A stretch of 64,000 nt of DNA from Neisseria bacilliformis (GTDB lineage: Bacteria; Pseudomonadota; Gammaproteobacteria; Burkholderiales; Neisseriaceae). Position 1 is the stretch's first letter, and every line of letters begins with the position of its first letter. The stretch spans positions 372,001 to 436,000 of the forward strand of contig NZ_CP059571.1 in assembly GCF_014055025.1 (NCBI RefSeq). The letters are read 5' to 3'. Position numbers and translations under genes: made by a program. Below are positions 1 to 64,000 of the stretch, piece after piece. The notes under the pieces are model-generated. The model had not been told where the DNA came from. It saw only the letters and a program-made list of their open reading frames with translations, and did not search any database.

Positions 1-15
1 GGCGGCGAACACGTT

Positions 16-57
16 GAGGCCGTCTGAAAACCGGTTTGCAGGTTTTCAGACGGCCTC
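16..57. terminator. Inverted DUS pair (hairpin terminator)
   Basis: AGGCCGTCTGAA and its reverse complement lie 14 nt apart and form a long stem. It separates whatever lies left of the window from the rplC leader and probably terminates the upstream transcript. Confidence 0.75.
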
Positions 58-165
58 AAATGCGAAAAAGCGAAACAAACGGGTGCCTGGCGCAAGGATG
101 ACGCATCTTTGGCGGATGTTTTCCAACACTCTGTGTCAAAAATACCGGCTTTGTCGTTTTTTCCC

Positions 166-195
166 TTGAAAATACAGCCGGTAATATAGTATATT
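166..195 (+). promoter_or_regulatory. Putative sigma70 promoter for the rplC operon
   Basis: TTGAAA at 166-171 and TATATT at 190-195 are separated by 18 bp. It lies about 90 bp upstream of rplC and downstream of the DUS hairpin, so rplC appears to start its own transcript. Alternative -10 phasing (TATAGT at 185) gives a poor spacer. Confidence 0.55.
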
Positions 196-201
196 CCGCG
201 C

Positions 202-230
202 CTTGGCGTTTTGCGCCAAGAATCTTTTTT
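202..230 (+). promoter_or_regulatory. Leader hairpin with T-run upstream of rplC (possible attenuator)
   Basis: CTTGGCG (202-208) and CGCCAAG (214-220) form a 7-bp perfect stem with a 5-nt loop, followed by a T-rich run to 230. The arrangement resembles an intrinsic terminator inside the untranslated leader. In enterobacteria the S10 leader is attenuated by L4; whether that applies here is inference. Confidence 0.4.
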
Positions 231-282
231 GTGCAATGGTCGGCCAATCGCAGCTGACCCCTTTATTTTAAGGAAAATAATC

Positions 283-927
283 ATGACGTTAGGTCTGGTT
301 GGGCGCAAGGTGGGTATGACCCGCGTGTTCGACGAGCAGGGTGTCTCTGTTCCCGTAACCGTGTTGGAAATAACCCCCAACCGCGTCACACAACTGAAAT
401 CCGAAGATACCGACGGTTACACAGCCGTGCAGGTTACCTTCGGTCAGAAAAAAGCAAAACATACCGGCAAGGCCGAAGCCGGACACTTTGCAAAAGCAGG
501 TGTTGAGGCCGGTCGCGGTTTGGTTGAGTTTGCCCTTTCTGCTGAAAAGCTGTCCGAATTGCAAGTAGGCGGCGAAATCTCCGTTTCCCTGTTTGAAGTC
601 GGCCAGTTGGTCGACATCACCGGTACCTCAAAAGGTAAAGGTTTCTCCGGTACCATCAAACGCCACAATTTTGACTCCCAACGCACTTCCCACGGTAACT
701 CGCGTTCGCACCGTGTCCCCGGCTCTATCGGTATGGCACAAGATCCCGGCCGCGTATTCCCGGGTCAGCGCATGGCCGGCCAATACGGCAACACCAAATC
801 TACCGCGCAGAATCTGCAAGTGGTGCGTGTTGACGCCGAGCGCAACCTCTTGTTGGTAAAAGGTGCTGTTCCCGGTGCGGTGAATAGTGATGTGATTGTC
901 CGTCCGGGCGTGAAAGTGGGTGCGTAA
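283..927 (+). CDS. rplC: 50S ribosomal protein L3
   Basis: 214 residues, close to the E. coli length. The start [12 protein letters not shown] follows an AAGGA Shine-Dalgarno at about 270; an in-frame extension to 211 would put the leader hairpin in the coding region and is unlikely. The conserved central stretch ending in [23 protein letters not shown] is the L3 signature that reaches the peptidyl-transferase centre and carries the glutamine methylated in E. coli. It is the first gene of the cluster here; rpsJ, usually directly upstream, is not visible. Its stop overlaps the rplD start (TAATG). Confidence 0.97.
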
Positions 928-1547
928 TGGAATTAAAAGTAATTAATGCGCAAGGCCAGGTTTCAGGTTCTTTGTCTGTATCTGATGCTTTGTTCGCACG
1001 CGAATATAATGAGGCACTGGTACATCAGTTGGTAACCGCCTATTTGGCTAATGCCCGCTCCGGTAACCGTGCCCAGCTTACCCGTGCCGAAGTGAAACAT
1101 TCCACAAAAAAACCGTGGAGACAAAAAGGAACAGGCCGTGCCCGTTCCGGTATGACTTCCTCTCCTTTGTGGAGAAGTGGCGGCCGCGCGTTTCCGAACA
1201 AACCGGATGAAAATTTCACCCAGAAGGTGAACCGTAAAATGTACCGTGCAGGTATGGCTACCATCTTGTCTCAACTTGTGCGCGACGATCGTTTGTGCGT
1301 TATTGAGCAATTGGCTGCGGCCACTCCTAAAACCAAAGATTTTGCCGAGCAGGTGAAAAATTTTGGTTTGGAACAGGTTTTGTTTGTAACCAAACAATTG
1401 GATGAGAACGTATATCTCTCTTCGCGTAATCTGCCGAACGTGCTGGTACTTGAAGCGCAGCAAATCGATCCTTACAGCCTGCTGCGTTATAAGAAAGTAG
1501 TGGTTACTAAGGATGCGATCGAGCAACTTGAGGAGCAATGGGTATGA
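927..1547 (+). CDS. rplD: 50S ribosomal protein L4
   Basis: 206 residues. The Arg/Lys-rich extended loop with [14 protein letters not shown] (about residues 60-75) that lines the exit tunnel is intact. Translationally coupled to rplC through a TAATG overlap and to rplW at its 3' end. In E. coli L4 binds 23S rRNA and also represses its own operon; a leader hairpin is present here at 202-230. Confidence 0.97.
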
Positions 1548-1858
1548 ATCAAGAACGCTTAATGAAGGTAATTCTGGCACCTGTTGTTTCTGAAAAGAGT
1601 AACTTGCTGGCCGAAAAACACAATCAAATGACTTTCAAAGTGCTGCGGGATGCGACAAAACAGGAGATCAAAGCTGCTGTTGAATTGTTGTTTGGTGTCC
1701 AAGTTGCTTCGGTTACTACCGTTACCACCAAAGGTAAAACCAAGCGTTTTGGCCGCAATATGGGTCGCCGTAGTGATGTTAAGAAAGCTTATGTCAGCCT
1801 GGTTGAAGGTCAAGAGCTTAATCTTGAATCGGCTGCGGCATCTGCTGATAAGGAATAA
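1544..1858 (+). CDS. rplW: 50S ribosomal protein L23
   Basis: 104 residues from the ATGA overlap with the rplD stop; an ATG six bases upstream (1538) is also possible, but [19 protein letters not shown] matches the family N-terminus better. L23 sits at the tunnel exit and docks trigger factor and SRP. The globular fold with the long basic beta-hairpin ([22 protein letters not shown]) is complete. Confidence 0.96.
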
Positions 1859-1863
1859 ATGGA

Positions 1864-2697
1864 ATGGCTATTGTAAAAATGAAGCCTACCTCTGCTGGTC
1901 GTCGCGGCATGGTTCGCGTAACCACAGATGGTCTGCATAAAGGTGCGCCTTACGCCGCATTGGTTGAGAAGAAGAATTCTACTGCCGGCCGTAATCATAA
2001 TGGTCATATTACTACTCGCCATAAAGGCGGTGGTCATAAACATCATTATCGAATTGTCGATTTCAAGCGAAATAAAGACGGTATTCCTGCAAAAGTGGAA
2101 CGGATTGAATATGATCCGAACCGAACCGCTCATATCGCCTTGTTATGTTATGCAGATGGCGAGCGTAGGTACATGATTGCGCCGTCTGGCGTTCAGGTTG
2201 GCACAGTGTTGGTATCCGGTTCTGAAGCTGCAATTAAAGTTGGAAATGCTTTGCCGATTCGTAATATTCCCGTCGGTACTACTGTGCACTGTATTGAAAT
2301 GAAACCTGGCAAAGGTGCGCAAATTGCCCGCTCTGCCGGTGCTTCGGCAGTAGTATTGGCTAAAGAAGGCACTTATGCCCAAATTCGTTTGCGCTCCGGT
2401 GAAGTCCGTAAAATCCATGTAGATTGCCGGGCCACTATCGGTGAAGTGGGCAATGAAGAGCAGAGTCTGAAAAAAATCGGCAAAGCAGGTGCTAATCGTT
2501 GGCGTGGCATCCGTCCGACAGTACGAGGTGTCGTTATGAATCCTGTTGACCACCCGCATGGTGGTGGCGAAGGTCGTACCGGTGAAGCACGTGAACCTGT
2601 TAGCCCGTGGGGTACACCTGCTAAAGGTTATCGCACCCGCAACAATAAACGTACGGATAATATGATTGTCCGCCGTCGTTATTCGAATAAAGGTTAA
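1864..2697 (+). CDS. rplB: 50S ribosomal protein L2
   Basis: 277 residues, family length 273-277. It shows the [17 protein letters not shown] segment containing the histidine near the peptidyl-transferase centre and the Lys/Arg-rich C-terminal tail. Five bases separate it from rplW. Codons begin to shift towards A/T-ending forms from here. Confidence 0.98.
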
Positions 2698-2702
2698 TTG
2701 AC

Positions 2703-2981
2703 ATGGCTCGTTCATTAAAAAAAGGCCCGTATGTAGATCTGCATCTTTTGAAAAAAGTTGATGCTGCGCGAGCAGGGAATGATAAACGTCCCATCAAAAC
2801 ATGGTCGCGTCGTTCTACTATTCTTCCCGATTTCATCGGCTTGACTATTGCTGTACATAACGGCAGAACTCATGTTCCCGTATTTATTAGTGATAATATG
2901 GTTGGCCACAAGTTGGGTGAATTCTCGTTAACCCGTACCTTTAAAGGTCACTTGGCTGATAAAAAAGCTAAAAAGAAGTAA
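2703..2981 (+). CDS. rpsS: 30S ribosomal protein S19
   Basis: 92 residues, [12 protein letters not shown] start and [15 protein letters not shown] core, as in the family. Located in the head of the 30S subunit with S13. It starts five bases after rplB, in the conserved order L2-S19-L22-S3. Confidence 0.98.
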
Positions 2982-2989
2982 GGTGAATT

Positions 2990-3319
2990 ATGAGAGTATC
3001 ATCAAGTCATAAAAACGCACGAATTTCTGCGCAAAAGGCTCGTTTAGTTGTCGATCAAATTCGTGGTAAAGATGTCGCCCAGGCACTGAATATTTTGGCA
3101 TTTAGTACCAAGAAAGGTGCTGAATTAGTTAAAAAAGTGTTAGAGTCTGCTGTTGCTAACGCCGAACATAACGAAGGCGTTGATATCGATGAGTTGAAAG
3201 TCGTAACTGTCTATGTTGATAAAGCTTCGTCATTGAAGCGTTTTCAAGCAAGAGCAAAGGGTCGCGGTAACCGTATTGAGAAACAGACTTGTCATATCAA
3301 TGTAACGGTAGGAAACTGA
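2990..3319 (+). CDS. rplV: 50S ribosomal protein L22
   Basis: 109 residues. Conserved N-terminus with [15 protein letters not shown] and the C-terminal tunnel hairpin containing [11 protein letters not shown], the region where macrolide-resistance changes map in other bacteria. Nothing unusual is seen. Confidence 0.97.
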
Positions 3320-3328
3320 GGAAAAGAT

Positions 3329-4024
3329 ATGGGACAAAAAATTCATCCGACTGGTTTCCGCTTAGCGGTAAATAAAAACTGGTCTTCAAAATGGTTTGCC
3401 AAAACTGGTGATTTTTCAAATGTTTTGAAACAAGATATTGATGTTCGTGAATATTTGCGCAAGCGTTTGGCAAATGCGTCTGTTGGTCGTGTGCTTATTG
3501 AGCGTCCTGCTAAATCTGCTCGTATTACAATTTATTCCGCCCGTCCTGGTATAGTAATTGGAAGAAAAGGTGAGGATATTGAGGTATTGAAACAAGATTT
3601 GCAGAATCTTTTAGGTGTGCCAGTTCATGTTAATATTGAAGAAATCCGTAAGCCTGAGTTAGATGCTCAGATTATTGCAGACGGCATCGCGCAACAATTG
3701 GAAAAACGTGTACAGTTCCGCCGGGCTATGAAACGTGCAATGCAGAATGCGATGCGTGTTGGTGCAAAAGGTGTCAAGATCATGACGTCTGGCCGCCTAA
3801 ATGGTGCAGATATTGCGCGTAGTGAGTGGTATCGCGAAGGACGCGTTCCTTTACACACGTTGCGTGCTAATGTTGATTATGCTACGAGTGAGGCACATAC
3901 AACTTACGGTGTTATTGGCCTGAAAGTTTGGGTATATACTGGCGAAGGTAACGAATCTATCCAGTCTAAATCTGAACAGGAAAACAAACGCAGAAAGGCA
4001 GGCAGAAATGTTGCAGCCAACTAG
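3329..4024 (+). CDS. rpsC: 30S ribosomal protein S3
   Basis: 231 residues. [12 protein letters not shown] start, KH domain with GRKGEDIE (about residues 75-82) and the conserved C-terminal domain with [26 protein letters not shown]. The 3' end overlaps rplP by 17 bp, implying translational coupling. Confidence 0.98.
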
Positions 4025-4424
4025 ACTAAAGTATCGAAAACAGCATAAGGGTCGGAATACAGGTGTTGCTACACGTGGCAATGCTGTGAATTTCGGCGAT
4101 TTTGGATTGAAATCAATTGGTAGGGGGCGCTTAACTGCTCGTCAAATTGAAGCTGCTCGTCGAGCCATGACTAGACATATCAAACGTGGTGGACGAATTT
4201 GGATTCGTGTGTTTCCTGATAAACCTATTACAGCCAAGCCGATTCAAGTTCGAATGGGAGGGGGTAAAGGTTCCGTAGAATACTACGTTGCTGAAATTAA
4301 GCCGGGAAAAGTGCTTTATGAAATGGATGGGGTGTCTGAGTCACTTGCGAGAGAGGCTTTCGCCCTAGCTGCTGCAAAATTACCGATTCCAACAACATTT
4401 GTAGTGAGGCAAGTGGGTAAATAA
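4008..4424 (+). CDS. rplP: 50S ribosomal protein L16
   Basis: 138 residues starting [16 protein letters not shown] within the end of rpsC. The basic core [20 protein letters not shown], which contacts the A-site tRNA elbow region, is intact. Its stop codon overlaps the first possible rpmC start. Confidence 0.97.
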
Positions 4425-4426
4425 TG

Positions 4427-4618
4427 ATGAAAGCCAATGAATTAAGAGAGAAATCAGTTGAGCAGTTAAAATCTGATTTGCTTGATCTATTGAAAATACA
4501 GTTTAGTCTTAGAATGCAGAATGCCACAGGCCAATTGAGTAAATCGAGTGAGTTGAAGAGAGTACGACGAAATATTGCACGCATCAAGACTGTAACAAGT
4601 GAGAAAGGTGCAAAATAA
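4427..4618 (+). CDS. rpmC: 50S ribosomal protein L29
   Basis: 63 residues, a small two-helix protein near the tunnel exit. Two adjacent ATG codons (4424 and 4427) are possible; [14 protein letters not shown] fits the family, so the second is chosen. The stop overlaps the rpsQ start (TAATG). Confidence 0.95.
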
Positions 4619-4881
4619 TGGATAAGAGCAAAAATGTCCGTACGTTGCAAGGTAAAGTAGTAAGCGATAAGATGGATAAAACCGTAACCGTGCTTATCGA
4701 GCGTAAAGTAAAACATCCTTTGTATGGAAAAGTCATTAGTCGTTCCTCGAAGATTCATGCGCACGACGAGGCTAATCAATACGGCATTGGTGATATTGTT
4801 GTTATTGAGGAAACTCGCCCTCTCTCAAAAACAAAATCTTGGGTAGTTAAAGAGATTGTAGAAAAATCGAAATCCGTTTAG
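4618..4881 (+). CDS. rpsQ: 30S ribosomal protein S17
   Basis: 87 residues, OB-fold 16S-binding protein with [14 protein letters not shown] and [13 protein letters not shown] motifs. Last gene of the S10-type operon; a 222-bp spacer with a promoter follows. Confidence 0.97.
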
Positions 4882-4918
4882 CTTCTCTGCGTGACGAGGC
4901 AATGAGTTGAAATGGGAC

Positions 4919-4947
4919 TTGCAGCCAGATTAAAGTGTCTGTATAAT
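4919..4947 (+). promoter_or_regulatory. Sigma70 promoter of the spc operon (rplN)
   Basis: TTGCAG at 4919-4924, a 17-bp spacer and a perfect TATAAT at 4942-4947. It lies in the only long spacer of the ribosomal cluster, in the position of the E. coli spc promoter between rpsQ and rplN. Confidence 0.7.
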
Positions 4948-5005
4948 CCCATTTTAGCTTTCTTTTCTTGAAAGTTTCTTCCATCGGGAACCAAGACTGA
5001 TTTAC

Positions 5006-5027
5006 TTGAACCTTTTTAAGGTTTCAA
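5006..5027 (+). other. Leader hairpin upstream of rplN
   Basis: TTGAACC and GGTTTCAA flank a short T/A loop in the transcribed leader of rplN. The function is unknown; it could be a regulatory structure or a weak pause site. Nothing else is recognisable between 4882 and 5103. Confidence 0.3.
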
Positions 5028-5103
5028 ATTTAGACGGGATGTGCAATATGTCGGCTAGTTTGAAAATGGTAAGTTAAGTTGGGTCTAAAAAAAGGTATAT
5101 AAA

Positions 5104-5472
5104 ATGATTCAGATGCAGACTATTTTGGATGTAGCTGATAACTCTGGTGCGCGTCGAGTGATGTGTATTAAAGTGTTAGGTGGCTCCAAACGGCGTTATG
5201 CTAATGTTGGTGATGTTATTAAGATTGCAGTAAAAGATGCAACTCCTCGTGGGCGGGTCAAAAAAGGCGATGTGTACAATGCCGTTGTGGTTCGTACTGC
5301 AAAGGGGGTGCGACGTACTGATGGTGCTTTGATTAAGTTTGATAGCAATGCTGTTGTGCTGTTGAATAATAAGCTTGAACCTATGGGTACCCGTATTTTT
5401 GGGCCGGTAACTCGCGAGTTGCGTACTGAGCGTTTCATGAAAATTGTGTCATTAGCACCGGAAGTGTTGTGA
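5104..5472 (+). CDS. rplN: 50S ribosomal protein L14
   Basis: 122 residues, [27 protein letters not shown] start and [13 protein letters not shown] near the C-terminus, both diagnostic. Protein of the subunit interface and the first gene of the spc operon, about 150 bp behind the promoter at 4919. Confidence 0.98.
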
Positions 5473-5482
5473 GGAATTTGTA

Positions 5483-5806
5483 ATGAATAAGGTTATTAAG
5501 GGTGATCAGGTTATCGTTATTGCAGGTAAGGATAAGGGTAAAGTGGGCTTGGTTGTTTCCATATCAAGTCGAGGAGTTGTAGTTGAAGGTATTAATTTAG
5601 TTAAGAGGCATGTTAAACCTAATCCTATGCGAGGAATAGAGGGTGGGATTATTGCAAAGAGTTTGCCTATTGATATTTCAAATCTCGCTATTTTAAACCC
5701 TCATACTGGTAAAGCTGATCGTATTGGTATTAGGTTAGTTAATGATAATGGTAATATTATACGTACTCGCGTGTTTAAATCAAGTGGCTTAGTTGTTGGT
5801 GCATAA
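5483..5806 (+). CDS. rplX: 50S ribosomal protein L24
   Basis: 107 residues; the KOW motif [16 protein letters not shown] lies at the N-terminus (about residues 8-23) and [11 protein letters not shown] follows. Early assembly protein for 23S rRNA domain I. Strongly A/T-ending codon use. Confidence 0.97.
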
Positions 5807-5822
5807 GAGGTAATGAGAGATT

Positions 5823-6362
5823 ATGGCTCGTTTGAAGGATTTTTATAATAGTGTTGTTGTTCCTGAATTGATGAGGCAGTTTGGCTATAAAAGTATTATG
5901 GAGGTTCCTCGTCTTGAAAAAATAACCTTAAATATGGGGGTGGGCGAGGCGGTTGCTGATAAAAAAAATATGGAATATGCTGTTTCTGATTTAGAGAAGA
6001 TAGCCGGGCAGAAGCCGGTTGTAACTGTCGCTCGAAAATCTATTGCAGGATTCAAAATTCGAGATAACTATCCTGTTGGATGTAAAGTGACTTTGCGGCG
6101 TGAGAGGATGTTTGAGTTTTTAGATCGGTTAGTTGCGATAGCATTGCCTAGGGTTCGAGATTTTCGTGGTGTAAGCAATAAATCATTTGATGGTCGTGGA
6201 AATTATAATATGGGCATTAGGGAGCAAATTATTTTTCCCGAGATTGAGTATGACAAGATTGATGCTATTCGTGGTTTAAATATTACGATCACTACCTCAG
6301 CAAAAACAGATGATGAAGCGAAAGCTTTGCTATCATTATTTAAGTTTCCATTTAAAGGATAA
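5823..6362 (+). CDS. rplE: 50S ribosomal protein L5
   Basis: 179 residues, exactly the family length, with [23 protein letters not shown] and the C-terminal [14 protein letters not shown] motif. Binds 5S rRNA in the central protuberance. Three bases separate it from rpsN. Confidence 0.98.
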
Positions 6363-6364
6363 TT

Positions 6365-6670
6365 ATGGCCAAGAAAGCGATTATTAATAGGGAGGCTAAA
6401 AGGGTTGCTCTTGCTAAACGTTACTCACAAAAGAGGGCGGCTATTTTTGCTATTATTAACGATTCAAACGCAACCGATTCGGAAAAATTTGAGGCCCGTT
6501 TGAAATTACAATCTATTCCTAGAAATGCAGCTCCTGTTCGGCAACGTCGTCGTTGCGCTTTAACTGGTCGGCCGCGTGGAACGTTTCGTAAATTTGGTTT
6601 GGGTCGTATCAAAATTCGCGAAATTGCAATGCGTGGAGAGATTCCGGGTGTAATTAAGGCTAGTTGGTAA
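6365..6670 (+). CDS. rpsN: 30S ribosomal protein S14 (zinc-free type)
   Basis: 101 residues. This is the long form without the CxxC...CxxC zinc ribbon; only one cysteine is present, in [12 protein letters not shown]. 3' domain binder of 16S rRNA. Confidence 0.97.
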
Positions 6671-6684
6671 TGGAGAAAATTTAA

Positions 6685-7077
6685 ATGAGTATGCATGATC
6701 CTATTTCCGATATGCTGACGCGTATTCGTAATGCTCAGCGTGCTGGTAAGTCTATCGTTTCCATGCCTTCTTCTAAATTAAAATGTGCAATTGCAAATGT
6801 TTTGAAGGAGGAAGGATATATTGATGGTTTTTCAGTTTCTTCCGAATGCAAGCCAGAGCTTCAGATTCAACTAAAATATTACTTGGGTAAACCGGTTATT
6901 GATCATATTAAACGTATTTCTAAACCGGGTTTGCGAGTGTATAAAAGTGCTAATTCCATCCCTTCTGTAATGAATGGCTTAGGTATTGCTATTATCAGCA
7001 CTTCAAAAGGTGTAATGACTGATCGTAAAGCACGCCATGAAGGTGTCGGTGGTGAATTGTTATGCATTGTAGCGTAG
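6685..7077 (+). CDS. rpsH: 30S ribosomal protein S8
   Basis: 130 residues with [16 protein letters not shown] at the N-terminus and the C-terminal [23 protein letters not shown] motif. In E. coli S8 is the translational repressor of the spc operon; no target site could be confirmed here. Confidence 0.97.
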
Positions 7078-7089
7078 GAGGTTAATAAA

Positions 7090-7623
7090 GTGTCTCGTAT
7101 AGCAAAGAATCCTGTAAGCGTTCCTGAAGGTGTAAAAATAAATCTTGAGGCAGATGAATTAGTAGTACAGGGGAAATGCGGTAAATTAAGTTTAGCATTA
7201 TCCTCGGAAGTAGAAGTTAAATTTAATGATGGTCAATTAAACGTGGTTGCTATTGGTAGCAGTAGACGAGCTAATGCGATGTCTGGTACGTTTCGTGCCT
7301 TAATTGCTAATATGGTAAAAGGCGTTTCCGATGGATTTGAAAGGAAATTACAGTTAATTGGTGTCGGTTATCGTGCACAGGCACAAGGTAAGTCTTTGAA
7401 TTTATCATTGGGTTTTTCTCATCCTGTTGTTTATGAAATGCCTGAGGGAGTAACTGTTCATACTCCTAGTCAAACCGAAATTGTACTTAGTGGTGCCGAC
7501 AAACAAGCTTTGGGACAAGTTGCAGCTGAAATTCGTTCCTTTCGTTCTCCTGAGCCTTATAAAGGTAAAGGAGTTCGTTATATTGATGAAATTGTGGTTT
7601 TAAAAGAAGCTAAGAAAAAATAG
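7090..7623 (+). CDS. rplF: 50S ribosomal protein L6
   Basis: 177 residues starting at a GTG codon preceded by AGGAGG (about 7076-7081). Two L6 repeats and the C-terminal signature [13 protein letters not shown] are present. Confidence 0.97.
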
Positions 7624-7638
7624 TTTAAGGAAATCAGG

Positions 7639-7992
7639 ATGGATAAGCATATAGCCAGACTGCGTCGTGCACGTAAAACTCGTGTACGCATTGCAAATTT
7701 AAGAATGATGCGTTTATGTGTCTTCCGCACTAATGCTCATATTTATGCTCAGATTATTAGTGAAAATAACAGTCAAGTTTTGGTTTCGGCCTCAACTCTG
7801 GAAAAAGAGGTGCGAGATAGCTTGAAATCGGGGTCAAATATTGAAGCTGCTGCTTTAATTGGTAAACGAATCGCCGAAAAAGCTAAAATAATTGGGATTG
7901 AGAAAGTTGCGTTTGATCGTTCAGGTTTTCAATATCATGGACGTATCAAGGCTTTAGCAGAGGCGGCTCGGAATGCCGGCTTAAGTTTCTAA
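7639..7992 (+). CDS. rplR: 50S ribosomal protein L18
   Basis: 117 residues; 5S rRNA-binding protein with [11 protein letters not shown] at the N-terminus and [22 protein letters not shown] at the C-terminus. Fits the order L6-L18-S5. Confidence 0.97.
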
Positions 7993-8018
7993 ATTGAAGT
8001 ATTGTGGAGTTTTAATAT

Positions 8019-8537
8019 ATGGCAAGGCATGAAGCTGAAGAGCGTAGCGATGGCTTAATTGAAAAGATGATTGCTGTTAATCGTGTAACTAAGGTTGTAA
8101 AGGGTGGGCGCATTATGGCCTTCTCTGCTTTAACCGTAGTTGGAGATGGAGATGGCAGAATTGGTATGGGTAAAGGAAAGTCCAAAGAGGTACCTGTCGC
8201 AGTCCAGAAGGCTATGGATCAAGCGCGGCGCTCAATGATCAAAGTTCCTTTAAAAAATGGTACAATCTACCATGAGGTAATTGGTAAGCATGGTGCAACT
8301 CGTGTATTTATGCAGCCTGCGAAAGAAGGTAGCGGAGTTAAGGCAGGCGGGCCTATGCGATTAGTATTTGACGCGCTAGGTGTTCATAATATTTCTGCTA
8401 AGGTGCATGGTTCTACCAACCCGTATAATATTGTTCGTGCAACTTTTGATGGGCTAACTAAGTTGTATACCCCTAGCGAGGTTGCTGCAAAACGTAGCTT
8501 ATCTGTTGATGAGATTTTGGGAGTACATCATGACTGA
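8019..8537 (+). CDS. rpsE: 30S ribosomal protein S5
   Basis: 172 residues. The S5 dsRBD-like signature [27 protein letters not shown] is near the N-terminus and the C-terminal fold follows. The stop overlaps the rpmD start by 8 bp. Confidence 0.97.
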
Positions 8538-8715
8538 ATATAAAATGATTAAGGTTACTTTGGTGAAAAGTTTAATCGGTACCGTTTCTTCTCATCGTGC
8601 CTGTGCAAAAGGTTTGGGTTTGCGGCGTAGAGAGCATACCGTTCAGGTTATTGCTACTCCCGAGAACATGGGAATGATTAGTAAAATTAGTTACCTTTTG
8701 AAGGTGGAGTCTTAA
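8530..8715 (+). CDS. rpmD: 50S ribosomal protein L30
   Basis: 61 residues starting [17 protein letters not shown] inside the end of rpsE. Matches the family length; an upstream in-frame ATG at 8482 would only add residues overlapping rpsE and is rejected. [11 protein letters not shown] motif present. Confidence 0.96.
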
Positions 8716-8718
8716 ATT

Positions 8719-9153
8719 ATGCATTTAAATACTATTTGTCCAAAAACGGGTTCTACGTATGCAAAGCGTAGAGTAGGGAGAGGTATCGCTAGTGGGTTGG
8801 GTAAAACTTGCGGACGAGGACATAAGGGACAAAAGAGCCGTAATGGAGGTTTTCATAAGATCGGGTTTGAGGGTGGGCAAATGCCGCTTCAGCGTCGCTT
8901 GCCGAAAAGAGGGTTTAAGTCTTCGTTAGCTCCCCTATCAGCTGAAATTAATTTAAATGCTCTTTCAATTCTGCCAGCAGGAAGGGTAGACATTTTAATA
9001 TTGAAGAAAGCTGGACTAATTGGTTCATCTATAAAAAATGTTAAAATTATTAATACGGGAAAAATTGAAAAACCGTTTGTAATAAATGGAATTAAAGTGA
9101 CTAAAGGCGCAATGATCGCTATCAATGCAGCAGGTGGTTCCGTAGAAGTTTAG
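8719..9153 (+). CDS. rplO: 50S ribosomal protein L15
   Basis: 144 residues with the glycine-rich [12 protein letters not shown] segment and a G-rich C-terminal half ([21 protein letters not shown]). The N-terminus is slightly divergent ([12 protein letters not shown], with a cysteine also in KTCGRG). Confidence 0.95.
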
Positions 9154-9164
9154 GAATAAATACA

Positions 9165-10457
9165 GTGGCCAATAAACGACTAATATTAGGGTTATTTAAA
9201 TCTGAGGAATTAAAGAATAGATTTATATTTTTGTTGGCTGCATTGGTAGTTTTCAGGATTGGGGCGCATATTCCAGTGCCAGGTGTAAATGCCGTTGCTC
9301 TTTCTGATGTTTATAAAGGTGGACAGAGTGGCGGTATTTTAGGGATGTTAAATGTATTCTCTGGCGGCTCTTTGGAGAGATTTAGCATTTTTGCTATTGG
9401 TATTATGCCCTATATATCTTCGTCAATTATTGTGCAGCTTGCTTCAGAGATAGTTCCTTCTCTAAAGGCTTTGAAGAAGGAGGGTGAGGCTGGGCGGAAA
9501 ATAATTACCAAATATACGCGTTTAGGGGCTGTTATTTTAGCTACGTTACAGGGATTTGTTGCTGCTACCTTTGTCTATCAGCAAGGTGTCGTAGTAATTC
9601 CCCAGTTTGAATTCTATTTCTTGGCTCTAATTTGCCTAGTAACGGGTACTATGTTCTTAATGTGGCTGGGTGAGCAGATTACTGAACGAGGAATTGGAAA
9701 CGGTATCTCCTTAATTATTACAGCAGGTATTGCGGCAGGTATCCCTTCTGGAGTTGCACATCTTTGGAATATGGCTGTATCTGATAAGTTGCCGTCCGTC
9801 TTATTTATTACATCATCTGCGCTGGCTTTGGTTTATATCGTTGTTTACTTTGAAGCTGCATTAAGGAAAATTCCTATTCATTATGCAAAAAGGCAACAGT
9901 ATTCATCTAATTGGCAGAATTCACATTTGCCATTTAAATTGAATATGGCTGGTGTAATTCCCCCTATTTTTGCCTCAAGTATTATTCTTTTCCCGTCAAC
10001 TTTAATTAGTTGGCTAGGTGGAGAATATACATGGTTGCAAAAGTTTGCTATTGGGTTACAGCATGGCAGTATCGTTTATATCTTGTTATTTGCAGGCTCG
10101 ATTATTTTCTTTTGTTACTTTTATACCGCCTTGGTATTCAGTCCCAAAGAAATGGCAGAGAACTTGAAAAAAAGCGGTGCTTTTGTGCCTGGAATTCGTC
10201 CGGGAAGTCATACTTCTAATTATCTTGAGGGTGTTGTATTAAGGCTTACGTTATGGGGTGCCTTATATATTACAGTAATCTGTTTAATTCCTGAGTTTTT
10301 CACCTCTTTTTTTAATGTCTCATTTGCGTTGGGGGGGACTTCTTTGTTAATCTTAGTTGTTGTAACGATGGATTTCAATACCCAGATATCTTCATATGGT
10401 ATGGTTCGTCAATATGAGCATTTGATGAAGCGAATAAATTCAAAACAAGTACATTGA
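9165..10457 (+). CDS. secY: Preprotein translocase subunit SecY
   Basis: 430 residues, GTG start, about ten membrane segments. Central channel of the SecYEG translocon. Plug and lateral-gate regions are recognisable (RIGAHIPVPGVN, LERFSIFAIGIMPYISSSI), as is the cytoplasmic RPGSHTSNYL loop. Located after rplO as in the E. coli spc operon. Confidence 0.97.
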   Translation: MANKRLILGLFKSEELKNRFIFLLAALVVFRIGAHIPVPGVNAVALSDVYKGGQSGGILGMLNVFSGGSLERFSIFAIGIMPYISSSIIVQLASEIVPSLKALKKEGEAGRKIITKYTRLGAVILATLQGFVAATFVYQQGVVVIPQFEFYFLALICLVTGTMFLMWLGEQITERGIGNGISLIITAGIAAGIPSGVAHLWNMAVSDKLPSVLFITSSALALVYIVVYFEAALRKIPIHYAKRQQYSSNWQNSHLPFKLNMAGVIPPIFASSIILFPSTLISWLGGEYTWLQKFAIGLQHGSIVYILLFAGSIIFFCYFYTALVFSPKEMAENLKKSGAFVPGIRPGSHTSNYLEGVVLRLTLWGALYITVICLIPEFFTSFFNVSFALGGTSLLILVVVTMDFNTQISSYGMVRQYEHLMKRINSKQVH

Positions 10458-10468
10458 ATTAATTTAAG

Positions 10469-10687
10469 ATGGCAAAAGAAGATACAATACAAATGCAGGG
10501 TGAGATTTTAGAAACTCTGCCTAATGCTACTTTTAAAGTTAAGTTAGAAAATGATCATGTAGTTTTAGGTTATATATCTGGAAAGATGCGTATGCATTAT
10601 ATACGTATTTCTCCTGGGGATAAGGTAACTGTGGAGTTAACGCCTTATGATTTATCTCGAGCTCGCATAGTTTTTCGAGCTAGGTAA
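10469..10687 (+). CDS. infA: Translation initiation factor IF-1
   Basis: 72 residues, single S1/OB-fold ([22 protein letters not shown] ... [12 protein letters not shown]). Binds the 30S A site during initiation. It sits between secY and rpmJ, the usual betaproteobacterial placement. Confidence 0.97.
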
Positions 10688-10713
10688 TTTATTTATAGAA
10701 AGGAAATTTGGGA

Positions 10714-10827
10714 ATGCGCGTTCAGCCCTCTGTCAAAAAAATTTGCCGTAATTGTAAAATTATTCGGCGAAATCGTGTAGTTCGTGTAATCTGCACGGAT
10801 CCTCGTCATAAACAACGGCAAGGTTAA
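10714..10827 (+). CDS. rpmJ: 50S ribosomal protein L36 (zinc-ribbon type)
   Basis: 37 residues, translated directly from the sequence: [20 protein letters not shown], then a basic tail. The metal ligands C11, C14, C27 and H32 are all present, so this is the zinc-containing form. AAAGGA precedes the ATG. Confidence 0.95.
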
Positions 10828-10869
10828 TTAGGTTTATATTGTAACTTTAATCTTTATTAAGGAATAAAT

Positions 10870-11232
10870 ATGGCTCGTATTGCAGGGGTTAATATCCCTA
10901 ATAATGCCCATATCGTAATTGGTTTGCAAGCAATTTATGGTATTGGTAATAGTCGTGCTAAATTGATTTGTGAAATGACTGGGATCATACCCAGTACGAA
11001 AGTAAAGGATTTAGACGAATCGCAATTAGAAGCTTTGCGCGAACAGGTTGCAAAGTATGAAGTTGAAGGTGATTTGCGTCGTGAAGTTACTATGTCTATC
11101 AAAAGATTGATGGATATGGGATGTTATCGTGGGTTTCGCCATCGTCGTGGTTTGCCTTGTCGTGGACAAAGAACCAAAACGAATGCGCGTACTCGTAAGG
11201 GGCCGCGCAAGGCAATTGCCGGTAAAAAATAA
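10870..11232 (+). CDS. rpsM: 30S ribosomal protein S13
   Basis: 120 residues. [10 protein letters not shown] start, helix-two-turn-helix with [10 protein letters not shown] and the basic C-terminal tail [18 protein letters not shown] reaching the tRNA P site. First gene of the alpha operon. Confidence 0.98.
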
Positions 11233-11250
11233 AATTTGAAGGATTAATTA

Positions 11251-11646
11251 ATGGCTAAAGCAAACACAGCCTCGCGTGTACGTAGGAAAGTACGCAAGAC
11301 CGTTAGTGAGGGTATTGTACACGTACATGCCTCTTTTAATAATACTATTATTACTATCACTGATCGTCAGGGAAATGCATTATCTTGGGCTACTTCTGGC
11401 GGAGCGGGTTTTAAAGGATCGCGTAAAAGTACACCATTTGCTGCTCAAGTTGCGGCAGAAGCTGCTGGTAAAGTTGCCCAAGAGTATGGCGTGAAAAATT
11501 TAGAAGTTCGTATTAAAGGCCCGGGTCCCGGTCGTGAGTCTTCTGTGCGTGCACTGAATGCGCTTGGTTTTAAAATTACTAGTATAACGGACGTTACACC
11601 ATTGCCTCATAATGGCTGTCGTCCTCCTAAAAAACGTCGTATTTAG
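11251..11646 (+). CDS. rpsK: 30S ribosomal protein S11
   Basis: 131 residues with [27 protein letters not shown] and the C-terminal [17 protein letters not shown]. Platform protein of the 30S subunit. Confidence 0.98.
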
Positions 11647-11662
11647 TTTGGAGTGATTTAAT

Positions 11663-12283
11663 ATGGCACGTTATATCGGCCCTAAATGTAAGTTGGCTCG
11701 CAGAGAAGGTACTGATCTTTTTTTGAAAAGTGCCCGTCGGTCCTTAGAGTCAAAATGTAAGATGGATACTGTTCCTGGTCAACATGGTGCAAAGAAACCG
11801 AGATTGTCTGATTATGGCTTACAGTTGCGTGAAAAGCAGAAGATTCGTAGGATCTATGGTGTATTAGAGCGTCAATTCCGTCGTTATTTTGCAGAAGCTG
11901 CACGCCGGAAGGGATCGACTGGTGAATTGCTGCTGCAATTATTGGAATCTCGTTTGGATAATGTAATATATAGAATGGGATTTGGATCTACGCGCGCAGA
12001 AGCGCGACAGTTGGTTTCCCATAAAGCTGTTACTGTCAACGGACAAGTGGTTAATATCCCATCTTATCAGGTGAAGGCGGGTGATGTTGTTGCTGTGAGG
12101 GAAAAGGCTAAAAAGCAAGTTCGGATTCAAGAGGCTTTGGGTTTGGCTGCACAAATCGGCTTCCCAGGATGGGTATCTGTTGATACTGCAAAAATGGAAG
12201 GCATTTTTAAAAATATGCCAGATCGTTCGGAGTTGTCTGGCGATATTAACGAACAGCTGGTGGTAGAGTTTTATTCTAAGTAA
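11663..12283 (+). CDS. rpsD: 30S ribosomal protein S4
   Basis: 206 residues. N-terminal [23 protein letters not shown] and an S4 RNA-binding domain ([28 protein letters not shown], about residues 96-123). In E. coli S4 also represses the alpha operon; no pseudoknot was identified here. Confidence 0.98.
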
Positions 12284-12308
12284 TGCCAGTTTAATGAGGG
12301 ACAGTTTA

Positions 12309-13292
12309 ATGCAAAACAGCACTTCCGAATTTTTAAAACCGCGTCAGATTGATGTGGATACTATATCTAGTAATAGAGCGAGGGTATCCATGCAACCGTT
12401 TGAGCGTGGTTTCGGACACACTTTGGGTAATGCTTTGCGTCGTATCTTGCTGTCATCTATGAATGGCTTTGCGCCAACAGAAGTATCTATCTCAGGGGTA
12501 TTGCACGAATATTCGACATTAGACGGAGTTCAGGAGGATGTTGTGGACATTCTCCTGAATTTGAAAGGTGTGGTATTTAAGCTGCATGGCCGTGAAGAAA
12601 TCCGGCTTAAACTGAAAAAAGCAGGAAACGGTCCGGTTACCGCCGCTGATATTGATTTACCACATGATGTTGATGTTATTAATCCTAAGCATGTTATCTG
12701 CAATTTGGCAAATAACGGAAGTATTGAGATGGAAATCGTGGTGGAACAAGGACGGGGTTATCAGTCTGTTTCAGGCCGCCGTGATGTAAGGAGTGATACG
12801 GGTATTGGCGTTATTCAGTTGGATGCCAGTTTTTCGCCAATCAGCAGGGTAAGTTTTGAAGTAGAGCCTGCACGTGTAGAGCAGAGAACTGATCTTGACC
12901 GTTTGGTTTTAGATGTTGAGACGAACGGTTCGTTGGATCCTGAAGAGGCTGTTCGTAGTGCGGCTCGTATTTTGATTGATCAGATGTCTGTTTTTGCAGA
13001 TTTGCAGGGTACTCCTGTGGAGGAAGTTGAAGAAAAAACCCCTCCGATTGATCCAATCTTGCTGCGTCCTGTGGATGATTTGGAGTTGACTGTAAGATCG
13101 GCAAATTGTCTGAAAGCCGAAGATATCTATTATATTGGTGATTTAATACAACGTACGGAAACCGAGTTGTTGAAAACGCCTAATTTGGGTAGAAAGTCTT
13201 TGAATGAGATAAAAGAGGTTCTGGCTTCCAAAGGGCTGACTCTTGGATCAAAGCTTGAAGCGTGGCCGCCTGCTGGTTTGGAAAGACCGTAA
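12309..13292 (+). CDS. rpoA: DNA-directed RNA polymerase subunit alpha
   Basis: 327 residues. The N-terminal dimerisation domain contains [21 protein letters not shown] and the C-terminal domain contains the DNA/activator-binding [39 protein letters not shown]. The start at [16 protein letters not shown] is chosen because GAGGGA lies about 8 nt upstream; an ATG at 12294 is too close to rpsD and lacks such a site. Followed by rplQ. Confidence 0.98.
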
Positions 13293-13319
13293 GGTTTGTG
13301 AATATTAAAGGAAAATGAC

Positions 13320-13697
13320 ATGCGTCATCGTAATGGAAATCGTAAATTAAACCGTACCAGCAGCCACCGTTCGGCTATGCTGCGTAATATGGCAAATTCT
13401 TTATTGACCCACGAAACGATTGTAACGACTTTGCCTAAGGCAAAAGAGCTGCGTAGAGTGGTTGAACCTTTGATTACTCTGGGTAAGAAACCGTCTTTGG
13501 CAAATCGCCGTTTGGCGTTTGACCGCACCCGCAACCGCGATGTAGTGGTTAAATTATTTGATGAATTGGGTGTTCGTTTTGCGACACGTAATGGCGGCTA
13601 TCTCCGTATTTTAAAATGCGGATTCCGTAAAGGCGATAATGCACCATTGGCACTGGTTGAGTTGGTTGATAAAGCCGAACAGGCGGTTGCAGAGTAA
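13320..13697 (+). CDS. rplQ: 50S ribosomal protein L17
   Basis: 125 residues, [29 protein letters not shown] start diagnostic. Last gene of the alpha operon; an intrinsic terminator follows directly. Confidence 0.98.
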
Positions 13698-13703
13698 GGA
13701 ATA

Positions 13704-13732
13704 AACCGATCCTTTTTGGGGTCGGTTTTTTT
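13704..13732 (+). terminator. Intrinsic terminator after rplQ
   Basis: ACCGATCC pairs with GGGTCGGT (one G-T pair) across a T-rich loop, followed by a run of seven or more T. It closes the ribosomal cluster. Confidence 0.8.
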
Positions 13733-13818
13733 ATTATATGATGATTGCACTTTGTCTATCCCATTCGAGAGATATTTAGATATAATCGAATAACAGCATT
13801 TATTGATTGGGTCTAATG

Positions 13819-14193
13819 ATGAAAAAAATATTTTTGTTTGCTTGTGCATTGTTTCTAAGCTCGCAGATGGCTTTGGCAGGCAGGGTTTTGCCGCCAGACA
13901 TGAGGTTGGCCGTACTGAAAAAAGCAGATTATCCGGATATTGTGTTATCGGGAGACGGCTGGACTTGGACGCAAATTCTGACTTTGGGTTTGGTCAACAA
14001 TAATCAAACGGAGGCGGAGGCTTTGGGTAGCATTCGGATTAAAGACACATATAACCGATTTATTACCAAAAACCGTTTGGCGAATCATATCGGGCAACCT
14101 GTTGGCGTATTTTTTGACAATCATGGGCAAGTAAAAGAAATTTGGGTTCTGACGCCCAAAGAGCGTGCGGAAATGAAGCGTCGCGGGCAGTAA
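13819..14193 (+). CDS. Small secreted protein of unknown function
   Basis: About 124 residues from ATG 13819 (a directly preceding ATG at 13816 is also possible). A signal peptide is clear: MKKIFLFACALFLSSQMALA with cleavage before GRVLPP. The mature part is about 105 residues with no cysteines and a basic C-terminus (KERAEMKRRGQ). I do not recognise the family. The fold may be a small outer-envelope domain of the SmpA/BamE kind (GQPVGVFFDNHGQVKEIWVLTP resembles the G-x-P-x-x-F-x-x-G-x-V-x-x-W pattern), but that is inference. A TATAAT box lies at 13781-13786 without a good -35. Confidence 0.7.
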   Translation: MKKIFLFACALFLSSQMALAGRVLPPDMRLAVLKKADYPDIVLSGDGWTWTQILTLGLVNNNQTEAEALGSIRIKDTYNRFITKNRLANHIGQPVGVFFDNHGQVKEIWVLTPKERAEMKRRGQ

Positions 14194-14687
14194 AGGCCGT
14201 CTGAAAACCTTAATTTTAAGATTTAAGTCCTTATATCAGAAGAGGGCATATTTTCGTAATGCGGAAATATGCCCTCTTGTGCCATTGGCGCAGACAGAGG
14301 CTGCATCCTATCGGAAATATCCGAATACCGCATTATGCAATACGGCAAAATACAGCAGCCGGTGGCAGTCAATTCTCCTGTTTTGCAGGAATGAAGGTAA
14401 ATGGCTAATTAAGTGATGATGGCTATATATCCTAATTAGATGATTTAATTTTATATTTTTACGGATTCATCTATAATTGCGTCCTTTTGACAACCACCAG
14501 CCCCGCGATTACGGGTAACCTGAAAACCTGCCAAACTTCCCGATGCCGCGCTGCTGATGCAGCCTGGTTGTATGTTTTGCCACAAAACCCCGCAACACTG
14601 CCTTGCCTGCGTCTTGCTCCTTGCCGTACAGCCTTCCCATCAGCAGCCGTTACACGCGGGAGTTCGGACGGTTTGGGAGCACAAACC
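14194..14687. other. Intergenic region upstream of miaB
   Basis: Contains a single DUS directly after the preceding stop codon, a perfect 14-bp stem hairpin (AAGAGGGCATATTT at 14240-14253 with its complement at 14265-14278) that probably ends the upstream transcript, and a TATAAT box at 14472-14477 as a candidate -10 for miaB. An open frame running into miaB from 14487 has no protein-like character. No gene is seen. Confidence 0.6.
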
Positions 14688-16019
14688 ATGAAAAAAGTCT
14701 TTATCCGCACCTTTGGCTGCCAGATGAACGAATACGACAGCGAAAAAATGCTGGCCGTATTGGAAGAAGAACACGGCGGCATTGAACAGGTGGCCGAGCC
14801 GGACGACGCCGACATCATCCTCTTCAACACCTGCTCCGTGCGCGAAAAAGCGCAGGAAAAAGTGTTTTCCGACCTCGGCCGCGTCAAACCCCTGAAAGAA
14901 AAGAATCCCAAACTTATCATTGGCGTAGCCGGATGCGTTGCCTCACAGGAAGGCGAAAACATCGTCAAACGCGCCCCCTATGTCGATGTCGTCTTTGGCC
15001 CGCAAACCCTGCACCGCCTCCCCAAAATGATTGCGGATAAGGAAACCAGCGGCTACGCACAAGTGGACATCTCCTTTCCCGAAATCGAAAAATTCGACCA
15101 CCTGCCCCCCGCCCGCGTCGAAGGTGGTAGCGCGTTCATTTCCATTATGGAAGGCTGTTCCAAATACTGCTCCTTCTGCGTCGTCCCCTACACACGCGGC
15201 GAAGAATTTTCCCGCCCCTTGAACGACGTGCTCACCGAAATCGCCGGCCTTGCACAGCAGGGCGTAAAAGAAATCAACCTGCTCGGACAGAACGTCAACG
15301 CCTATCGCGGCGCAATGGACGACGGCGGCATCTGCGACTTCGCCACCCTGCTGCGCATCGTGCACGAAATCCCCGGCATCGAACGCCTGCGCTTCACCAC
15401 CAGCCACCCGCGCGAATTCACCGACGCCATCATCGAATGCTACCGCGACCTGCCCAAACTCGTTTCCCACCTGCACCTGCCCATCCAAAGCGGCAGTGAC
15501 CGCGTGCTCTCCGCCATGAAACGTGGCTACACCGCCCTCGAATACAAATCCATCATCCGCAAACTGCGCGCCATCCGCCCCGATTTGTGCCTGAGCAGCG
15601 ACTTTATCGTCGGCTTCCCCGGCGAAACCGAGCGCGAGTTCGAGCAAACCCTGAAACTCGTTAAAGACATCGCCTTCGATTTGAGCTTCGTGTTTATTTA
15701 CAGCCCCCGCCCCGGCACACCGGCCGCCAACCTGCCTGACGACACCCCGCACGCCGAAAAAGTGCGCCGCCTCGAAGCTCTCAACGAAGTCATCGAAGCC
15801 GAAACCGCCCGCATCAACCAAACCATGCTCGGCACCGTGCAACGCTGCTTGGTCGAAGGCATTTCCAAAAAAGACCCCGATCAGCTCCAAGCCCGCACTG
15901 CCAACAACCGCGTCGTCAACTTCACCGGCGGCCCGAACCTCATCAACCAAATGGTCGACCTCGAAATCACCGAAGCCTTCACCTTCTCCCTGCGCGGCCG
16001 CCTGCCTGCCGACGCATGA
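14688..16019 (+). CDS. miaB: tRNA-2-methylthio-N6-dimethylallyladenosine synthase
   Basis: 443 residues. Methylthiolates i6A37 of tRNAs reading UNN codons, using two [4Fe-4S] clusters and S-adenosylmethionine. The N-terminal MTTase domain has cysteines C11, C49 and C83; the radical-SAM domain has C158, C162 and C165 in [17 protein letters not shown]; a TRAM domain closes the C-terminus. The start [18 protein letters not shown] is standard; an open frame extends upstream to 14487 but is not conserved-looking. First GC-rich gene after the ribosomal block. Confidence 0.96.
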
Positions 16020-16041
16020 CATTAGGAAAACTGCCGCTACC

Positions 16042-16077
16042 AAAGGCCGCCTGAAAACCGATTTTCAGACGGCCTTT
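16042..16077. terminator. Inverted DUS hairpin after miaB
   Basis: AAAGGCCGCCTGAAAA pairs with TTTTCAGACGGCCTTT (one mismatch: the left arm is the GCCGCCTGAA variant). Probable terminator for miaB. Confidence 0.7.
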
Positions 16078-16103
16078 CCCCATCCGCCTATGCAGAACCT
16101 AAG

Positions 16104-16208
16104 GTAGGGTGTGTTGCCCCGAGGCAACACACGCGTTCTTCGGACGGCAACAAATGTCTGCGCCCCGCAAACCCGAAACCGCGTGCGTGGCTGTGCCACA
16201 CACCCTAC
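16104..16208. repeat. REPIN-type repeat (GTAGGGTGTG class), copy 1
   Basis: Two inverted GTAGGGTG-headed arms, each with its own hairpin: left GTGTTGCCCCGAGGCAACAC, right with GTGGC-TGT-GCCAC, about 45 bp apart. The GTAG head followed by a palindrome is the REP layout described for RAYT-associated repeats. Confidence 0.7.
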
Positions 16209-16269
16209 CTTAGCGGGCGGAGGCCGTCTGAAAGCGCAGCTTCGGCGCAGCCAAAACCTCTATCCCGTC

Positions 16270-16365
16270 ATTCCCGCGCAGGCGGGAATCTTGGTCGGGT
16301 TTGGCAACCGTTTGTTTCTTCAAAAATTGTCTAGCAGTAGAAAAGATTCCCGCCTGCGCGGGAAT
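16270..16365. repeat. Neisserial NIME: dRS3 pair flanking a 56-bp repeat
   Basis: Two perfect dRS3 palindromes (ATTCCC-N8-GGGAAT) at 16270-16289 and 16346-16365 bracket a 56-bp RS-type sequence. A related copy in the opposite orientation lies at 43058-43172. Confidence 0.8.
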
Positions 16366-16384
16366 GACGGCAGGCGGGGCTGGT

Positions 16385-16492
16385 GTAGGGTGTGTCGCCC
16401 CGAGGCGACGCACGCGGTCTCTGCCACGCAACGAATCCGCACGTTTCCCCAAAACACAGAGACCGCGTGTGTGGCTGCGCCACACACCCTAC
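16385..16492. repeat. REPIN-type repeat (GTAGGGTGTG class), copy 2
   Basis: Full inverted pair: left arm hairpin GTCGCC-CCGA-GGCGAC, right arm GTGGC-TGC-GCCAC, ends GTAGGG and CCCTAC. Confidence 0.7.
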
Positions 16493-16503
16493 CTTAGCGG
16501 CAA

Positions 16504-16542
16504 AGGCCGTCTGAAAAACGGAATATGCTTTTCAGACGGCCT
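16504..16542. terminator. Inverted DUS hairpin
   Basis: AGGCCGTCTGAAAA and its complement flank a short loop between the repeats and the next gene. Confidence 0.6.
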
Positions 16543-16713
16543 TCTGCTTCCCACACCGCCACCACGCCCAAAGCCTCGCCAAATGCGGGACAGTGTAAAT
16601 TCTAACCTTTACAAAAATTTGCGCACAGCATACAGCGTACAGCTGTACAGTATAATTTTAACACTTTCCATTAATTTGGAAGGGATTTTTCAAACATTGT
16701 TATGGATAAAAAC

Positions 16714-17094
16714 ATGAAAGCGTACAAAATTTTGCAAAGTATGTTGGTTTCTGCGGCATTGGCTGCGCCGTTTTCTGCGGCGGCGGAAAGTTATGAATTT
16801 GGAGAGGGCATCAGTGGAGTGGATGCGGCTTTGTACAGTCAGATGGGCGTGGTGGATAGTGGCGCACGTTATGAGTATTTGAATGGCAGAGCGCAGGAAG
16901 GGAGCAGTTTGGTTCAGACGGCATCACGGGAAAATGCTACAAAGGGTAAACAGGCTGGCAAGAAAAAACAGGTTGCTAAGAAAAAAATGAGCGTAGCAGA
17001 AAGAAGAATGGCTGAACTTGGTCGCAAATCTAGATTGGAAGAAGAACACAGAAAAGCAACTGGTGAAAAATTTGACTGGGAAAAATATATGTAA
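16714..17094 (+). CDS. Secreted lysine-rich protein of unknown function
   Basis: 126 residues from ATG 16714 (ATG 16702 is a weaker alternative). Signal peptide: MKAYKILQSMLVSAALAAPF followed by SAAA and a probable cleavage near A24. The mature protein starts acidic/aromatic (ESYEFGEGISGVDAALYSQM) and has a Lys/Ala-rich middle (GKQAGKKKQVAKKK) and a charged helical C-terminus ending FDWEKYM. TATAAT lies at 16651-16656 without a convincing -35. AT-richer than its neighbours. Family not recognised. Confidence 0.7.
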   Translation: MKAYKILQSMLVSAALAAPFSAAAESYEFGEGISGVDAALYSQMGVVDSGARYEYLNGRAQEGSSLVQTASRENATKGKQAGKKKQVAKKKMSVAERRMAELGRKSRLEEEHRKATGEKFDWEKYM

Positions 17095-17108
17095 ATTAGA
17101 AAACTAAA

Positions 17109-17136
17109 AGACGGTCATTGACCGTCTGATTTTTTA
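17109..17136 (+). terminator. Intrinsic terminator
   Basis: AGACGGT and ACCGTCT form a 7-bp stem with a 5-nt loop, followed by a T-run. It lies between two convergent genes and may work in both directions. Confidence 0.75.
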
Positions 17137-17184
17137 TCTGTCCATTCAGATGTTTCTTTGGTTTTCCTGTTCTTGAGTAACATA

Positions 17185-17847
17185 TTATTGATTTTTCGAA
17201 ACGTTTTCTAAATTTAGCCTGTTTGTTGTTACGTCAAACACATCAATAATCTCTTTGGTGTTTTGAGAAAGGGTTTCTTTAATTTCTTTTAAGTCTTTCC
17301 CTAATTTAAAGTATATGGTCGCATCATTGGGTCTTTCTTTCTGAATCAATTCTGAGACAGTCATCCCTTCCTTTAATTTACTTGGGTCTATATTATTGGC
17401 TTTCAACCAAGTTTCTATTGCTTGTTTGTCTTCCTGACTACCATTGTTATACACCTCATTTATCATCACAATATTTTGCGCCAATGCCTTTTTGTGTGCG
17501 ATTTGCTTATCTTGCGGCATTTGGTGGTAATCGGCATTGGGATTTTGGGCATACCCTATATCAATTAAGTTTTCCACTTGCTGAACTTTCCCAAACAAAT
17601 CCATACGGTTTGCTTTTAATGAAGATTCGGCATCTTGGTTTTCTTTTTTCAAATCTACGCCATTTTGTAATGTCCAATCAGATACTTGTGTGAAGGTGTT
17701 GCGTGAGGCAAGCATTTGAATAAATTGCTGATGAAGAATGTAGGAGTAGTGTTCGATTTGGATATGTCGGTTGATTTCAGCCTGAGCGTGTTTGACTTGT
17801 TTCTTGATGTGTTTTTTATGTTTTTCGGGCCGTTTTTTGTATTGCAC
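17185..17847 (-). CDS. AT-rich protein of unknown function
   Basis: 220 residues from a GTG at 17847; in-frame stops lie just upstream, so the frame cannot extend. No signal peptide. The N-terminus is very basic (MQYKKRPEKHKKHIKKQVKH), followed by mostly helical polar sequence and a KEIKETLSQNTKEIIDVFDV segment suggestive of a coiled coil. The gene is far more AT-rich than the surrounding DNA and is bordered by repeats, which suggests recent acquisition or a fragment of a larger accessory protein. Function not recognised. Confidence 0.55.
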   Translation of the reverse strand: MQYKKRPEKHKKHIKKQVKHAQAEINRHIQIEHYSYILHQQFIQMLASRNTFTQVSDWTLQNGVDLKKENQDAESSLKANRMDLFGKVQQVENLIDIGYAQNPNADYHQMPQDKQIAHKKALAQNIVMINEVYNNGSQEDKQAIETWLKANNIDPSKLKEGMTVSELIQKERPNDATIYFKLGKDLKEIKETLSQNTKEIIDVFDVTTNRLNLENVSKNQ

Positions 17848-17997
17848 TTCGTATTCTTATCATGGCGCGGGGTGGCGCAACCCCGCGCGGTGCAGCCCCA
17901 ATCTTATCAATAACAGGTAAAAGACCGTCTGAAAACCGCATTTGAGGGATTTTCAGACGGCCTCTGATACTGCCGTAGGGCATGCCGCCCCAGTGTT

Positions 17998-18078
17998 GCA
18001 GGTCGGATTCTCGAATCCGACGTTTTCCCGTAGAACCAACCCGCCGCGTGGGATGTCGGATACAAGTATCCGACCTAC
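17998..18078. repeat. REPIN-like element (GTCGGAT class)
   Basis: Hairpin GTCGGATTC-TC-GAATCCGAC on the left and GTCGGATACTTGTATCCGAC in inverse orientation on the right, ending CCTAC. Same design as the other GTAGG-headed repeats but a different palindrome. Confidence 0.6.
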
Positions 18079-18125
18079 GGCTACTGAAAAACCATTATGG
18101 TGGAACAAAATAAAAGACACCCATC

Positions 18126-18194
18126 GTAGGCTGGGCTTCAGCCCAGCTAACTCGATATTTATCCGATATTTTGCCGGGCTGAAGCCCAGCCTAC
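18126..18194. repeat. REPIN-like element (GTAGGCTGGGC class)
   Basis: Ends GTAGG and CCTAC; each arm is the palindrome GCTGGGCTTCAGCCCAGC or a close variant, with about 30 bp between them. Confidence 0.65.
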
Positions 18195-18266
18195 ACTGAA
18201 TACTTTTTATCTGTATCCACTATAAATGCGGTTTTCAGACGGCCTGTTGTTCGTTGGCAGGGGGAT

Positions 18267-18431
18267 TAGGGTCTGTTAACAATCAACGTTTTGGCGGCTT
18301 TTGCGCCCTAAAACGGCATCTGCCGCGTTGCAAATACCCGCCTATGGACGGCATAGGCTCGCATTTGCGCCTTGCATCTGCCGTTTTATGACGCAAAATC
18401 CGCTGCAAAAGTCGAATGTCAACAGACCCTA
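18267..18431. mobile_element. MITE-like element with about 57-bp inverted repeats and TA flanks
   Basis: Both ends read GGGTCTGTT-(A/G)-ACA inward from a TA dinucleotide. Similarity between the two arms continues for nearly 60 bp (both contain TTTTGCG and AAAACGGCA), leaving a short centre, so the whole can fold into one long hairpin. No coding capacity. TA at both ends fits a Tc1/IS630-type target duplication. The right TA lies in the nagZ stop codon. Confidence 0.6.
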
Positions 18432-19508
18432 GAACGCTTCGCCGACTTTGACGCCGCCGGCGGTGTCGGCGGGGGAGGCGAGGGCGGCGGTGAGGGTTTG
18501 GGCGGCGCGGAAGCCGGGCTGCCGCATGGCGGCGCGGGCGGCTTCGGGGGTGAGGGTGCAGGCGGTGTTTTGCCAGCGTTCGGCGAGGCGGGGGTTGGCG
18601 GGGGCTTGGAAGTTTTCCAGCAGTTCGTCGGTGAGGTCGGGGCGGTTGCAGACGAGGACGATGTCGCAGCCGGCGGCGAAGGCGGCGCGGGCGCGTGCTT
18701 TGATGCCGCCGGCGGCGGCCGCGCCTTCCATGGTGAGGTCGTCGGAGAAGATAACGCCGTCAAAATGCAGGGTGTCGCGCAGGACGGTTTTGAGCCAGTA
18801 GGGGGAGTAGCCGGCGGGCAGGGGGTCGGCCTGGGGGTAGGCGACGTGGGCGGGCATGACGGCGGCCATGCCCTCGGCGGCGAGGGCGGCGAAGGGGCGG
18901 ATGTCGGTTTGGAGTTCGGCGATGCTGCGGGGGTCTTGGGGCAGGGTGTGGTGGCTGTCGCCTTCGACGCAGCCGTGGCCGGGGAAGTGTTTGCCACAGG
19001 TTTTCATGCCGCCTTGGGCGAGGCCGCGCTGTAAGGCGAGGGCGAGGGCGGCGACGGTGTCGGGGTTGTGGTGGAAGCTGCGGTTGCCGATGACGGGGCA
19101 TTTGCCCCAATCGAGGTCGAGGACGGGGGTGAAGGAGAGGTCGATGCCGCAGGCGGCCAGTTCGGTGGCGAGGACGTATCCGACGCTTTGGGCGCAACGT
19201 TGGGCTTCGGCGGGACTTTGTTCGTCCCAGATTGTGCCGAGGGTGCGCATGGCGGGCAGGCGGGTGAAGCCTTCGGTGAAGCGTTGGACGCGGCCGCCTT
19301 CGTGGTCGGTGGCGATGATGAGGGCGGGGGTGCGCAGGGCTTTGATTTGGGCGGTGAGGCGGGTGAGTTGCTGCGGGTTTTGGTAGTTGCGCCGGAAGAG
19401 GATGACGCCGCCGATTGCGGGGTGGAGCAGGCGTTGTTTTTCGTCTTCGGTGAGGGTGTGGCCTTGGATGTCGGCCATGACGGGGCCGCGCGGGAGGTGT
19501 TGGGGCAT
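18429..19508 (-). CDS. nagZ: Beta-N-acetylhexosaminidase NagZ
   Basis: 359 residues, cytoplasmic GH3 enzyme of cell-wall recycling that releases GlcNAc from anhydro-muropeptides. TIM-barrel with ATDHEGGRVQRF (about 66-77), the catalytic loop KHFPGHG..GDSH (D184, H186) and the nucleophile motif FSDDLTMEGA (D256/257). It ends in GGVKVGEAF, as expected for neisserial NagZ. The stop codon TAG is formed at the boundary with the MITE-like element. Confidence 0.95.
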   Translation of the reverse strand: MPQHLPRGPVMADIQGHTLTEDEKQRLLHPAIGGVILFRRNYQNPQQLTRLTAQIKALRTPALIIATDHEGGRVQRFTEGFTRLPAMRTLGTIWDEQSPAEAQRCAQSVGYVLATELAACGIDLSFTPVLDLDWGKCPVIGNRSFHHNPDTVAALALALQRGLAQGGMKTCGKHFPGHGCVEGDSHHTLPQDPRSIAELQTDIRPFAALAAEGMAAVMPAHVAYPQADPLPAGYSPYWLKTVLRDTLHFDGVIFSDDLTMEGAAAAGGIKARARAAFAAGCDIVLVCNRPDLTDELLENFQAPANPRLAERWQNTACTLTPEAARAAMRQPGFRAAQTLTAALASPADTAGGVKVGEAF

Positions 19509-19548
19509 GGTGGGCTTTCGGTTTGGGGGGCGGAGCGGCGGTTTTTGT

Positions 19549-19587
19549 TTTTCAGACGGCCTGTGTGTTTCGGAGGCCGTCTGAAAA
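19549..19587. terminator. Inverted DUS hairpin between nagZ and the Do protease gene
   Basis: TTCAGACGGCCT and AGGCCGTCTGAA flank an 11-bp loop just downstream of the protease stop codon. Confidence 0.7.
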
Positions 19588-19592
19588 GGGGT

Positions 19593-21083
19593 TTATTTCA
19601 GGGTGAGGGCGAGGAAGAGGGTGTTGTCGCCGCGCTGGACGAGGAAGGGGATGTTGCCGCCGGCTGCGGCGACGGCTTGGCGCAGGCCGGCTTCGTCGGA
19701 CACTTTGGTTTGGCCGACGGCGAGGATGTAGTCGCCGCGTTTGAGGCCGGCGCGTTCGGCCGCGCCTTCGACGCGCAGGACTTGCAGGCGGCTGCCGCCG
19801 GTTTCGGTTTGGACGGAGAGGGTGAGGCCGGTATTTTCGAGGACGAAGCTCTGGCTTTGCAGTCCGCTGCCGCCGCTGCCGGCGGGGGTGTTGCGGCCGC
19901 CGTTGTTTTTGTCCGCGCTGTCGAGCAGGATTTTTTGGTTGAGGGTTTGGCCGCCGCGCCAGATGGTGAGGGTGATTTCTTTGCCGGGGGCGATGGCGCC
20001 GACCATGACGGGGAGGTCGTTGGAGGCGCGGACTTCTTCGCCGTTGACGGCGAGGACGACGTCGCCTTGTTGCAGGCCGCCTTGGGCGGCGGGGCTGTCG
20101 GGCAGGACTTGGGTGATGAGCGCGCCTTTGGGTTTGGCCAGGCCGAAGGATTTGGCGAGGTTGTAGTCGATTTCCTGGATGATGACGCCGAGGCGGCCGC
20201 GCTGGACTTTGCCGGTGGTTTTGAGCTGTTCGGCGACGTTCATGGCCACGTCGATGGGGATGGCGAAGGAGATGCCCATGAAGCCGCCGCTGCGGCTGTA
20301 TATTTGGGAGTTGATGCCGACGACCTGTCCGTTGAGGTTGAACAGGGGGCCGCCGGAGTTGCCAGGGTTGATGGCGACGTCGGTTTGGATGAAGGGGGTG
20401 TAGTTTTCGTTGGGCAGGCTGCGGCCTTTGGCGGAGACGATGCCGGCGGTGATGCTGTTTTCAAAGCCGAAGGGCGCGCCGATGGCGGCCACCCATTCGC
20501 CGGGGCGCAGGGCTTTGACGTCGCCGGTTTTGACGGCGGGCAGGCCGTCGGCTTCGATTTTGAGCAGGGCGACGTCCGACTGGGCGTCCGAGCCGATGAG
20601 TTTGGCGGGGAATTCGCGTTTGTCGTTGAGGGTTACTTTGATGTTGTTCATGCCGCTGACGACGTGGGTGTTGGTGAGGATGTAGCCGTCGGGGCTGATG
20701 ATGAAGCCGGAGCCGAAGTTTTGGTTTTTGTCGTCGTCGGGGTCTTGCAGCTGGGGGGCGTTGGGAACGAGGCGGCGGAAGAAGTCGTAGAAGGGGTCGT
20801 CTTCGGGGACGGGGCTGTCTTCGCCGCTGCTTTTGCTTTCGCTTTGTTTGGCGGCCCGGATGTTGACCACGGCCGCGCCTTCCTGCTCCATCAGGCGGGT
20901 GAAGTCGGGCAGCAGCATGTCGACTTTGCCCTGCGGGGTTTGCGCTTCGACGGGTTTGGCGAAGGTTTGTTCCTGCGCGCTTTGCGCAGGCGGGGTGTCG
21001 TTTGCGCCGTCTTTTTTGCCGCAGGCGGCGAGGGCGAGGAGGACGGCGAGGGCGAGGGCGGCGGGTTTGAAGGTGCGGGTCAT
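19593..21083 (-). CDS. Do/DegQ-family periplasmic serine protease, lipoprotein
   Basis: 496 residues from MTRTFKPAALALAVLLALAA with the lipobox cysteine C21 (LAAC), so the protease is probably membrane-anchored in the periplasm; an ATG at 21113 would bury the signal sequence and is rejected. Trypsin-like domain with triad H140 (TNTHVV), D170 (SDVALL) and S243 (GNSGGPL). Two PDZ domains follow (about residues 270-375 and 400-490). Role: envelope protein quality control. A hairpin lies downstream. Confidence 0.93.
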   Translation of the reverse strand: MTRTFKPAALALAVLLALAACGKKDGANDTPPAQSAQEQTFAKPVEAQTPQGKVDMLLPDFTRLMEQEGAAVVNIRAAKQSESKSSGEDSPVPEDDPFYDFFRRLVPNAPQLQDPDDDKNQNFGSGFIISPDGYILTNTHVVSGMNNIKVTLNDKREFPAKLIGSDAQSDVALLKIEADGLPAVKTGDVKALRPGEWVAAIGAPFGFENSITAGIVSAKGRSLPNENYTPFIQTDVAINPGNSGGPLFNLNGQVVGINSQIYSRSGGFMGISFAIPIDVAMNVAEQLKTTGKVQRGRLGVIIQEIDYNLAKSFGLAKPKGALITQVLPDSPAAQGGLQQGDVVLAVNGEEVRASNDLPVMVGAIAPGKEITLTIWRGGQTLNQKILLDSADKNNGGRNTPAGSGGSGLQSQSFVLENTGLTLSVQTETGGSRLQVLRVEGAAERAGLKRGDYILAVGQTKVSDEAGLRQAVAAAGGNIPFLVQRGDNTLFLALTLK

Positions 21084-21122
21084 GTTGTTTTCCTTTTGTT
21101 TGTTCTTGCGCATCAGGGATTT

Positions 21123-21155
21123 GAGGCCGTCTGAAAAAATGTTTTCAGACGGCCT
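21123..21155. terminator. Inverted DUS hairpin
   Basis: Perfect AGGCCGTCTGAAAA stem with a 4-nt loop just after the stop of the gene at 21162-21680. Confidence 0.75.
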
Positions 21156-21161
21156 TTCGTG

Positions 21162-21680
21162 TTAGAACAGATTGTCCATGTCGCCGCCGCTTTGCCGTTT
21201 GGCGGGCTTGTCGGCTTTGGGGACGAGGGTTTTTTCGCCGGCGGGTTTGTTCACAGGCTCTAAGGCGCGTTCGCCGGGGCGGGTTTTGTTGACCGGTTCG
21301 AGCACGGTTTCCTGCGGCGTGAGTTTTTCCGCTTTGGGCAGCTCTTCCTTGGGCTTGGCCTTCGCTTTGGGTTTGGCGGGGGCGGCGGCTTCGGAGGCGG
21401 CTTCTTCCAGCGCGGCGTCGGCGGCGTCCTGCGGCCGCTGCGGCACCAGCGGGTTGCCGTTGGCGGGCGGCGGCGCGCCGTTGGGCGAGAGCACTTCGAT
21501 TTTGTCCGCTTTGGGTTCGGCGGGGGCGGGCGGCTGCTGCGGCGGGCGTTGCAGCTCGAGCCAGACGTTGATCAGCAGCGCGGCCACGGCCACGGCCAGC
21601 AGGAAGACGAATGCCCACAATAGTTTGCCGGCGGTGAGAAAGCCTTTTTTCTTTTCGGACGGTGTGTTTGCTTGGCTCAT
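21162..21680 (-). CDS. Proline/alanine-rich inner-membrane protein, unknown function
   Basis: 172 residues. One membrane helix near the N-terminus (LLWAFVFLLAVAVAALLINV, about 20-39) after a basic cytoplasmic start, then a long low-complexity periplasmic part rich in Pro, Ala and Lys with near-repeats of LEPVNK-x-RPGE / LEPVNKPAGE. It has the layout of an N-terminally anchored cell-wall-spanning protein (as in FtsN or TonB), but no SPOR or TonB domain is visible. It starts 10 bp after the dolP-like gene, probably in one operon. Confidence 0.7.
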   Translation of the reverse strand: MSQANTPSEKKKGFLTAGKLLWAFVFLLAVAVAALLINVWLELQRPPQQPPAPAEPKADKIEVLSPNGAPPPANGNPLVPQRPQDAADAALEEAASEAAAPAKPKAKAKPKEELPKAEKLTPQETVLEPVNKTRPGERALEPVNKPAGEKTLVPKADKPAKRQSGGDMDNLF

Positions 21681-21690
21681 GTTGTTGTGT

Positions 21691-22299
21691 TTATTTCTGC
21701 GGGGTGTAGGTTTGGTAGAGGGTGATGACTTTCTGCACGCCGGCGGTGGTGCTAACTTTCTGCGTTACCGCCGCCTGCTCTTCGGGGGTGAGGATGCCCA
21801 TGACGTAGGTAACGCCGTCGTAGGTTACGATTTTGACGCGGCCGGGGTACACGCCGCTTGCGCCGAGTATCATGGTTTTCACTTTGGCGGTGCTCCATGT
21901 GTCGGCGGAGATGTTGCCCAGCGAACGCGCCTGCGGGTTGACTTCGATGTAGTTGTACACTGCCTGCGCCGACTGCTCGGAGCGGGCGACCTGTTCGACA
22001 AACTGCCGCTCGCTTTCGTTGGCCACTTTGCCCAGCAGCAGGATGTGGCGGTTGTAGCTGACCACGCTGAGCTTGGGCGTGAAGCCGTCGGCGGGGCTGT
22101 TTTGTTTCAGGTAGGAGGATGCGGTGTTTTTCACGCGCAGCTCGATGATTTGGTCGTCGGCCTGCGCGCCGGTGGTGCGCCGGTCGATAACGGACGACGT
22201 GCCCGCCGCCGCGCCGCCGATAACGGCTGCGGCGCAGCCGCCCAAGAGCAGGGCGGCGAGGGCGGCGGTGGAGAGGGTTTTGAGCGTGTTGCGGTTCAT
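21691..22299 (-). CDS. dolP: BON-domain outer-membrane lipoprotein (DolP/YraP, GNA2091 family)
   Basis: 202 residues from MNRNTLKTLSTAALAALLLG with the lipobox cysteine in LLGGC; an in-frame ATG 51 bp upstream is rejected because it precedes the signal peptide. Two BON domains: the first around VSYNRHILLLGKVANESERQFVEQVAR, the second around VKIVTYDGVTYVMGILTPEEQAAV. Closely resembles meningococcal GNA2091, the fusion partner in the 4CMenB vaccine. DolP supports outer-membrane integrity and BAM function. Confidence 0.93.
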   Translation of the reverse strand: MNRNTLKTLSTAALAALLLGGCAAAVIGGAAAGTSSVIDRRTTGAQADDQIIELRVKNTASSYLKQNSPADGFTPKLSVVSYNRHILLLGKVANESERQFVEQVARSEQSAQAVYNYIEVNPQARSLGNISADTWSTAKVKTMILGASGVYPGRVKIVTYDGVTYVMGILTPEEQAAVTQKVSTTAGVQKVITLYQTYTPQK

Positions 22300-22439
22300 G
22301 TTCGTATCCTTTCGCGGCGGCCGTCGGGCGGCAAAAAACGGGAAATCCAAAGCGGCGCGTATTGTAGCGGGTATTGCCCGCCCTGCGTAGGGGGCGGCTT
22401 GCGCGGCGGCGTTTTGCGACGCAAGGCCGCGTTTGGATT

Positions 22440-22478
22440 TTCAGACGGCCTTATGATATAAGGCCGTCTGAATTTTTT
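22440..22478 (+). terminator. Inverted DUS hairpin with T-run
   Basis: TTCAGACGGCCTTA and its complement around a short loop, followed by six T. It lies in the divergent gap between dolP and fabG, directly upstream of fabG. Confidence 0.6.
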
Positions 22479-22499
22479 ACCGACACGGGAATGTTTAAT

Positions 22500-23246
22500 A
22501 TGCATACACAGGATTTAAGCGGCAAAACCGCATTGGTAACCGGCTCGTCGCGCGGCATCGGCGCGGCGATTGCCGACACGCTGGCCGCCGCCGGCGCGAA
22601 AGTCATCGGCACGGCGACAAGCGAAAACGGCGCGGCCGCCATCGGCAGCCGTTTGGCGCAATGGGGCGGCGAAGGCCGCGTGCTCGATTCCGCCGCGCCC
22701 GACACCATCGAAAACCTGATTGCCGACATCGAAAAATCGTTCGGCAAACTGGACATTCTGGTCAACAACGCCGGCATCACGCGCGACAACCTGTTGATGC
22801 GCATGAAAGAAGAGGAGTGGGACGAGATTATGCAGGTCAACCTCAAATCCGTGTTCCGCGCCTGCAAAACCGCGCTGCGCGGCATGATGAAACAGCGCGC
22901 CGGCCGCATCATCAACATCACCTCGGTGGTCGGCGTGATGGGCAACGCGGGGCAGACCAACTACGCCGCCGCCAAAGCGGGCTTAATCGGTTTTTCCAAA
23001 TCGCTGGCGCGCGAAGCGGGCAGCAGAGGCATCACCGTCAACTGCGTCGCCCCGGGCTTTATCGACACCGACATGACCCGCGCCCTGCCCGAAGAAACCC
23101 GCAAAATGTTTGAAGCGCAAACCTCGCTGGGACGTTTCGGCGACGCGCAGGACATCGCCGACGCGGTATTGTTCCTCGCTTCCGAGCAGGCCGGATACAT
23201 CACCGGCCAGACGCTGCATGTGAACGGCGGGATGCTGATGCCGTAG
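22500..23246 (+). CDS. fabG: 3-oxoacyl-[acyl-carrier-protein] reductase
   Basis: 248 residues, SDR-fold NADPH-dependent reductase of fatty-acid elongation. TGSSRGIGAAIA cofactor loop (about 14-25), NNAG, catalytic Ser in ITSVVG, YxxxK in TNYAAAKAG, and the C-terminal YITGQTLHVNGGMLMP. ATG 22500 has GGGA about 9 nt upstream; ATG 22491 is a less likely start. Confidence 0.96.
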   Translation: MHTQDLSGKTALVTGSSRGIGAAIADTLAAAGAKVIGTATSENGAAAIGSRLAQWGGEGRVLDSAAPDTIENLIADIEKSFGKLDILVNNAGITRDNLLMRMKEEEWDEIMQVNLKSVFRACKTALRGMMKQRAGRIINITSVVGVMGNAGQTNYAAAKAGLIGFSKSLAREAGSRGITVNCVAPGFIDTDMTRALPEETRKMFEAQTSLGRFGDAQDIADAVLFLASEQAGYITGQTLHVNGGMLMP

Positions 23247-23267
23247 GGGGTAGGGCGGCAAACGTTG

Positions 23268-23307
23268 AGGCCGTCTGAAAACCGTATTTTCGTTTTTCAG
23301 ACGGCCT
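23268..23307. terminator. Inverted DUS hairpin after fabG
   Basis: AGGCCGTCTGAAAA and complement, about 20 bp after the fabG stop. Confidence 0.7.
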
Positions 23308-23335
23308 TATTGTTTTCCGCCGCGCCGAACCTGCC

Positions 23336-23368
23336 GTAGGGTGTGTCGCCCCCAGGCGACGCACGCGG
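23336..23368. repeat. Solo REP arm (GTAGGGTGTG class)
   Basis: A single arm with hairpin GTCGCC-CCCA-GGCGAC ending at CACGCG; no partner arm is near. Confidence 0.55.
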
Positions 23369-23394
23369 TTTTTTGGGTGGGTGGCAAGATTAAG

Positions 23395-23434
23395 AGGCCG
23401 TCTGAAAACCGCATTTCGGGTTTTCAGACGGCCT
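23395..23434. terminator. Inverted DUS hairpin
   Basis: Lies 20 bp downstream of the stop of the minus-strand histidine-rich gene; likely its terminator. Confidence 0.7.
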
Positions 23435-23453
23435 GTTTGTTATGGCACGCGGA

Positions 23454-23792
23454 TCAGCTTACGGTTTCCACCGGGCCGTGGTCGTCGCAGTGGCCGTTGT
23501 GGACGTGGTGCAGGCGGCCGTTGACCAGGTAGTCCACGTGGTCGCCGTGCGGCACGGCTTCGTGGCCGCAGCCTGCGCCGTGGACGTGGCTGCCGCAGGT
23601 GTCTACGGGGTGGCAGCCGTCGGCGTTGGTTTCGCTCACTTCGATGACGTGTTCGTCGTAGTGGCCGTTGTGCTCGTGGTGCAGATGGCCGTCGTGCAGG
23701 TAGTCGGTGTGGCCGTTGTGGCGGATGGCGGTGTGGCCGCAGCCTGCGCCGTGGACATGGGTGTGGTGTTCGTGGGTGTTGCAGTTGCTCAT
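23454..23792 (-). CDS. Histidine-rich duplicated protein, probably metal binding
   Basis: 112 residues, 26 of them His and 6 Cys. No signal peptide, so probably cytoplasmic. The protein is an internal duplication with a period of 57 residues: HVHGAGCGH at 12-20 and again at 69-77, each followed by a DYL-x-x-G-x-LHH-x-HNGH segment (30-44 and about 87-101). Such His/Cys density points to zinc, nickel or copper binding as buffer or chaperone; this is inference, and I do not recognise a named family. AAAGGAAA precedes the ATG. A TATAAT (minus strand, 23895-23890) and an overlapping palindrome lie upstream. Confidence 0.75.
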   Translation of the reverse strand: MSNCNTHEHHTHVHGAGCGHTAIRHNGHTDYLHDGHLHHEHNGHYDEHVIEVSETNADGCHPVDTCGSHVHGAGCGHEAVPHGDHVDYLVNGRLHHVHNGHCDDHGPVETVS

Positions 23793-23889
23793 GGCGTTTC
23801 CTTTCTTGGAAAAAACAGGTTGTCGATGGCGGCCATTATAGGCGCATTTGCGGCGATTGCAAGCATAAGTTGATGTTTTTAAAGTTTTT

Positions 23890-23908
23890 ATTATAGTGTA
23901 ACAGTTAC
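23890..23908 (-). promoter_or_regulatory. Candidate promoter with operator-like palindrome
   Basis: On the minus strand TATAAT occupies 23895-23890. GTAACAGTTAC, an 11-bp perfect palindrome, sits immediately upstream at 23898-23908, inside the expected -35/-10 spacer. This is a typical place for a repressor site; a metal regulator such as Zur is a guess. Confidence 0.35.
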
Positions 23909-23985
23909 GGTATAGCAGCCTTGCCGTGGCATGAGGCCGTCTGAAAGCCTATAATCGCGCGTTTTTTCCCGCCGCCTCCCTCCGC

Positions 23986-25689
23986 ATGTCCGCCGTAAAA
24001 ATCCAAACCCGTTCCATAGACCAAACTGCCTGCCACACTTTAATCCAATCCGGCGCAGACCCGCTCACTGCCCGCCTGTGCGCCGCACGCGGCGTGGTTT
24101 CCCCGGGCGAACTCGACGACAAACTCGCCGCGCTTTTGCCCTACCAAACGCTGACAAACTGCGAAGCCGCTGCTTCCCGCCTCGCCGACGCGGTTCAAAA
24201 AAAAGAAAAAATCCTCATCGTGGCCGACTACGATGCCGACGGCGCAACCGCATGTTCCGTGGGCATGGCCGGTTTGGGCGCGATGGGCGCGGCGGTGGAT
24301 TTTCTTGTGCCCAACCGCTTCGAGCACGGCTACGGCCTTACCCCCGAGCTGGCCGAAATCGCCGCCGCGCAGGGTGTGGATTTGCTAGTAACGGTGGATA
24401 ACGGCATTGCCAGCATTGCGGGCGTGGCGCGGGCGCAGGCTTTGGGGCTGGACGTAATCGTTACCGACCACCATCTGCCCGCCGACGAAGTACCCAACTG
24501 CATTATTGTGAACCCCAACCAGCGCGGTTGTGGCTTTGCCAGCAAAAGCCTGGCGGGCGTGGGCGTGATTTTTTATGTATTGATGGCCTTGCGTGCCGAA
24601 CTGCGCTGGCGCAATTATTTTTCAGACGGCCTCAAAGAGCCGAATCTGGGCGAGCTTTTGGATTTGGTGGCACTGGGCACGGTGGCCGACGTGGTGCCGC
24701 TCGACCACAACAACCGCATTCTCGTCTCGCAGGGTTTGAAACGGATGCGCTCGGGCAAAATGCGCCCCGGCATCCGCGCTCTCTTCGACGTGGCGCGGCG
24801 CGACTGGAAAAAAGCGCAGCCTTTCGACATGGGCTTTGCACTGGGCCCGCGCATTAACGCGGCGGGGCGGCTCGACGATATGTCGCTGGGCATCGCCTGC
24901 CTGCTCGCGCCAGGCGAGGCCGAAGCGCAAACGCTGGCCGAACAGCTCAACGGCCTGAACATCGAACGCCGCGAAATCGAACAATCTATGCTGCAAGACG
25001 CGCTCAACGCCTTTCCCGACACCCTGCCCGACGGACAAACCACCCTCGTGGCCTACCGCGACGATTTCCATCAGGGCGTGGTGGGCATCGTCGCCAGCCG
25101 TCTGAAAGACCGCTTTTACCGCCCCGCCATCGTGTTCGCCCCCGCCGACAACGGCGAAGTGCGCGGCTCGGGGCGTTCCATTCCCAATCTGCACCTGCGC
25201 GACGCGCTCGATTTGGTTTCCAAACGCCACCCGAATCTGATTTTGAAATTCGGCGGACACGCGATGGCGGCCGGTTTGAGCATACTCGAACACAACATCC
25301 CCGCCTTTCAGACGGCCTTTGAAGAGGCCGTGCGCGAAATGGTGCGCGAAGAAGACTTGTCGCAAACCTTCATCACCGACGGCAGCCTCGCCGCAGGCGA
25401 CATCACGCTCGAACAGGCGCAAAACCTCGCCCGCCAAGTGTGGGGCCAAGGCTTCGCCCCGCCCAGCTTCACCGACCTGTTCCGCGTCGTGCGCCAGCAG
25501 AGTTTGGGCGCGGAGGGCAAACACAAAAAAGCATGGCTGCAAAAAGACGGCTGTGAATTTGAAGCGATGTTTTGGCGGTGCAGCGAAGACATCCCCGAAT
25601 ACATCCGCACCGTGTACCGCCCTGTTGCCAACGAATGGCGCAACAACCTTGAATTGCAGCTTTATATCGATTATTGGGAAGCGGTGTAA
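23986..25689 (+). CDS. recJ: Single-stranded-DNA-specific exonuclease RecJ
   Basis: 567 residues. 5'-3' ssDNA exonuclease of recombination and mismatch repair. DHH phosphoesterase motifs: VADYDADGATA, VTVDNGIAS, TDHHLP and the later GPRINAAGRL; the DHHA1 domain shows KFGGHAMAAGLS. Two uptake sequences are read through in frame, giving FSDGL at 24620 and FQTAF at 25308. TATAAT at 23950-23955 is a candidate -10. Confidence 0.96.
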   Translation: MSAVKIQTRSIDQTACHTLIQSGADPLTARLCAARGVVSPGELDDKLAALLPYQTLTNCEAAASRLADAVQKKEKILIVADYDADGATACSVGMAGLGAMGAAVDFLVPNRFEHGYGLTPELAEIAAAQGVDLLVTVDNGIASIAGVARAQALGLDVIVTDHHLPADEVPNCIIVNPNQRGCGFASKSLAGVGVIFYVLMALRAELRWRNYFSDGLKEPNLGELLDLVALGTVADVVPLDHNNRILVSQGLKRMRSGKMRPGIRALFDVARRDWKKAQPFDMGFALGPRINAAGRLDDMSLGIACLLAPGEAEAQTLAEQLNGLNIERREIEQSMLQDALNAFPDTLPDGQTTLVAYRDDFHQGVVGIVASRLKDRFYRPAIVFAPADNGEVRGSGRSIPNLHLRDALDLVSKRHPNLILKFGGHAMAAGLSILEHNIPAFQTAFEEAVREMVREEDLSQTFITDGSLAAGDITLEQAQNLARQVWGQGFAPPSFTDLFRVVRQQSLGAEGKHKKAWLQKDGCEFEAMFWRCSEDIPEYIRTVYRPVANEWRNNLELQLYIDYWEAV

Positions 25690-25727
25690 CGTTGGCTGAA
25701 AGGCCGTCTGAAAAAGTGTAAAAACGT

Positions 25728-26165
25728 ATGGACTACCAAGTAAAAACCTTTGACGAACTGACCACCCGCCAGCTGCACGCCATCTACCGCGCCCGCACCG
25801 CCGTGTTCGTGGTCGAGCAAAACTGCCCGTATCAGGAAGTGGACGGCAAAGACTTGGCCGCGCTGCATATTTTCGCCGAACAGGACGGCGAAATCGCCGC
25901 CTACTGCCGCCTGATCCCCGCCGCCGACGGCGTGCATCTCGGGCGCGTGCTGGTGGCGCGGCCTTACCGCGCACAAAAACTCGGCCGCGAACTGGTGGCT
26001 TTCGCCCTCGAATGCGCCACCCGCCGCTTTCCCGGCCAAAACCTGCACGCGCAGGCGCAAAGCCATTTGCAGAAATTCTACGCATCCTTCGGCTTTCGTG
26101 CCGTGTCCGACAGCTATCTCGAAGACGGCATCCCGCATATTGATATGACCAAAGAGGCCGTCTGA
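25728..26165 (+). CDS. elaA: GNAT-family acetyltransferase ElaA
   Basis: 145 residues. The ElaA signature Y-x-x-RxxVFVVEQNCPYQEVDGKD is at 19-42, the acetyl-CoA loop GRVLVARPYRAQKLGRELV at about 72-90 and a C-terminal YASFGFRAVSDSYLEDGIPHIDM. The last three codons and the stop (GAG GCC GTC TGA) are a DUS, giving a C-terminal EAV. Substrate unknown. Confidence 0.92.
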   Translation: MDYQVKTFDELTTRQLHAIYRARTAVFVVEQNCPYQEVDGKDLAALHIFAEQDGEIAAYCRLIPAADGVHLGRVLVARPYRAQKLGRELVAFALECATRRFPGQNLHAQAQSHLQKFYASFGFRAVSDSYLEDGIPHIDMTKEAV

Positions 26166-26210
26166 AAAGGCAGTTTCAACGAAGTTAAAAACGCTTTTTC
26201 AGACGGCCTC
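26155..26210. terminator. Inverted DUS pair whose left arm is the end of elaA
   Basis: Left arm GAGGCCGTCTGA contains the elaA stop codon; the right arm lies about 30 bp further. Confidence 0.65.
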
Positions 26211-26226
26211 TGCCGCGATCCGAACC

Positions 26227-26658
26227 ATGAAACCCGCACTCCTCTTCCTGCTGGTTGCCGCGCTGGGCAACTGCTGCTACCACCTCGGCCAGAAGTCGCT
26301 GCATCTCGGCGGCAACCCCATGCTGCTGCTCGCGCTTTACTACACCTTTGCGCTGGCACTCGCCCTGGCCGCCGCCCCGTTTTTCGGCGCGGTAAAGTTT
26401 TCAGACGGCCTCATCAGCACCCTGGCCAATCCGCGCGTGTGGCTGGTGTCGCTGGGCACCGTGATGATCGAACTCGGTTTCCTCATGGCCTACCGCAGCG
26501 GCGGATCGGCGCAGTGGGCGGGCGTGGCCGTGAACGGCACCGCCGCGCTGCTCTTGATTCCCGCCAGCCTGATACTGTTCAAAGAAGCCTTTTCCTGGCA
26601 GAAAATGCTTGGCATCGCCCTGACGCTGGCAGGAATCTGGTTTCTCGCCAAAGACTGA
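26227..26658 (+). CDS. Small EamA/DMT-like membrane protein
   Basis: 143 residues with four to five hydrophobic segments, the size of a single EamA half-module. The C-terminus (GVAVNGTAALLLIPASLILFKEAFSWQKMLGIALTLAGIWFLAKD) is typical of DMT-superfamily transporters, including the Glu in the conserved LFKE position. Substrate unknown. A DUS is read in frame as KFSDGL at 26398-26412. Confidence 0.8.
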   Translation: MKPALLFLLVAALGNCCYHLGQKSLHLGGNPMLLLALYYTFALALALAAAPFFGAVKFSDGLISTLANPRVWLVSLGTVMIELGFLMAYRSGGSAQWAGVAVNGTAALLLIPASLILFKEAFSWQKMLGIALTLAGIWFLAKD

Positions 26659-26773
26659 AAACAAAAGTGCCGCGCACGATCTGCCGCGTCCGGCCAAATA
26701 GTTGCCCCGCGATGTTGCGCCGCCCGAGTGCAAACCCTATCATGCCGCCCCGAACCCCGCTTGGAGAAAGCCC

Positions 26774-27565
26774 ATGAAACTGCCCGTACTGTTCGTCGGC
26801 AACGGCAACCCGCTCAACGCCGTGCGCAGCACCGCCCACACCGAAGAATGGCGCAACATCGGCGACGAGCTGCTGGGCGAATACGAAGGCGAAATCGAAG
26901 CCGTGCTGTGCGTTTCGCCCAACTGGGTCAGCGAAGGCACGCGCGTAACCGCCGCCGTGCAGCCCGCCACTCTGCACGATTTTTCCGGCTTCCCGAGCGA
27001 ATTGGAGCAAACCGAATACCCCGCCCCCGGCAGCCCCGAAACCGCCGAACGCGTCTGCGAACTGCTCGGCGCAGAGGCCGACCCGGCGCGCGGCATCGAC
27101 CACGGCGTGTGGGCGGTGCTTAAACACCTCATCCCCGACGCGTCCGTCCCCGTCGTCCAACTCAGCCTCGACTCGCGCCTCGACGCGCAGGGGCACTACG
27201 ACCTCGCCGCCCGCCTCGCCCCTCTGCGCAAAGAAGGCGTGCTCATCGCCGCCACCGGCAATACCGTCTCCAACCTCCCGCTGCACGACTGGCAGCACCC
27301 CGACCAAACCGGCCGCGCCTACCCCTGGGCCGACCTCGCCCGCGAACTCATCAACAAATGGATAACCGCCCGCCGCCTCGACCGCCTGCTCGACGAAGCC
27401 CACTACCCCATCGCCGTGCGCCAGGCACTGCACCTGCGGCAGAACTTCTACCCCATGCTCTACCCGCTGGCCGCCGCCGGCGCGAAAGAGCCGGTGGAGT
27501 TTTTCAACGACGAAATCGTCGGCAAATCCGTGTCCATGACCTCCTTCGTTATCGGCTTTCTTTGA
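26774..27565 (+). CDS. 4,5-DOPA-dioxygenase (YgiD/LigB) homologue lacking metal ligands
   Basis: 263 residues, same length and layout as E. coli YgiD (ATLHDFSGFP, YPAPGSP, IDHGVWAVLKHLIPDASVPVVQLSLDS, AYPWADLARE). The four histidines that bind zinc in YgiD are all replaced: GHG is GNG (N10), SAHW is SPNW (N50), NVVHN is NTVSN (S166) and EHYLPL is QNFYPM (N224). H110 of the IDHG motif is kept. The reading frame is intact, so it is probably expressed but not a classical extradiol dioxygenase. The true function is unknown. It follows the EamA-like gene on the same strand. Confidence 0.85.
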   Translation: MKLPVLFVGNGNPLNAVRSTAHTEEWRNIGDELLGEYEGEIEAVLCVSPNWVSEGTRVTAAVQPATLHDFSGFPSELEQTEYPAPGSPETAERVCELLGAEADPARGIDHGVWAVLKHLIPDASVPVVQLSLDSRLDAQGHYDLAARLAPLRKEGVLIAATGNTVSNLPLHDWQHPDQTGRAYPWADLARELINKWITARRLDRLLDEAHYPIAVRQALHLRQNFYPMLYPLAAAGAKEPVEFFNDEIVGKSVSMTSFVIGFL

Positions 27566-27769
27566 GGCCGCCTGAAAGCGCGGCTTCGGCGCATCAGGTA
27601 GGGTGTGTCGCCCCAAGGCGGCGCACGCGTTCTCTGCCGCATAACGGCGGAGGCCGTCTGAAAGCGCAGTCCAAACAGCAAAACAGATTTTCAGACGGCC
27701 TCCAAGCCGTTTTTACGCAAACCCCCGTTTCGCAAACCAAACGCAAACAGACCCTAACGGGCGCGCCGC
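27566..27769. other. Intergenic repeats
   Basis: A DUS variant with the extended repeat tail (27567-27598), a solo REP arm (27598-27629), an inverted DUS pair (27651-27702) and a short AACAGACCCTA match to the end of the MITE-like element (27746-27756). No gene. Confidence 0.6.
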
Positions 27770-27775
27770 TATAAT
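27770..27775 (+). promoter_or_regulatory. Candidate -10 box
   Basis: TATAAT 37 bp upstream of the next start codon. No convincing -35 is seen. Confidence 0.35.
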
Positions 27776-27812
27776 CCGCCGTCTTGAAGCAACCACACCA
27801 CGAAACACCGCT

Positions 27813-28373
27813 ATGAAACTGTTTTACCTCCCTGTTTTCACCGCCCTTGTTTCCCTCTCCCTTCCCGCGCAGGCCGCCACCTATGTGTGCGGCAGCGGCG
27901 AAAACACCAGCTATTCCAGCGAAAAAACCGACCCCTCCTGCCGCGAATCGCAGCGCGCGCCCGCCGCCAAAGCGGAAAAAACCGACAAGGCCGACATCTG
28001 GGCCGATTCGTTTTTCGACGACCTCACCGTCCTGCCACCCGCCGCGCAAAACACCGCCGCCAACAAAGCCGAGCCGCCGAAAATGACGGTGAAACTGCGC
28101 CACAGCCCGCAGCAGGCCGCCGTGAAAACCGCCGCCCCGGCCAAAGCCCCCGTCCGCGCTGCCGCGCCCATCTATGCCGCCGTGAAACCCAGGCTCACGC
28201 GCGACCAAATCCTGCAAAAGGAAATCAGCAGCGAACGCGCCGCGCTGGTGCGCACCAAAGGCCAGCTCGAAGCCGCGCTCAAACAGGGCGGCAACGCCGC
28301 CCACCTGCAACGCGCCGTGGCCGACCGCGAGGCCAACATCCGCGCCATCGAACGCGAACTGAAAAAGTTTTAA
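27813..28373 (+). CDS. Secreted protein with C-terminal coiled coil, unknown function
   Basis: 186 residues. Signal peptide MKLFYLPVFTALVSLSLPAQ then AA. The mature protein begins with TYVCGSGENTSYSSEKTDPSCRES (two Cys, resembling the DUF4124-like periplasmic N-terminus), then a Pro/Ala-rich linker and a helical charged C-terminus (RDQILQKEISSERAALVRTKGQLEAALKQGG) likely to be a coiled coil. Family not firmly recognised. Confidence 0.75.
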   Translation: MKLFYLPVFTALVSLSLPAQAATYVCGSGENTSYSSEKTDPSCRESQRAPAAKAEKTDKADIWADSFFDDLTVLPPAAQNTAANKAEPPKMTVKLRHSPQQAAVKTAAPAKAPVRAAAPIYAAVKPRLTRDQILQKEISSERAALVRTKGQLEAALKQGGNAAHLQRAVADREANIRAIERELKKF

Positions 28374-28395
28374 ACGCCCGCGCCGGTATGCGCAG

Positions 28396-28438
28396 AGGCC
28401 GTCTGAAAAACTGTGTAACACGGTTTTCAGACGGCCTT
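28396..28438. terminator. Inverted DUS hairpin
   Basis: AGGCCGTCTGAAAA stem, then a T-rich stretch, about 20 bp after the preceding stop. Confidence 0.7.
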
Positions 28439-28455
28439 TTTCCTGCCGCGCCGCC

Positions 28456-30962
<2,507 letters not shown>

Positions 30963-30983
30963 AACCCGTTTAAAGGAAAAACC

Positions 30984-31400
30984 ATGGGCTACCCGCAACA
31001 GGTGATAGACAACATCCTCAACCTGCCCGCCGACAAACGCTGCCTGCACGCGCTGAAAAACATTGCCGAGGCGGAAACGCTGTATGTGCTGGCCGACGAC
31101 GAAGGCGAATGCCGTTTCTGGGCGGACGAGGGCGAAGAGGCCACCTTCCTCCCCGTGTGGCCGGAGCAGGAATTTGCCGAAATGATGAAATCCGAGGGCG
31201 AATCGGTGTGGGAATTTGCGCTGGAAGAATTCTTGCGGGACAGCGTGCCGTGGCTGATGGAAGAGGGCTGCGGCATCAGCGTCTTCCCCGTGGCCGCCCA
31301 CCCCGAAAGCGTGGTGATGCCCGCCGTCGAATTTGCCGCCCGCGTCAATCGGATTCTGGACGAAAGCTACGGCGAGGCACTGGATTTGCCGTATCTGTAA
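30984..31400 (+). CDS. DUF2750 family protein
   Basis: 138 residues, acidic, no signal peptide. Pattern [15 protein letters not shown]..[14 protein letters not shown] and [22 protein letters not shown] fits DUF2750, a family of unknown function. Co-oriented with gyrB and probably co-transcribed. Confidence 0.85.
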
Positions 31401-31422
31401 ACCCGTCTGTTTTGCCATACAG

Positions 31423-31454
31423 AGGCCGTCTGAAAACCCGTTTTCAGACGGCCT
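31423..31454. terminator. Inverted DUS hairpin
   Basis: AGGCCGTCTGAAAA stem with a 4-nt loop, between the DUF2750 gene and tex. Confidence 0.7.
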
Positions 31455-31492
31455 CTGTTATCATCGCCCCTTTTTCACACCGCCTTCGCAAC

Positions 31493-33781
31493 ATGAACAT
31501 CACCCAAATCCTCGCCGCCGAACTCTCCGCCGCCCCCGCCCAAATCGAAGCCGCCGTCTCCCTGCTCGACGACGGCGCAACCGTACCCTTTATCGCCCGC
31601 TACCGCAAAGAAGCCACCGGCGGCTTGGACGACACGCAGCTCCGTACCCTCGCCGAACGCCTGCAATACCTGCGCGAGCTGCAAGAGCGCAAAGCCGCCG
31701 TGTTAAAAAGCATTGAAGAACAAGGCAAACTTTCAGACGACCTTAAAGCCAAAATCGAAGCCGCCGACAACAAAACCGCGCTCGAAGACCTCTACCTGCC
31801 CTACAAACCCAAACGCCGTACCAAAGCCCAAGCCGCCCGCGAACACGGTTTGCAGCCGCTGGCCGATCTGCTTTTGGCCGAACAGCCGCAGGATGTCGAA
31901 ACCGCCGCCGCGCCCTATCTCAACGAAAACGTACCCGACACCAAAGCCGCGCTCGACGGCGCACGCGCCATTTTGATGGAACAGTTTGCCGAAGATGCCG
32001 CCCTCATCGGCCGTTTACGCGAAAAGCTGTGGAACGAAGCCGAAGTCCACGCCCAAGTGGTGGCGGGCGAAGAAGCCAAAGGCGAAAAATTCAAAGACTA
32101 TTTCGACCACCGCGAACCCGTGCGCACCATGCCCGGCCACCGCGCCCTCGCCGTTTTGCGCGGCCGCAACGAAGGCGTGCTGCACATCGCGCTCAAATAC
32201 CAAGCCGACGACACGCCGATTACCCAGCAAAGCGAATACGAACAGCTTATCGCCACGCAGTTTACCGTTTCAGACGGCCATAACTGGCTGCGCGACACCG
32301 TGCGCCTTGCGTGGCGGGCAAAAATCTTCCTCTCGCTCGAACTGGAAGCCTTAGGCCGTCTGAAAGAAGCCGCCGACAGCGACGCGATTAACGTGTTCGC
32401 CCGCAACCTCAAAGACTTACTGCTCGCCGCCCCCGCCGGCCGCCTGCCCACGCTCGGCCTCGACCCCGGCTACCGCAACGGCGTGAAATGCGCCGTCGTC
32501 AGCGACACCGGCAAACTTTTAGACACCGCCATCGTCTATCTGCACCAAGAAAACGCCATGCTCGCCGCCCTCTCGCGCCTGATTAAAGCGCACGGCGTGA
32601 AACTCATCGCCATCGGCAACGGCACGGCCAGCCGCGAAACCGACAAAATCGCCGCCGAACTGGTGCGCGGGCTGCCTGAAATGGGCCTGCACAAAATCGT
32701 CGTTTCCGAAGCGGGCGCGTCCGTCTACTCCGCCTCCGAACTCGCCGCCCGCGAGTTTCCCGACCTCGATGTCGCCCTGCGCGGCGCGGTTTCCATCGCA
32801 CGCCGCCTGCAAGACCCGCTGGCCGAGCTCGTCAAAATCGACCCCAAATCCATCGGTGTCGGCCAATACCAGCACGATGTCAACCAAAGCCAGCTCGCCA
32901 AATCGCTGGACGCGGTGGTGGAAGACTGCGTAAACGCCGTGGGCGTGGACGTAAACACCGCCTCCGCCCCCCTGCTCGCCCGCATTTCCGGCTTAAATCA
33001 AACCATTGCGCAAAATATCGTTGCCTACCGCGACGAACACGGCGCGTTCGCCAACCGCAAACAGTTGAAAAAAGTGCCCCGCCTCGGCGAAAAAACCTTC
33101 GAGCAGGCCGCCGGCTTTTTGCGCATCAACGGCGGCAGCGAACCGCTCGACGCATCCGCCGTCCACCCCGAAGCCTATCCCGTGGTCGCCAAAATGCTCG
33201 CCCAGCAAAACATCACCGCCGCCGAGCTCATCGGCAACCGCGAAAAAATCCAACACATCCGCGCCGCCGATTTCACCGACGAGCGTTTCGGCCTGCCCAC
33301 CATTTTGGACATTTTGGCGGAACTGGAAAAACCCGGCCGCGACCCGCGCGGCGAGTTTCAGACGGCCTCATTCGCCGAAGGCATACACGAAATCAAATAT
33401 TTACAAATCGGCATGATTTTAGAAGGCGTGGTCTCCAACGTCGCCAACTTCGGCGCATTCGTGGACATCGGCGTACATCAAGACGGCTTGGTACACATCT
33501 CCGCCCTGTCCGACCGTTTCGTGCAAGACCCGCGCGAAATCGTCAAAGCCGGCGACGTGGTGAAAGTGAAAGTGCTGGAAGTCGATGCCGAACGCAAACG
33601 CATCGCCCTCACCATGCGCCTTTCAGACGACCCCGCATCAGGCGCGGCAGGCAAAAGGCCGTCTGAACACCGCGACGCGCGTTCCGCCAACCGAAGCGGT
33701 ATGAAAAACGGCAAACCCCAACGCGAGCGGGCGCCGCAGAATAGTGCGATGGCCGATGCGTTGGCGAAGTTGAAAAAATAG
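31493..33781 (+). CDS. tex: Transcription accessory protein Tex
   Basis: 762 residues. The N-terminal Tex helical domain is followed by the YqgF/RNase H-like domain ([17 protein letters not shown], from about residue 320), helix-hairpin-helix domains ([15 protein letters not shown]) and a C-terminal S1 RNA-binding domain ([31 protein letters not shown]). Start [12 protein letters not shown] at 31493; frames opening further upstream are rejected. Four uptake sequences are read in frame (32268, 32351, 33355, 33656), the last giving [10 protein letters not shown] near the C-terminus. Confidence 0.96.
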
Positions 33782-33784
33782 ATT

Positions 33785-33803
33785 TTCAGGCTGCCTGAAA
33801 CCA
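33785..33803. repeat. Uptake-sequence palindrome of another dialect
   Basis: TTTTCAGGCTGCCTGAAA contains AGGCTGCCTGAA (Simonsiella dialect) and, on the other strand, AGGCAGCCTGAA (Kingella dialect). It follows tex and precedes the RhuM-like gene. Confidence 0.65.
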
Positions 33804-33833
33804 AGCTCGGCGCAGCAAACCAGAAAGCACATC

Positions 33834-34850
33834 ATGGCCGGCAACACGCTTATTCTCTACACCACCCAAGACGGCGCAGCGCAATTCGTTTTGCGCGAAC
33901 TCGGCGGGCAGCTTTGGCTGACGCAGGCGGAAATCGCCGCGCTGTATCAGACTACCGTGTCCAATATCAACAAACATATCAAGGCGATATTGGCAGAGAA
34001 CGAACTCCCCGAACGGGCAACTATTGAGTATTACTCAATAGTTCAAACCGAGGGCGGCAGGGAAATCCGCCGCGAAGTCGCACACTACGCCCTGCCGATG
34101 ATTATCGCCATCGGCTACCGCGTCCGCTCCACGCGCGGCACGCAGTTCCGCCAGTGGGCGACGCGCACGCTGGGCGGGTATCTGCAAAAGGGTTTTGCCA
34201 TTGACGATGAACGCCTGAAAAATCCGCCTGTCGGCACAGTCGCCGCGCCCGATTATTTCGATGAATTGCTGGAGCGCATCCGCGACATCCGCGCCAGCGA
34301 AAAGCGCGTTTATCTGCGTGTGCGTGAGATTTTCGCGCTGGCGGCGGATTACCAACCGAGTTTCAAAGACACCACGCGCTTTTTCCAAATCATTCAAAAC
34401 AAGCTGCATTTTGCCTGCACGGGGCAGACCGCCGCCGAGTTGGTTTACCGCCGCGCCGACGCATCGCAGCCCTTGATGGGCTTGACCCACACCGCCACTA
34501 CAGGCGTGGTACGCAAATCCGACATCAAAACGGCGAAAAATTATCTGCGCCAAGACGAAATCAGCGAGTTGAACCGCATCGTTACCATGTGGCTGGATTT
34601 TGCCGAAGACCAGGCCAAGCGCAAAAAACAAATCTTTCTGCACGACTGGCAGGAAAAGCTGGATCAATTTTTGCAGTTCAACGACCGCAAAGTATTGCAA
34701 GATTCAGGAAAAATCAGCAAGAAACAGGCAGACGAAAAAGCCGCCGCCGAATACGAACGCTATGCCGCCGCGCAACGCGCCATCAAAGAACAGCAGGGCG
34801 AGAGTGATATTGCCGAATTGCTGGCTTTGAGCCGCCGCAAACCGCAGTAA
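33834..34850 (+). CDS. RhuM-family virulence-associated protein
   Basis: 338 residues. The N-terminus has the winged-helix-like WLTQAEIAALYQTTVSNINKHIKAIL (about 27-52) and YYSIVQTEGGREIRREVAHYALPMIIAIGYRVRSTRGTQFRQWAT, the hallmark of RhuM proteins, originally seen in a Salmonella pathogenicity island and now often found near defence or mobile loci. The C-terminal third is charged and helical (KQADEKAAAEYERYAAAQRAIKEQQ). Biochemical function is unknown. Flanked on both sides by non-native uptake sequences. Confidence 0.88.
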   Translation: MAGNTLILYTTQDGAAQFVLRELGGQLWLTQAEIAALYQTTVSNINKHIKAILAENELPERATIEYYSIVQTEGGREIRREVAHYALPMIIAIGYRVRSTRGTQFRQWATRTLGGYLQKGFAIDDERLKNPPVGTVAAPDYFDELLERIRDIRASEKRVYLRVREIFALAADYQPSFKDTTRFFQIIQNKLHFACTGQTAAELVYRRADASQPLMGLTHTATTGVVRKSDIKTAKNYLRQDEISELNRIVTMWLDFAEDQAKRKKQIFLHDWQEKLDQFLQFNDRKVLQDSGKISKKQADEKAAAEYERYAAAQRAIKEQQGESDIAELLALSRRKPQ

Positions 34851-34852
34851 AA

Positions 34853-34881
34853 GCAGCCTGAAAACCCTTTCAGGCTGCCTT
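34853..34881. terminator. Hairpin of GCAGCCTGAA uptake sequences
   Basis: GCAGCCTGAAA and TTTCAGGCTGC form an inverted pair with a 4-6 nt loop right after the RhuM-like stop. It is the Kingella-type dialect used in the same hairpin format as native pairs. Confidence 0.7.
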
Positions 34882-34914
34882 TCCCCTATCCCGACACTAT
34901 CCAAAGGCAAGACC

Positions 34915-35334
34915 ATGGAAAACACCAATTTCATTCCCAACCGCCTGCTCGCCGACACCCCGCCCAGCGAGTCCTTGCAGCCTGAAAAAAGCACCGCCAC
35001 CCCGCCGCTGCTGTTCAGCCGCGAGCTGATGAGCGAATTGGGCATTGATAAAAACCACTGCGGTATTTTCAGCGTGCACGACGAAGCCATAAAGCCGACG
35101 CTGGACGGGCGTTGTGAATTGCTGGTTGATTTCTCCGATAACAAACTCACCGACGGCGGCATCTACGCCCTGCAAATCGGCAGCCGCTCCCTTGTCCGCC
35201 GCGTAAAACTGCTGCTGCGCCAAATCATTCTGGCCTGCGACAATCCAGAATACCCCGATATGGTTGTTGAAGGCGAAGACCTGAACCGGCTGAAAGTCAT
35301 CGGCCGCGTGCGCTATATCGGGCAGCGCGTGTAG
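34915..35334 (+). CDS. S24/LexA-like C-terminal domain protein without HTH
   Basis: 139 residues. Residues about 45-90 (FSVHDEAIKPTLDGRCELLVDFSDNKLTDGGIYALQIG) follow the S24 pattern of phage repressor C-terminal domains, usually GDSMEPTL..GD..LVD. There is no DNA-binding domain, and the catalytic Ser position is Glu, so self-cleavage is unlikely. A Kingella-type uptake core is read in frame as LQPEK (34977-34988). Together with the RhuM-like gene it forms a small accessory cassette. Confidence 0.65.
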   Translation: MENTNFIPNRLLADTPPSESLQPEKSTATPPLLFSRELMSELGIDKNHCGIFSVHDEAIKPTLDGRCELLVDFSDNKLTDGGIYALQIGSRSLVRRVKLLLRQIILACDNPEYPDMVVEGEDLNRLKVIGRVRYIGQRV

Positions 35335-35341
35335 GGCAAAA

Positions 35342-35394
35342 ACACAGAGGCCGTCTGAAAACCCGTTTTTCGGTTTTTCAGACGGCCTCTGTGT
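35342..35394. terminator. Long bidirectional DUS hairpin
   Basis: ACACAGAGGCCGTCTGAAAA pairs perfectly with its complement; the stem extends beyond the DUS on the outer side. It lies between the S24-like gene and pyrD, which converge. Confidence 0.8.
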
Positions 35395-35416
35395 CTTTTT
35401 CAGACGCGGGCGGCGT

Positions 35417-36421
35417 TCAGCGGCAGGCTTCGATGCATTCGCGCACGAGTTCGGGGCCGCGGTAGACCATGCCGCTGTAAAGCTGGACGGCGGTTGCGCC
35501 CAGGCGCAGTTTTTCCGCCGCGTCGCTGCCGGACAGGATACCGCCTGCGCCGATGATGGGGCGTTTGCCGTCGAGGTGTCCGGCCAGCAGCTTTAAGACG
35601 CGGTTGCTTTTTTCGCGCACGGGTTCGCCCGATAGGCCGCCGGCTTCGGCGGCGAGCGGGTGGCTGCCGAGGGCGGTTTTGTCGGTGGTGGTGTTGGTGG
35701 CGATGATGCCGTCCATTTCGGTTTGGATGACGACGCGGGCGATGTCTTCGATTTGCGCGTCGTCGAGGTCGGGGGCGATTTTGACGGCGAGGGGGACGTA
35801 TCTGCCGTGTTCGGCGGCAAGCTGCGCCTGTTTGTTTTTCAGGGCGGTCAGGAGCGCGGTGAGTTCGTCGCCGCCTTGCAGGTCGCGCAGGTTTTTGGTG
35901 TTGGGCGAGGAGATGTTGACGGTGATGTAGCCGGCGTGGGGATAGGCTTTTTCGAGGCAGGCGAGGTAGTCGGCGGCGGCGTTTTCGATGGGGGTTACGG
36001 CGTTTTTGCCGATGTTGATGCCGAGTATGCCTTTGTAGCGGCTTTTTTCGATGTTGGCGGTGAGGGCGTCGATGCCGTGGTTGTTGAAACCCATGCGGTT
36101 GACGATGGCGCGGTGTTCGGGCAGGCGGAACAGGCGCGGTTGGGGGTTGCCGCTTTGGGGCAGGGGGGTTACGGTGCCCACTTCGATGAAGCCGAAGCCC
36201 AGCGCGGCCAGCGCGTCGATGTATTCGCCGTTTTTGTCGAGGCCGGCGGCGAGGCCGACGGGGTTGGGCAGGGTGAGACCCATAAGCTCGGTGGGGCGGG
36301 TGTCGCGTTCGACGGCGGGGAGTATGCCGCAGCAGGCGGCGGTTTTGAGGGCGGTGAGGGCGAGGTGGTGGGCTTTTTCGGGGTCGAGGCAGAAGACGAG
36401 GGGGCGGAGCAGGGAGTACAT
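35417..36421 (-). CDS. pyrD: Dihydroorotate dehydrogenase (quinone), class 2
   Basis: 334 residues. FMN-dependent, membrane-associated step of pyrimidine synthesis. The N-terminal amphipathic YSLLRPLVFCLDPEKAHHLALTAL is typical of class 2; NPVGLAAGLDKNG, GFIEVGTVTPLPQ-GNP-PRLFRL, the catalytic-loop region VNISSPNTKNLR and the C-terminal GAGGI follow. Confidence 0.96.
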   Translation of the reverse strand: MYSLLRPLVFCLDPEKAHHLALTALKTAACCGILPAVERDTRPTELMGLTLPNPVGLAAGLDKNGEYIDALAALGFGFIEVGTVTPLPQSGNPQPRLFRLPEHRAIVNRMGFNNHGIDALTANIEKSRYKGILGINIGKNAVTPIENAAADYLACLEKAYPHAGYITVNISSPNTKNLRDLQGGDELTALLTALKNKQAQLAAEHGRYVPLAVKIAPDLDDAQIEDIARVVIQTEMDGIIATNTTTDKTALGSHPLAAEAGGLSGEPVREKSNRVLKLLAGHLDGKRPIIGAGGILSGSDAAEKLRLGATAVQLYSGMVYRGPELVRECIEACR

Positions 36422-36498
36422 GGTTTGAGGCTGTCTGAAAAGGGAAAAACGGGCGGATTCTACCTGAAATCCGCCCGTTCGGTTTGGTGCGTCCGAGT

Positions 36499-36512
36499 GT
36501 CAGCAGACTCTA
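36499..36512. repeat. Solo match to the MITE-like terminus
   Basis: TGTCAGCAGACTCTA differs at two positions from the right end of the element at 18431; its final CTA is the stop codon (TAG on the minus strand) of the DUF924 gene. Confidence 0.35.
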
Positions 36513-37049
36513 AAACCCCCGGCCTTCGGCGGCGAGGAATTTCAGCTCTTCGGGTGTGCTTTCGCGTCCCAAAACGGCGTTGCGGTGGGGGTAGCGGCCG
36601 AAGCGGTCGATGACGGCCTGGTGTTTGAGCTCGAAATCCAGCGGTGCGCCGGGGGCGTATTGTTTGAATACGCCGACGGCGTGGGCGTGCAGCTCCGCGC
36701 TTTCGCTGTGCATAAAGGGCATCAGCATGAATTGGCGTTCTTCGGGGGTCATGGCGGCGAAGCCGGGGCGGGTGATGGCTTCCTGCGCCAGACACAGGGC
36801 GGCCAAGTCCTGCGCGTAGGCCTGCGGGCTGTTGCGGAACAGGTTGCGGGAAAACTGGTCGAGGATGATGATTTCGGCCAGCCGCCCCTGCATGGTTTTG
36901 CGCCAGCCGTGCAGCGTGCCGGCGGCTGCGCGCTGCCAGAGCGGATAAAAGAGCATGTGCACTTTTTCGTCGAAGGCGGGGTTTTTGGCGAACCAGTGGG
37001 GACGGTTTTCTTCGGCAAACCAGAATGCCAGTACGTCTTGCGTTTCCAT
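36510..37049 (-). CDS. DUF924 family protein
   Basis: 179 residues. VLAFWFAEENRPHWF, GRLAEIIILDQFSRNLFR, FMLMPFMHSES and the C-terminal FGRYPHRNAVLGRESTPEELKFL match DUF924, an all-helical TPR-like family without known function. Its stop codon coincides with a MITE-terminus match. Confidence 0.88.
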   Translation of the reverse strand: METQDVLAFWFAEENRPHWFAKNPAFDEKVHMLFYPLWQRAAAGTLHGWRKTMQGRLAEIIILDQFSRNLFRNSPQAYAQDLAALCLAQEAITRPGFAAMTPEERQFMLMPFMHSESAELHAHAVGVFKQYAPGAPLDFELKHQAVIDRFGRYPHRNAVLGRESTPEELKFLAAEGRGF

Positions 37050-37074
37050 GTCGGTCTCCTTTTTTCAGACGGCC

Positions 37075-37398
37075 TCAATACACTTTCAAGAGTTCCACTT
37101 CAAACACCAGCGTGGCGTTGGGCGGAATCACGCCGCCCGCACCGCGTGCGCCGTAGCCCATTTCGGGCGGGATGGTGAGGACGCGTTTGCCGCCTTCCTT
37201 CATGCCCGCGAAGCCTTCGTCCCAGCCGCGTATCACCTGGCCTGCGCCGAGTTTGAACTCGAAAGGCTCGCCCCGGTCGAGGCTGGAATCGAATTTGCCG
37301 CCGTCGGCGAGGCGGCCGGTGTAGTGGACGGCGATGCGGCGGCCTTTTTCGGCGGTTGCGCCGCTGCCGGTTCGGATGTCTTCAATGATGAGGCTCAT
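37075..37398 (-). CDS. FKBP-type peptidyl-prolyl isomerase
   Basis: 107 residues, single FKBP domain without signal peptide, so cytoplasmic. [49 protein letters not shown] and [29 protein letters not shown] retain the active-site aromatics. ATG 37398 is chosen over 37413 to match other neisserial FKBPs. The stop directly abuts a DUS. Confidence 0.94.
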
Positions 37399-37433
37399 GG
37401 TGTGCTCCTTCAAACGGTGTGGGAAAGGGGAAG

Positions 37434-37474
37434 AGGCCGTCTGAAAAACGGGATGCCGCGTTTTCAGACGGCCT
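37434..37474. terminator. Inverted DUS hairpin
   Basis: AGGCCGTCTGAAAA stem between the FKBP gene start and uvrD. A second, tighter pair lies at 37535-37566 just downstream of the uvrD stop. Confidence 0.65.
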
Positions 37475-37534
37475 CTGTGTCATATGCGCCCGTATTGTAC
37501 AGGGTTTGGCGTTTTTTCAAAGCGATGAGGATTG

Positions 37535-37566
37535 AGGCCGTCTGAAAAGTATTTTTCAGACGGCCT
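37535..37566. terminator. Inverted DUS hairpin after uvrD
   Basis: Perfect AGGCCGTCTGAAAA stem with a 4-nt loop and T-rich flank. Together with the DUS forming the uvrD stop codon, three arms lie within 80 bp. Confidence 0.7.
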
Positions 37567-37597
37567 TTTTTGTTTTACCTGCGTTGAAGCCGTGTTT

Positions 37598-39799
37598 TCA
37601 GACGGCCTCCAATTTGGCAAAGCCGGTGTCCAGCTCTTTGATGCCCTGTTTGCCGAAATTAATCGTCAGCCGTGCCGAGCCGCCTTTGTCGGCCGCGTCG
37701 ATGATCACACCGGTGCCGAATTTGGCGTGGCGCACGTTTTGGCCGATGCGGAAACCGCCGTAGCTTTGGGCGGGTTGGTAGGTGTCGGCGGCGGGGATGT
37801 CGCTGCGGCGCGGTTTGTCGGCGAACGTGGTTGCGGTTTTGTGCGGCGAAAGAAAGTGCAGCACTTCGGGCGGGATTTCTTCGACAAAGCGCGAGGGCAC
37901 GCCGAACTGGGTCTGCCCGTGCAGCATACGCTGTTGCGCCATGCTGATGTAGAGGCGTTTGCGGGCGCGGGTGATGGCCACATACATCAGGCGGCGTTCT
38001 TCCTGCAAGCCGCCGCGCTCGGCCAGCGAAAGCTCGCTGGGGAAGCGGCCTTCTTCCATGCCGGTGAGGAACACGGTGTCAAATTCCAAGCCTTTGGCGG
38101 CGTGCACGGTCATCAGCTGCACCGCGTCTTCGCCTTCGCCCGCCTGGTTTTCGCCCGATTCGAGCGCGGCGTTGCTTAAAAAGGCGAGAATCGGAAAGGC
38201 GGGGTCGGCGGCGGCGTTTTCGGGCAGGATTTCAAAATTGCTCTCTTCGGGTTTGAACGCGATGGCGGCATTGACGAGTTCGTCGAGGTTGTCCAAACGG
38301 TCTTGGTGGTCGCCTTTTTGCGTTTGGTAATACTCGACCAAACCGCTGTCGCGCACAATGCCCGACATGATTTCGGCCAGCGGCATTTGGCCGACTTGGG
38401 TGCGCAGGTTTTCGATCAGGCGCACGAAGGCGGCCACTTTCGCGGCTTTCGCACCGGCGGCGCAGGCGGCCTGCCACAGCGACACGCCGGTTTCGGCAGA
38501 GGCCGTCTGAAGGTTTTCGATGGTGCGCGCGCCGATACCGCGCGGCGGCATATTGATCACGCGCAAGAGGGCGTTGTCGTCGTCGGGGTTGACGGCAAGG
38601 CGCAGATAGGCCAGCGCGTGTTTGATTTCCTGCCGCTCGTAAAAGCGCAGGCCGCCGTAGATTTTGTAGGGCAGGCCGCTGCGGAACAGGGCTTGTTCGA
38701 TCACGCGCGATTGGGCGTTGCTGCGGTAGAGCACGGCGGTTTCGTTGAGGGATTTGCCCTCGCGCTGCAAGGATTTGGTTTCTTCAATCACAAACTGCGC
38801 TTCGTCAAAATCGGACGGGGCGGAGAAAAAGCGGATTTTGTCGCCCGCTTCGGCATCGGTGCGCAGGTTTTTGCCCAAACGCTCGTCGTTGTTTTCAATC
38901 ACGGCGTTGGCGGCGGCGAGAATGTTGCCGACCGAGCGGTAGTTTTGTTCGAGCTTCACCGGTTCGCTGATGTGAAACTCGTTCATCAGGGCGGCCATAT
39001 TGCCGACGTGTGCGCCGCGAAAACGGTAGATGCTCTGGTCGTCGTCGCCCACGGCAAACACGGCGGCATTCCCGCCCGCCATCAGTTTCAGCCACGCATA
39101 TTGCAGTTTGTTGGTGTCTTGAAACTCGTCAACCAAAATATGGTTGAAACGGTTTTGATAATGGCGGCGCAGCATTTCGTTGTTCTGCAACAGCTCGTAG
39201 CTGCGCAACATCAGTTCGGCAAAATCGACCACGCCCTCGCGCTGGCAGACTTTGTCGTATTCGGCGTAGCACTCGATCAGGCGGCGCGTGTGCGGGTCGG
39301 GGGCTTCGATAGCATTTGCCCGCAGGCCGCTTTCCTTTTGCGCGTTGATAAAGCCCTGCAAAGTACGCGGCGCGATGATTTCTTCGGCGATGTTGAGGGT
39401 TTTCAGCAGGCGTTTGATCAGCGAGAGCTGGTCGCCGCTGTCGAGAATCTGAAACGAGGCGGGCAGACCCGCGTCGCGGTGGTGCAGGCGCAGAAAGCGG
39501 TGGCACAGGCCGTGGAACGTGCCCAGCCACATCGCGCGGATGTTCACCGGAATCATCGCGCCCAAACGAGTCTGCATTTCTTTGGCCGCCTTGTTGGTAA
39601 ACGTAACCGCCATAATGCTGTGCACACTCGCCTGCGAGCTTTGCAAAAGCCACGCGATGCGCGTGGTCAGCACCCGCGTTTTGCCGCTGCCCGCGCCCGC
39701 CAGCACCAGCGCGGATTGCGGCGGCCAGGTTACGGCGGCAAGCTGTTCGGGGTTCAAACCCTGCAACAGGGCGGATGATGGGGATTCGGTGGAGAACAT
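37598..39799 (-). CDS. uvrD: DNA helicase UvrD (superfamily 1)
   Basis: 733 residues. Walker A AGAGSGKTRVL (about 30-40), VTFTNKAAKEM, LVDEFQDTN, DDDQSIYRFRGA, and the later motifs VMTVHAAKGLEFDTVFLTGMEEGRFP and RRLMYVAITRARKRL are all present. 3'-5' helicase of excision and mismatch repair. Start MFSTESPSSALLQGLN; upstream in-frame sequence is repeat DNA. The C-terminus KLEAV and stop are supplied by a DUS. Confidence 0.96.
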   Translation of the reverse strand: MFSTESPSSALLQGLNPEQLAAVTWPPQSALVLAGAGSGKTRVLTTRIAWLLQSSQASVHSIMAVTFTNKAAKEMQTRLGAMIPVNIRAMWLGTFHGLCHRFLRLHHRDAGLPASFQILDSGDQLSLIKRLLKTLNIAEEIIAPRTLQGFINAQKESGLRANAIEAPDPHTRRLIECYAEYDKVCQREGVVDFAELMLRSYELLQNNEMLRRHYQNRFNHILVDEFQDTNKLQYAWLKLMAGGNAAVFAVGDDDQSIYRFRGAHVGNMAALMNEFHISEPVKLEQNYRSVGNILAAANAVIENNDERLGKNLRTDAEAGDKIRFFSAPSDFDEAQFVIEETKSLQREGKSLNETAVLYRSNAQSRVIEQALFRSGLPYKIYGGLRFYERQEIKHALAYLRLAVNPDDDNALLRVINMPPRGIGARTIENLQTASAETGVSLWQAACAAGAKAAKVAAFVRLIENLRTQVGQMPLAEIMSGIVRDSGLVEYYQTQKGDHQDRLDNLDELVNAAIAFKPEESNFEILPENAAADPAFPILAFLSNAALESGENQAGEGEDAVQLMTVHAAKGLEFDTVFLTGMEEGRFPSELSLAERGGLQEERRLMYVAITRARKRLYISMAQQRMLHGQTQFGVPSRFVEEIPPEVLHFLSPHKTATTFADKPRRSDIPAADTYQPAQSYGGFRIGQNVRHAKFGTGVIIDAADKGGSARLTINFGKQGIKELDTGFAKLEAV

Positions 39800-39916
39800 G
39801 GTGAGGCCGTCTGAAAAAGCGTAAAGGCGGCATTTTAACGGATTAGGCCGTCTGAAAATCCGTTTTACAGCTTCGGGCTGCGTCGAAGCCGAGGTTTCAG
39901 ACGGCCTCTGCCGTGT

Positions 39917-40022
39917 GTAGGGTGTGTGGCGTAAGCCACGCACGCGGTTTGGGCTTTTGGGGAAGGGTGTGGATTTGTTGGGCGGCAGAAAGCGCGTGCG
40001 TGGCTTGCGCCACACACCCTAC
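39917..40022. repeat. REPIN-type repeat (GTAGGGTGTG class), copy in the uvrD upstream region
   Basis: Left arm hairpin GTGGC-GTAA-GCCAC, right arm GTGGC-TTGC-GCCAC, ends GTAGGG and CCCTAC. Preceded by an inverted DUS/extended-DUS pair (39845-39907). Confidence 0.7.
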
Positions 40023-40050
40023 CTTGGGTTCGGCATGGGCTGAATGGAGA

Positions 40051-40084
40051 AGAGGCCGTCTGAAAAGTGTTTTTCAGACGGCCT
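40051..40084. terminator. Inverted DUS hairpin after the DAHP synthase gene
   Basis: AGGCCGTCTGAAAA stem 17 bp downstream of the stop codon. Confidence 0.75.
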
Positions 40085-40100
40085 CTTGGCTTGGCGCGGC

Positions 40101-41144
40101 TTATACGCGGTGGCGGTTGGCGGCGGCCAGCAGTTCGAGCAGCTCTTCGGTGGTGTCCCAGCCGATGCAGGCGTCGGTGATGCTTTGGCCGTAGGTTTCG
40201 GGTTTGTCCTGGCGGCCGGCGACGAGATGGCTTTCCACCATCACGCCGAGGATGTTGTCTTCGCCGTTGCGCAGCTGCGCGGCCACGTCGCGGGCGACTT
40301 CGATTTGGCGGTTGTGGTCTTTGCGGCTGTTGGCGTGGCTGCAATCGACCATCAGGCGGGTGGAGACGCCGGTTTTGGCAAGCTGGGCGGCGGCTTCTTT
40401 GACGAAGCGGCTTTCGTAGTTGGGCTCTTTGCCGCCGCGCAGGATGGCGTGGCAGTCGGGGTTGCCGGCAGTGTGGACGATGGCGGAATGCCCCGCTTTG
40501 GTAACGGACAAAAAGTGGTGCGGATGGCCGGCGGCGCCGATGGCGTCGATGGCAATTTTGAGGTTGCCGTCGGTGCCGTTTTTGAAGCCGACGGGGCAGG
40601 AGAGGCCGCTGGCCAGTTCGCGGTGCACCTGGCTTTCGGTGGTGCGCGCGCCGATTGCGCCCCAGGAGATGAGGTCGGCGTAGTATTGCGGCGTAATCAT
40701 GTCGAGGAATTCGGTGGAGGCGGGGATGCCCATGTCGTTCAAGTCGAGCAGCAGGCGGCGCGCCTGGCGCAGGCCGTAGTTGATGTCGAAGCTGCCGTTG
40801 AGGAAGGGGTCGTTGATGAGACCCTTCCAGCCGACGGTGGTGCGCGGTTTTTCAAAATAGACGCGCATGACGATCAGCAGCTCTTTTTCGTACTGTTTTT
40901 TCAGCGGCAGCAGTTTTTGCGCGTATTCGAGGGCGGCTTTGGGGTCGTGGATGGAGCAGGGGCCGATGACGGCGAGCAGGCGGTTGCTGCGGCCGTGGAT
41001 GATGTCGCCGATTTCGCGGCGGGTGCTTTCCACCAGCTCGGCGGCAGCGTCGCCGACGGGCAGTTCGTAGAGGTGGGCGAGGGGGGGGAGGAGTTCGTCG
41101 ATGCCGCTGATGCGGGTGTCGTCGGTTTTGCCGAGGCGGATCAT
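40101..41144 (-). CDS. aroG: 3-deoxy-7-phosphoheptulonate (DAHP) synthase, class I
   Basis: 347 residues. First step of the shikimate pathway. VIGPCSIHDPKAALEYA, MRVYFEKPRTTVGWKGLINDP, GARTTESQVHRELASGL, PVGFKNGTDG and VDCSHANSRKDH include the metal and PEP ligands (Cys in GPCS, His in DCSH). N-terminus MIRLGKTDDTRISGIDELLPP resembles the AroG type, so allosteric control by Phe is likely but not proven. The upstream extension to 41381 is not coding. Confidence 0.95.
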   Translation of the reverse strand: MIRLGKTDDTRISGIDELLPPLAHLYELPVGDAAAELVESTRREIGDIIHGRSNRLLAVIGPCSIHDPKAALEYAQKLLPLKKQYEKELLIVMRVYFEKPRTTVGWKGLINDPFLNGSFDINYGLRQARRLLLDLNDMGIPASTEFLDMITPQYYADLISWGAIGARTTESQVHRELASGLSCPVGFKNGTDGNLKIAIDAIGAAGHPHHFLSVTKAGHSAIVHTAGNPDCHAILRGGKEPNYESRFVKEAAAQLAKTGVSTRLMVDCSHANSRKDHNRQIEVARDVAAQLRNGEDNILGVMVESHLVAGRQDKPETYGQSITDACIGWDTTEELLELLAAANRHRV

Positions 41145-41329
41145 GGTGGTGGCTCTGTTGTTGTGTTTGTAAAGGCGGCAAGGATAGCGGCGGCGGCGGT
41201 GCTTGGCAAGGGTTGCTGGGTGGTTTTCGGCTATAAAATTGCTTCGTTTTGCCGTTTTGGCTTTTTTTGTTATTTTTTTGGCTGTTTTATGTGGTTTTGC
41301 GGCATTTTGTGCTTTTGATGCATGAAGAG

Positions 41330-41370
41330 AGGCCGTCTGAAAACGTCCAAACGCCATTTTCAGACGGCCT
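41330..41370. terminator. Inverted DUS hairpin
   Basis: Downstream of the peptide transporter stop (41388). The 41145-41329 stretch upstream of the DAHP synthase gene is T-rich and otherwise empty. Confidence 0.7.
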
Positions 41371-41387
41371 CCGGCTTTCAACGAACC

Positions 41388-42884
41388 CTAGTCCGCGCCT
41401 TCGAGCAGGCGGTTGAGCAACGGGGCGGCCAAAAGCAGCAGCAGGCCGCAGGCCGCGCCGATATAGAACAGCAGCAGGTAGAAGTCGGCCTCGCCCGTGC
41501 CCAGGCCGATGCGCGCGAGCAGGTGCGCCATTCCGGCGGCGGATTCGGGGTGGTGGAACTTGTCGAACAGCAGGCCGCCGAGGGTGAAGCCCAGCGAGAA
41601 GGCGAGGAAGTTGAGGGCGACCATCTGCGTTTTGAACGCGGCCGGGGCGATTTTGGTGGCCAGCGACATGGCGATGGGCGAAATCAGCAATTCGCCCAGG
41701 GTGATGGCCAGCAGCACGAGGGCGAACACCGCCATCGGCATCGGCGTGCCGCTGTGGATAAAGGGCAGGAAGATGAGGTAGGACGCGCCGGTAACGATAA
41801 GGGCGAGGGCGAATTTGAGCGGCGTTTTCGGCTGGCGCGCGCCCATTTTCGTCCACATGGCGGCCATCATGCCGGAAAACAGCACCACCCACATGCCCTG
41901 CACCGAGTCTTTCCACGACACGGGCACGGTGAAGCCGAAAATATCGCGGTTGACCGTTTCGGCGAAATACACCGTTACCGAGGTGTACACCTGAAACCAC
42001 ACCGCCCAAAACACGCACACGGCCAGAAACAGCGGGATGTAGGCGGCGATGTGGCGTTTTTTCCGCGCCGCGATGCGCGTGCTGCCCAGCAGGCGGGCGA
42101 AGTAGCCCAGGGCGGCGAGGATGACGCAGGCGAGCAGCACCTGCGGGAAATTGAGGATGTTCAGACGGCCTGTCGCCGCCGCGATGCCGATTGCGATTGC
42201 AATGGCGGCCAGCGCGGCGAAAAAGTATTTGTACTGCGATGCGGGCAGCGGATGCGGCGGCGGCGTGTGCGGCAGGGTTTTGCGGCCGAAGGAATAGAGC
42301 CACAAGCCTACCGCCATGCCCACCGCCGCCGCGCCGAAGCCGTAGTGGAAACCGATTTTGTCCTGCAACAGGCCGGTAACCAGCGGGCCGAAAAACGCGC
42401 CGATGTTGATGGAAATGTAGAAAATGGAAAAACCCGCGTCGCGCAGCGGGCGCAACTCGTCGCTTTCGTACAGCGAGCCGACCATCGAGCTGGCCGAGGA
42501 TTTCACCCCGCCGCTGCCCAGCGCGATCAGCACCAGCCCGCACAACAGCCCGCCGATGCCGGGCACGAGCGCGAGCACGATGTGGCCGCACATCACCACA
42601 ATGCCCGACACGAACAGCGTTTTTTCCGCCCCCGCGATGCGGTCGGCCACCCACGCGCCGAACACGGTGGAGAGATAAACCGTGCCGCTGTACGCGCCGA
42701 CGATGCCGCCCGCGAGCGACTTGTCGATGCCCAGCCCGCCTTTGGCGGTTTCGTAATAGAGATAGAGCAGCAGGATGCCTTGCAGGCCGTAGAAGGAAAA
42801 ACGTTCCCACAATTCGATGTGGAACAGGGTGGAAAGCTGGATAGGATGGCCGAAAAAGGTCTTCGGCGCAGAGGTTTGGGTCAT
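41388..42884 (-). CDS. POT/PTR-family proton-dependent oligopeptide transporter
   Basis: 498 residues, 12-14 membrane helices. FHIELWERFSFYGLQGILLLYL carries the ExxERFxYY-type motif of helix 1 used for proton coupling; GAYSGTVYLSTVFGAWVADRI and FSIFYISINIGAFFGPLVTGLL are the two PTR2 signatures. Probably imports di- and tripeptides. ATG at 42884; the frame open to 43001 covers repeat DNA. One DUS is read in frame as GRLN (about 42160). Confidence 0.93.
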   Translation of the reverse strand: MTQTSAPKTFFGHPIQLSTLFHIELWERFSFYGLQGILLLYLYYETAKGGLGIDKSLAGGIVGAYSGTVYLSTVFGAWVADRIAGAEKTLFVSGIVVMCGHIVLALVPGIGGLLCGLVLIALGSGGVKSSASSMVGSLYESDELRPLRDAGFSIFYISINIGAFFGPLVTGLLQDKIGFHYGFGAAAVGMAVGLWLYSFGRKTLPHTPPPHPLPASQYKYFFAALAAIAIAIGIAAATGRLNILNFPQVLLACVILAALGYFARLLGSTRIAARKKRHIAAYIPLFLAVCVFWAVWFQVYTSVTVYFAETVNRDIFGFTVPVSWKDSVQGMWVVLFSGMMAAMWTKMGARQPKTPLKFALALIVTGASYLIFLPFIHSGTPMPMAVFALVLLAITLGELLISPIAMSLATKIAPAAFKTQMVALNFLAFSLGFTLGGLLFDKFHHPESAAGMAHLLARIGLGTGEADFYLLLFYIGAACGLLLLLAAPLLNRLLEGAD

Positions 42885-43057
42885 GGGTTCTCCGTGGCGT
42901 TGTTTTTCTGTTTGCGGCCGTCTGAAAGCGCAGCTTCGGCGCAGCCCAAAGCGGCCGTTTTTATTTTTAAACCTTTGCGGCGGTTTTGTCAAAACGTGCA
43001 AAGGTTTGAGGCCGTCTGAAAACGCAGTTTCGGCGAAACCGAAAACCCTATCCCGTC
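42885..43057. other. Intergenic region with extended DUS copies
   Basis: Two DUS with the extended GCGCAG-TTCGGCG tail (42914-42950 and 43008-43045) and the TTTTTATTTTTAAACC stretch upstream of the transporter. No gene. Confidence 0.6.
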
Positions 43058-43172
43058 ATTCCCGCACAGGCGGAAATCTTTTCTGCCACTTGGCAATTCA
43101 TGAAGAAACAATTATTTGAGTATATTCACCAAGATTCCCGCCAGTACTCCTTCGGAGCATAAACGCGGGAAT
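43058..43172. repeat. NIME copy 2 with an enlarged dRS3
   Basis: A degenerate dRS3 (43058-43077), a 56-bp RS-type sequence that matches the 16290-16345 unit in the opposite orientation, and a dRS3 palindrome enlarged by 19 nt (43134-43172) containing CTCC-TTC-GGAG. Confidence 0.7.
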
Positions 43173-43190
43173 GACGGCATTTTTTGATTT

Positions 43191-44006
43191 TCAGACGGCC
43201 TTTTGCCCGAGGGTGATTCTGTCCAGCCCCGCGAGGTCGGGCAGGGTGCTGATGTTTTGCCAGCCGGCGGCGGCGAAGATGCTGCGGGCGGCCGCGCCCT
43301 GGTTGCAGCCGTGTTCGACGATGAGATAACCGCCGCCGCGCAGGCGGTGTGCCGCGCCGTGGGCGAGGGTGCGGATGCAGGTGAGGCCGTCTGAAAAGTC
43401 GGTGAGGGCGTGTTGTGGCTCGAAGCGCAGGTCGCCTTGGTGCAGGTGGGGATCGTCCACTTCGATGTAGGGCGGGTTGGAAACGATCAAATCGAAATCC
43501 GCCGCTTCGGACGGGGGCAGGGCGGCGAACCAGGAGCCGCAGGCGAAGCGCACGGCGGCGCGGTGGGCGGCGGCGTTTTGCGCGGCCAGCGCGAGGGCGG
43601 CGGGGCTGATGTCGGAGGCGGACACGTGCGCGTCGGGGCGTTCGCAGGCGAGGGTTACGGCGATTGCGCCGCTGCCGGTGCCCAAGTCCCATACGCGGCC
43701 GCCTGCGCTCAGGCGGGCAAGGGCGGCTTCGACGAGGTGTTCGGTTTCGGGGCGGGGGATGAGGACGGCGGGGGAGACGGTGAAGCGGCGGCCGTAGAAT
43801 TCGCGCTCGCCGAGGATGTAGGCGGCGGGTTCGCCGGCGAGGCGGCGGTTTTCGAGGGCGGAGAGGGCGGCGGCGGTGTCGGGCGGCAGGGGCTCGCGGC
43901 TGCGGGTGATGAGTTGGGCGGGTGTCCAGCCGGTGGCGGCGCAGGCAAGCAGGCGGGCTTCGTTTTTGGGCAGGGGGGTGTGGCGCAGGTAGTCTTCGAG
44001 GGTCAT
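43191..44006 (-). CDS. prmC: Release-factor glutamine N5-methyltransferase
   Basis: 271 residues. Methylates the GGQ glutamine of RF1/RF2. N-terminal helical domain, then the SAM-binding VWDLGTGSGAIAVTLA (about 115-130) and the NPPY motif (IVSNPPYIEVDDPHL). Start MTLEDYLRHTPLPKNE. A DUS is read in frame as DFSDGLT, and another provides the C-terminal KAV and stop codon. Confidence 0.95.
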   Translation of the reverse strand: MTLEDYLRHTPLPKNEARLLACAATGWTPAQLITRSREPLPPDTAAALSALENRRLAGEPAAYILGEREFYGRRFTVSPAVLIPRPETEHLVEAALARLSAGGRVWDLGTGSGAIAVTLACERPDAHVSASDISPAALALAAQNAAAHRAAVRFACGSWFAALPPSEAADFDLIVSNPPYIEVDDPHLHQGDLRFEPQHALTDFSDGLTCIRTLAHGAAHRLRGGGYLIVEHGCNQGAAARSIFAAAGWQNISTLPDLAGLDRITLGQKAV

Positions 44007-44067
44007 GGGGTTGGGGGCGGGATGAGGCCGTCTGAAAAGCGGTATTAAAGCAGATGCGGCGCGTGAG

Positions 44068-44174
44068 GTAGGGTGTGTCGCTCCGAGGCGACGCACGCGT
44101 TCTCTGCCGTGCAACGGATTCTGTGTTTTCCAAAAATCCGAAACCGCGTGCGCGGTTTGCGCCACACACCCTAC
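44068..44174. repeat. REPIN-type repeat between prmC and dxs
   Basis: GTAGGGTGTGTCGCTCCGAGGCGACGCACG on the left (hairpin GTCGC-TCCGAG-GCGAC) and CGTGCGCGGTTTGCGCCACACACCCTAC on the right. Confidence 0.65.
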
Positions 44175-44191
44175 TTTGCTGTTTTATTTTT

Positions 44192-46084
44192 TCAGACGGC
44201 CTGTTGTGCGAATCGGGCGATGCGCTGGCGGATTTTGTCCGCGCTCAGGCCGAGTTGGTCGAGTAGGAGTTTGGGGTCGCCGTGCTCGGTTACGGTGTCG
44301 GGGATGCCGATGAGGAGGACGGGTTTCAGACGGCCTTTTGCCGCCAGCATCTCGAGCACCGCGCTGCCCGCGCCGCCGCAGACGGCGTTTTCTTCGGCGC
44401 AGACGAGGCAGTCGTGCGTGTCGGCAAGCTGCAAGACGAGTGCTTCGTCCAGCGGTTTGACAAAACGCATGTCGGCCACGGTGGCATCGAGGGTTTCGGC
44501 GGCTTCGAGGGCGGGCTGTACCATGCTGCCGAAGGCGAGGATTGCGATGCGTTTGCCCTGCCGGCGGAGGATGCCTTTGCCGACGGGCAGGGTATCGAGG
44601 CCGTCTGAAACCTGTGCGCCGCTGCCGGTGCCGCGCGGGTAGCGCACGGCGGCGGGGGTGTCGAGCGCGTAGCAGGTGGAGAGCAGCAGGCGGCATTCGT
44701 TTTCGTCGCTGGGGGCGGCGATGGTCATATTGGGCACGCAGCGCAGGAAGCTCAAATCGTACGCGCCCGCGTGGGTGGGGCCGTCCGCTCCGACGATGCC
44801 GGCGCGGTCGATGGCGAACAGTACGGGCAGGTTTTGCAGGGCGACGTCGTGCACAAGCTGGTCGTAGCCGCGCTGCAAAAAGGTGGAGTAGATGGCGACG
44901 ACGGGTTTGACGCCTTCGCAGGCGAGGCCGGCGGCGAAGGTTACGGCGTGCTGCTCGGCGATGCCGACATCGAAATAGCGTTCGGGAAAGCGTTGCCCGA
45001 ATTCGACCAGGCCGCTGCCTTCGCGCATGGCGGGGGTGATGGCGGCGAGGCGGGTGTCGGCCTCGGCCTGGTCGCACAGCCAGCGGCCGAAGATTTCGGT
45101 GTAGGTGGGGCGCGGCGCGGGCGGCGGGGCGGCGGGGTCGGCCGGGGCGGGGGTTTTGCCGATGGCGTGGTATTTGACGGGGTCGTTTTCGGCCAGTTTG
45201 TAGCCCTGGCCTTTTTTGGTGATGACGTGCAGGAGCTTGGGGCCTTTTTTGCGGCGCAGTTCGGCGAGGGTGTCGGCGAGTTGGACGACGTTGTGGCCGT
45301 CGGCCGGGCCGGTGTAGGCGAAGCCGAAGTTTTCAAACAGGGAGAGCGACTGGCGCACCAGCTCGCTTTCGCTGGCATAGGCTTTGATGGTTTCTTCGGC
45401 CTTTTGCGCGATTTCTTTGACGGCGGGCAGCTTGTCGAGCACGAAGGCGGACTGGCTTTTGATGTTGTGCAGCACGCCGCGCATGTCGCGCATCACGTTG
45501 CGGGCGAGGTATTTGGGCAGCGCGCCGACGTTGGGCGAGATGGACATTTCGTTGTCGTTTAGGATGACCAGAAGGTCGGTGTCGGCCATGTCGCCCGCGC
45601 AGTTGAGGGCTTCAAAGGCTTGTCCGGCGGTCATCGCGCCATCGCCGATAACGGCCACGCTGCGGGTGTCGCGCCCCATCAGGCGGTCGGCCTCGGCCAT
45701 GCCCAAAGCCGCGCCGATGGAGGTGGAGGAGTGGCCGACGCCGAAGTCGTCATACTCGCTTTCGCTGCGCTTGGGAAAACCGGCCAGCCCGCCGAACTGG
45801 CGCAGGGTGTGCATTCTGCCGCGCCGTCCGGTGAGGATTTTGTGCGGGTAGCTCTGGTGGCCCACGTCCCACACCAGATGGTCGCGCGGGGTGTCGTACA
45901 CGTAATGCAGGGCGACGGCCAGCTCCACCGCGCCGAGGTTGCTGGCGAAATGGCCGCCGGTTTTGCCCACCGATTCGAGCAGGAAGGCGCGCAGCTCGGC
46001 GCAAAGCTGCGGCAGTTGGGATTTGTCGAGCAGGCGCAGATCTTGCGGCAGATTGACGGCGTCCAGCAGGGGGGTTGGGTTCAT
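44192..46084 (-). CDS. dxs: 1-deoxy-D-xylulose-5-phosphate synthase
   Basis: 630 residues. Thiamine-diphosphate enzyme of the MEP isoprenoid pathway. N-terminal catalytic [17 protein letters not shown] motif [37 protein letters not shown], central transketolase pyrimidine domain ([20 protein letters not shown]) and C-terminal domain. Two DUS are read in frame (44326, 44599), and a third forms the last codons QAV and stop. Confidence 0.97.
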
Positions 46085-46336
46085 GGCGGTTCTTTTCGTG
46101 GGATTTTTTTGATATTTTGCGATGAGGCCGTCTGAAAAACGGATTTTGTTTTTTCAGACGGCCTGTTTGGGCGGTGGCGGATTATATAGCAATCGGCGGC
46201 GCGGCCGATATGGCAAATCCGGTTTGAACCCGCACGGGGCGCGGGCTAGAATGCAGGCCGTCTGAAAACCTGCGGCTGTTGCGCGTTGCGTTTTTTCAGA
46301 CGGCCTCAAACACGCAAACATCAGAAAGGAAACCCC
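46085..46336. other. Divergent intergenic region with two DUS pairs
   Basis: Inverted DUS pairs at 46125-46164 and 46255-46306. A minus-strand TATAAT (46186-46181) could serve dxs; no clear -35. Confidence 0.5.
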
Positions 46337-46987
46337 ATGTACACCCTGCACATCGGCAGCAAACACATCTCCTCGTGGTCGCTGCGCCCGTGGCTCCTGA
46401 TGAAAGTGCTGCGCATCCCCTTTGCCGAAACCGTCCACCACTTCACCGCCGACAAGGCCGAGCAGCGCAGGCAGTGGCGCGCCTTCTCGCCCAATTCGCA
46501 AGTGCCCGCGCTGGATGACGGCGGCCGAACCGTGTGGGACAGCCTTGCCATCGCCGAATACCTCGCCGAGCGTCATCCGCAGGTGTGGCCGCAGGACGCC
46601 GCCGCCCGCGCCTGGGCGCGCTGTGCCGCCGCCGAAATGCACAGCGGCTTCCCCGTGCTGCGCACCGTGTGCAACTTCACCCTCGAACCCGCCGCCCCGC
46701 CCGCCATTACCCCCGGTTTGCAGCGCGAACTCGCACGGCTGGACGCGCTGTGGAACGAAGGACTCGAACGCTTCGGCGGCGGCTTCCTCGCCGGCGCGGA
46801 CTTCTGCGCGGCCGACGCGTTTTACGCCCCCGTCGTCCTGCGCCTGCACCACTACGGCCTCGCCGGACACCTGAACGGCGAAGCCGCGCGCTACGCCGAA
46901 CGCATCCTCGCCCTGTCCGAACTGCGGCAGTGGATTTCAGACGGCCTCGAAGAAATCAGCCAAACCCGCGCCCAAACCGCCGAGTAA
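46337..46987 (+). CDS. Glutathione S-transferase family protein
   Basis: 216 residues. N-terminal thioredoxin-fold domain MYTLHIGSKHISSWSLRPWLLMKVLRIPF and the cis-proline/GSH motif SQVPALDDGGRTVWDSLAIAEYLAE (about 55-79), helical C-terminal domain. A DUS is read in frame near the end (WISDGLEE). Substrate unknown. Followed after 31 bp by yciA. Confidence 0.9.
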   Translation: MYTLHIGSKHISSWSLRPWLLMKVLRIPFAETVHHFTADKAEQRRQWRAFSPNSQVPALDDGGRTVWDSLAIAEYLAERHPQVWPQDAAARAWARCAAAEMHSGFPVLRTVCNFTLEPAAPPAITPGLQRELARLDALWNEGLERFGGGFLAGADFCAADAFYAPVVLRLHHYGLAGHLNGEAARYAERILALSELRQWISDGLEEISQTRAQTAE

Positions 46988-47018
46988 TCCCAACCCGTTC
47001 AAACATAAAGGAAACAAC

Positions 47019-47432
47019 ATGACCGACGCAACACAGAACGCCGACACCCGCAACGCGCCGCAGGGCAGCCTGCTTTTGCGCACCATGACCCGCCCCGCCG
47101 ACACCAACCCCAACGGCGACATCTTCGGCGGCTGGCTGATGGCGCAGATGGACATCGCCGGCGGCATCCTCGCCTGCGAAACCGCCAAAGGCCGCATCGT
47201 AACTGTGGCCGCCGACAAAATCGTTTTCCACCGCCCCGTGGCCGTCGGCGACGTGGTCGGCTGCTACGGCGAAGTGGCGCGGGTCGGCAACACCTCGCTG
47301 CAAATCCGCATCGAAGTGTGGGTGCACTCCGCCTCCTTCGCCAGCTTTGAAGAACAGCGGCTGGTAACCGAAGCCCTGTTCACCTACGTCGCCATCGACA
47401 ACGAAGGCCGCCCGCGCCCCGTGCGCGGGTAA
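47019..47432 (+). CDS. yciA: Acyl-CoA thioesterase YciA
   Basis: 137 residues, hotdog fold. TRPADTNPNGDIFGGWLMAQMDIAGGILA contains the conserved N-x-x-G-D-x-F-G-G-W catalytic segment; C-terminal YVAIDNEGRPRPV matches the family. Hydrolyses medium- and long-chain acyl-CoA. Confidence 0.93.
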   Translation: MTDATQNADTRNAPQGSLLLRTMTRPADTNPNGDIFGGWLMAQMDIAGGILACETAKGRIVTVAADKIVFHRPVAVGDVVGCYGEVARVGNTSLQIRIEVWVHSASFASFEEQRLVTEALFTYVAIDNEGRPRPVRG

Positions 47433-47460
47433 AGCCCCCACGCCGTGCGCCGCATACGGA

Positions 47461-47493
47461 AAGGCCGTCTGAAAAATGTTTTTCAGACGGCCT
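47461..47493. terminator. DUS hairpin after yciA, interrupted at its right edge by an IS
   Basis: AAGGCCGTCTGAAAA and TTTTCAGACGGCCT; the IS1106-like element begins at the next base. Confidence 0.65.
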
Positions 47494-48711
47494 GAGACCT
47501 TTGCAAAATTTCTTTTCCCCCAACAGCCGAAACCCAAACACAGGTTTTCGGCTGTTTTCGCCCCAAATCACTCCTGATTTTACCCAAATACCCCCTTAAT
47601 CCTCCCCGGATACCTGATAATCAGGCATCCGGGCCGCTTTTTAGGCGCAAACAGGCACACTTAGCCTGTTAGCCGCTTTCAACAGGTTTAAACACATCGC
47701 CTTCAGATGGCTTTGCGCACTCACTTTAATCAGCCCGAAATAGGCTGCCCGGGCGTAGCGGAATTTACGGTGCAGCGTACCGAAGCTCTGTTCGACCACA
47801 TAACGGGTTTTCGACAAATACCGGTTACGTTTGGTTTGCGCTTCCGTCAGCGGACGGTTGCGGTGGGCTTTGCGCATAATGCCGTCCAGCAACCGATGCT
47901 CTTCCAGATGTTGCCGGTTTTCCGCACTGTCGTAGCCTTTATCGGCATAGACGGTCGTGCCTTCGGCTATCCCTTCCAGCAAAGGCGACAGATGGTTGCA
48001 CTCATGGGTATTGGCGGGGGTAATGTGCAGTTTCTCGATATAGCCTTCCTCATCGGTGCGGGTATGTTGTTTGTAACCGAGTTTGTAGAGGCCGTTTTTC
48101 TTTGTCCAGCGAGCATCTTTATCTTTGCTCGGTGTGGTTTGGCTGCTGACTTGTCCTTCGTCATCGACTTCTATGGCTTGACGCTGTTTGCTGCCGGCGG
48201 TTTGAATAATGGTGGCGTCAATGACGGCGGCGGATGCTTTCTCTACTTTTAGGTTTTTTTCGGTCAGTTGGCAGTTAATCAGTTCCAGCAATTCGGACAG
48301 GGTGTCGTCTTGCGCCGCCGGTTGCGGTAGCGGCACAAGGTGCTGTCATCGGGGATGCTCAGTTCGTCGAAACGGCAAAACAGGTTGAAATCGATGCGGG
48401 TGATGAGGCTGTGTTCGAGTTCGGGATCGGAGAGACTGTGCCATTGTCCGGGCAGGACGGCTTTGAACATGGATAACAGGGGATAGGCGGGACGGCCGCG
48501 GTGGTCTCGAAGGTAACGGGTTCTTTGACGATTCAGGTACTGTTCGATCGGTTGCCAATCAATCACCTGATCCAACTTTAGCAATGGGAAGCGGTCGATG
48601 TGTTTGGCAATCATGGCTTGTGCGGTTTGCCGGAAGAAGGTGCTCATGAGAAATCCCCTAAATGTCTTGATGGGAATTTAGGGGATTTTGGGGGGATTTT
48701 GCAAAGGTCTC
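47494..48711. mobile_element. IS5-family element, IS1106-like
   Basis: Perfect 16-bp terminal repeats GAGACCTTTGCAAAAT (47494-47509) and ATTTTGCAAAGGTCTC (48696-48711). GGCCT flanks both ends (47489-47493 and 48712-48716), consistent with a target duplication in a DUS hairpin. The single transposase gene on the minus strand is frameshifted. Between the transposase stop and the left end lie two hairpins (47525-47556 and 47609-47631). Confidence 0.9.
47641..48647 (-). pseudogene. IS1106-like transposase, frameshifted
   Basis: The N-terminal part (MSTFFRQTAQAMIAKHIDRF ... SIPDDSTLCRYRNR) is in one frame, and the DDE catalytic part (QDDTLSELLELINCQLTE ... VVIDATIIQTAGS-like, YADKGYD, YVVEQSFG) is in the next. 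The junction is near 48312-48322, where one base appears to be missing between the CRYRNR and AQDD codons. The remaining sequence is well preserved, so the lesion looks recent (or is a sequencing error). Confidence 0.88.
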
Positions 48712-48730
48712 GGCCTCTTGCCGTTCGGGC

Positions 48731-48811
48731 GGCACGCGTTCCCTGCCGCACGGCAAATCCGTTCTTTTCCCAAAAACCGCAAACCGCGTGCGCGGCTGCG
48801 CCACACCCTAC
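48731..48811. repeat. Degenerate REPIN-type repeat
   Basis: Left arm reduced to CGGCACGCG; right arm CGCGTGCGCGGCTGCGCCACACCCTAC intact. Lies just outside the IS. Confidence 0.5.
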
Positions 48812-48840
48812 TTGGGTTTTCTACGGAGGCCGAACCTACC

Positions 48841-48940
48841 GTAGGGTGTGTCGCCCCAAGGCGACGCACGCGTTCTATGCCGCATAACCCATCCGCGCCT
48901 TCCCCTAAACCGCAACCGTATGCGTGGCTGCCACACACCC
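48841..48940. repeat. REPIN-type repeat (GTAGGGTGTG class)
   Basis: Left arm complete with GTCGCC-CCAA-GGCGAC; right arm truncated at CACACCC. Confidence 0.6.
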
Positions 48941-48959
48941 GTGTTTTTCAATGGGGTTC

Positions 48960-49035
48960 GTAGGTCGGGCATTTATGCCCGACGTTTTTTTAAATCTACC
49001 GGCGTTTGCCAGTCGGGCATAAATGCCCGACCTAC
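48960..49035. repeat. REPIN-like element (GTAGGTCGGGC class)
   Basis: GTAGGTCGGGCATTTATGCC at the left and the inverse at the right; each arm is the palindrome GTCGGGCATTTATGCCCGAC or its AAA variant, about 27 bp apart. Confidence 0.7.
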
Positions 49036-49090
49036 TCGGACTTTTGTAGGATGCCACCCCCGGGCGGCGCACGCGGTTTATGCCGTTTGC

Positions 49091-49150
49091 AGGCCGTCTG
49101 AAAAATAAAAAGGCCGTCTGAAACCTGTCAAACGGGTTTTCAGACGGCCT
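49091..49150. terminator. DUS cluster after the Sel1 gene
   Basis: Two direct DUS (49091 and 49111) facing one inverted copy (49137-49150); either can form the stem. Located downstream of the Sel1-repeat gene. Confidence 0.6.
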
Positions 49151-49180
49151 CTGCCGCTGATGCCGCCCGGATGCGGGCGG

Positions 49181-50095
49181 TTAGCGCACGCCGCGTTTGC
49201 TTAATCCTTGCAGATTTTCGCGGGCCAGTGCTTTTGCTTCGGCATTTTCCGGCGTATCAGGCTGCGCCAGCACTTTTTTATACCATGCGGCGGCCTGCCG
49301 ATAATTTCGCGCCATGCCCTGGCCGTTGTAATACATCACGCCCAAATTGTATTGCGCCTTAGCATGTCCCTGATTGGCGGCTTTCTGATACCACGCTGCG
49401 GCCTGCCGATCGTTTTGCGCTACGCCTTGTCCGTTGTCATACATCAAGCCCAAATTGAATTGTGCGGCAGCATCGCCCTGATTGGCGGCTTTCTGATACC
49501 ACGCCGCGGCCTGCCGGTAGTTTTGTGCTACGCCCTGGCCGTTGTAATACATCAAGCCCAAATTGTATTGCGCGTCAGCATTGCCTTGATCGGCGGCTTT
49601 CTGATACCACGCTGCGGCCTGCCGGTAGTTTTTCGCCACGCCCCGGCCGTTGTCATACATCAAACCCAAATTGTATTGCGCCTCAGCATCGCCCTGATCG
49701 GCGGCTTTCTGCCACCATGCTGCGGCCTGCCGGTAGTTTTTCGCCACGCCCCGGCCGTTGGCATACATCAAGCCCAAATTGAGTTGCGCGTCAGCATCGC
49801 CCTGATTGGCGGCTTTCTGATACCACGCTGCGGCCTGCCGGTCGTTTTTCGCCACGCCCTGACCCTTGTCATACATCAAGCCCAAAGCGAATTGCGCCTC
49901 AGCATTGCCCTTCTGGGCAAGGGGTTGCCACAAACGCAGGGCTTGGGCGTAATTGCCTGCTTGATATGCCGTGTATCCTTGTTGAAATTGTGCATGATCA
50001 TCCGCCCAAGCCGGCGCGGCGCAAGCCAGCAGCAGGGCGGCCAAAGCGGCGGTTAGCGGTTTGGCAAACAATTTTTGTGTAGCTGTAAGAGTCAT
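49181..50095 (-). CDS. Secreted Sel1-repeat (SLR) protein
   Basis: 304 residues from MTLTATQKLFAKPLTAALAA, a signal peptide cleaved after AWA-D. After a short TPR-like start (YTAYQAGNYAQALRLWQPLA), at least six to seven 36-residue Sel1 units follow, each like AEAQYNLGLMYDNGRGVAKNYRQAAAWYQKAADQGD. The repeats are nearly identical in DNA (108-bp period), so copy number could vary. Sel1 proteins scaffold protein contacts; the partner is unknown. Confidence 0.92.
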   Translation of the reverse strand: MTLTATQKLFAKPLTAALAALLLACAAPAWADDHAQFQQGYTAYQAGNYAQALRLWQPLAQKGNAEAQFALGLMYDKGQGVAKNDRQAAAWYQKAANQGDADAQLNLGLMYANGRGVAKNYRQAAAWWQKAADQGDAEAQYNLGLMYDNGRGVAKNYRQAAAWYQKAADQGNADAQYNLGLMYYNGQGVAQNYRQAAAWYQKAANQGDAAAQFNLGLMYDNGQGVAQNDRQAAAWYQKAANQGHAKAQYNLGVMYYNGQGMARNYRQAAAWYKKVLAQPDTPENAEAKALARENLQGLSKRGVR

Positions 50096-50210
50096 TTTGA
50101 TTTTCCCGTAATAAAAATCAGGCGGCATTCGGATGCCGTGGGTTGGAAAAAATACGCCTGTTGCCAAGCGTAATGGATTTTAGCGTTTTCTTTACATTGG
50201 CTACAATATC

Positions 50211-51273
50211 GGCGTAAGTAACAAAATGGAGGCTGAAAATCCCTGCAAGCCTTATCCTATAAGGCTTTAAAGAGGTTCAAAGGTTTTGAACACAAAAAAT
50301 GCCTTTTCTGCGGCTCAAAACAGGTCAAAAAGAACGGTGTCCGCAACGGCCTCCAATGCTACAAATGCCTCGCATGTGGCAGACAGTTTGACAGCGGCAG
50401 GCGGCCCAATCCGCAGACACCGTGGCAAGCCTGCACATCAGGCAAACAAACCGCCGCACAGCTTGCACAAATCCACGGATGCAGCCGCCAAACCATCCTG
50501 CGCCATCTCAAAAAGGCCGCGCCAAAAGCACAGTTCGCCGCTCCGTCAACAGCCAACGTCATCATGGACGCCACCTGCTTCGGCCGCACATTCGGCGTCA
50601 TGGTTTTGTTCGACAGCATCAGCAGGCAGGCATTGTCTGTTGCCGAAGTCAAAAACGAAACCAACATGCTTTACGCCCAAGCAATAGGCCGTCTGAAAGC
50701 CAAAGGCATTGAAATCCAAAGCATCGTTTGCGACGGAAGGCGCGGACTGGCGCAGATGTTTCCCGATATTCCCGTACAGCTTTGCCACTTCCATCAGATA
50801 CAAACCGTCCGACGCCACCTGACGCGCAACCCGCAAACCGAAGCGGGAAAGGCACTTTGGCGTTTGGCCCTAACGCTCAAAAACAGCACAAGAGCCGACT
50901 TTGAAAGCGGTTTGAAAGCATGGTTTGACGAGCACAAAGACTTTTTAAACGAACGCACGAAGCAGCCTGAAACCGGCAAATCCCGCTACACCCATCCGAG
51001 GCTCGGAAGCGCGTATTTCAGCCTGAAACGGAACTTGGATAAGCTGTTTGTGTTCGAGCAATACCCCGGTTTGAGCATCCCAAACACCACCAATCTGCTT
51101 GACGGCATATTCTCCGACATGAAACGGCTTTTGGCCTGCCATCAAGGGATGAAACAAGAAAACAATGTTAAGTTTATTAAGGACTATTTCTCTGTTGAAC
51201 CGTAATGGCAGCCTCCATTTTGTTACTTAGACACAAAGCCCTCTGAAACAGCCTCCATTTTGTTACTTACGCC
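50211..51273. mobile_element. Complete IS256/MULE-type insertion sequence
   Basis: Perfect 25-bp terminal repeats starting GGCGTAAGTAACAAAATGGA at 50211 and inverted at 51249-51273, flanked by the 8-bp direct repeat ACAATATC (50203-50210 and 51274-51281). A second partial copy of the right terminal repeat lies at 51210-51230. One transposase on the plus strand. An 8-bp duplication fits the IS256 superfamily. Confidence 0.88.
50243..51205 (+). CDS. MULE/IS256-superfamily transposase (IS1249-like) with zinc ribbon
   Basis: Open frame of about 320 codons with no ATG until 50564; the in-frame sequence upstream clearly belongs to the protein (KKCLFCGSKQVKKNG, then CYKCLACGRQF, a CxxC-CxxC zinc ribbon, and an HTH with QIHGCSRQTILRHLKK). 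The start used here is a CTG and is uncertain. Catalytic part: IMDATCFGRTFGVMVLFDS (first Asp), CDGRRGLAQMFP (second Asp), QLCHFHQIQTVRRHL (MULE CxxH) and a late Glu region. A host-dialect DUS is read in frame as IGRLKAK (50686). Confidence 0.75.
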   Translation: MQALSYKALKRFKGFEHKKCLFCGSKQVKKNGVRNGLQCYKCLACGRQFDSGRRPNPQTPWQACTSGKQTAAQLAQIHGCSRQTILRHLKKAAPKAQFAAPSTANVIMDATCFGRTFGVMVLFDSISRQALSVAEVKNETNMLYAQAIGRLKAKGIEIQSIVCDGRRGLAQMFPDIPVQLCHFHQIQTVRRHLTRNPQTEAGKALWRLALTLKNSTRADFESGLKAWFDEHKDFLNERTKQPETGKSRYTHPRLGSAYFSLKRNLDKLFVFEQYPGLSIPNTTNLLDGIFSDMKRLLACHQGMKQENNVKFIKDYFSVEP

Positions 51274-51319
51274 ACAATATCGAAACCTTGCGCAAGCCCG
51301 CATCCCTCTACTCGCCGTC

Positions 51320-51358
51320 ATTCCCGCCAGTACTCCTTCGGAGCATAAACGCGGGAAT
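51320..51358. repeat. Enlarged dRS3 palindrome
   Basis: Identical over 39 bp to 43134-43172: ATTCCC and GGGAAT ends with a 19-nt larger centre including CTCCTTCGGAG. Confidence 0.65.
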
Positions 51359-51378
51359 GACGGCAGGGCAGGGCTGAC

Positions 51379-51486
51379 GTAGGGTGTGTCGCCCCAAGGC
51401 GACGCACGCGTTCTCTGCCGCGCAACCAATCCGCGTCTTACCCCGAAACCCGAAACCGCGTGCGTGGCTTGCGCCACACACCCTAC
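51379..51486. repeat. REPIN-type repeat (GTAGGGTGTG class)
   Basis: Full inverted pair: hairpins GTCGCC-CCAA-GGCGAC and GTGGC-TTGC-GCCAC. Confidence 0.7.
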
Positions 51487-51554
51487 CTTATCATCCGCCT
51501 TTGTGTTGGCGGCGTAATACCTGTTTTGCGCTGGTTCGTTATGAATCCTGCTGA

Positions 51555-51720
51555 GAGGCCGTCTGAAAGCGAAGCTTCGGCGCAGCCGAAACCGTTTTTC
51601 AGATGGCCTCTGCCGTTTTGTAGGGTGTGTGGCTCAGCCACGCACGCGGTTGCGGCAGGCTCTGCGCGGCATGGGTGGGATGGAAAACAGGCCGTCTGAA
51701 AAATGTTTTTCAGACGGCCT
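51555..51720. other. Extended DUS, solo REP arm and DUS hairpin
   Basis: Extended DUS at 51557-51595 facing a degenerate TTCAGATGGCCTC at 51598-51610, a solo REP arm (51620-51650; hairpin GTGGC-TCA-GCCAC) and a perfect DUS pair (51689-51720) just after the stop of the DUF1266 pseudogene. No gene between 51274 and 51732. Confidence 0.6.
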
Positions 51721-51732
51721 CTGCTGCTTGTT

Positions 51733-52328
51733 TTACCACGCCCGTTTCAGTTCGAGCTGCCAGGGCAGTTTGTACAGGCTGTCGGGTTTGCCTTTGAGTG
51801 CCATATAAACGCGCTGGCGTTGGCCGCCTTCGTCGTCCGACCAGTATTCGTAGCCGGTGAAGTAGGAGGCCATGAAGTTGTCCCACGAGTCGAATTCTTT
51901 CTGCACGCGGCGGGCGATGTCCAGCGAGCGGTTGAGCGCGTCTTCTTTGCTGAGGTAGCCGGAGGAGAGCAGCGAGAGGGCGCGGCTGTAATCCCAGCCG
52001 GCGATGCCGCCGGTTTCGCCTCGGTTGCGGTATTCGGCGCGGTGGCCTTCGTCCATCAGCCACTGCACCATGTCCAGCAGCGAGGCGGCGTCGGTAACGC
52101 CACACCATTGTTCGAGGCTGGCACGCTCGTTTTTGAGCCATTCGCCTTTGGGCGGCGCGCCGCCGTAGATTTGGATGTTTTTGTTGTGATGCACAGCAGA
52201 ACGGCGTGGGTGGCGTTGAACCAGCGGATGACGTCGTTGTCGGGCTTTTTGAACATGTGGCCGATTTTGGGATACATAACGGCGGCGGCAATCAGCAGGC
52301 CGACGATGATGGCAATCAGCGTATTCAT
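51733..52328 (-). pseudogene. DUF1266 family protein, frameshifted
   Basis: The start MNTLIAIIVGLLIAAAVMYP (one membrane helix) followed by KIGHMFKKPDNDVIRWFNATHAVL is in one frame, and the DUF1266 domain (HNKNIQIYGGAPPKGEWLKN ... GVTDAASLLDMVQWLMDEGHR ... WDYSRALSLLSSGYLSKEDALNRSLDIARRVQ) is in the next; the switch lies near 52185-52205. Otherwise the domain is complete, so this is a recent frameshift or a sequence error. Function of DUF1266 is unknown. Confidence 0.8.
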
Positions 52329-52388
52329 GGGAAACACTCCTGTGGGAAAGGTTGGGAAGAGGGGGCAGTATAGCAAACCGCAAGGTAT

Positions 52389-52719
52389 GGGGCCGTCTGA
52401 AAGCGCAGCTTCGACGCAGTCAAGAGCCGCAAATGTTTTCAGACGGCCTCTGCCTCTCGGGCGGCGCACGTTTTCTGTTGTGCGGCGAATCCGTGTGTTG
52501 CTCCGAACCCGCAGACCGCGTGCATGGCTGCGTTCTGCGCAGGCCGAATGTCGCTCCAAGGCGACGCACGCGTTCTCTGCCATGCAGCGAGTCCGCACCG
52601 TTCCCGAAATCCGAAACCGCGTGCGCGGCTTGCACCGCACACCCTACATACGCAGCAGAGGCCGTCTGAAAAGCCGTTTAAACGTTTTGGCTGCGCCGAA
52701 GCTGCGCTTTCAGACGGCC
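52389..52719. other. Repeat mosaic downstream of groEL
   Basis: An extended DUS with inverted partner (52391-52448), two degenerate REPIN-type copies in tandem (52452-52647) and an inverted DUS/extended-DUS pair (52661-52719). No gene. Confidence 0.55.
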
Positions 52720-52821
52720 TCAACGCCCTGTGCACGGGACAAAAAAACCGCACGGCGAACCGTGCGGCTGTTTGGGTGCGTGCGGCGTTTTCATGCCGCA
52801 GCGGTCTTTTCAGACGGCCTC

Positions 52822-54501
<1,680 letters not shown>

Positions 54502-54506
54502 TTATG

Positions 54507-54547
54507 AGGCCGTCTGAAAAAAGGGGAAGGCGTTTTTCAGACGGCCT
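54507..54547. terminator. DUS hairpin between groES and groEL
   Basis: AGGCCGTCTGAAAAA pairs with TTTTTCAGACGGCCT inside the operon. If it terminates partially, it would raise GroES over GroEL. Confidence 0.6.
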
Positions 54548-54563
54548 TTTCGGTGCGTCTGGC

Positions 54564-54851
54564 TTATTCGACGATGCCGAAGATGTCTTCTTCGCGCATC
54601 ACCAGCAGCTCTTCGCCGTCGGCTTTGACGGTTTGGCCGCTGTATTTGCCGAAGATGATTTTGTCGCCGACTTTCACGTCGAGCGGGCGGCGTTGGCCGT
54701 CTTTGCCGACTTTGCCCGCGCCCACGGCGATCACTTCGCCCATGTCGGGTTTTTCGGCGGCAGAGCCGGGCAGGACGATGCCGGAGGCGGTTTTTTCTTC
54801 GGCTTCCAAGCGTTTGACGACAACGCGGTCGTGTAAGGGACGGATGGTCAT
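54564..54851 (-). CDS. groES: 10 kDa co-chaperonin GroES
   Basis: 95 residues, [44 protein letters not shown] and the mobile loop are standard. ATG 54851; a longer in-frame opening is repeat DNA. First gene of the operon behind a sigma32-type promoter. Confidence 0.97.
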
Positions 54852-54940
54852 AAAAAGCTCCATTGGATAAAAGTCATAAAAACTGACCTTTGCGGTCAAA
54901 TGAGCAGCCGGACGGCAAGCCGTCCGACCCGATGGCGGGG

Positions 54941-54969
54941 AAAATAGGGCTGCGGCAGGCGAATTCAAG
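54941..54969 (-). promoter_or_regulatory. Sigma32 (RpoH) heat-shock promoter for groESL
   Basis: On the minus strand CTTGAAT (54969-54963), a 13-bp spacer and CCCTATTTT (54949-54941), close to CTTGAAA-N13-CCCCATNT. About 90 bp upstream of groES. Two hairpins (54888-54902 and 54909-54926) lie in the leader. No CIRCE element is present. Confidence 0.65.
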
Positions 54970-55012
54970 GGGCGCGTTTGGAAAATTTTGCGCCAATGTG
55001 TCGGGCAGGCGG

Positions 55013-55073
55013 GAGGCCGTCTGAAAAGGCGCAATGGGTTTCGGCTGCGCCGATGCCGCGCTTTCAGACGGCC
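55013..55073. terminator. DUS/extended-DUS inverted pair
   Basis: GAGGCCGTCTGAAAA at 55013 faces the inverse at 55058-55073 joined to the GGCTGCGCCGA tail of the extended DUS. It lies just downstream of the M61 peptidase stop. Confidence 0.65.
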
Positions 55074-55094
55074 TCTGCGTCGGTTTTGCCGGTT

Positions 55095-56849
55095 TTACAG
55101 GGTGCCGGCCAGCCAGCGGCCGAGTTTGTCCGCGTCTTCTATATAGAGGAGTGCGGTGTCGGCTTCGGCTTCGTGCAGGGTGAGGGCGGTGCGGTGCAGC
55201 AGGCCGTGGCGGAAGTAGTGGATTTCGAGGGTGTCGCCGGTGCGGGCGGCGGCAAGGATTCCGGCGAGGTCAGTGCAGGCGTAGTTGTTGACGGCGATGA
55301 TTTTGTCGCCGGGGCAGAGGGCGGCGGCTTCCGCGCTGCCGCCGTTGAGGATGTGGGTGAGGAGGGCGTGGTCGGCCTTTTGGCTGAAACGCGCGCCGAA
55401 ATCGGGGGCAGGTTCGGACGGGAGGGTGTCTGTGCCGAGTCCGCCGCCGTGGCTGCGGGGCAGGGCGGCGTATTGCAGGCGGATGCCTGCGGTGCGCAGG
55501 CTCTCGGCGAGGGGAAGGGGGGCGGTGGTGTGTAAGGCCGTCTGAAAAAAGTCGGCCAGATCGAGGCCGGTGATTTCTTGGCAGCGGGTTTGCCACTGTC
55601 CTTCCGCGATGCCGCGCCGTGTGTGCAGCCAGTCGCGGTAGAGCTGTTGCATGACGGTGTCGAGGGAGTGCGCGCCCGCGCTTTGTTCGCGGATGGCAAG
55701 GTCGAGGCAGAGGGCGGCGAGCGAGCCTTGCTGGTAGTAGCTGACGAGGGCGTTGGGGGCGTTTTCGTCGGCTTTGTAGTATTTGTGCCACGCGGTGTAG
55801 GAGGATTGGGCGAGGGTTTGTTTCAGACGGCCTTTGTTTTGGCGCACGCGGGTGATGTTTTTGGCCAGCAGGGCGAGGTAGTTTTCGGGGCTGATGACGC
55901 GGCTGCGGGCGAGGAGGAGGTCGTCATAGTAGGCGGTGATGCCTTCGAATGCCCAGAGTTGTTCGGTGTGGTTTTCGCGGTCGAGGTCGTAGGGGGCGAA
56001 GGCGGCGGGTTTGACGGATTTGACGTTCCAGGCGTGGAAGTATTCGTGGGAGAAGAGGCCGAGCAGTTCGGTGCAGGCTTCGTTTGCCTCGCCCATGCCG
56101 TGCGGGGGCAGGCTGCGGCGGTCGGCGTGCAGGGCGGTGCTGCTGCGGTGTTCGAGGCCGCCGTAGATGTTGTCGCCGAGGTGGAGGAGGAAGAGGTATT
56201 CGGCAAACGGGGCGGGGTCGGGGAACATGGCGAGCTGGGTTTCGCAGATGCGTTGCACGTCGCGGCGGAGGCGGTCGCGGTCGAAGTCGGGGTAGTGTCC
56301 GCTGAGTGCGATGCAGTGGGGGATGCCGTGCGCTTCAAAGGCGAGGGTTTCGATGCGGCCGAGTTCGACGGGGTGGTCGATGAGTTCGCCGTATGAGGCC
56401 GTCTGAAAAACGTTTGCGCCGATAGCGGGGAGGGTGGTGGCGGTTTGCCAGCCCTCGGGGAGGTGTTCGAGTACCAGGGTTTGGGTTTCGTTCAGACGGC
56501 CTTCGATGGCAAACAAGAGGCACGCGCCGTCGAAAAAACCGCGTTCGGCGGTGAGGTAGGCGGCACGTACGGAGAGGTCGTAGGCGTAAACGGTGTAGCG
56601 CACGCGCCATTCGCCCGCCTGTGCGGCGGTGTGCCAGGTGTTTTTGGCGGTTTGCACGAGGGCGGCGGGCTGCCCGTTGCATTCGGCGTGGATTTCGACG
56701 ATGTGGCGGGCGAAGTCGCGGATGGTGTAGCTGCCGGGCACCCAGTTGGCGAGTTTCAAAACGGCGGGGGCGTTGTCCGTCTGGGTAAAGCCGAGGGTGA
56801 TGTGCCAATAATGGGCTTTAGGCTCGGGGCGGAGGGTGTGGGTGATCAT
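55095..56849 (-). CDS. M61-family metallopeptidase with PDZ domain
   Basis: 584 residues. N-terminal beta domain, thermolysin-like catalytic domain with GGLEH (230-234) and HEYFH (268-272, zinc ligands and catalytic Glu) followed by AWNVKSVKP, and a C-terminal PDZ domain (about 480-560; GGSAEAAALCPGDKIIAVNN). Related to Sphingomonas glycyl aminopeptidase. No signal peptide, so probably cytoplasmic. Four DUS are read in frame (55534, 55823, 56396, 56490), an unusually high number. Confidence 0.92.
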   Translation of the reverse strand: MITHTLRPEPKAHYWHITLGFTQTDNAPAVLKLANWVPGSYTIRDFARHIVEIHAECNGQPAALVQTAKNTWHTAAQAGEWRVRYTVYAYDLSVRAAYLTAERGFFDGACLLFAIEGRLNETQTLVLEHLPEGWQTATTLPAIGANVFQTASYGELIDHPVELGRIETLAFEAHGIPHCIALSGHYPDFDRDRLRRDVQRICETQLAMFPDPAPFAEYLFLLHLGDNIYGGLEHRSSTALHADRRSLPPHGMGEANEACTELLGLFSHEYFHAWNVKSVKPAAFAPYDLDRENHTEQLWAFEGITAYYDDLLLARSRVISPENYLALLAKNITRVRQNKGRLKQTLAQSSYTAWHKYYKADENAPNALVSYYQQGSLAALCLDLAIREQSAGAHSLDTVMQQLYRDWLHTRRGIAEGQWQTRCQEITGLDLADFFQTALHTTAPLPLAESLRTAGIRLQYAALPRSHGGGLGTDTLPSEPAPDFGARFSQKADHALLTHILNGGSAEAAALCPGDKIIAVNNYACTDLAGILAAARTGDTLEIHYFRHGLLHRTALTLHEAEADTALLYIEDADKLGRWLAGTL

Positions 56850-56897
56850 GGTGTAAATTTAATGGCGGCGATAGGGTTAGGCAATGTTAAAAATTAA

Positions 56898-56937
56898 TTG
56901 ATTGGTGTCAAACCATAAATTAGATAAAATCTATAAC
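56898..56937 (+). promoter_or_regulatory. FNR-type box and -10 for ccoNOQP
   Basis: TTGAT-TGGT-GTCAA (56898-56911) differs from the FNR consensus TTGAT-N4-ATCAA by one base. TATAAC at 56932-56937 puts the start point near 56944, so the box is centred at about -40, the class II activation position. The leader to ccoN is about 245 nt and contains a GC-rich inverted repeat (57004-57056). Confidence 0.55.
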
Positions 56938-57189
56938 CTTGTAAAGCATATGGGAATTTAATGTAAAGAAATCGGGTTTTTCTTGACAAACCGGCTTTCT
57001 TTACCCGCGAAGGCAGGCCATTATGGCAGCAGGCCGAAGGCTTGCCAAGCGGGGGTTTTCCTTTATGCTGCGTTCGGTAAAACGGCCGCCGCGCGGCGGT
57101 CGGAGCAGTTTGATGGAAAAGCCCTGCGGGACGCGGCCTGGCCGCCTGCGGGGTATCGGATTTATTTTCCGTGTTTAATGGAGACTTTC

Positions 57190-58623
<1,434 letters not shown>

Positions 58624-58645
58624 TAAAAAATACGGGCTACCAAAA

Positions 58646-59257
58646 ATGAAACTGCAACAACTAGTCGAAGAAAAAGTCGGCGTCCTGATCGTGTTCACCC
58701 TCTTGGTGGTCAGCGTCGGCCTGTTTATCGAAGTCGTCCCCCTGTTCTTCTCCCCGGCCGTAACCAAGCCGATAGAAGGCGTCAAACCCTACACCGCCTT
58801 GCAGGTGGCCGGGCGCGACATCTACGTGCGCGAAGGCTGCTACAACTGCCACTCGCAGATGATCCGCCCCTTCCGCGCCGAAACCGAACGCTACGGCCAC
58901 TATTCCGTGGCCGGCGAATCGGTTTACGACCGCCCGTTCCAATGGGGTTCCAAACGAACCGGCCCCGACTTGGCGCGCGTGGGCGGCCGCTATTCCGACG
59001 AATGGCACCGCATCCACCTGAACAACCCGCGCGACGTCGTTCCCGAATCCAACATGCCCGCCTTCCCGTGGCTGGCGCGCAACAAGGTCGATCCCGCCGA
59101 AGTCGTCGCCCACATGAAAGGGCTCAAAACCCTGGGCACGCCCTACACCGACGAAGAAATCGCCAAAGCCCCCGAAGAGCTCAAAGACAAATCCGAGCTC
59201 GACGCAGTGGTCGCCTACTTGCAGGGCTTGGGCCTGGCCTTGAAAAACGTAAGGTAA
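58646..59257 (+). CDS. ccoO: cbb3-type cytochrome c oxidase subunit II (monohaem)
   Basis: 203 residues. N-terminal membrane anchor ([23 protein letters not shown]) and a periplasmic cytochrome c domain with CYNCH at 65-69 and a distal Met in [10 protein letters not shown]. Separated by 22 bp from ccoN. Confidence 0.97.
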
Positions 59258-59261
59258 CGAC

Positions 59262-59438
59262 ATGGATGTCAACTGGGCGCGCCAACTGTTTACCGTACTG
59301 GTACTCGTCAGCTTCATCCTTGTTCTCTACATCGTTTTGAACAGGCGCAACAAAGCCAACTACGACGAAGCGTCGCGCAGCATCATCGACGACGACGACA
59401 CCCCGCACGACAACGACAATAACAGTCCCGCCCGATGA
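59262..59438 (+). CDS. ccoQ: cbb3-type oxidase subunit CcoQ
   Basis: 58 residues, translated directly: MDVNWARQLFTVLVLVSFIL, a single membrane helix, then a polar acidic tail with IIDDDDTPHDNDNN. Position between ccoO and ccoP and the single-helix layout identify it; sequence conservation in CcoQ is low. Confidence 0.88.
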   Translation: MDVNWARQLFTVLVLVSFILVLYIVLNRRNKANYDEASRSIIDDDDTPHDNDNNSPAR

Positions 59439-59462
59439 CCCGTGGGCACGGAGCTAAACACA

Positions 59463-60866
59463 ATGAACACAACTTCACATTTCACCAGTAATTTCTGGAA
59501 CTACTACATTATCGGCATCATCGTCCTCAGCTTTATCGGCCTGATCTGGCTGCTGCTCTCGCAGAACAAAGTCAAAGCGCCGCCCAAAGGCGAAGACGTC
59601 AAAACCACCGGCCACGACTGGGACGGCATCGAAGAGTACAACAACCCCATGCCCCGCTGGTGGTTCTACCTCTACATCCTCACCTGGCTGTTCGGCATCG
59701 GCTACCTCGCCCTCTACCCCGGCCTGGGCGACTTCAAAGGCCTGCGCAACTGGACCAGCGTCGGCGAATATCAGGCCGAAGTCGAAGCCGCGCAAAAAGA
59801 ATACGGCGCGATTTACGCCAAATACGCCAAAATGTCCGTGGAAGACACCGCCAAACAGGCCGAAGCCCGCACCATCGGCAAAAACCTGTTCGACACCTAC
59901 TGCATCCAGTGCCACGGCTCCGACGCCAAAGGCTCGCGCGGCTTCCCCAACCTCACCGACAGCGACTGGCTCTACGGCGGCACACCCGACAAAATCCACG
60001 AAACCATCACCAAAGGCCGCACCGGCATCATGAAATCGTGGGGTCCCGATCTCGGCGAAGAAGGCGTGAAAGACGTGGCCAACTACGTCCTCTCCCTCTC
60101 CAAACCCGAAGACCAGTACGACCCCCTGCGCGCCGAACGCGGCAAAGCCCTCTTCAACGGCCTGCCCGCCAACTGCTTCACCTGCCACGGCGACAAAGGC
60201 CAGGGCATACGCGGCCTCGGCCCCAACCTCACCGACAACGTATGGCTGTGGGGCGGCACACAAAAAGCCATTATCGAAACCATCACCAACGGCCGCCACA
60301 ACCAAATGCCCGCCTGGGAAGGCTTCCTCGACAAAGACAAAATCCACCTGCTGACCGCCTACGTTTGGGGACTGTCCCATCCCGACGGCAAAGCCGCCAA
60401 AACCGACACCGAAAACGTCTTGGGCGACAAAGCCGCCAAAGCCGCAGCAGAAGAAGCCGCCAAAGCCAAAGCTGCGCCCGCTCCGGCACCCGCCGCCGCG
60501 TCCGAGCCTGCCCCGGCCGTAGCCTCCGCGCCGGCCGCAGAAGCCAAACCCGCACCGGCCGCCGAGGCCAAGCCCGCAGCCGCCGGCGGCGCGGACGTGA
60601 TGGCCGAAGGCAAAAAAGTGTTCGACGGCCTGTGCTTCGGCTGCCACGCCGCCACCTCCGCCATCCCCGACACCCCGCGCATCACCCACAACGACGAATG
60701 GGCGCCGCGCATCAAAAAAGGCAAAGACACCCTGTTCAAACACGCCATCGAAGGCTTCACCGACAAAGGCATGATGCCCGCCAAAGGCGGCAACGAAGCC
60801 CTCTCCGACGACGAAGTCAAAGCGGCCGTTACCTACATGGTGAACTCCTCCGGCGGCAAATTCTAA
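59463..60866 (+). CDS. ccoP: cbb3-type oxidase subunit III, tri-haem form
   Basis: 467 residues. Two N-terminal membrane helices, then three c-type haem sites: CIQCH (147-151), CFTCH (238-242) and CFGCH (391-395). The third domain follows a Pro/Ala linker (about 335-376). Most CcoP proteins have two haems; the third domain is known from N. gonorrhoeae and other Neisseria, where it feeds electrons to the nitrite reductase AniA, and is lost from meningococcal CcoP. ATG 59463 with GGAG upstream is preferred to GTG 59442. Confidence 0.95.
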   Translation: MNTTSHFTSNFWNYYIIGIIVLSFIGLIWLLLSQNKVKAPPKGEDVKTTGHDWDGIEEYNNPMPRWWFYLYILTWLFGIGYLALYPGLGDFKGLRNWTSVGEYQAEVEAAQKEYGAIYAKYAKMSVEDTAKQAEARTIGKNLFDTYCIQCHGSDAKGSRGFPNLTDSDWLYGGTPDKIHETITKGRTGIMKSWGPDLGEEGVKDVANYVLSLSKPEDQYDPLRAERGKALFNGLPANCFTCHGDKGQGIRGLGPNLTDNVWLWGGTQKAIIETITNGRHNQMPAWEGFLDKDKIHLLTAYVWGLSHPDGKAAKTDTENVLGDKAAKAAAEEAAKAKAAPAPAPAAASEPAPAVASAPAAEAKPAPAAEAKPAAAGGADVMAEGKKVFDGLCFGCHAATSAIPDTPRITHNDEWAPRIKKGKDTLFKHAIEGFTDKGMMPAKGGNEALSDDEVKAAVTYMVNSSGGKF

Positions 60867-60890
60867 ACACCGCAACTAAGGTCGAAACAA

Positions 60891-60920
60891 AAAGGTATGC
60901 GTATGGCGCATACCTTTTTT
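60891..60920 (+). terminator. Intrinsic terminator after ccoP
   Basis: AAAGGTATGCG and CGCATACCTTT form an 11-bp perfect stem with a 5-nt loop, followed by a T-run. It is not DUS-based. Confidence 0.9.
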
Positions 60921-60928
60921 CTGCTTAA

Positions 60929-61200
60929 AGGCCGTCTGAAAAAACAAAATCCGTTTTTGGCTGCGTCGAAACTTCGTTTTCAGACGGCCTCAAACCTTAT
61001 CGGCAAACCACTGTCGCGCCACGCACGTAGGGTGTGTCGCCCCAAGGCGACGCACGCGTTCCCCGCCGCCCGACCAATCTGCACCCTTCTTCAAAACCCA
61101 AACCGCGTGCGTGGCTTGCGCCACACACCCTACCTAACGGCAGAGGCTGTCTGAAAACACTTTTGGCTGTGCCGAAGCTGCGCTTTCAGATGGCCTCTGT
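60929..61200. other. Repeat mosaic between ccoP and the dehydrogenase gene
   Basis: A DUS/extended-DUS pair (60929-60989), a full REPIN-type repeat (61027-61133, hairpins GTCGCC-CCAA-GGCGAC and GTGGC-TTGC-GCCAC) and a degenerate DUS pair with extended tail (61143-61197, GCTGTCTGAA and TTCAGATGGC). No gene. Confidence 0.65.
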
Positions 61201-61217
61201 TGTCGTTTGACTGATTG

Positions 61218-62171
61218 TTACAACACAAGGTTTTGCGGTTTTCCTGCGGCGAAGGCTTCGATGTTGGCGGCGACGGTGTCGCACATTTTCTGCCGCGCGC
61301 TGTCGCTGGCCCAGGCGATGTGCGGGGTGATGATGAGGTGGGGCAGGTCGGCTTTGAGCAGCGGGTTGCCGCTTTTGGGCGGCTCTTGTTCGAGCACGTC
61401 CAGCCCCGCGCCGCCGAGGGTGCCGTATTTGAGGGCGGCGAGGAGGGCGGTTTCGTCAACGAGGCCGCCGCGTCCGCAGTTGATCAGCACCGCGCCGGGT
61501 TTGAGGGTGCGCAGTTCGGCTTCGCCGATGAGGTGGCGGGTTTGCGGCGTGAGCGGGCAGTGCAGCGACAAAACGTCGGCCTGTTGCAGAGCGGTGTCGA
61601 AGGAAACGTAGCCTTCGCGCACCACGGCGGCGTTTTTGTGTTCGGCGAACACGACGTGCATGCCGAAGGCGCGGGCGTAGCCGGCCAGCGTGCCGCCGAT
61701 GCCGCCGCGCCCGAAAACGGCCAGGGTTTTGCCGTGCAAATCGCGTATCGGCGCGCCGAAGTGGCAGAAGAAGGGCGAGTTCTGCCACAGGCCGGCGCGC
61801 AGGTCGCGCCGGTAGGCGGGCAGGTTGCGCATCAGGGCGATCATCAGCATGAAGGCGTGTTCGGCGACGGCTTCGCTGCCGTAGGCGGGCACGTTGCACA
61901 CGGCGACACCGGCGGCTCGGGCGGCGGCGGTGTCGATGTGGTCGCTGCCGGTGGCGCAGACGGCGATCATTTCGAGCTGCGGGTTGGCGGCGAGGTGTTC
62001 GGCGGTGATGCGGACTTTGTTGGTGGCGGCGATGTGCGCGCCCGCCAGACGCGCGGCGGTGTCTTCGGGGGCGGTTTGCGGGTGTTCGGCGAGGGTGTGC
62101 GGGAAGGAAAAACGGAAGGCGTAGTCGGCGGGCAGGGTGGCGCGGTCGAGGAAGACGATGTTTTTGCTCAT
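61218..62171 (-). CDS. D-2-hydroxyacid dehydrogenase (glycerate/hydroxypyruvate type)
   Basis: 317 residues. Rossmann motif VFGRGGIGGTLAGYA (about 145-159) with catalytic Arg in NCGRGGLVDE, Glu in LEQEPP and His in TPHIAWAS. Substrate-domain VCATGSDHID and VCNVPAYGSEAVAEHA match the glycerate dehydrogenase (HprA) branch. ATG 62171; upstream sequence in frame is repeat DNA. Substrate assignment is inference. Confidence 0.9.
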   Translation of the reverse strand: MSKNIVFLDRATLPADYAFRFSFPHTLAEHPQTAPEDTAARLAGAHIAATNKVRITAEHLAANPQLEMIAVCATGSDHIDTAAARAAGVAVCNVPAYGSEAVAEHAFMLMIALMRNLPAYRRDLRAGLWQNSPFFCHFGAPIRDLHGKTLAVFGRGGIGGTLAGYARAFGMHVVFAEHKNAAVVREGYVSFDTALQQADVLSLHCPLTPQTRHLIGEAELRTLKPGAVLINCGRGGLVDETALLAALKYGTLGGAGLDVLEQEPPKSGNPLLKADLPHLIITPHIAWASDSARQKMCDTVAANIEAFAAGKPQNLVL

Positions 62172-62321
62172 GTTTGACTCCTTGTTTATATCGTTTATAT
62201 CAATATCGGGCGTGCAGGATAGCCGTGCTCCGATGCGGATGGCAAGCGTTGCGGCCGTGCCGGGCTGTCGGCATTCGACGTGTTGACGGCTTGTACGCCC
62301 AAAACGGCATTTGCCGTTGAG

Positions 62322-62427
62322 GTAGGGTGTGTGGCGCAGCCACGCACGCGGTTTAAGTTTTGGGGAAGGATACAGATTGGTTGGGCGGCAGGAAACGCGT
62401 GCATCGCCTTGGGGCGACACACCCTAC
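62322..62427. repeat. REPIN-type repeat, reversed arm order
   Basis: Left arm GTGGC-GCA-GCCAC, right arm GTCGCC-TTGG-GGCGAC, ends GTAGGG and CCCTAC. Confidence 0.7.
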
Positions 62428-62464
62428 CTTAGGTTCGGCATGGATTGGACGGGAAAAGGCCGTC

Positions 62465-62500
62465 TCCGCCAGTACTCCTGCCGAGCATAAACGCGGGAAT
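62465..62500. repeat. Truncated enlarged dRS3
   Basis: CGCCAGTACTCCTGCCGAGC and the GCGGGAAT end match the 39-bp palindrome at 43134 and 51320, but the ATTCC start is replaced by DUS sequence (GGCCGTCTC). Confidence 0.55.
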
Positions 62501-62552
62501 GACGTTTCTGAAAAGCGGATTTTTACTTTTTCAGACGGCCTCTTGCCGTTAG

Positions 62553-62699
62553 GTAGGGTGTGTGGCGCAAGCCACGCACGCGGTTTCGGGGTGCGGGAAT
62601 ACCAAGAGGCCGTCTGAAAAATGTGGTTTGCGATTTTCAGACGGCCTTTTGTTTGGGCAGCAAAGAACGCGTGCGTCGCCTTGGGGCGACACACCCTAC
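62553..62699. repeat. REPIN-type repeat carrying a nested DUS hairpin
   Basis: Both REP arms are complete (GTGGC-GCAA-GCCAC and GTCGCC-TTGG-GGCGAC), but the central spacer contains an inverted DUS pair (62606-62647). Confidence 0.65.
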
Positions 62700-62729
62700 G
62701 TTAGGTTCGGTATGGGCGGGATGGGAACA

Positions 62730-62792
62730 GGCCGTCTGAAAGCGCAGCTTCGGCGCAGCCAAAACCCGTTTTATCGGTTTTCAGACGGCCTC
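62730..62792. terminator. Extended DUS paired with the end of the glycosyltransferase gene
   Basis: Extended DUS (62730-62768) faces an inverted DUS whose bases 62781-62792 are the last codons and stop of the glycosyltransferase. Confidence 0.6.
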
Positions 62793-63872
62793 ATCCGTTT
62801 TGCCCGCTAGCGCGTAGGCGGCCAGGGTGGTGCGGTAGATTTCGTCGTCGCCGCACAGGCGCAGCACGCGTTCGCGCAGGGCTTGGCCGCAGCGTTGGCG
62901 CAGGGCGGGGTCGGCGGCGAGGGCGGCCAGTGCGTCGGCGAAGGCGGTTTGGTCGCGCAGGGGGGTGCAGAAGCCGGTAACGCCGTGTTCCACCATTTCG
63001 GCGATGCCGGCCACGTCGTAGCTGGCGACGGCGGTGGCGTAGAGGCCGGCTTCGAGGATGTTGTTGCCCACGCCCGCGCCGTGGTCGCCCGCCAAATCGG
63101 GGGTGTTGGCGAGGATGTCGGTGGCGGCGAAAAACGCGTCCAAATCGCGCACCGCGCCGAGGAAGGTTACGCGGTCGGCGATGCCGAGGGCGGCGGCCTG
63201 CGCTTGGAGGGTGGCGGCCTCGGCCCCCGTGCCGCCGATGTGCAGGCGCACGTTCAGGCCGCGTTTCAGCAGCAGGGCGAAGGCGTCCAGCGTGAGGTGG
63301 ACGGCGCGCACTTTGTCCAACCGCGAGAGTGTGCCCAGTGCGACGTAATCGCGCGGCGTTTTCTGCGGCGCGGCGGGGGCGGGCGGCAGGGCGTTGTAGG
63401 TGTAGGCAATCCGCGCGGCGGGGAAGCCGTGGCGGATGAGTTTTTCCTGCTCGTGGCGGCAGTTGGCGATGATGTACACGTACAAGTGTTTGAACAGGCG
63501 GGTGATTTTCGGGTAGGTGGCGGCGTCCAGCCCGCGTGCGTGGTAGAACACGGCACTGTGGCGGGAGGCGAGTTTGGCGGCGAGGGCGCAGGCGGGGACG
63601 AGCCGCGCCATCTGGCAGTGGACGATGTCGGGGCGTTCGCGGCGCAGCACGCGGGCGAAGGCGGCGGCGGCTTTGGCGTAGCCCGCCGCGCCGCCGTAGA
63701 AATCCAGCGGCTGCCAACGCATCCCCGCCGCCTGCGCCTGTGCCACTAGCGGGCCGTCGGACGAGGCCAGCAGCACGTCGTGCCCGCGTCCGGCCAGCAG
63801 TGCGCCCAGGCGCAGGCTGGCGGTTTCCGTGCCGCCCAGCCCGCCCATCGATGTGGCCAAGATGATTTTCAT
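62781..63872 (-). CDS. Family-4 glycosyltransferase
   Basis: 363 residues, GT-B fold. N-terminal MGGLGGTETASLRLGALLAGRGHDV and C-terminal donor-binding segment with LANTPDLAGDHGAGVGNNILEAGLYATAVASYDVAGIAEMVEHGVTGF, including the E-x7-E type element. No membrane segment. Probably acts in lipooligosaccharide or surface glycan synthesis; acceptor and sugar unknown. The C-terminal DEAV and stop codon are a DUS. Confidence 0.88.
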   Translation of the reverse strand: MKIILATSMGGLGGTETASLRLGALLAGRGHDVLLASSDGPLVAQAQAAGMRWQPLDFYGGAAGYAKAAAAFARVLRRERPDIVHCQMARLVPACALAAKLASRHSAVFYHARGLDAATYPKITRLFKHLYVYIIANCRHEQEKLIRHGFPAARIAYTYNALPPAPAAPQKTPRDYVALGTLSRLDKVRAVHLTLDAFALLLKRGLNVRLHIGGTGAEAATLQAQAAALGIADRVTFLGAVRDLDAFFAATDILANTPDLAGDHGAGVGNNILEAGLYATAVASYDVAGIAEMVEHGVTGFCTPLRDQTAFADALAALAADPALRQRCGQALRERVLRLCGDDEIYRTTLAAYALAGKTDEAV

Positions 63873-64000
63873 GGTTTGACTCCTTGTTGCGGCGGCCGGT
63901 TTTGCCCGCGCCGCAAGCGTGTTTTTTGTTTTTCAGAAACGCTATCCCCGCGCAGGCGGGGACGGCCTCCTGCCGTGTACAGGCGCAGGGGCGGGGCGCG
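63873..64000. other. Right edge of the window
   Basis: Contains a dRS3-like palindrome (ATCCCC-N8-GGGGAC, 63944-63963) fused to a DUS remnant (TTTTTCAG and GACGGCCTCC). No gene start is visible. Confidence 0.4.

Follow-up and report, generated by a model that had tools for sequence, protein, structure and literature searches.

A YgiD-like gene of Neisseria bacilliformis with an intact reading frame and four of five active-site histidines replaced

The locus and its surroundings

The window (the whole stretch analysed, i.e., 64,000 nucleotides of contig NZ_CP059571.1 of Neisseria bacilliformis, positions 372,001 to 436,000 of the forward strand) contains at 26774..27565 on the plus strand a reading frame of 263 residues with zero stop codons inside, referred to here as the query. 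Its protein is matched by the LigB superfamily profile PF02900 (E 1.2e-10; 41.3 bits vs. a gathering score of 26.3) and aligns with E. coli YgiD (2pw6) over residues 2-261 (E 3e-46), which bears out the full-length similarity claimed in the first-pass annotation, as well as the intact frame and the retention of the histidine at residue 110 (H110). The score for 4,5-DOPA extradiol dioxygenase (NF007914) amounts to 191.5 bits and lies under the family cut-off of 233 bits. The query is the sole LigB-family match in its genome, which was searched as a whole (2.49 Mb, one contig). Comparisons within Neisseria refer to 46 genomes of the genus; the sister gene (L003 in genome G012) is 71% identical to the query and reaches 218.4 bits with NF007914. 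The following features are referred to below:

23986..25689, plus strand: presumably a recJ-like gene; order conserved in the sister genome
26227..26658, plus strand: gene of a small EamA-like membrane protein, directly upstream of the query; weak match (EamA, E 0.0014), below the cut-off
26774..27565, plus strand: putative pseudoenzyme gene of the LigB superfamily (YgiD-like), 263 aa plus stop; matches to PF02900, NF007914 and 2pw6
26801..26803, plus strand: codon 10, AAC (Asn), where a metal-ligand His is expected from alignments to YgiD and homologues
26921..26923, plus strand: codon 50, AAC (Asn), where a metal-ligand His is expected; Asn common to four other Neisseria genomes
27101..27103, plus strand: codon 110, CAC (His); by alignment, the substrate-side catalytic His, kept here and replaced by Tyr in the sister gene
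27269..27271, plus strand: codon 166, TCC (Ser), where the second catalytic His is expected by alignment; common to the sister gene
27431..27433, plus strand: codon 220, CAC (His) for the usual Pro; only the sister gene agrees among 48 rows
27440..27445, plus strand: codons 223-224, CAG AAC (Gln-Asn) for Glu-His, residue 224 being the position of the third metal ligand
27494..27559, plus strand: C-terminal segment 241-262 (FNDEIVGKSVSMTS...), one of the stretches best conserved across the query, the sister gene and L010

The pair formed by the EamA-like gene and the altered gene is conserved in the sister genome, where the orthologue sits in the same context of recJ-like and EamA-like genes. 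Beyond these two, the neighbours vary, and neither an operon nor a partner could be recognized from gene order. Within 25600-28600 no promoter-like sites were found, and terminator-like sites are about as frequent as chance predicts (6 found vs. 5.9 expected). Elsewhere in the window, 23454-23792 on the minus strand encodes a His-rich protein of 112 aa with two similar repeats (HVHGAGCGH...DYL...LHHxHNGHxDxH), which looks metal-binding and to which no Pfam family could be assigned at E 0.1. A DUF2750 protein is encoded at 30984-31400 on the plus strand between what we take to be gyrB-like and tex-like genes. Furthermore, the AG-type DNA uptake sequence, whose occurrence in Neisseria is described in PMC3630211, is present 93 times in the window.

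Active-site positions and their distribution among homologues

In the alignment to 2pw6, residues N10, N50, S166 and N224 of the query each face a histidine of E. coli YgiD, exactly as the first-pass annotation had it, and the motifs around the active site are similar between the two proteins. The functions assigned to these positions, however, have to be corrected: the annotation counted four zinc ligands, whereas PMC11926856 describes H15, H53 and H229 of the Beta vulgaris enzyme (query positions 10, 50 and 224) as iron ligands and H175 and H119 (positions 166 and 110) as catalytic, with a loss of activity if either of the latter is changed to Ala; YgiD is stated there to rely likewise on three histidines. 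All three iron-holding positions are thus Asn in the query, and of the catalytic pair of the YgiD family only H110 is present, S166 taking the place of its partner. Nor is the loss confined to ligands, as had been proposed, since the catalytic histidine at 166 and Glu223, which adjoins residue 224 and is Gln in the query, are changed as well.

An alignment artefact can be ruled out as the source of this pattern, because the pairwise alignment and two multiple alignments concur, and none of them places His at the four sites. The spacing of the sites in the query agrees with that of H15/H53/H119/H175/H229 in the Beta vulgaris enzyme (BvDOD); in the pairwise alignment to 8in2, a two-residue gap is situated at the 166 site, where the offset of nine residues equals that at 110. 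Sequencing errors do not account for N50, S166 and N224 either, as these recur in other genomes (S166 and N224 in the sister genome, N50 in four further genomes); N10 is found in the query genome only.

The multiple alignment of homologues comprised 47 full-length sequences (the query, 38 from its own family and 8 named ones; 10 partial segments were omitted), and His occupies all four sites (10, 50, 166, 224) in 41 of them. The six exceptions constitute a single Neisseria clade in the tree (support 100/99). Four of these (L004, L005, L008 and L010, in genomes G005, G025, G029 and G040) exhibit the pattern H-N-H-H at 10/50/166/224. They are about 50% identical to the query and share with it the loss of His50, but unlike the query they keep the remaining histidines, and the two that were tested exceed the NF007914 cut-off (259.3 and 264.6 bits). 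Having Asn for one iron ligand, these four proteins might possess an altered metal site; a DnaJ-like gene, as we presume it to be, lies near all four of them and near one unaltered gene. The sister gene possesses H-Q-S-N together with Tyr at 110 (H110Y), and the query N-N-S-N with His at 110, a final set present in no other gene examined. The heavily altered form is thus found in two genomes only. Outside the family and within the order, all five histidines occur in 64 of 65 further genes, chosen among the higher-ranking entries of the match table and hence not a random sample; the lone exception (L155) departs at 224 only, within an unalignable C-terminal part.

The first-pass annotation spoke of a coordinated loss. 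This is not supported, as relatives at intermediate stages show successive steps, and the loss was therefore not simultaneous. The simplest order on the tree would place the loss of H50 first, that of H166 and of E223-H224 in the ancestor of the query and the sister gene, and that of H10 later in the query. Within the clade, the particular combination of Asn and Ser varies, the query having N10/N50/H110 and the sister gene H10/Q50/Y110.

The changes are concentrated at the active site. Among 41 distinct unaltered homologues, 30 columns are invariant, i.e., the five active-site histidines and 25 others. Four of the five histidines are changed in the query, compared to two of the 25 other columns (Fisher p = 0.003), and both of these further changes (A49P and S161T) lie near a changed histidine in the sequence; the sister gene has changed four of the five histidines and four of the 25 others (Fisher 0.011). 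Fast evolution in general is insufficient as a cause, since L050, the most divergent unaltered row, has changed 12 of 46 conserved columns and keeps all five histidines.

Selection on the gene and comparison with broken copies

For the branch codon model, 16 genes were kept and 32 of the 48 rows left out. On the query branch, omega was estimated at 0.19-0.24 vs. 0.19-0.23 for the background, and a value of 1 was rejected (2dlnL 20.9, p 5e-6), with the reservation that synonymous change approaches saturation and that the genes differ in GC3 (0.85 in the query vs. 0.52-0.61 in the H-N-H-H genes), such that omega estimates can be distorted. For the tips of query and sister gene taken jointly, omega was 0.27, again with rejection of 1 (2dlnL 47.6), and the difference from the background was not significant (p 0.095). 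On the sister's own branch the best value was 0.97, values from 0.3 to 1 fitting about equally, and constraint on that gene may be relaxed. The H-N-H-H genes yielded 0.08; in a fit with five classes, the stem shared by the six genes went to the upper bound at a length of 0.03 and was left uninterpreted. Under neutrality, the branch as fitted would be expected to accumulate about 9 to 12 stop codons, and the query has none.

A comparison of orthologues between the query and sister genomes places the gene in a wider context. Of 61 orthologue pairs, 44 were usable; the other 17 gave boundary or shadow-frame fits and were excluded. The pairwise omega of query and sister gene is 0.17, a value exceeded in 12 of the 44 usable pairs (the query's included), and nine of the 44 are of lower identity. 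The gene is thus an ordinary, slightly fast one among these pairs. Purifying selection on the query branch, subject to saturation and base composition as noted, accompanies a recognizable enzyme family and, by sequence, the loss of its catalytic residues, two marks of a pseudoenzyme.

Decay was named in the first-pass annotation as the outcome that would speak against a new role, indicated by dN/dS near 1. Its early form, in which catalysis had become useless and the active site drifted first while the frame was still unbroken, appears unlikely for the query, where omega of 1 is rejected, the expected stop codons are missing and 23 of the 25 invariant residues other than His are retained. What keeps it in consideration is the sister gene, which has lost H110 and whose branch fits values up to 1, the rather fast evolution of the gene, and the fate of ygiD elsewhere in the genus: 16 of the 46 genomes have no match, and broken copies exist in five others (L052 in G018, L053 in G013, L054 in G042, L030 in G027 and L031 in G036).

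The reading frames of these copies are disrupted in various ways (frameshifts, stops, missing stretches, interruptions); those in G018 and G036 look interrupted by, or joined to, frames that are presumably transposase-like. All 22 active-site positions that they cover are still His, which is opposite to the altered clade, where the frame stays and the histidines go, and which we regard as supporting evidence. As a control the comparison is weak, because four of the five copies broke recently, their pieces still matching intact relatives at 92-100% identity, which left little opportunity for His losses; the copy in G042 alone is old (55-71% identity to intact relatives).

Alternative chemistry, lost catalysis and a putative binding role

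Conservation within the protein is shifted. The query and the sister gene are 63% identical in residues 1-120 and 78% identical in residues 121-263, whereas in unaltered pairs the N-terminal half is on average slightly better conserved (difference +0.04 vs. -0.14 for query and sister). Among 143 unaltered pairs with identities of 55-85%, not one shows so uneven a split, and the three H-N-H-H pairs are intermediate (-0.02 to -0.07); the division into halves was picked post hoc, the unaltered pairs lack independence, and the better conserved half contains two of the five His sites. Query and sister gene have twelve residues in common that no other row (46 in all) possesses. Of these, eight lie within 166-226 (S166, P169, R201, H220, R222, Q223, N224 and Y226), a stretch that includes two of the former active-site positions.

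A remodelled pocket with three Asn, H110 and the new H220 could conceivably support another chemistry, either a metal-free reaction or one with another metal, the alternative function that the first-pass annotation had offered. The twelve residues specific to the pair (S166, P169, H220, R222, Q223, N224 and Y226 among them) speak for this reading; Asn is able to act as a metal ligand in other proteins, and the H-N-H-H relatives, which retain two of the three ligands, are strongly constrained. The reading is nevertheless weakened, since the active-site set is not conserved between the two closest genes (N10/H10, N50/Q50, H110/Y110), and three of the five sites lie in the N-terminal half, where conservation is lower; we consider it rather improbable.

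Concerning copy number, six genomes have an altered copy, and five of them have an unaltered one as well, the query genome being the exception. Of seven genomes in which an unaltered group-A copy is the sole match, none has a second copy (Fisher 0.005, the number of independent lineages behind the contrast being small). Through the second copy, catalysis by the first may have become dispensable. Heteromeric class III dioxygenases offer a different use for such a pair: the alpha subunit of 2-aminophenol 1,6-dioxygenase, a member of the LigB superfamily, is inactive and without a metal site, and it stands beside an active beta subunit. A corresponding role of the query as an inactive subunit paired with an active paralogue, as the second copies might suggest by analogy, is very improbable, because the query genome, unlike that system, holds no second family match and the gene is intact and constrained there, so that its protein is independent of an active family partner, and because the related plant enzyme is described in PMC11926856 as monomeric in solution.

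Being left with neither His nor carboxylate at the ligand sites, the query protein should have lost iron binding and oxygen activation, and its presumed inactivity follows from the lost ligands. Two other proteins agree with this reading: in the Beta vulgaris enzyme, H175A (position 166) by itself abolishes activity (PMC11926856), and in MEMO1, a protein of similar fold that binds iron through H49, H81 and C244, the removal of one ligand by H49A or C244S ends iron binding (PMC11081632). The latter source reports a dioxygenase-like fold in which no dioxygenase activity was found, and the title of a work cited in it refers to peptide binding in a "vestigial active site". MEMO1 thus resembles the query as a similar fold put to a use other than the known ring cleavage, and differs from it in still binding iron; it was absent from the results of the sequence searches of the PDB. 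The one open library consulted returned no literature on LigB pseudoenzymes, none of the titles and abstract openings listed names the query protein, and the sole match for a DOPA dioxygenase of Neisseria concerns Streptomyces.

We regard it as probable that the query is a pseudoenzyme derived from an extradiol dioxygenase of the YgiD type, with a non-catalytic, metal-free role. The first-pass annotation had proposed a pseudoenzyme as well, and apart from coordination this proposal is well supported by the focused loss, the intact frame, an omega far below 1 and the sister orthologue in place. The history might have begun with a ygiD copy that lost H50 (to N), one of the three iron-binding histidines, in some Neisseria, where a second, active copy probably made catalysis by the first dispensable. 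In the lineage of query and sister gene, Ser would then have replaced the catalytic histidine (S166) and Gln-Asn the Glu-His pair at the third ligand (Q223-N224), before the query lineage finally lost H10. Neither bound catalytic iron nor ring cleavage is expected of the resulting protein, and selection still appears to maintain it in folded form. Its present action may be binding, with the vestigial pocket accommodating a small molecule or the more conserved C-terminal half contacting a partner.

More tentatively, the clade could be seen as a living series in which a non-haem iron site is converted under selection, with three His, two His plus Asn, one His and an all-Asn pocket as its stages, each in an intact protein. 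The end of the series might be a metal-free binding protein or an enzyme with a remodelled pocket of its own, made up of S166, P169, H220, R222, Q223, N224 and Y226.

Pseudoenzymes occur in many enzyme families; to our knowledge, it is less common to have natural examples that stand midway between a complete metal site and its absence. For annotators the gene calls for caution, since its best family label is DOPA dioxygenase, yet all the iron-holding residues that this label implies are absent. Related bacteria hold intact genes at successive stages of loss, some of them beside a copy of the working type, and thus the order of loss and the job that the protein has retained are directly testable.
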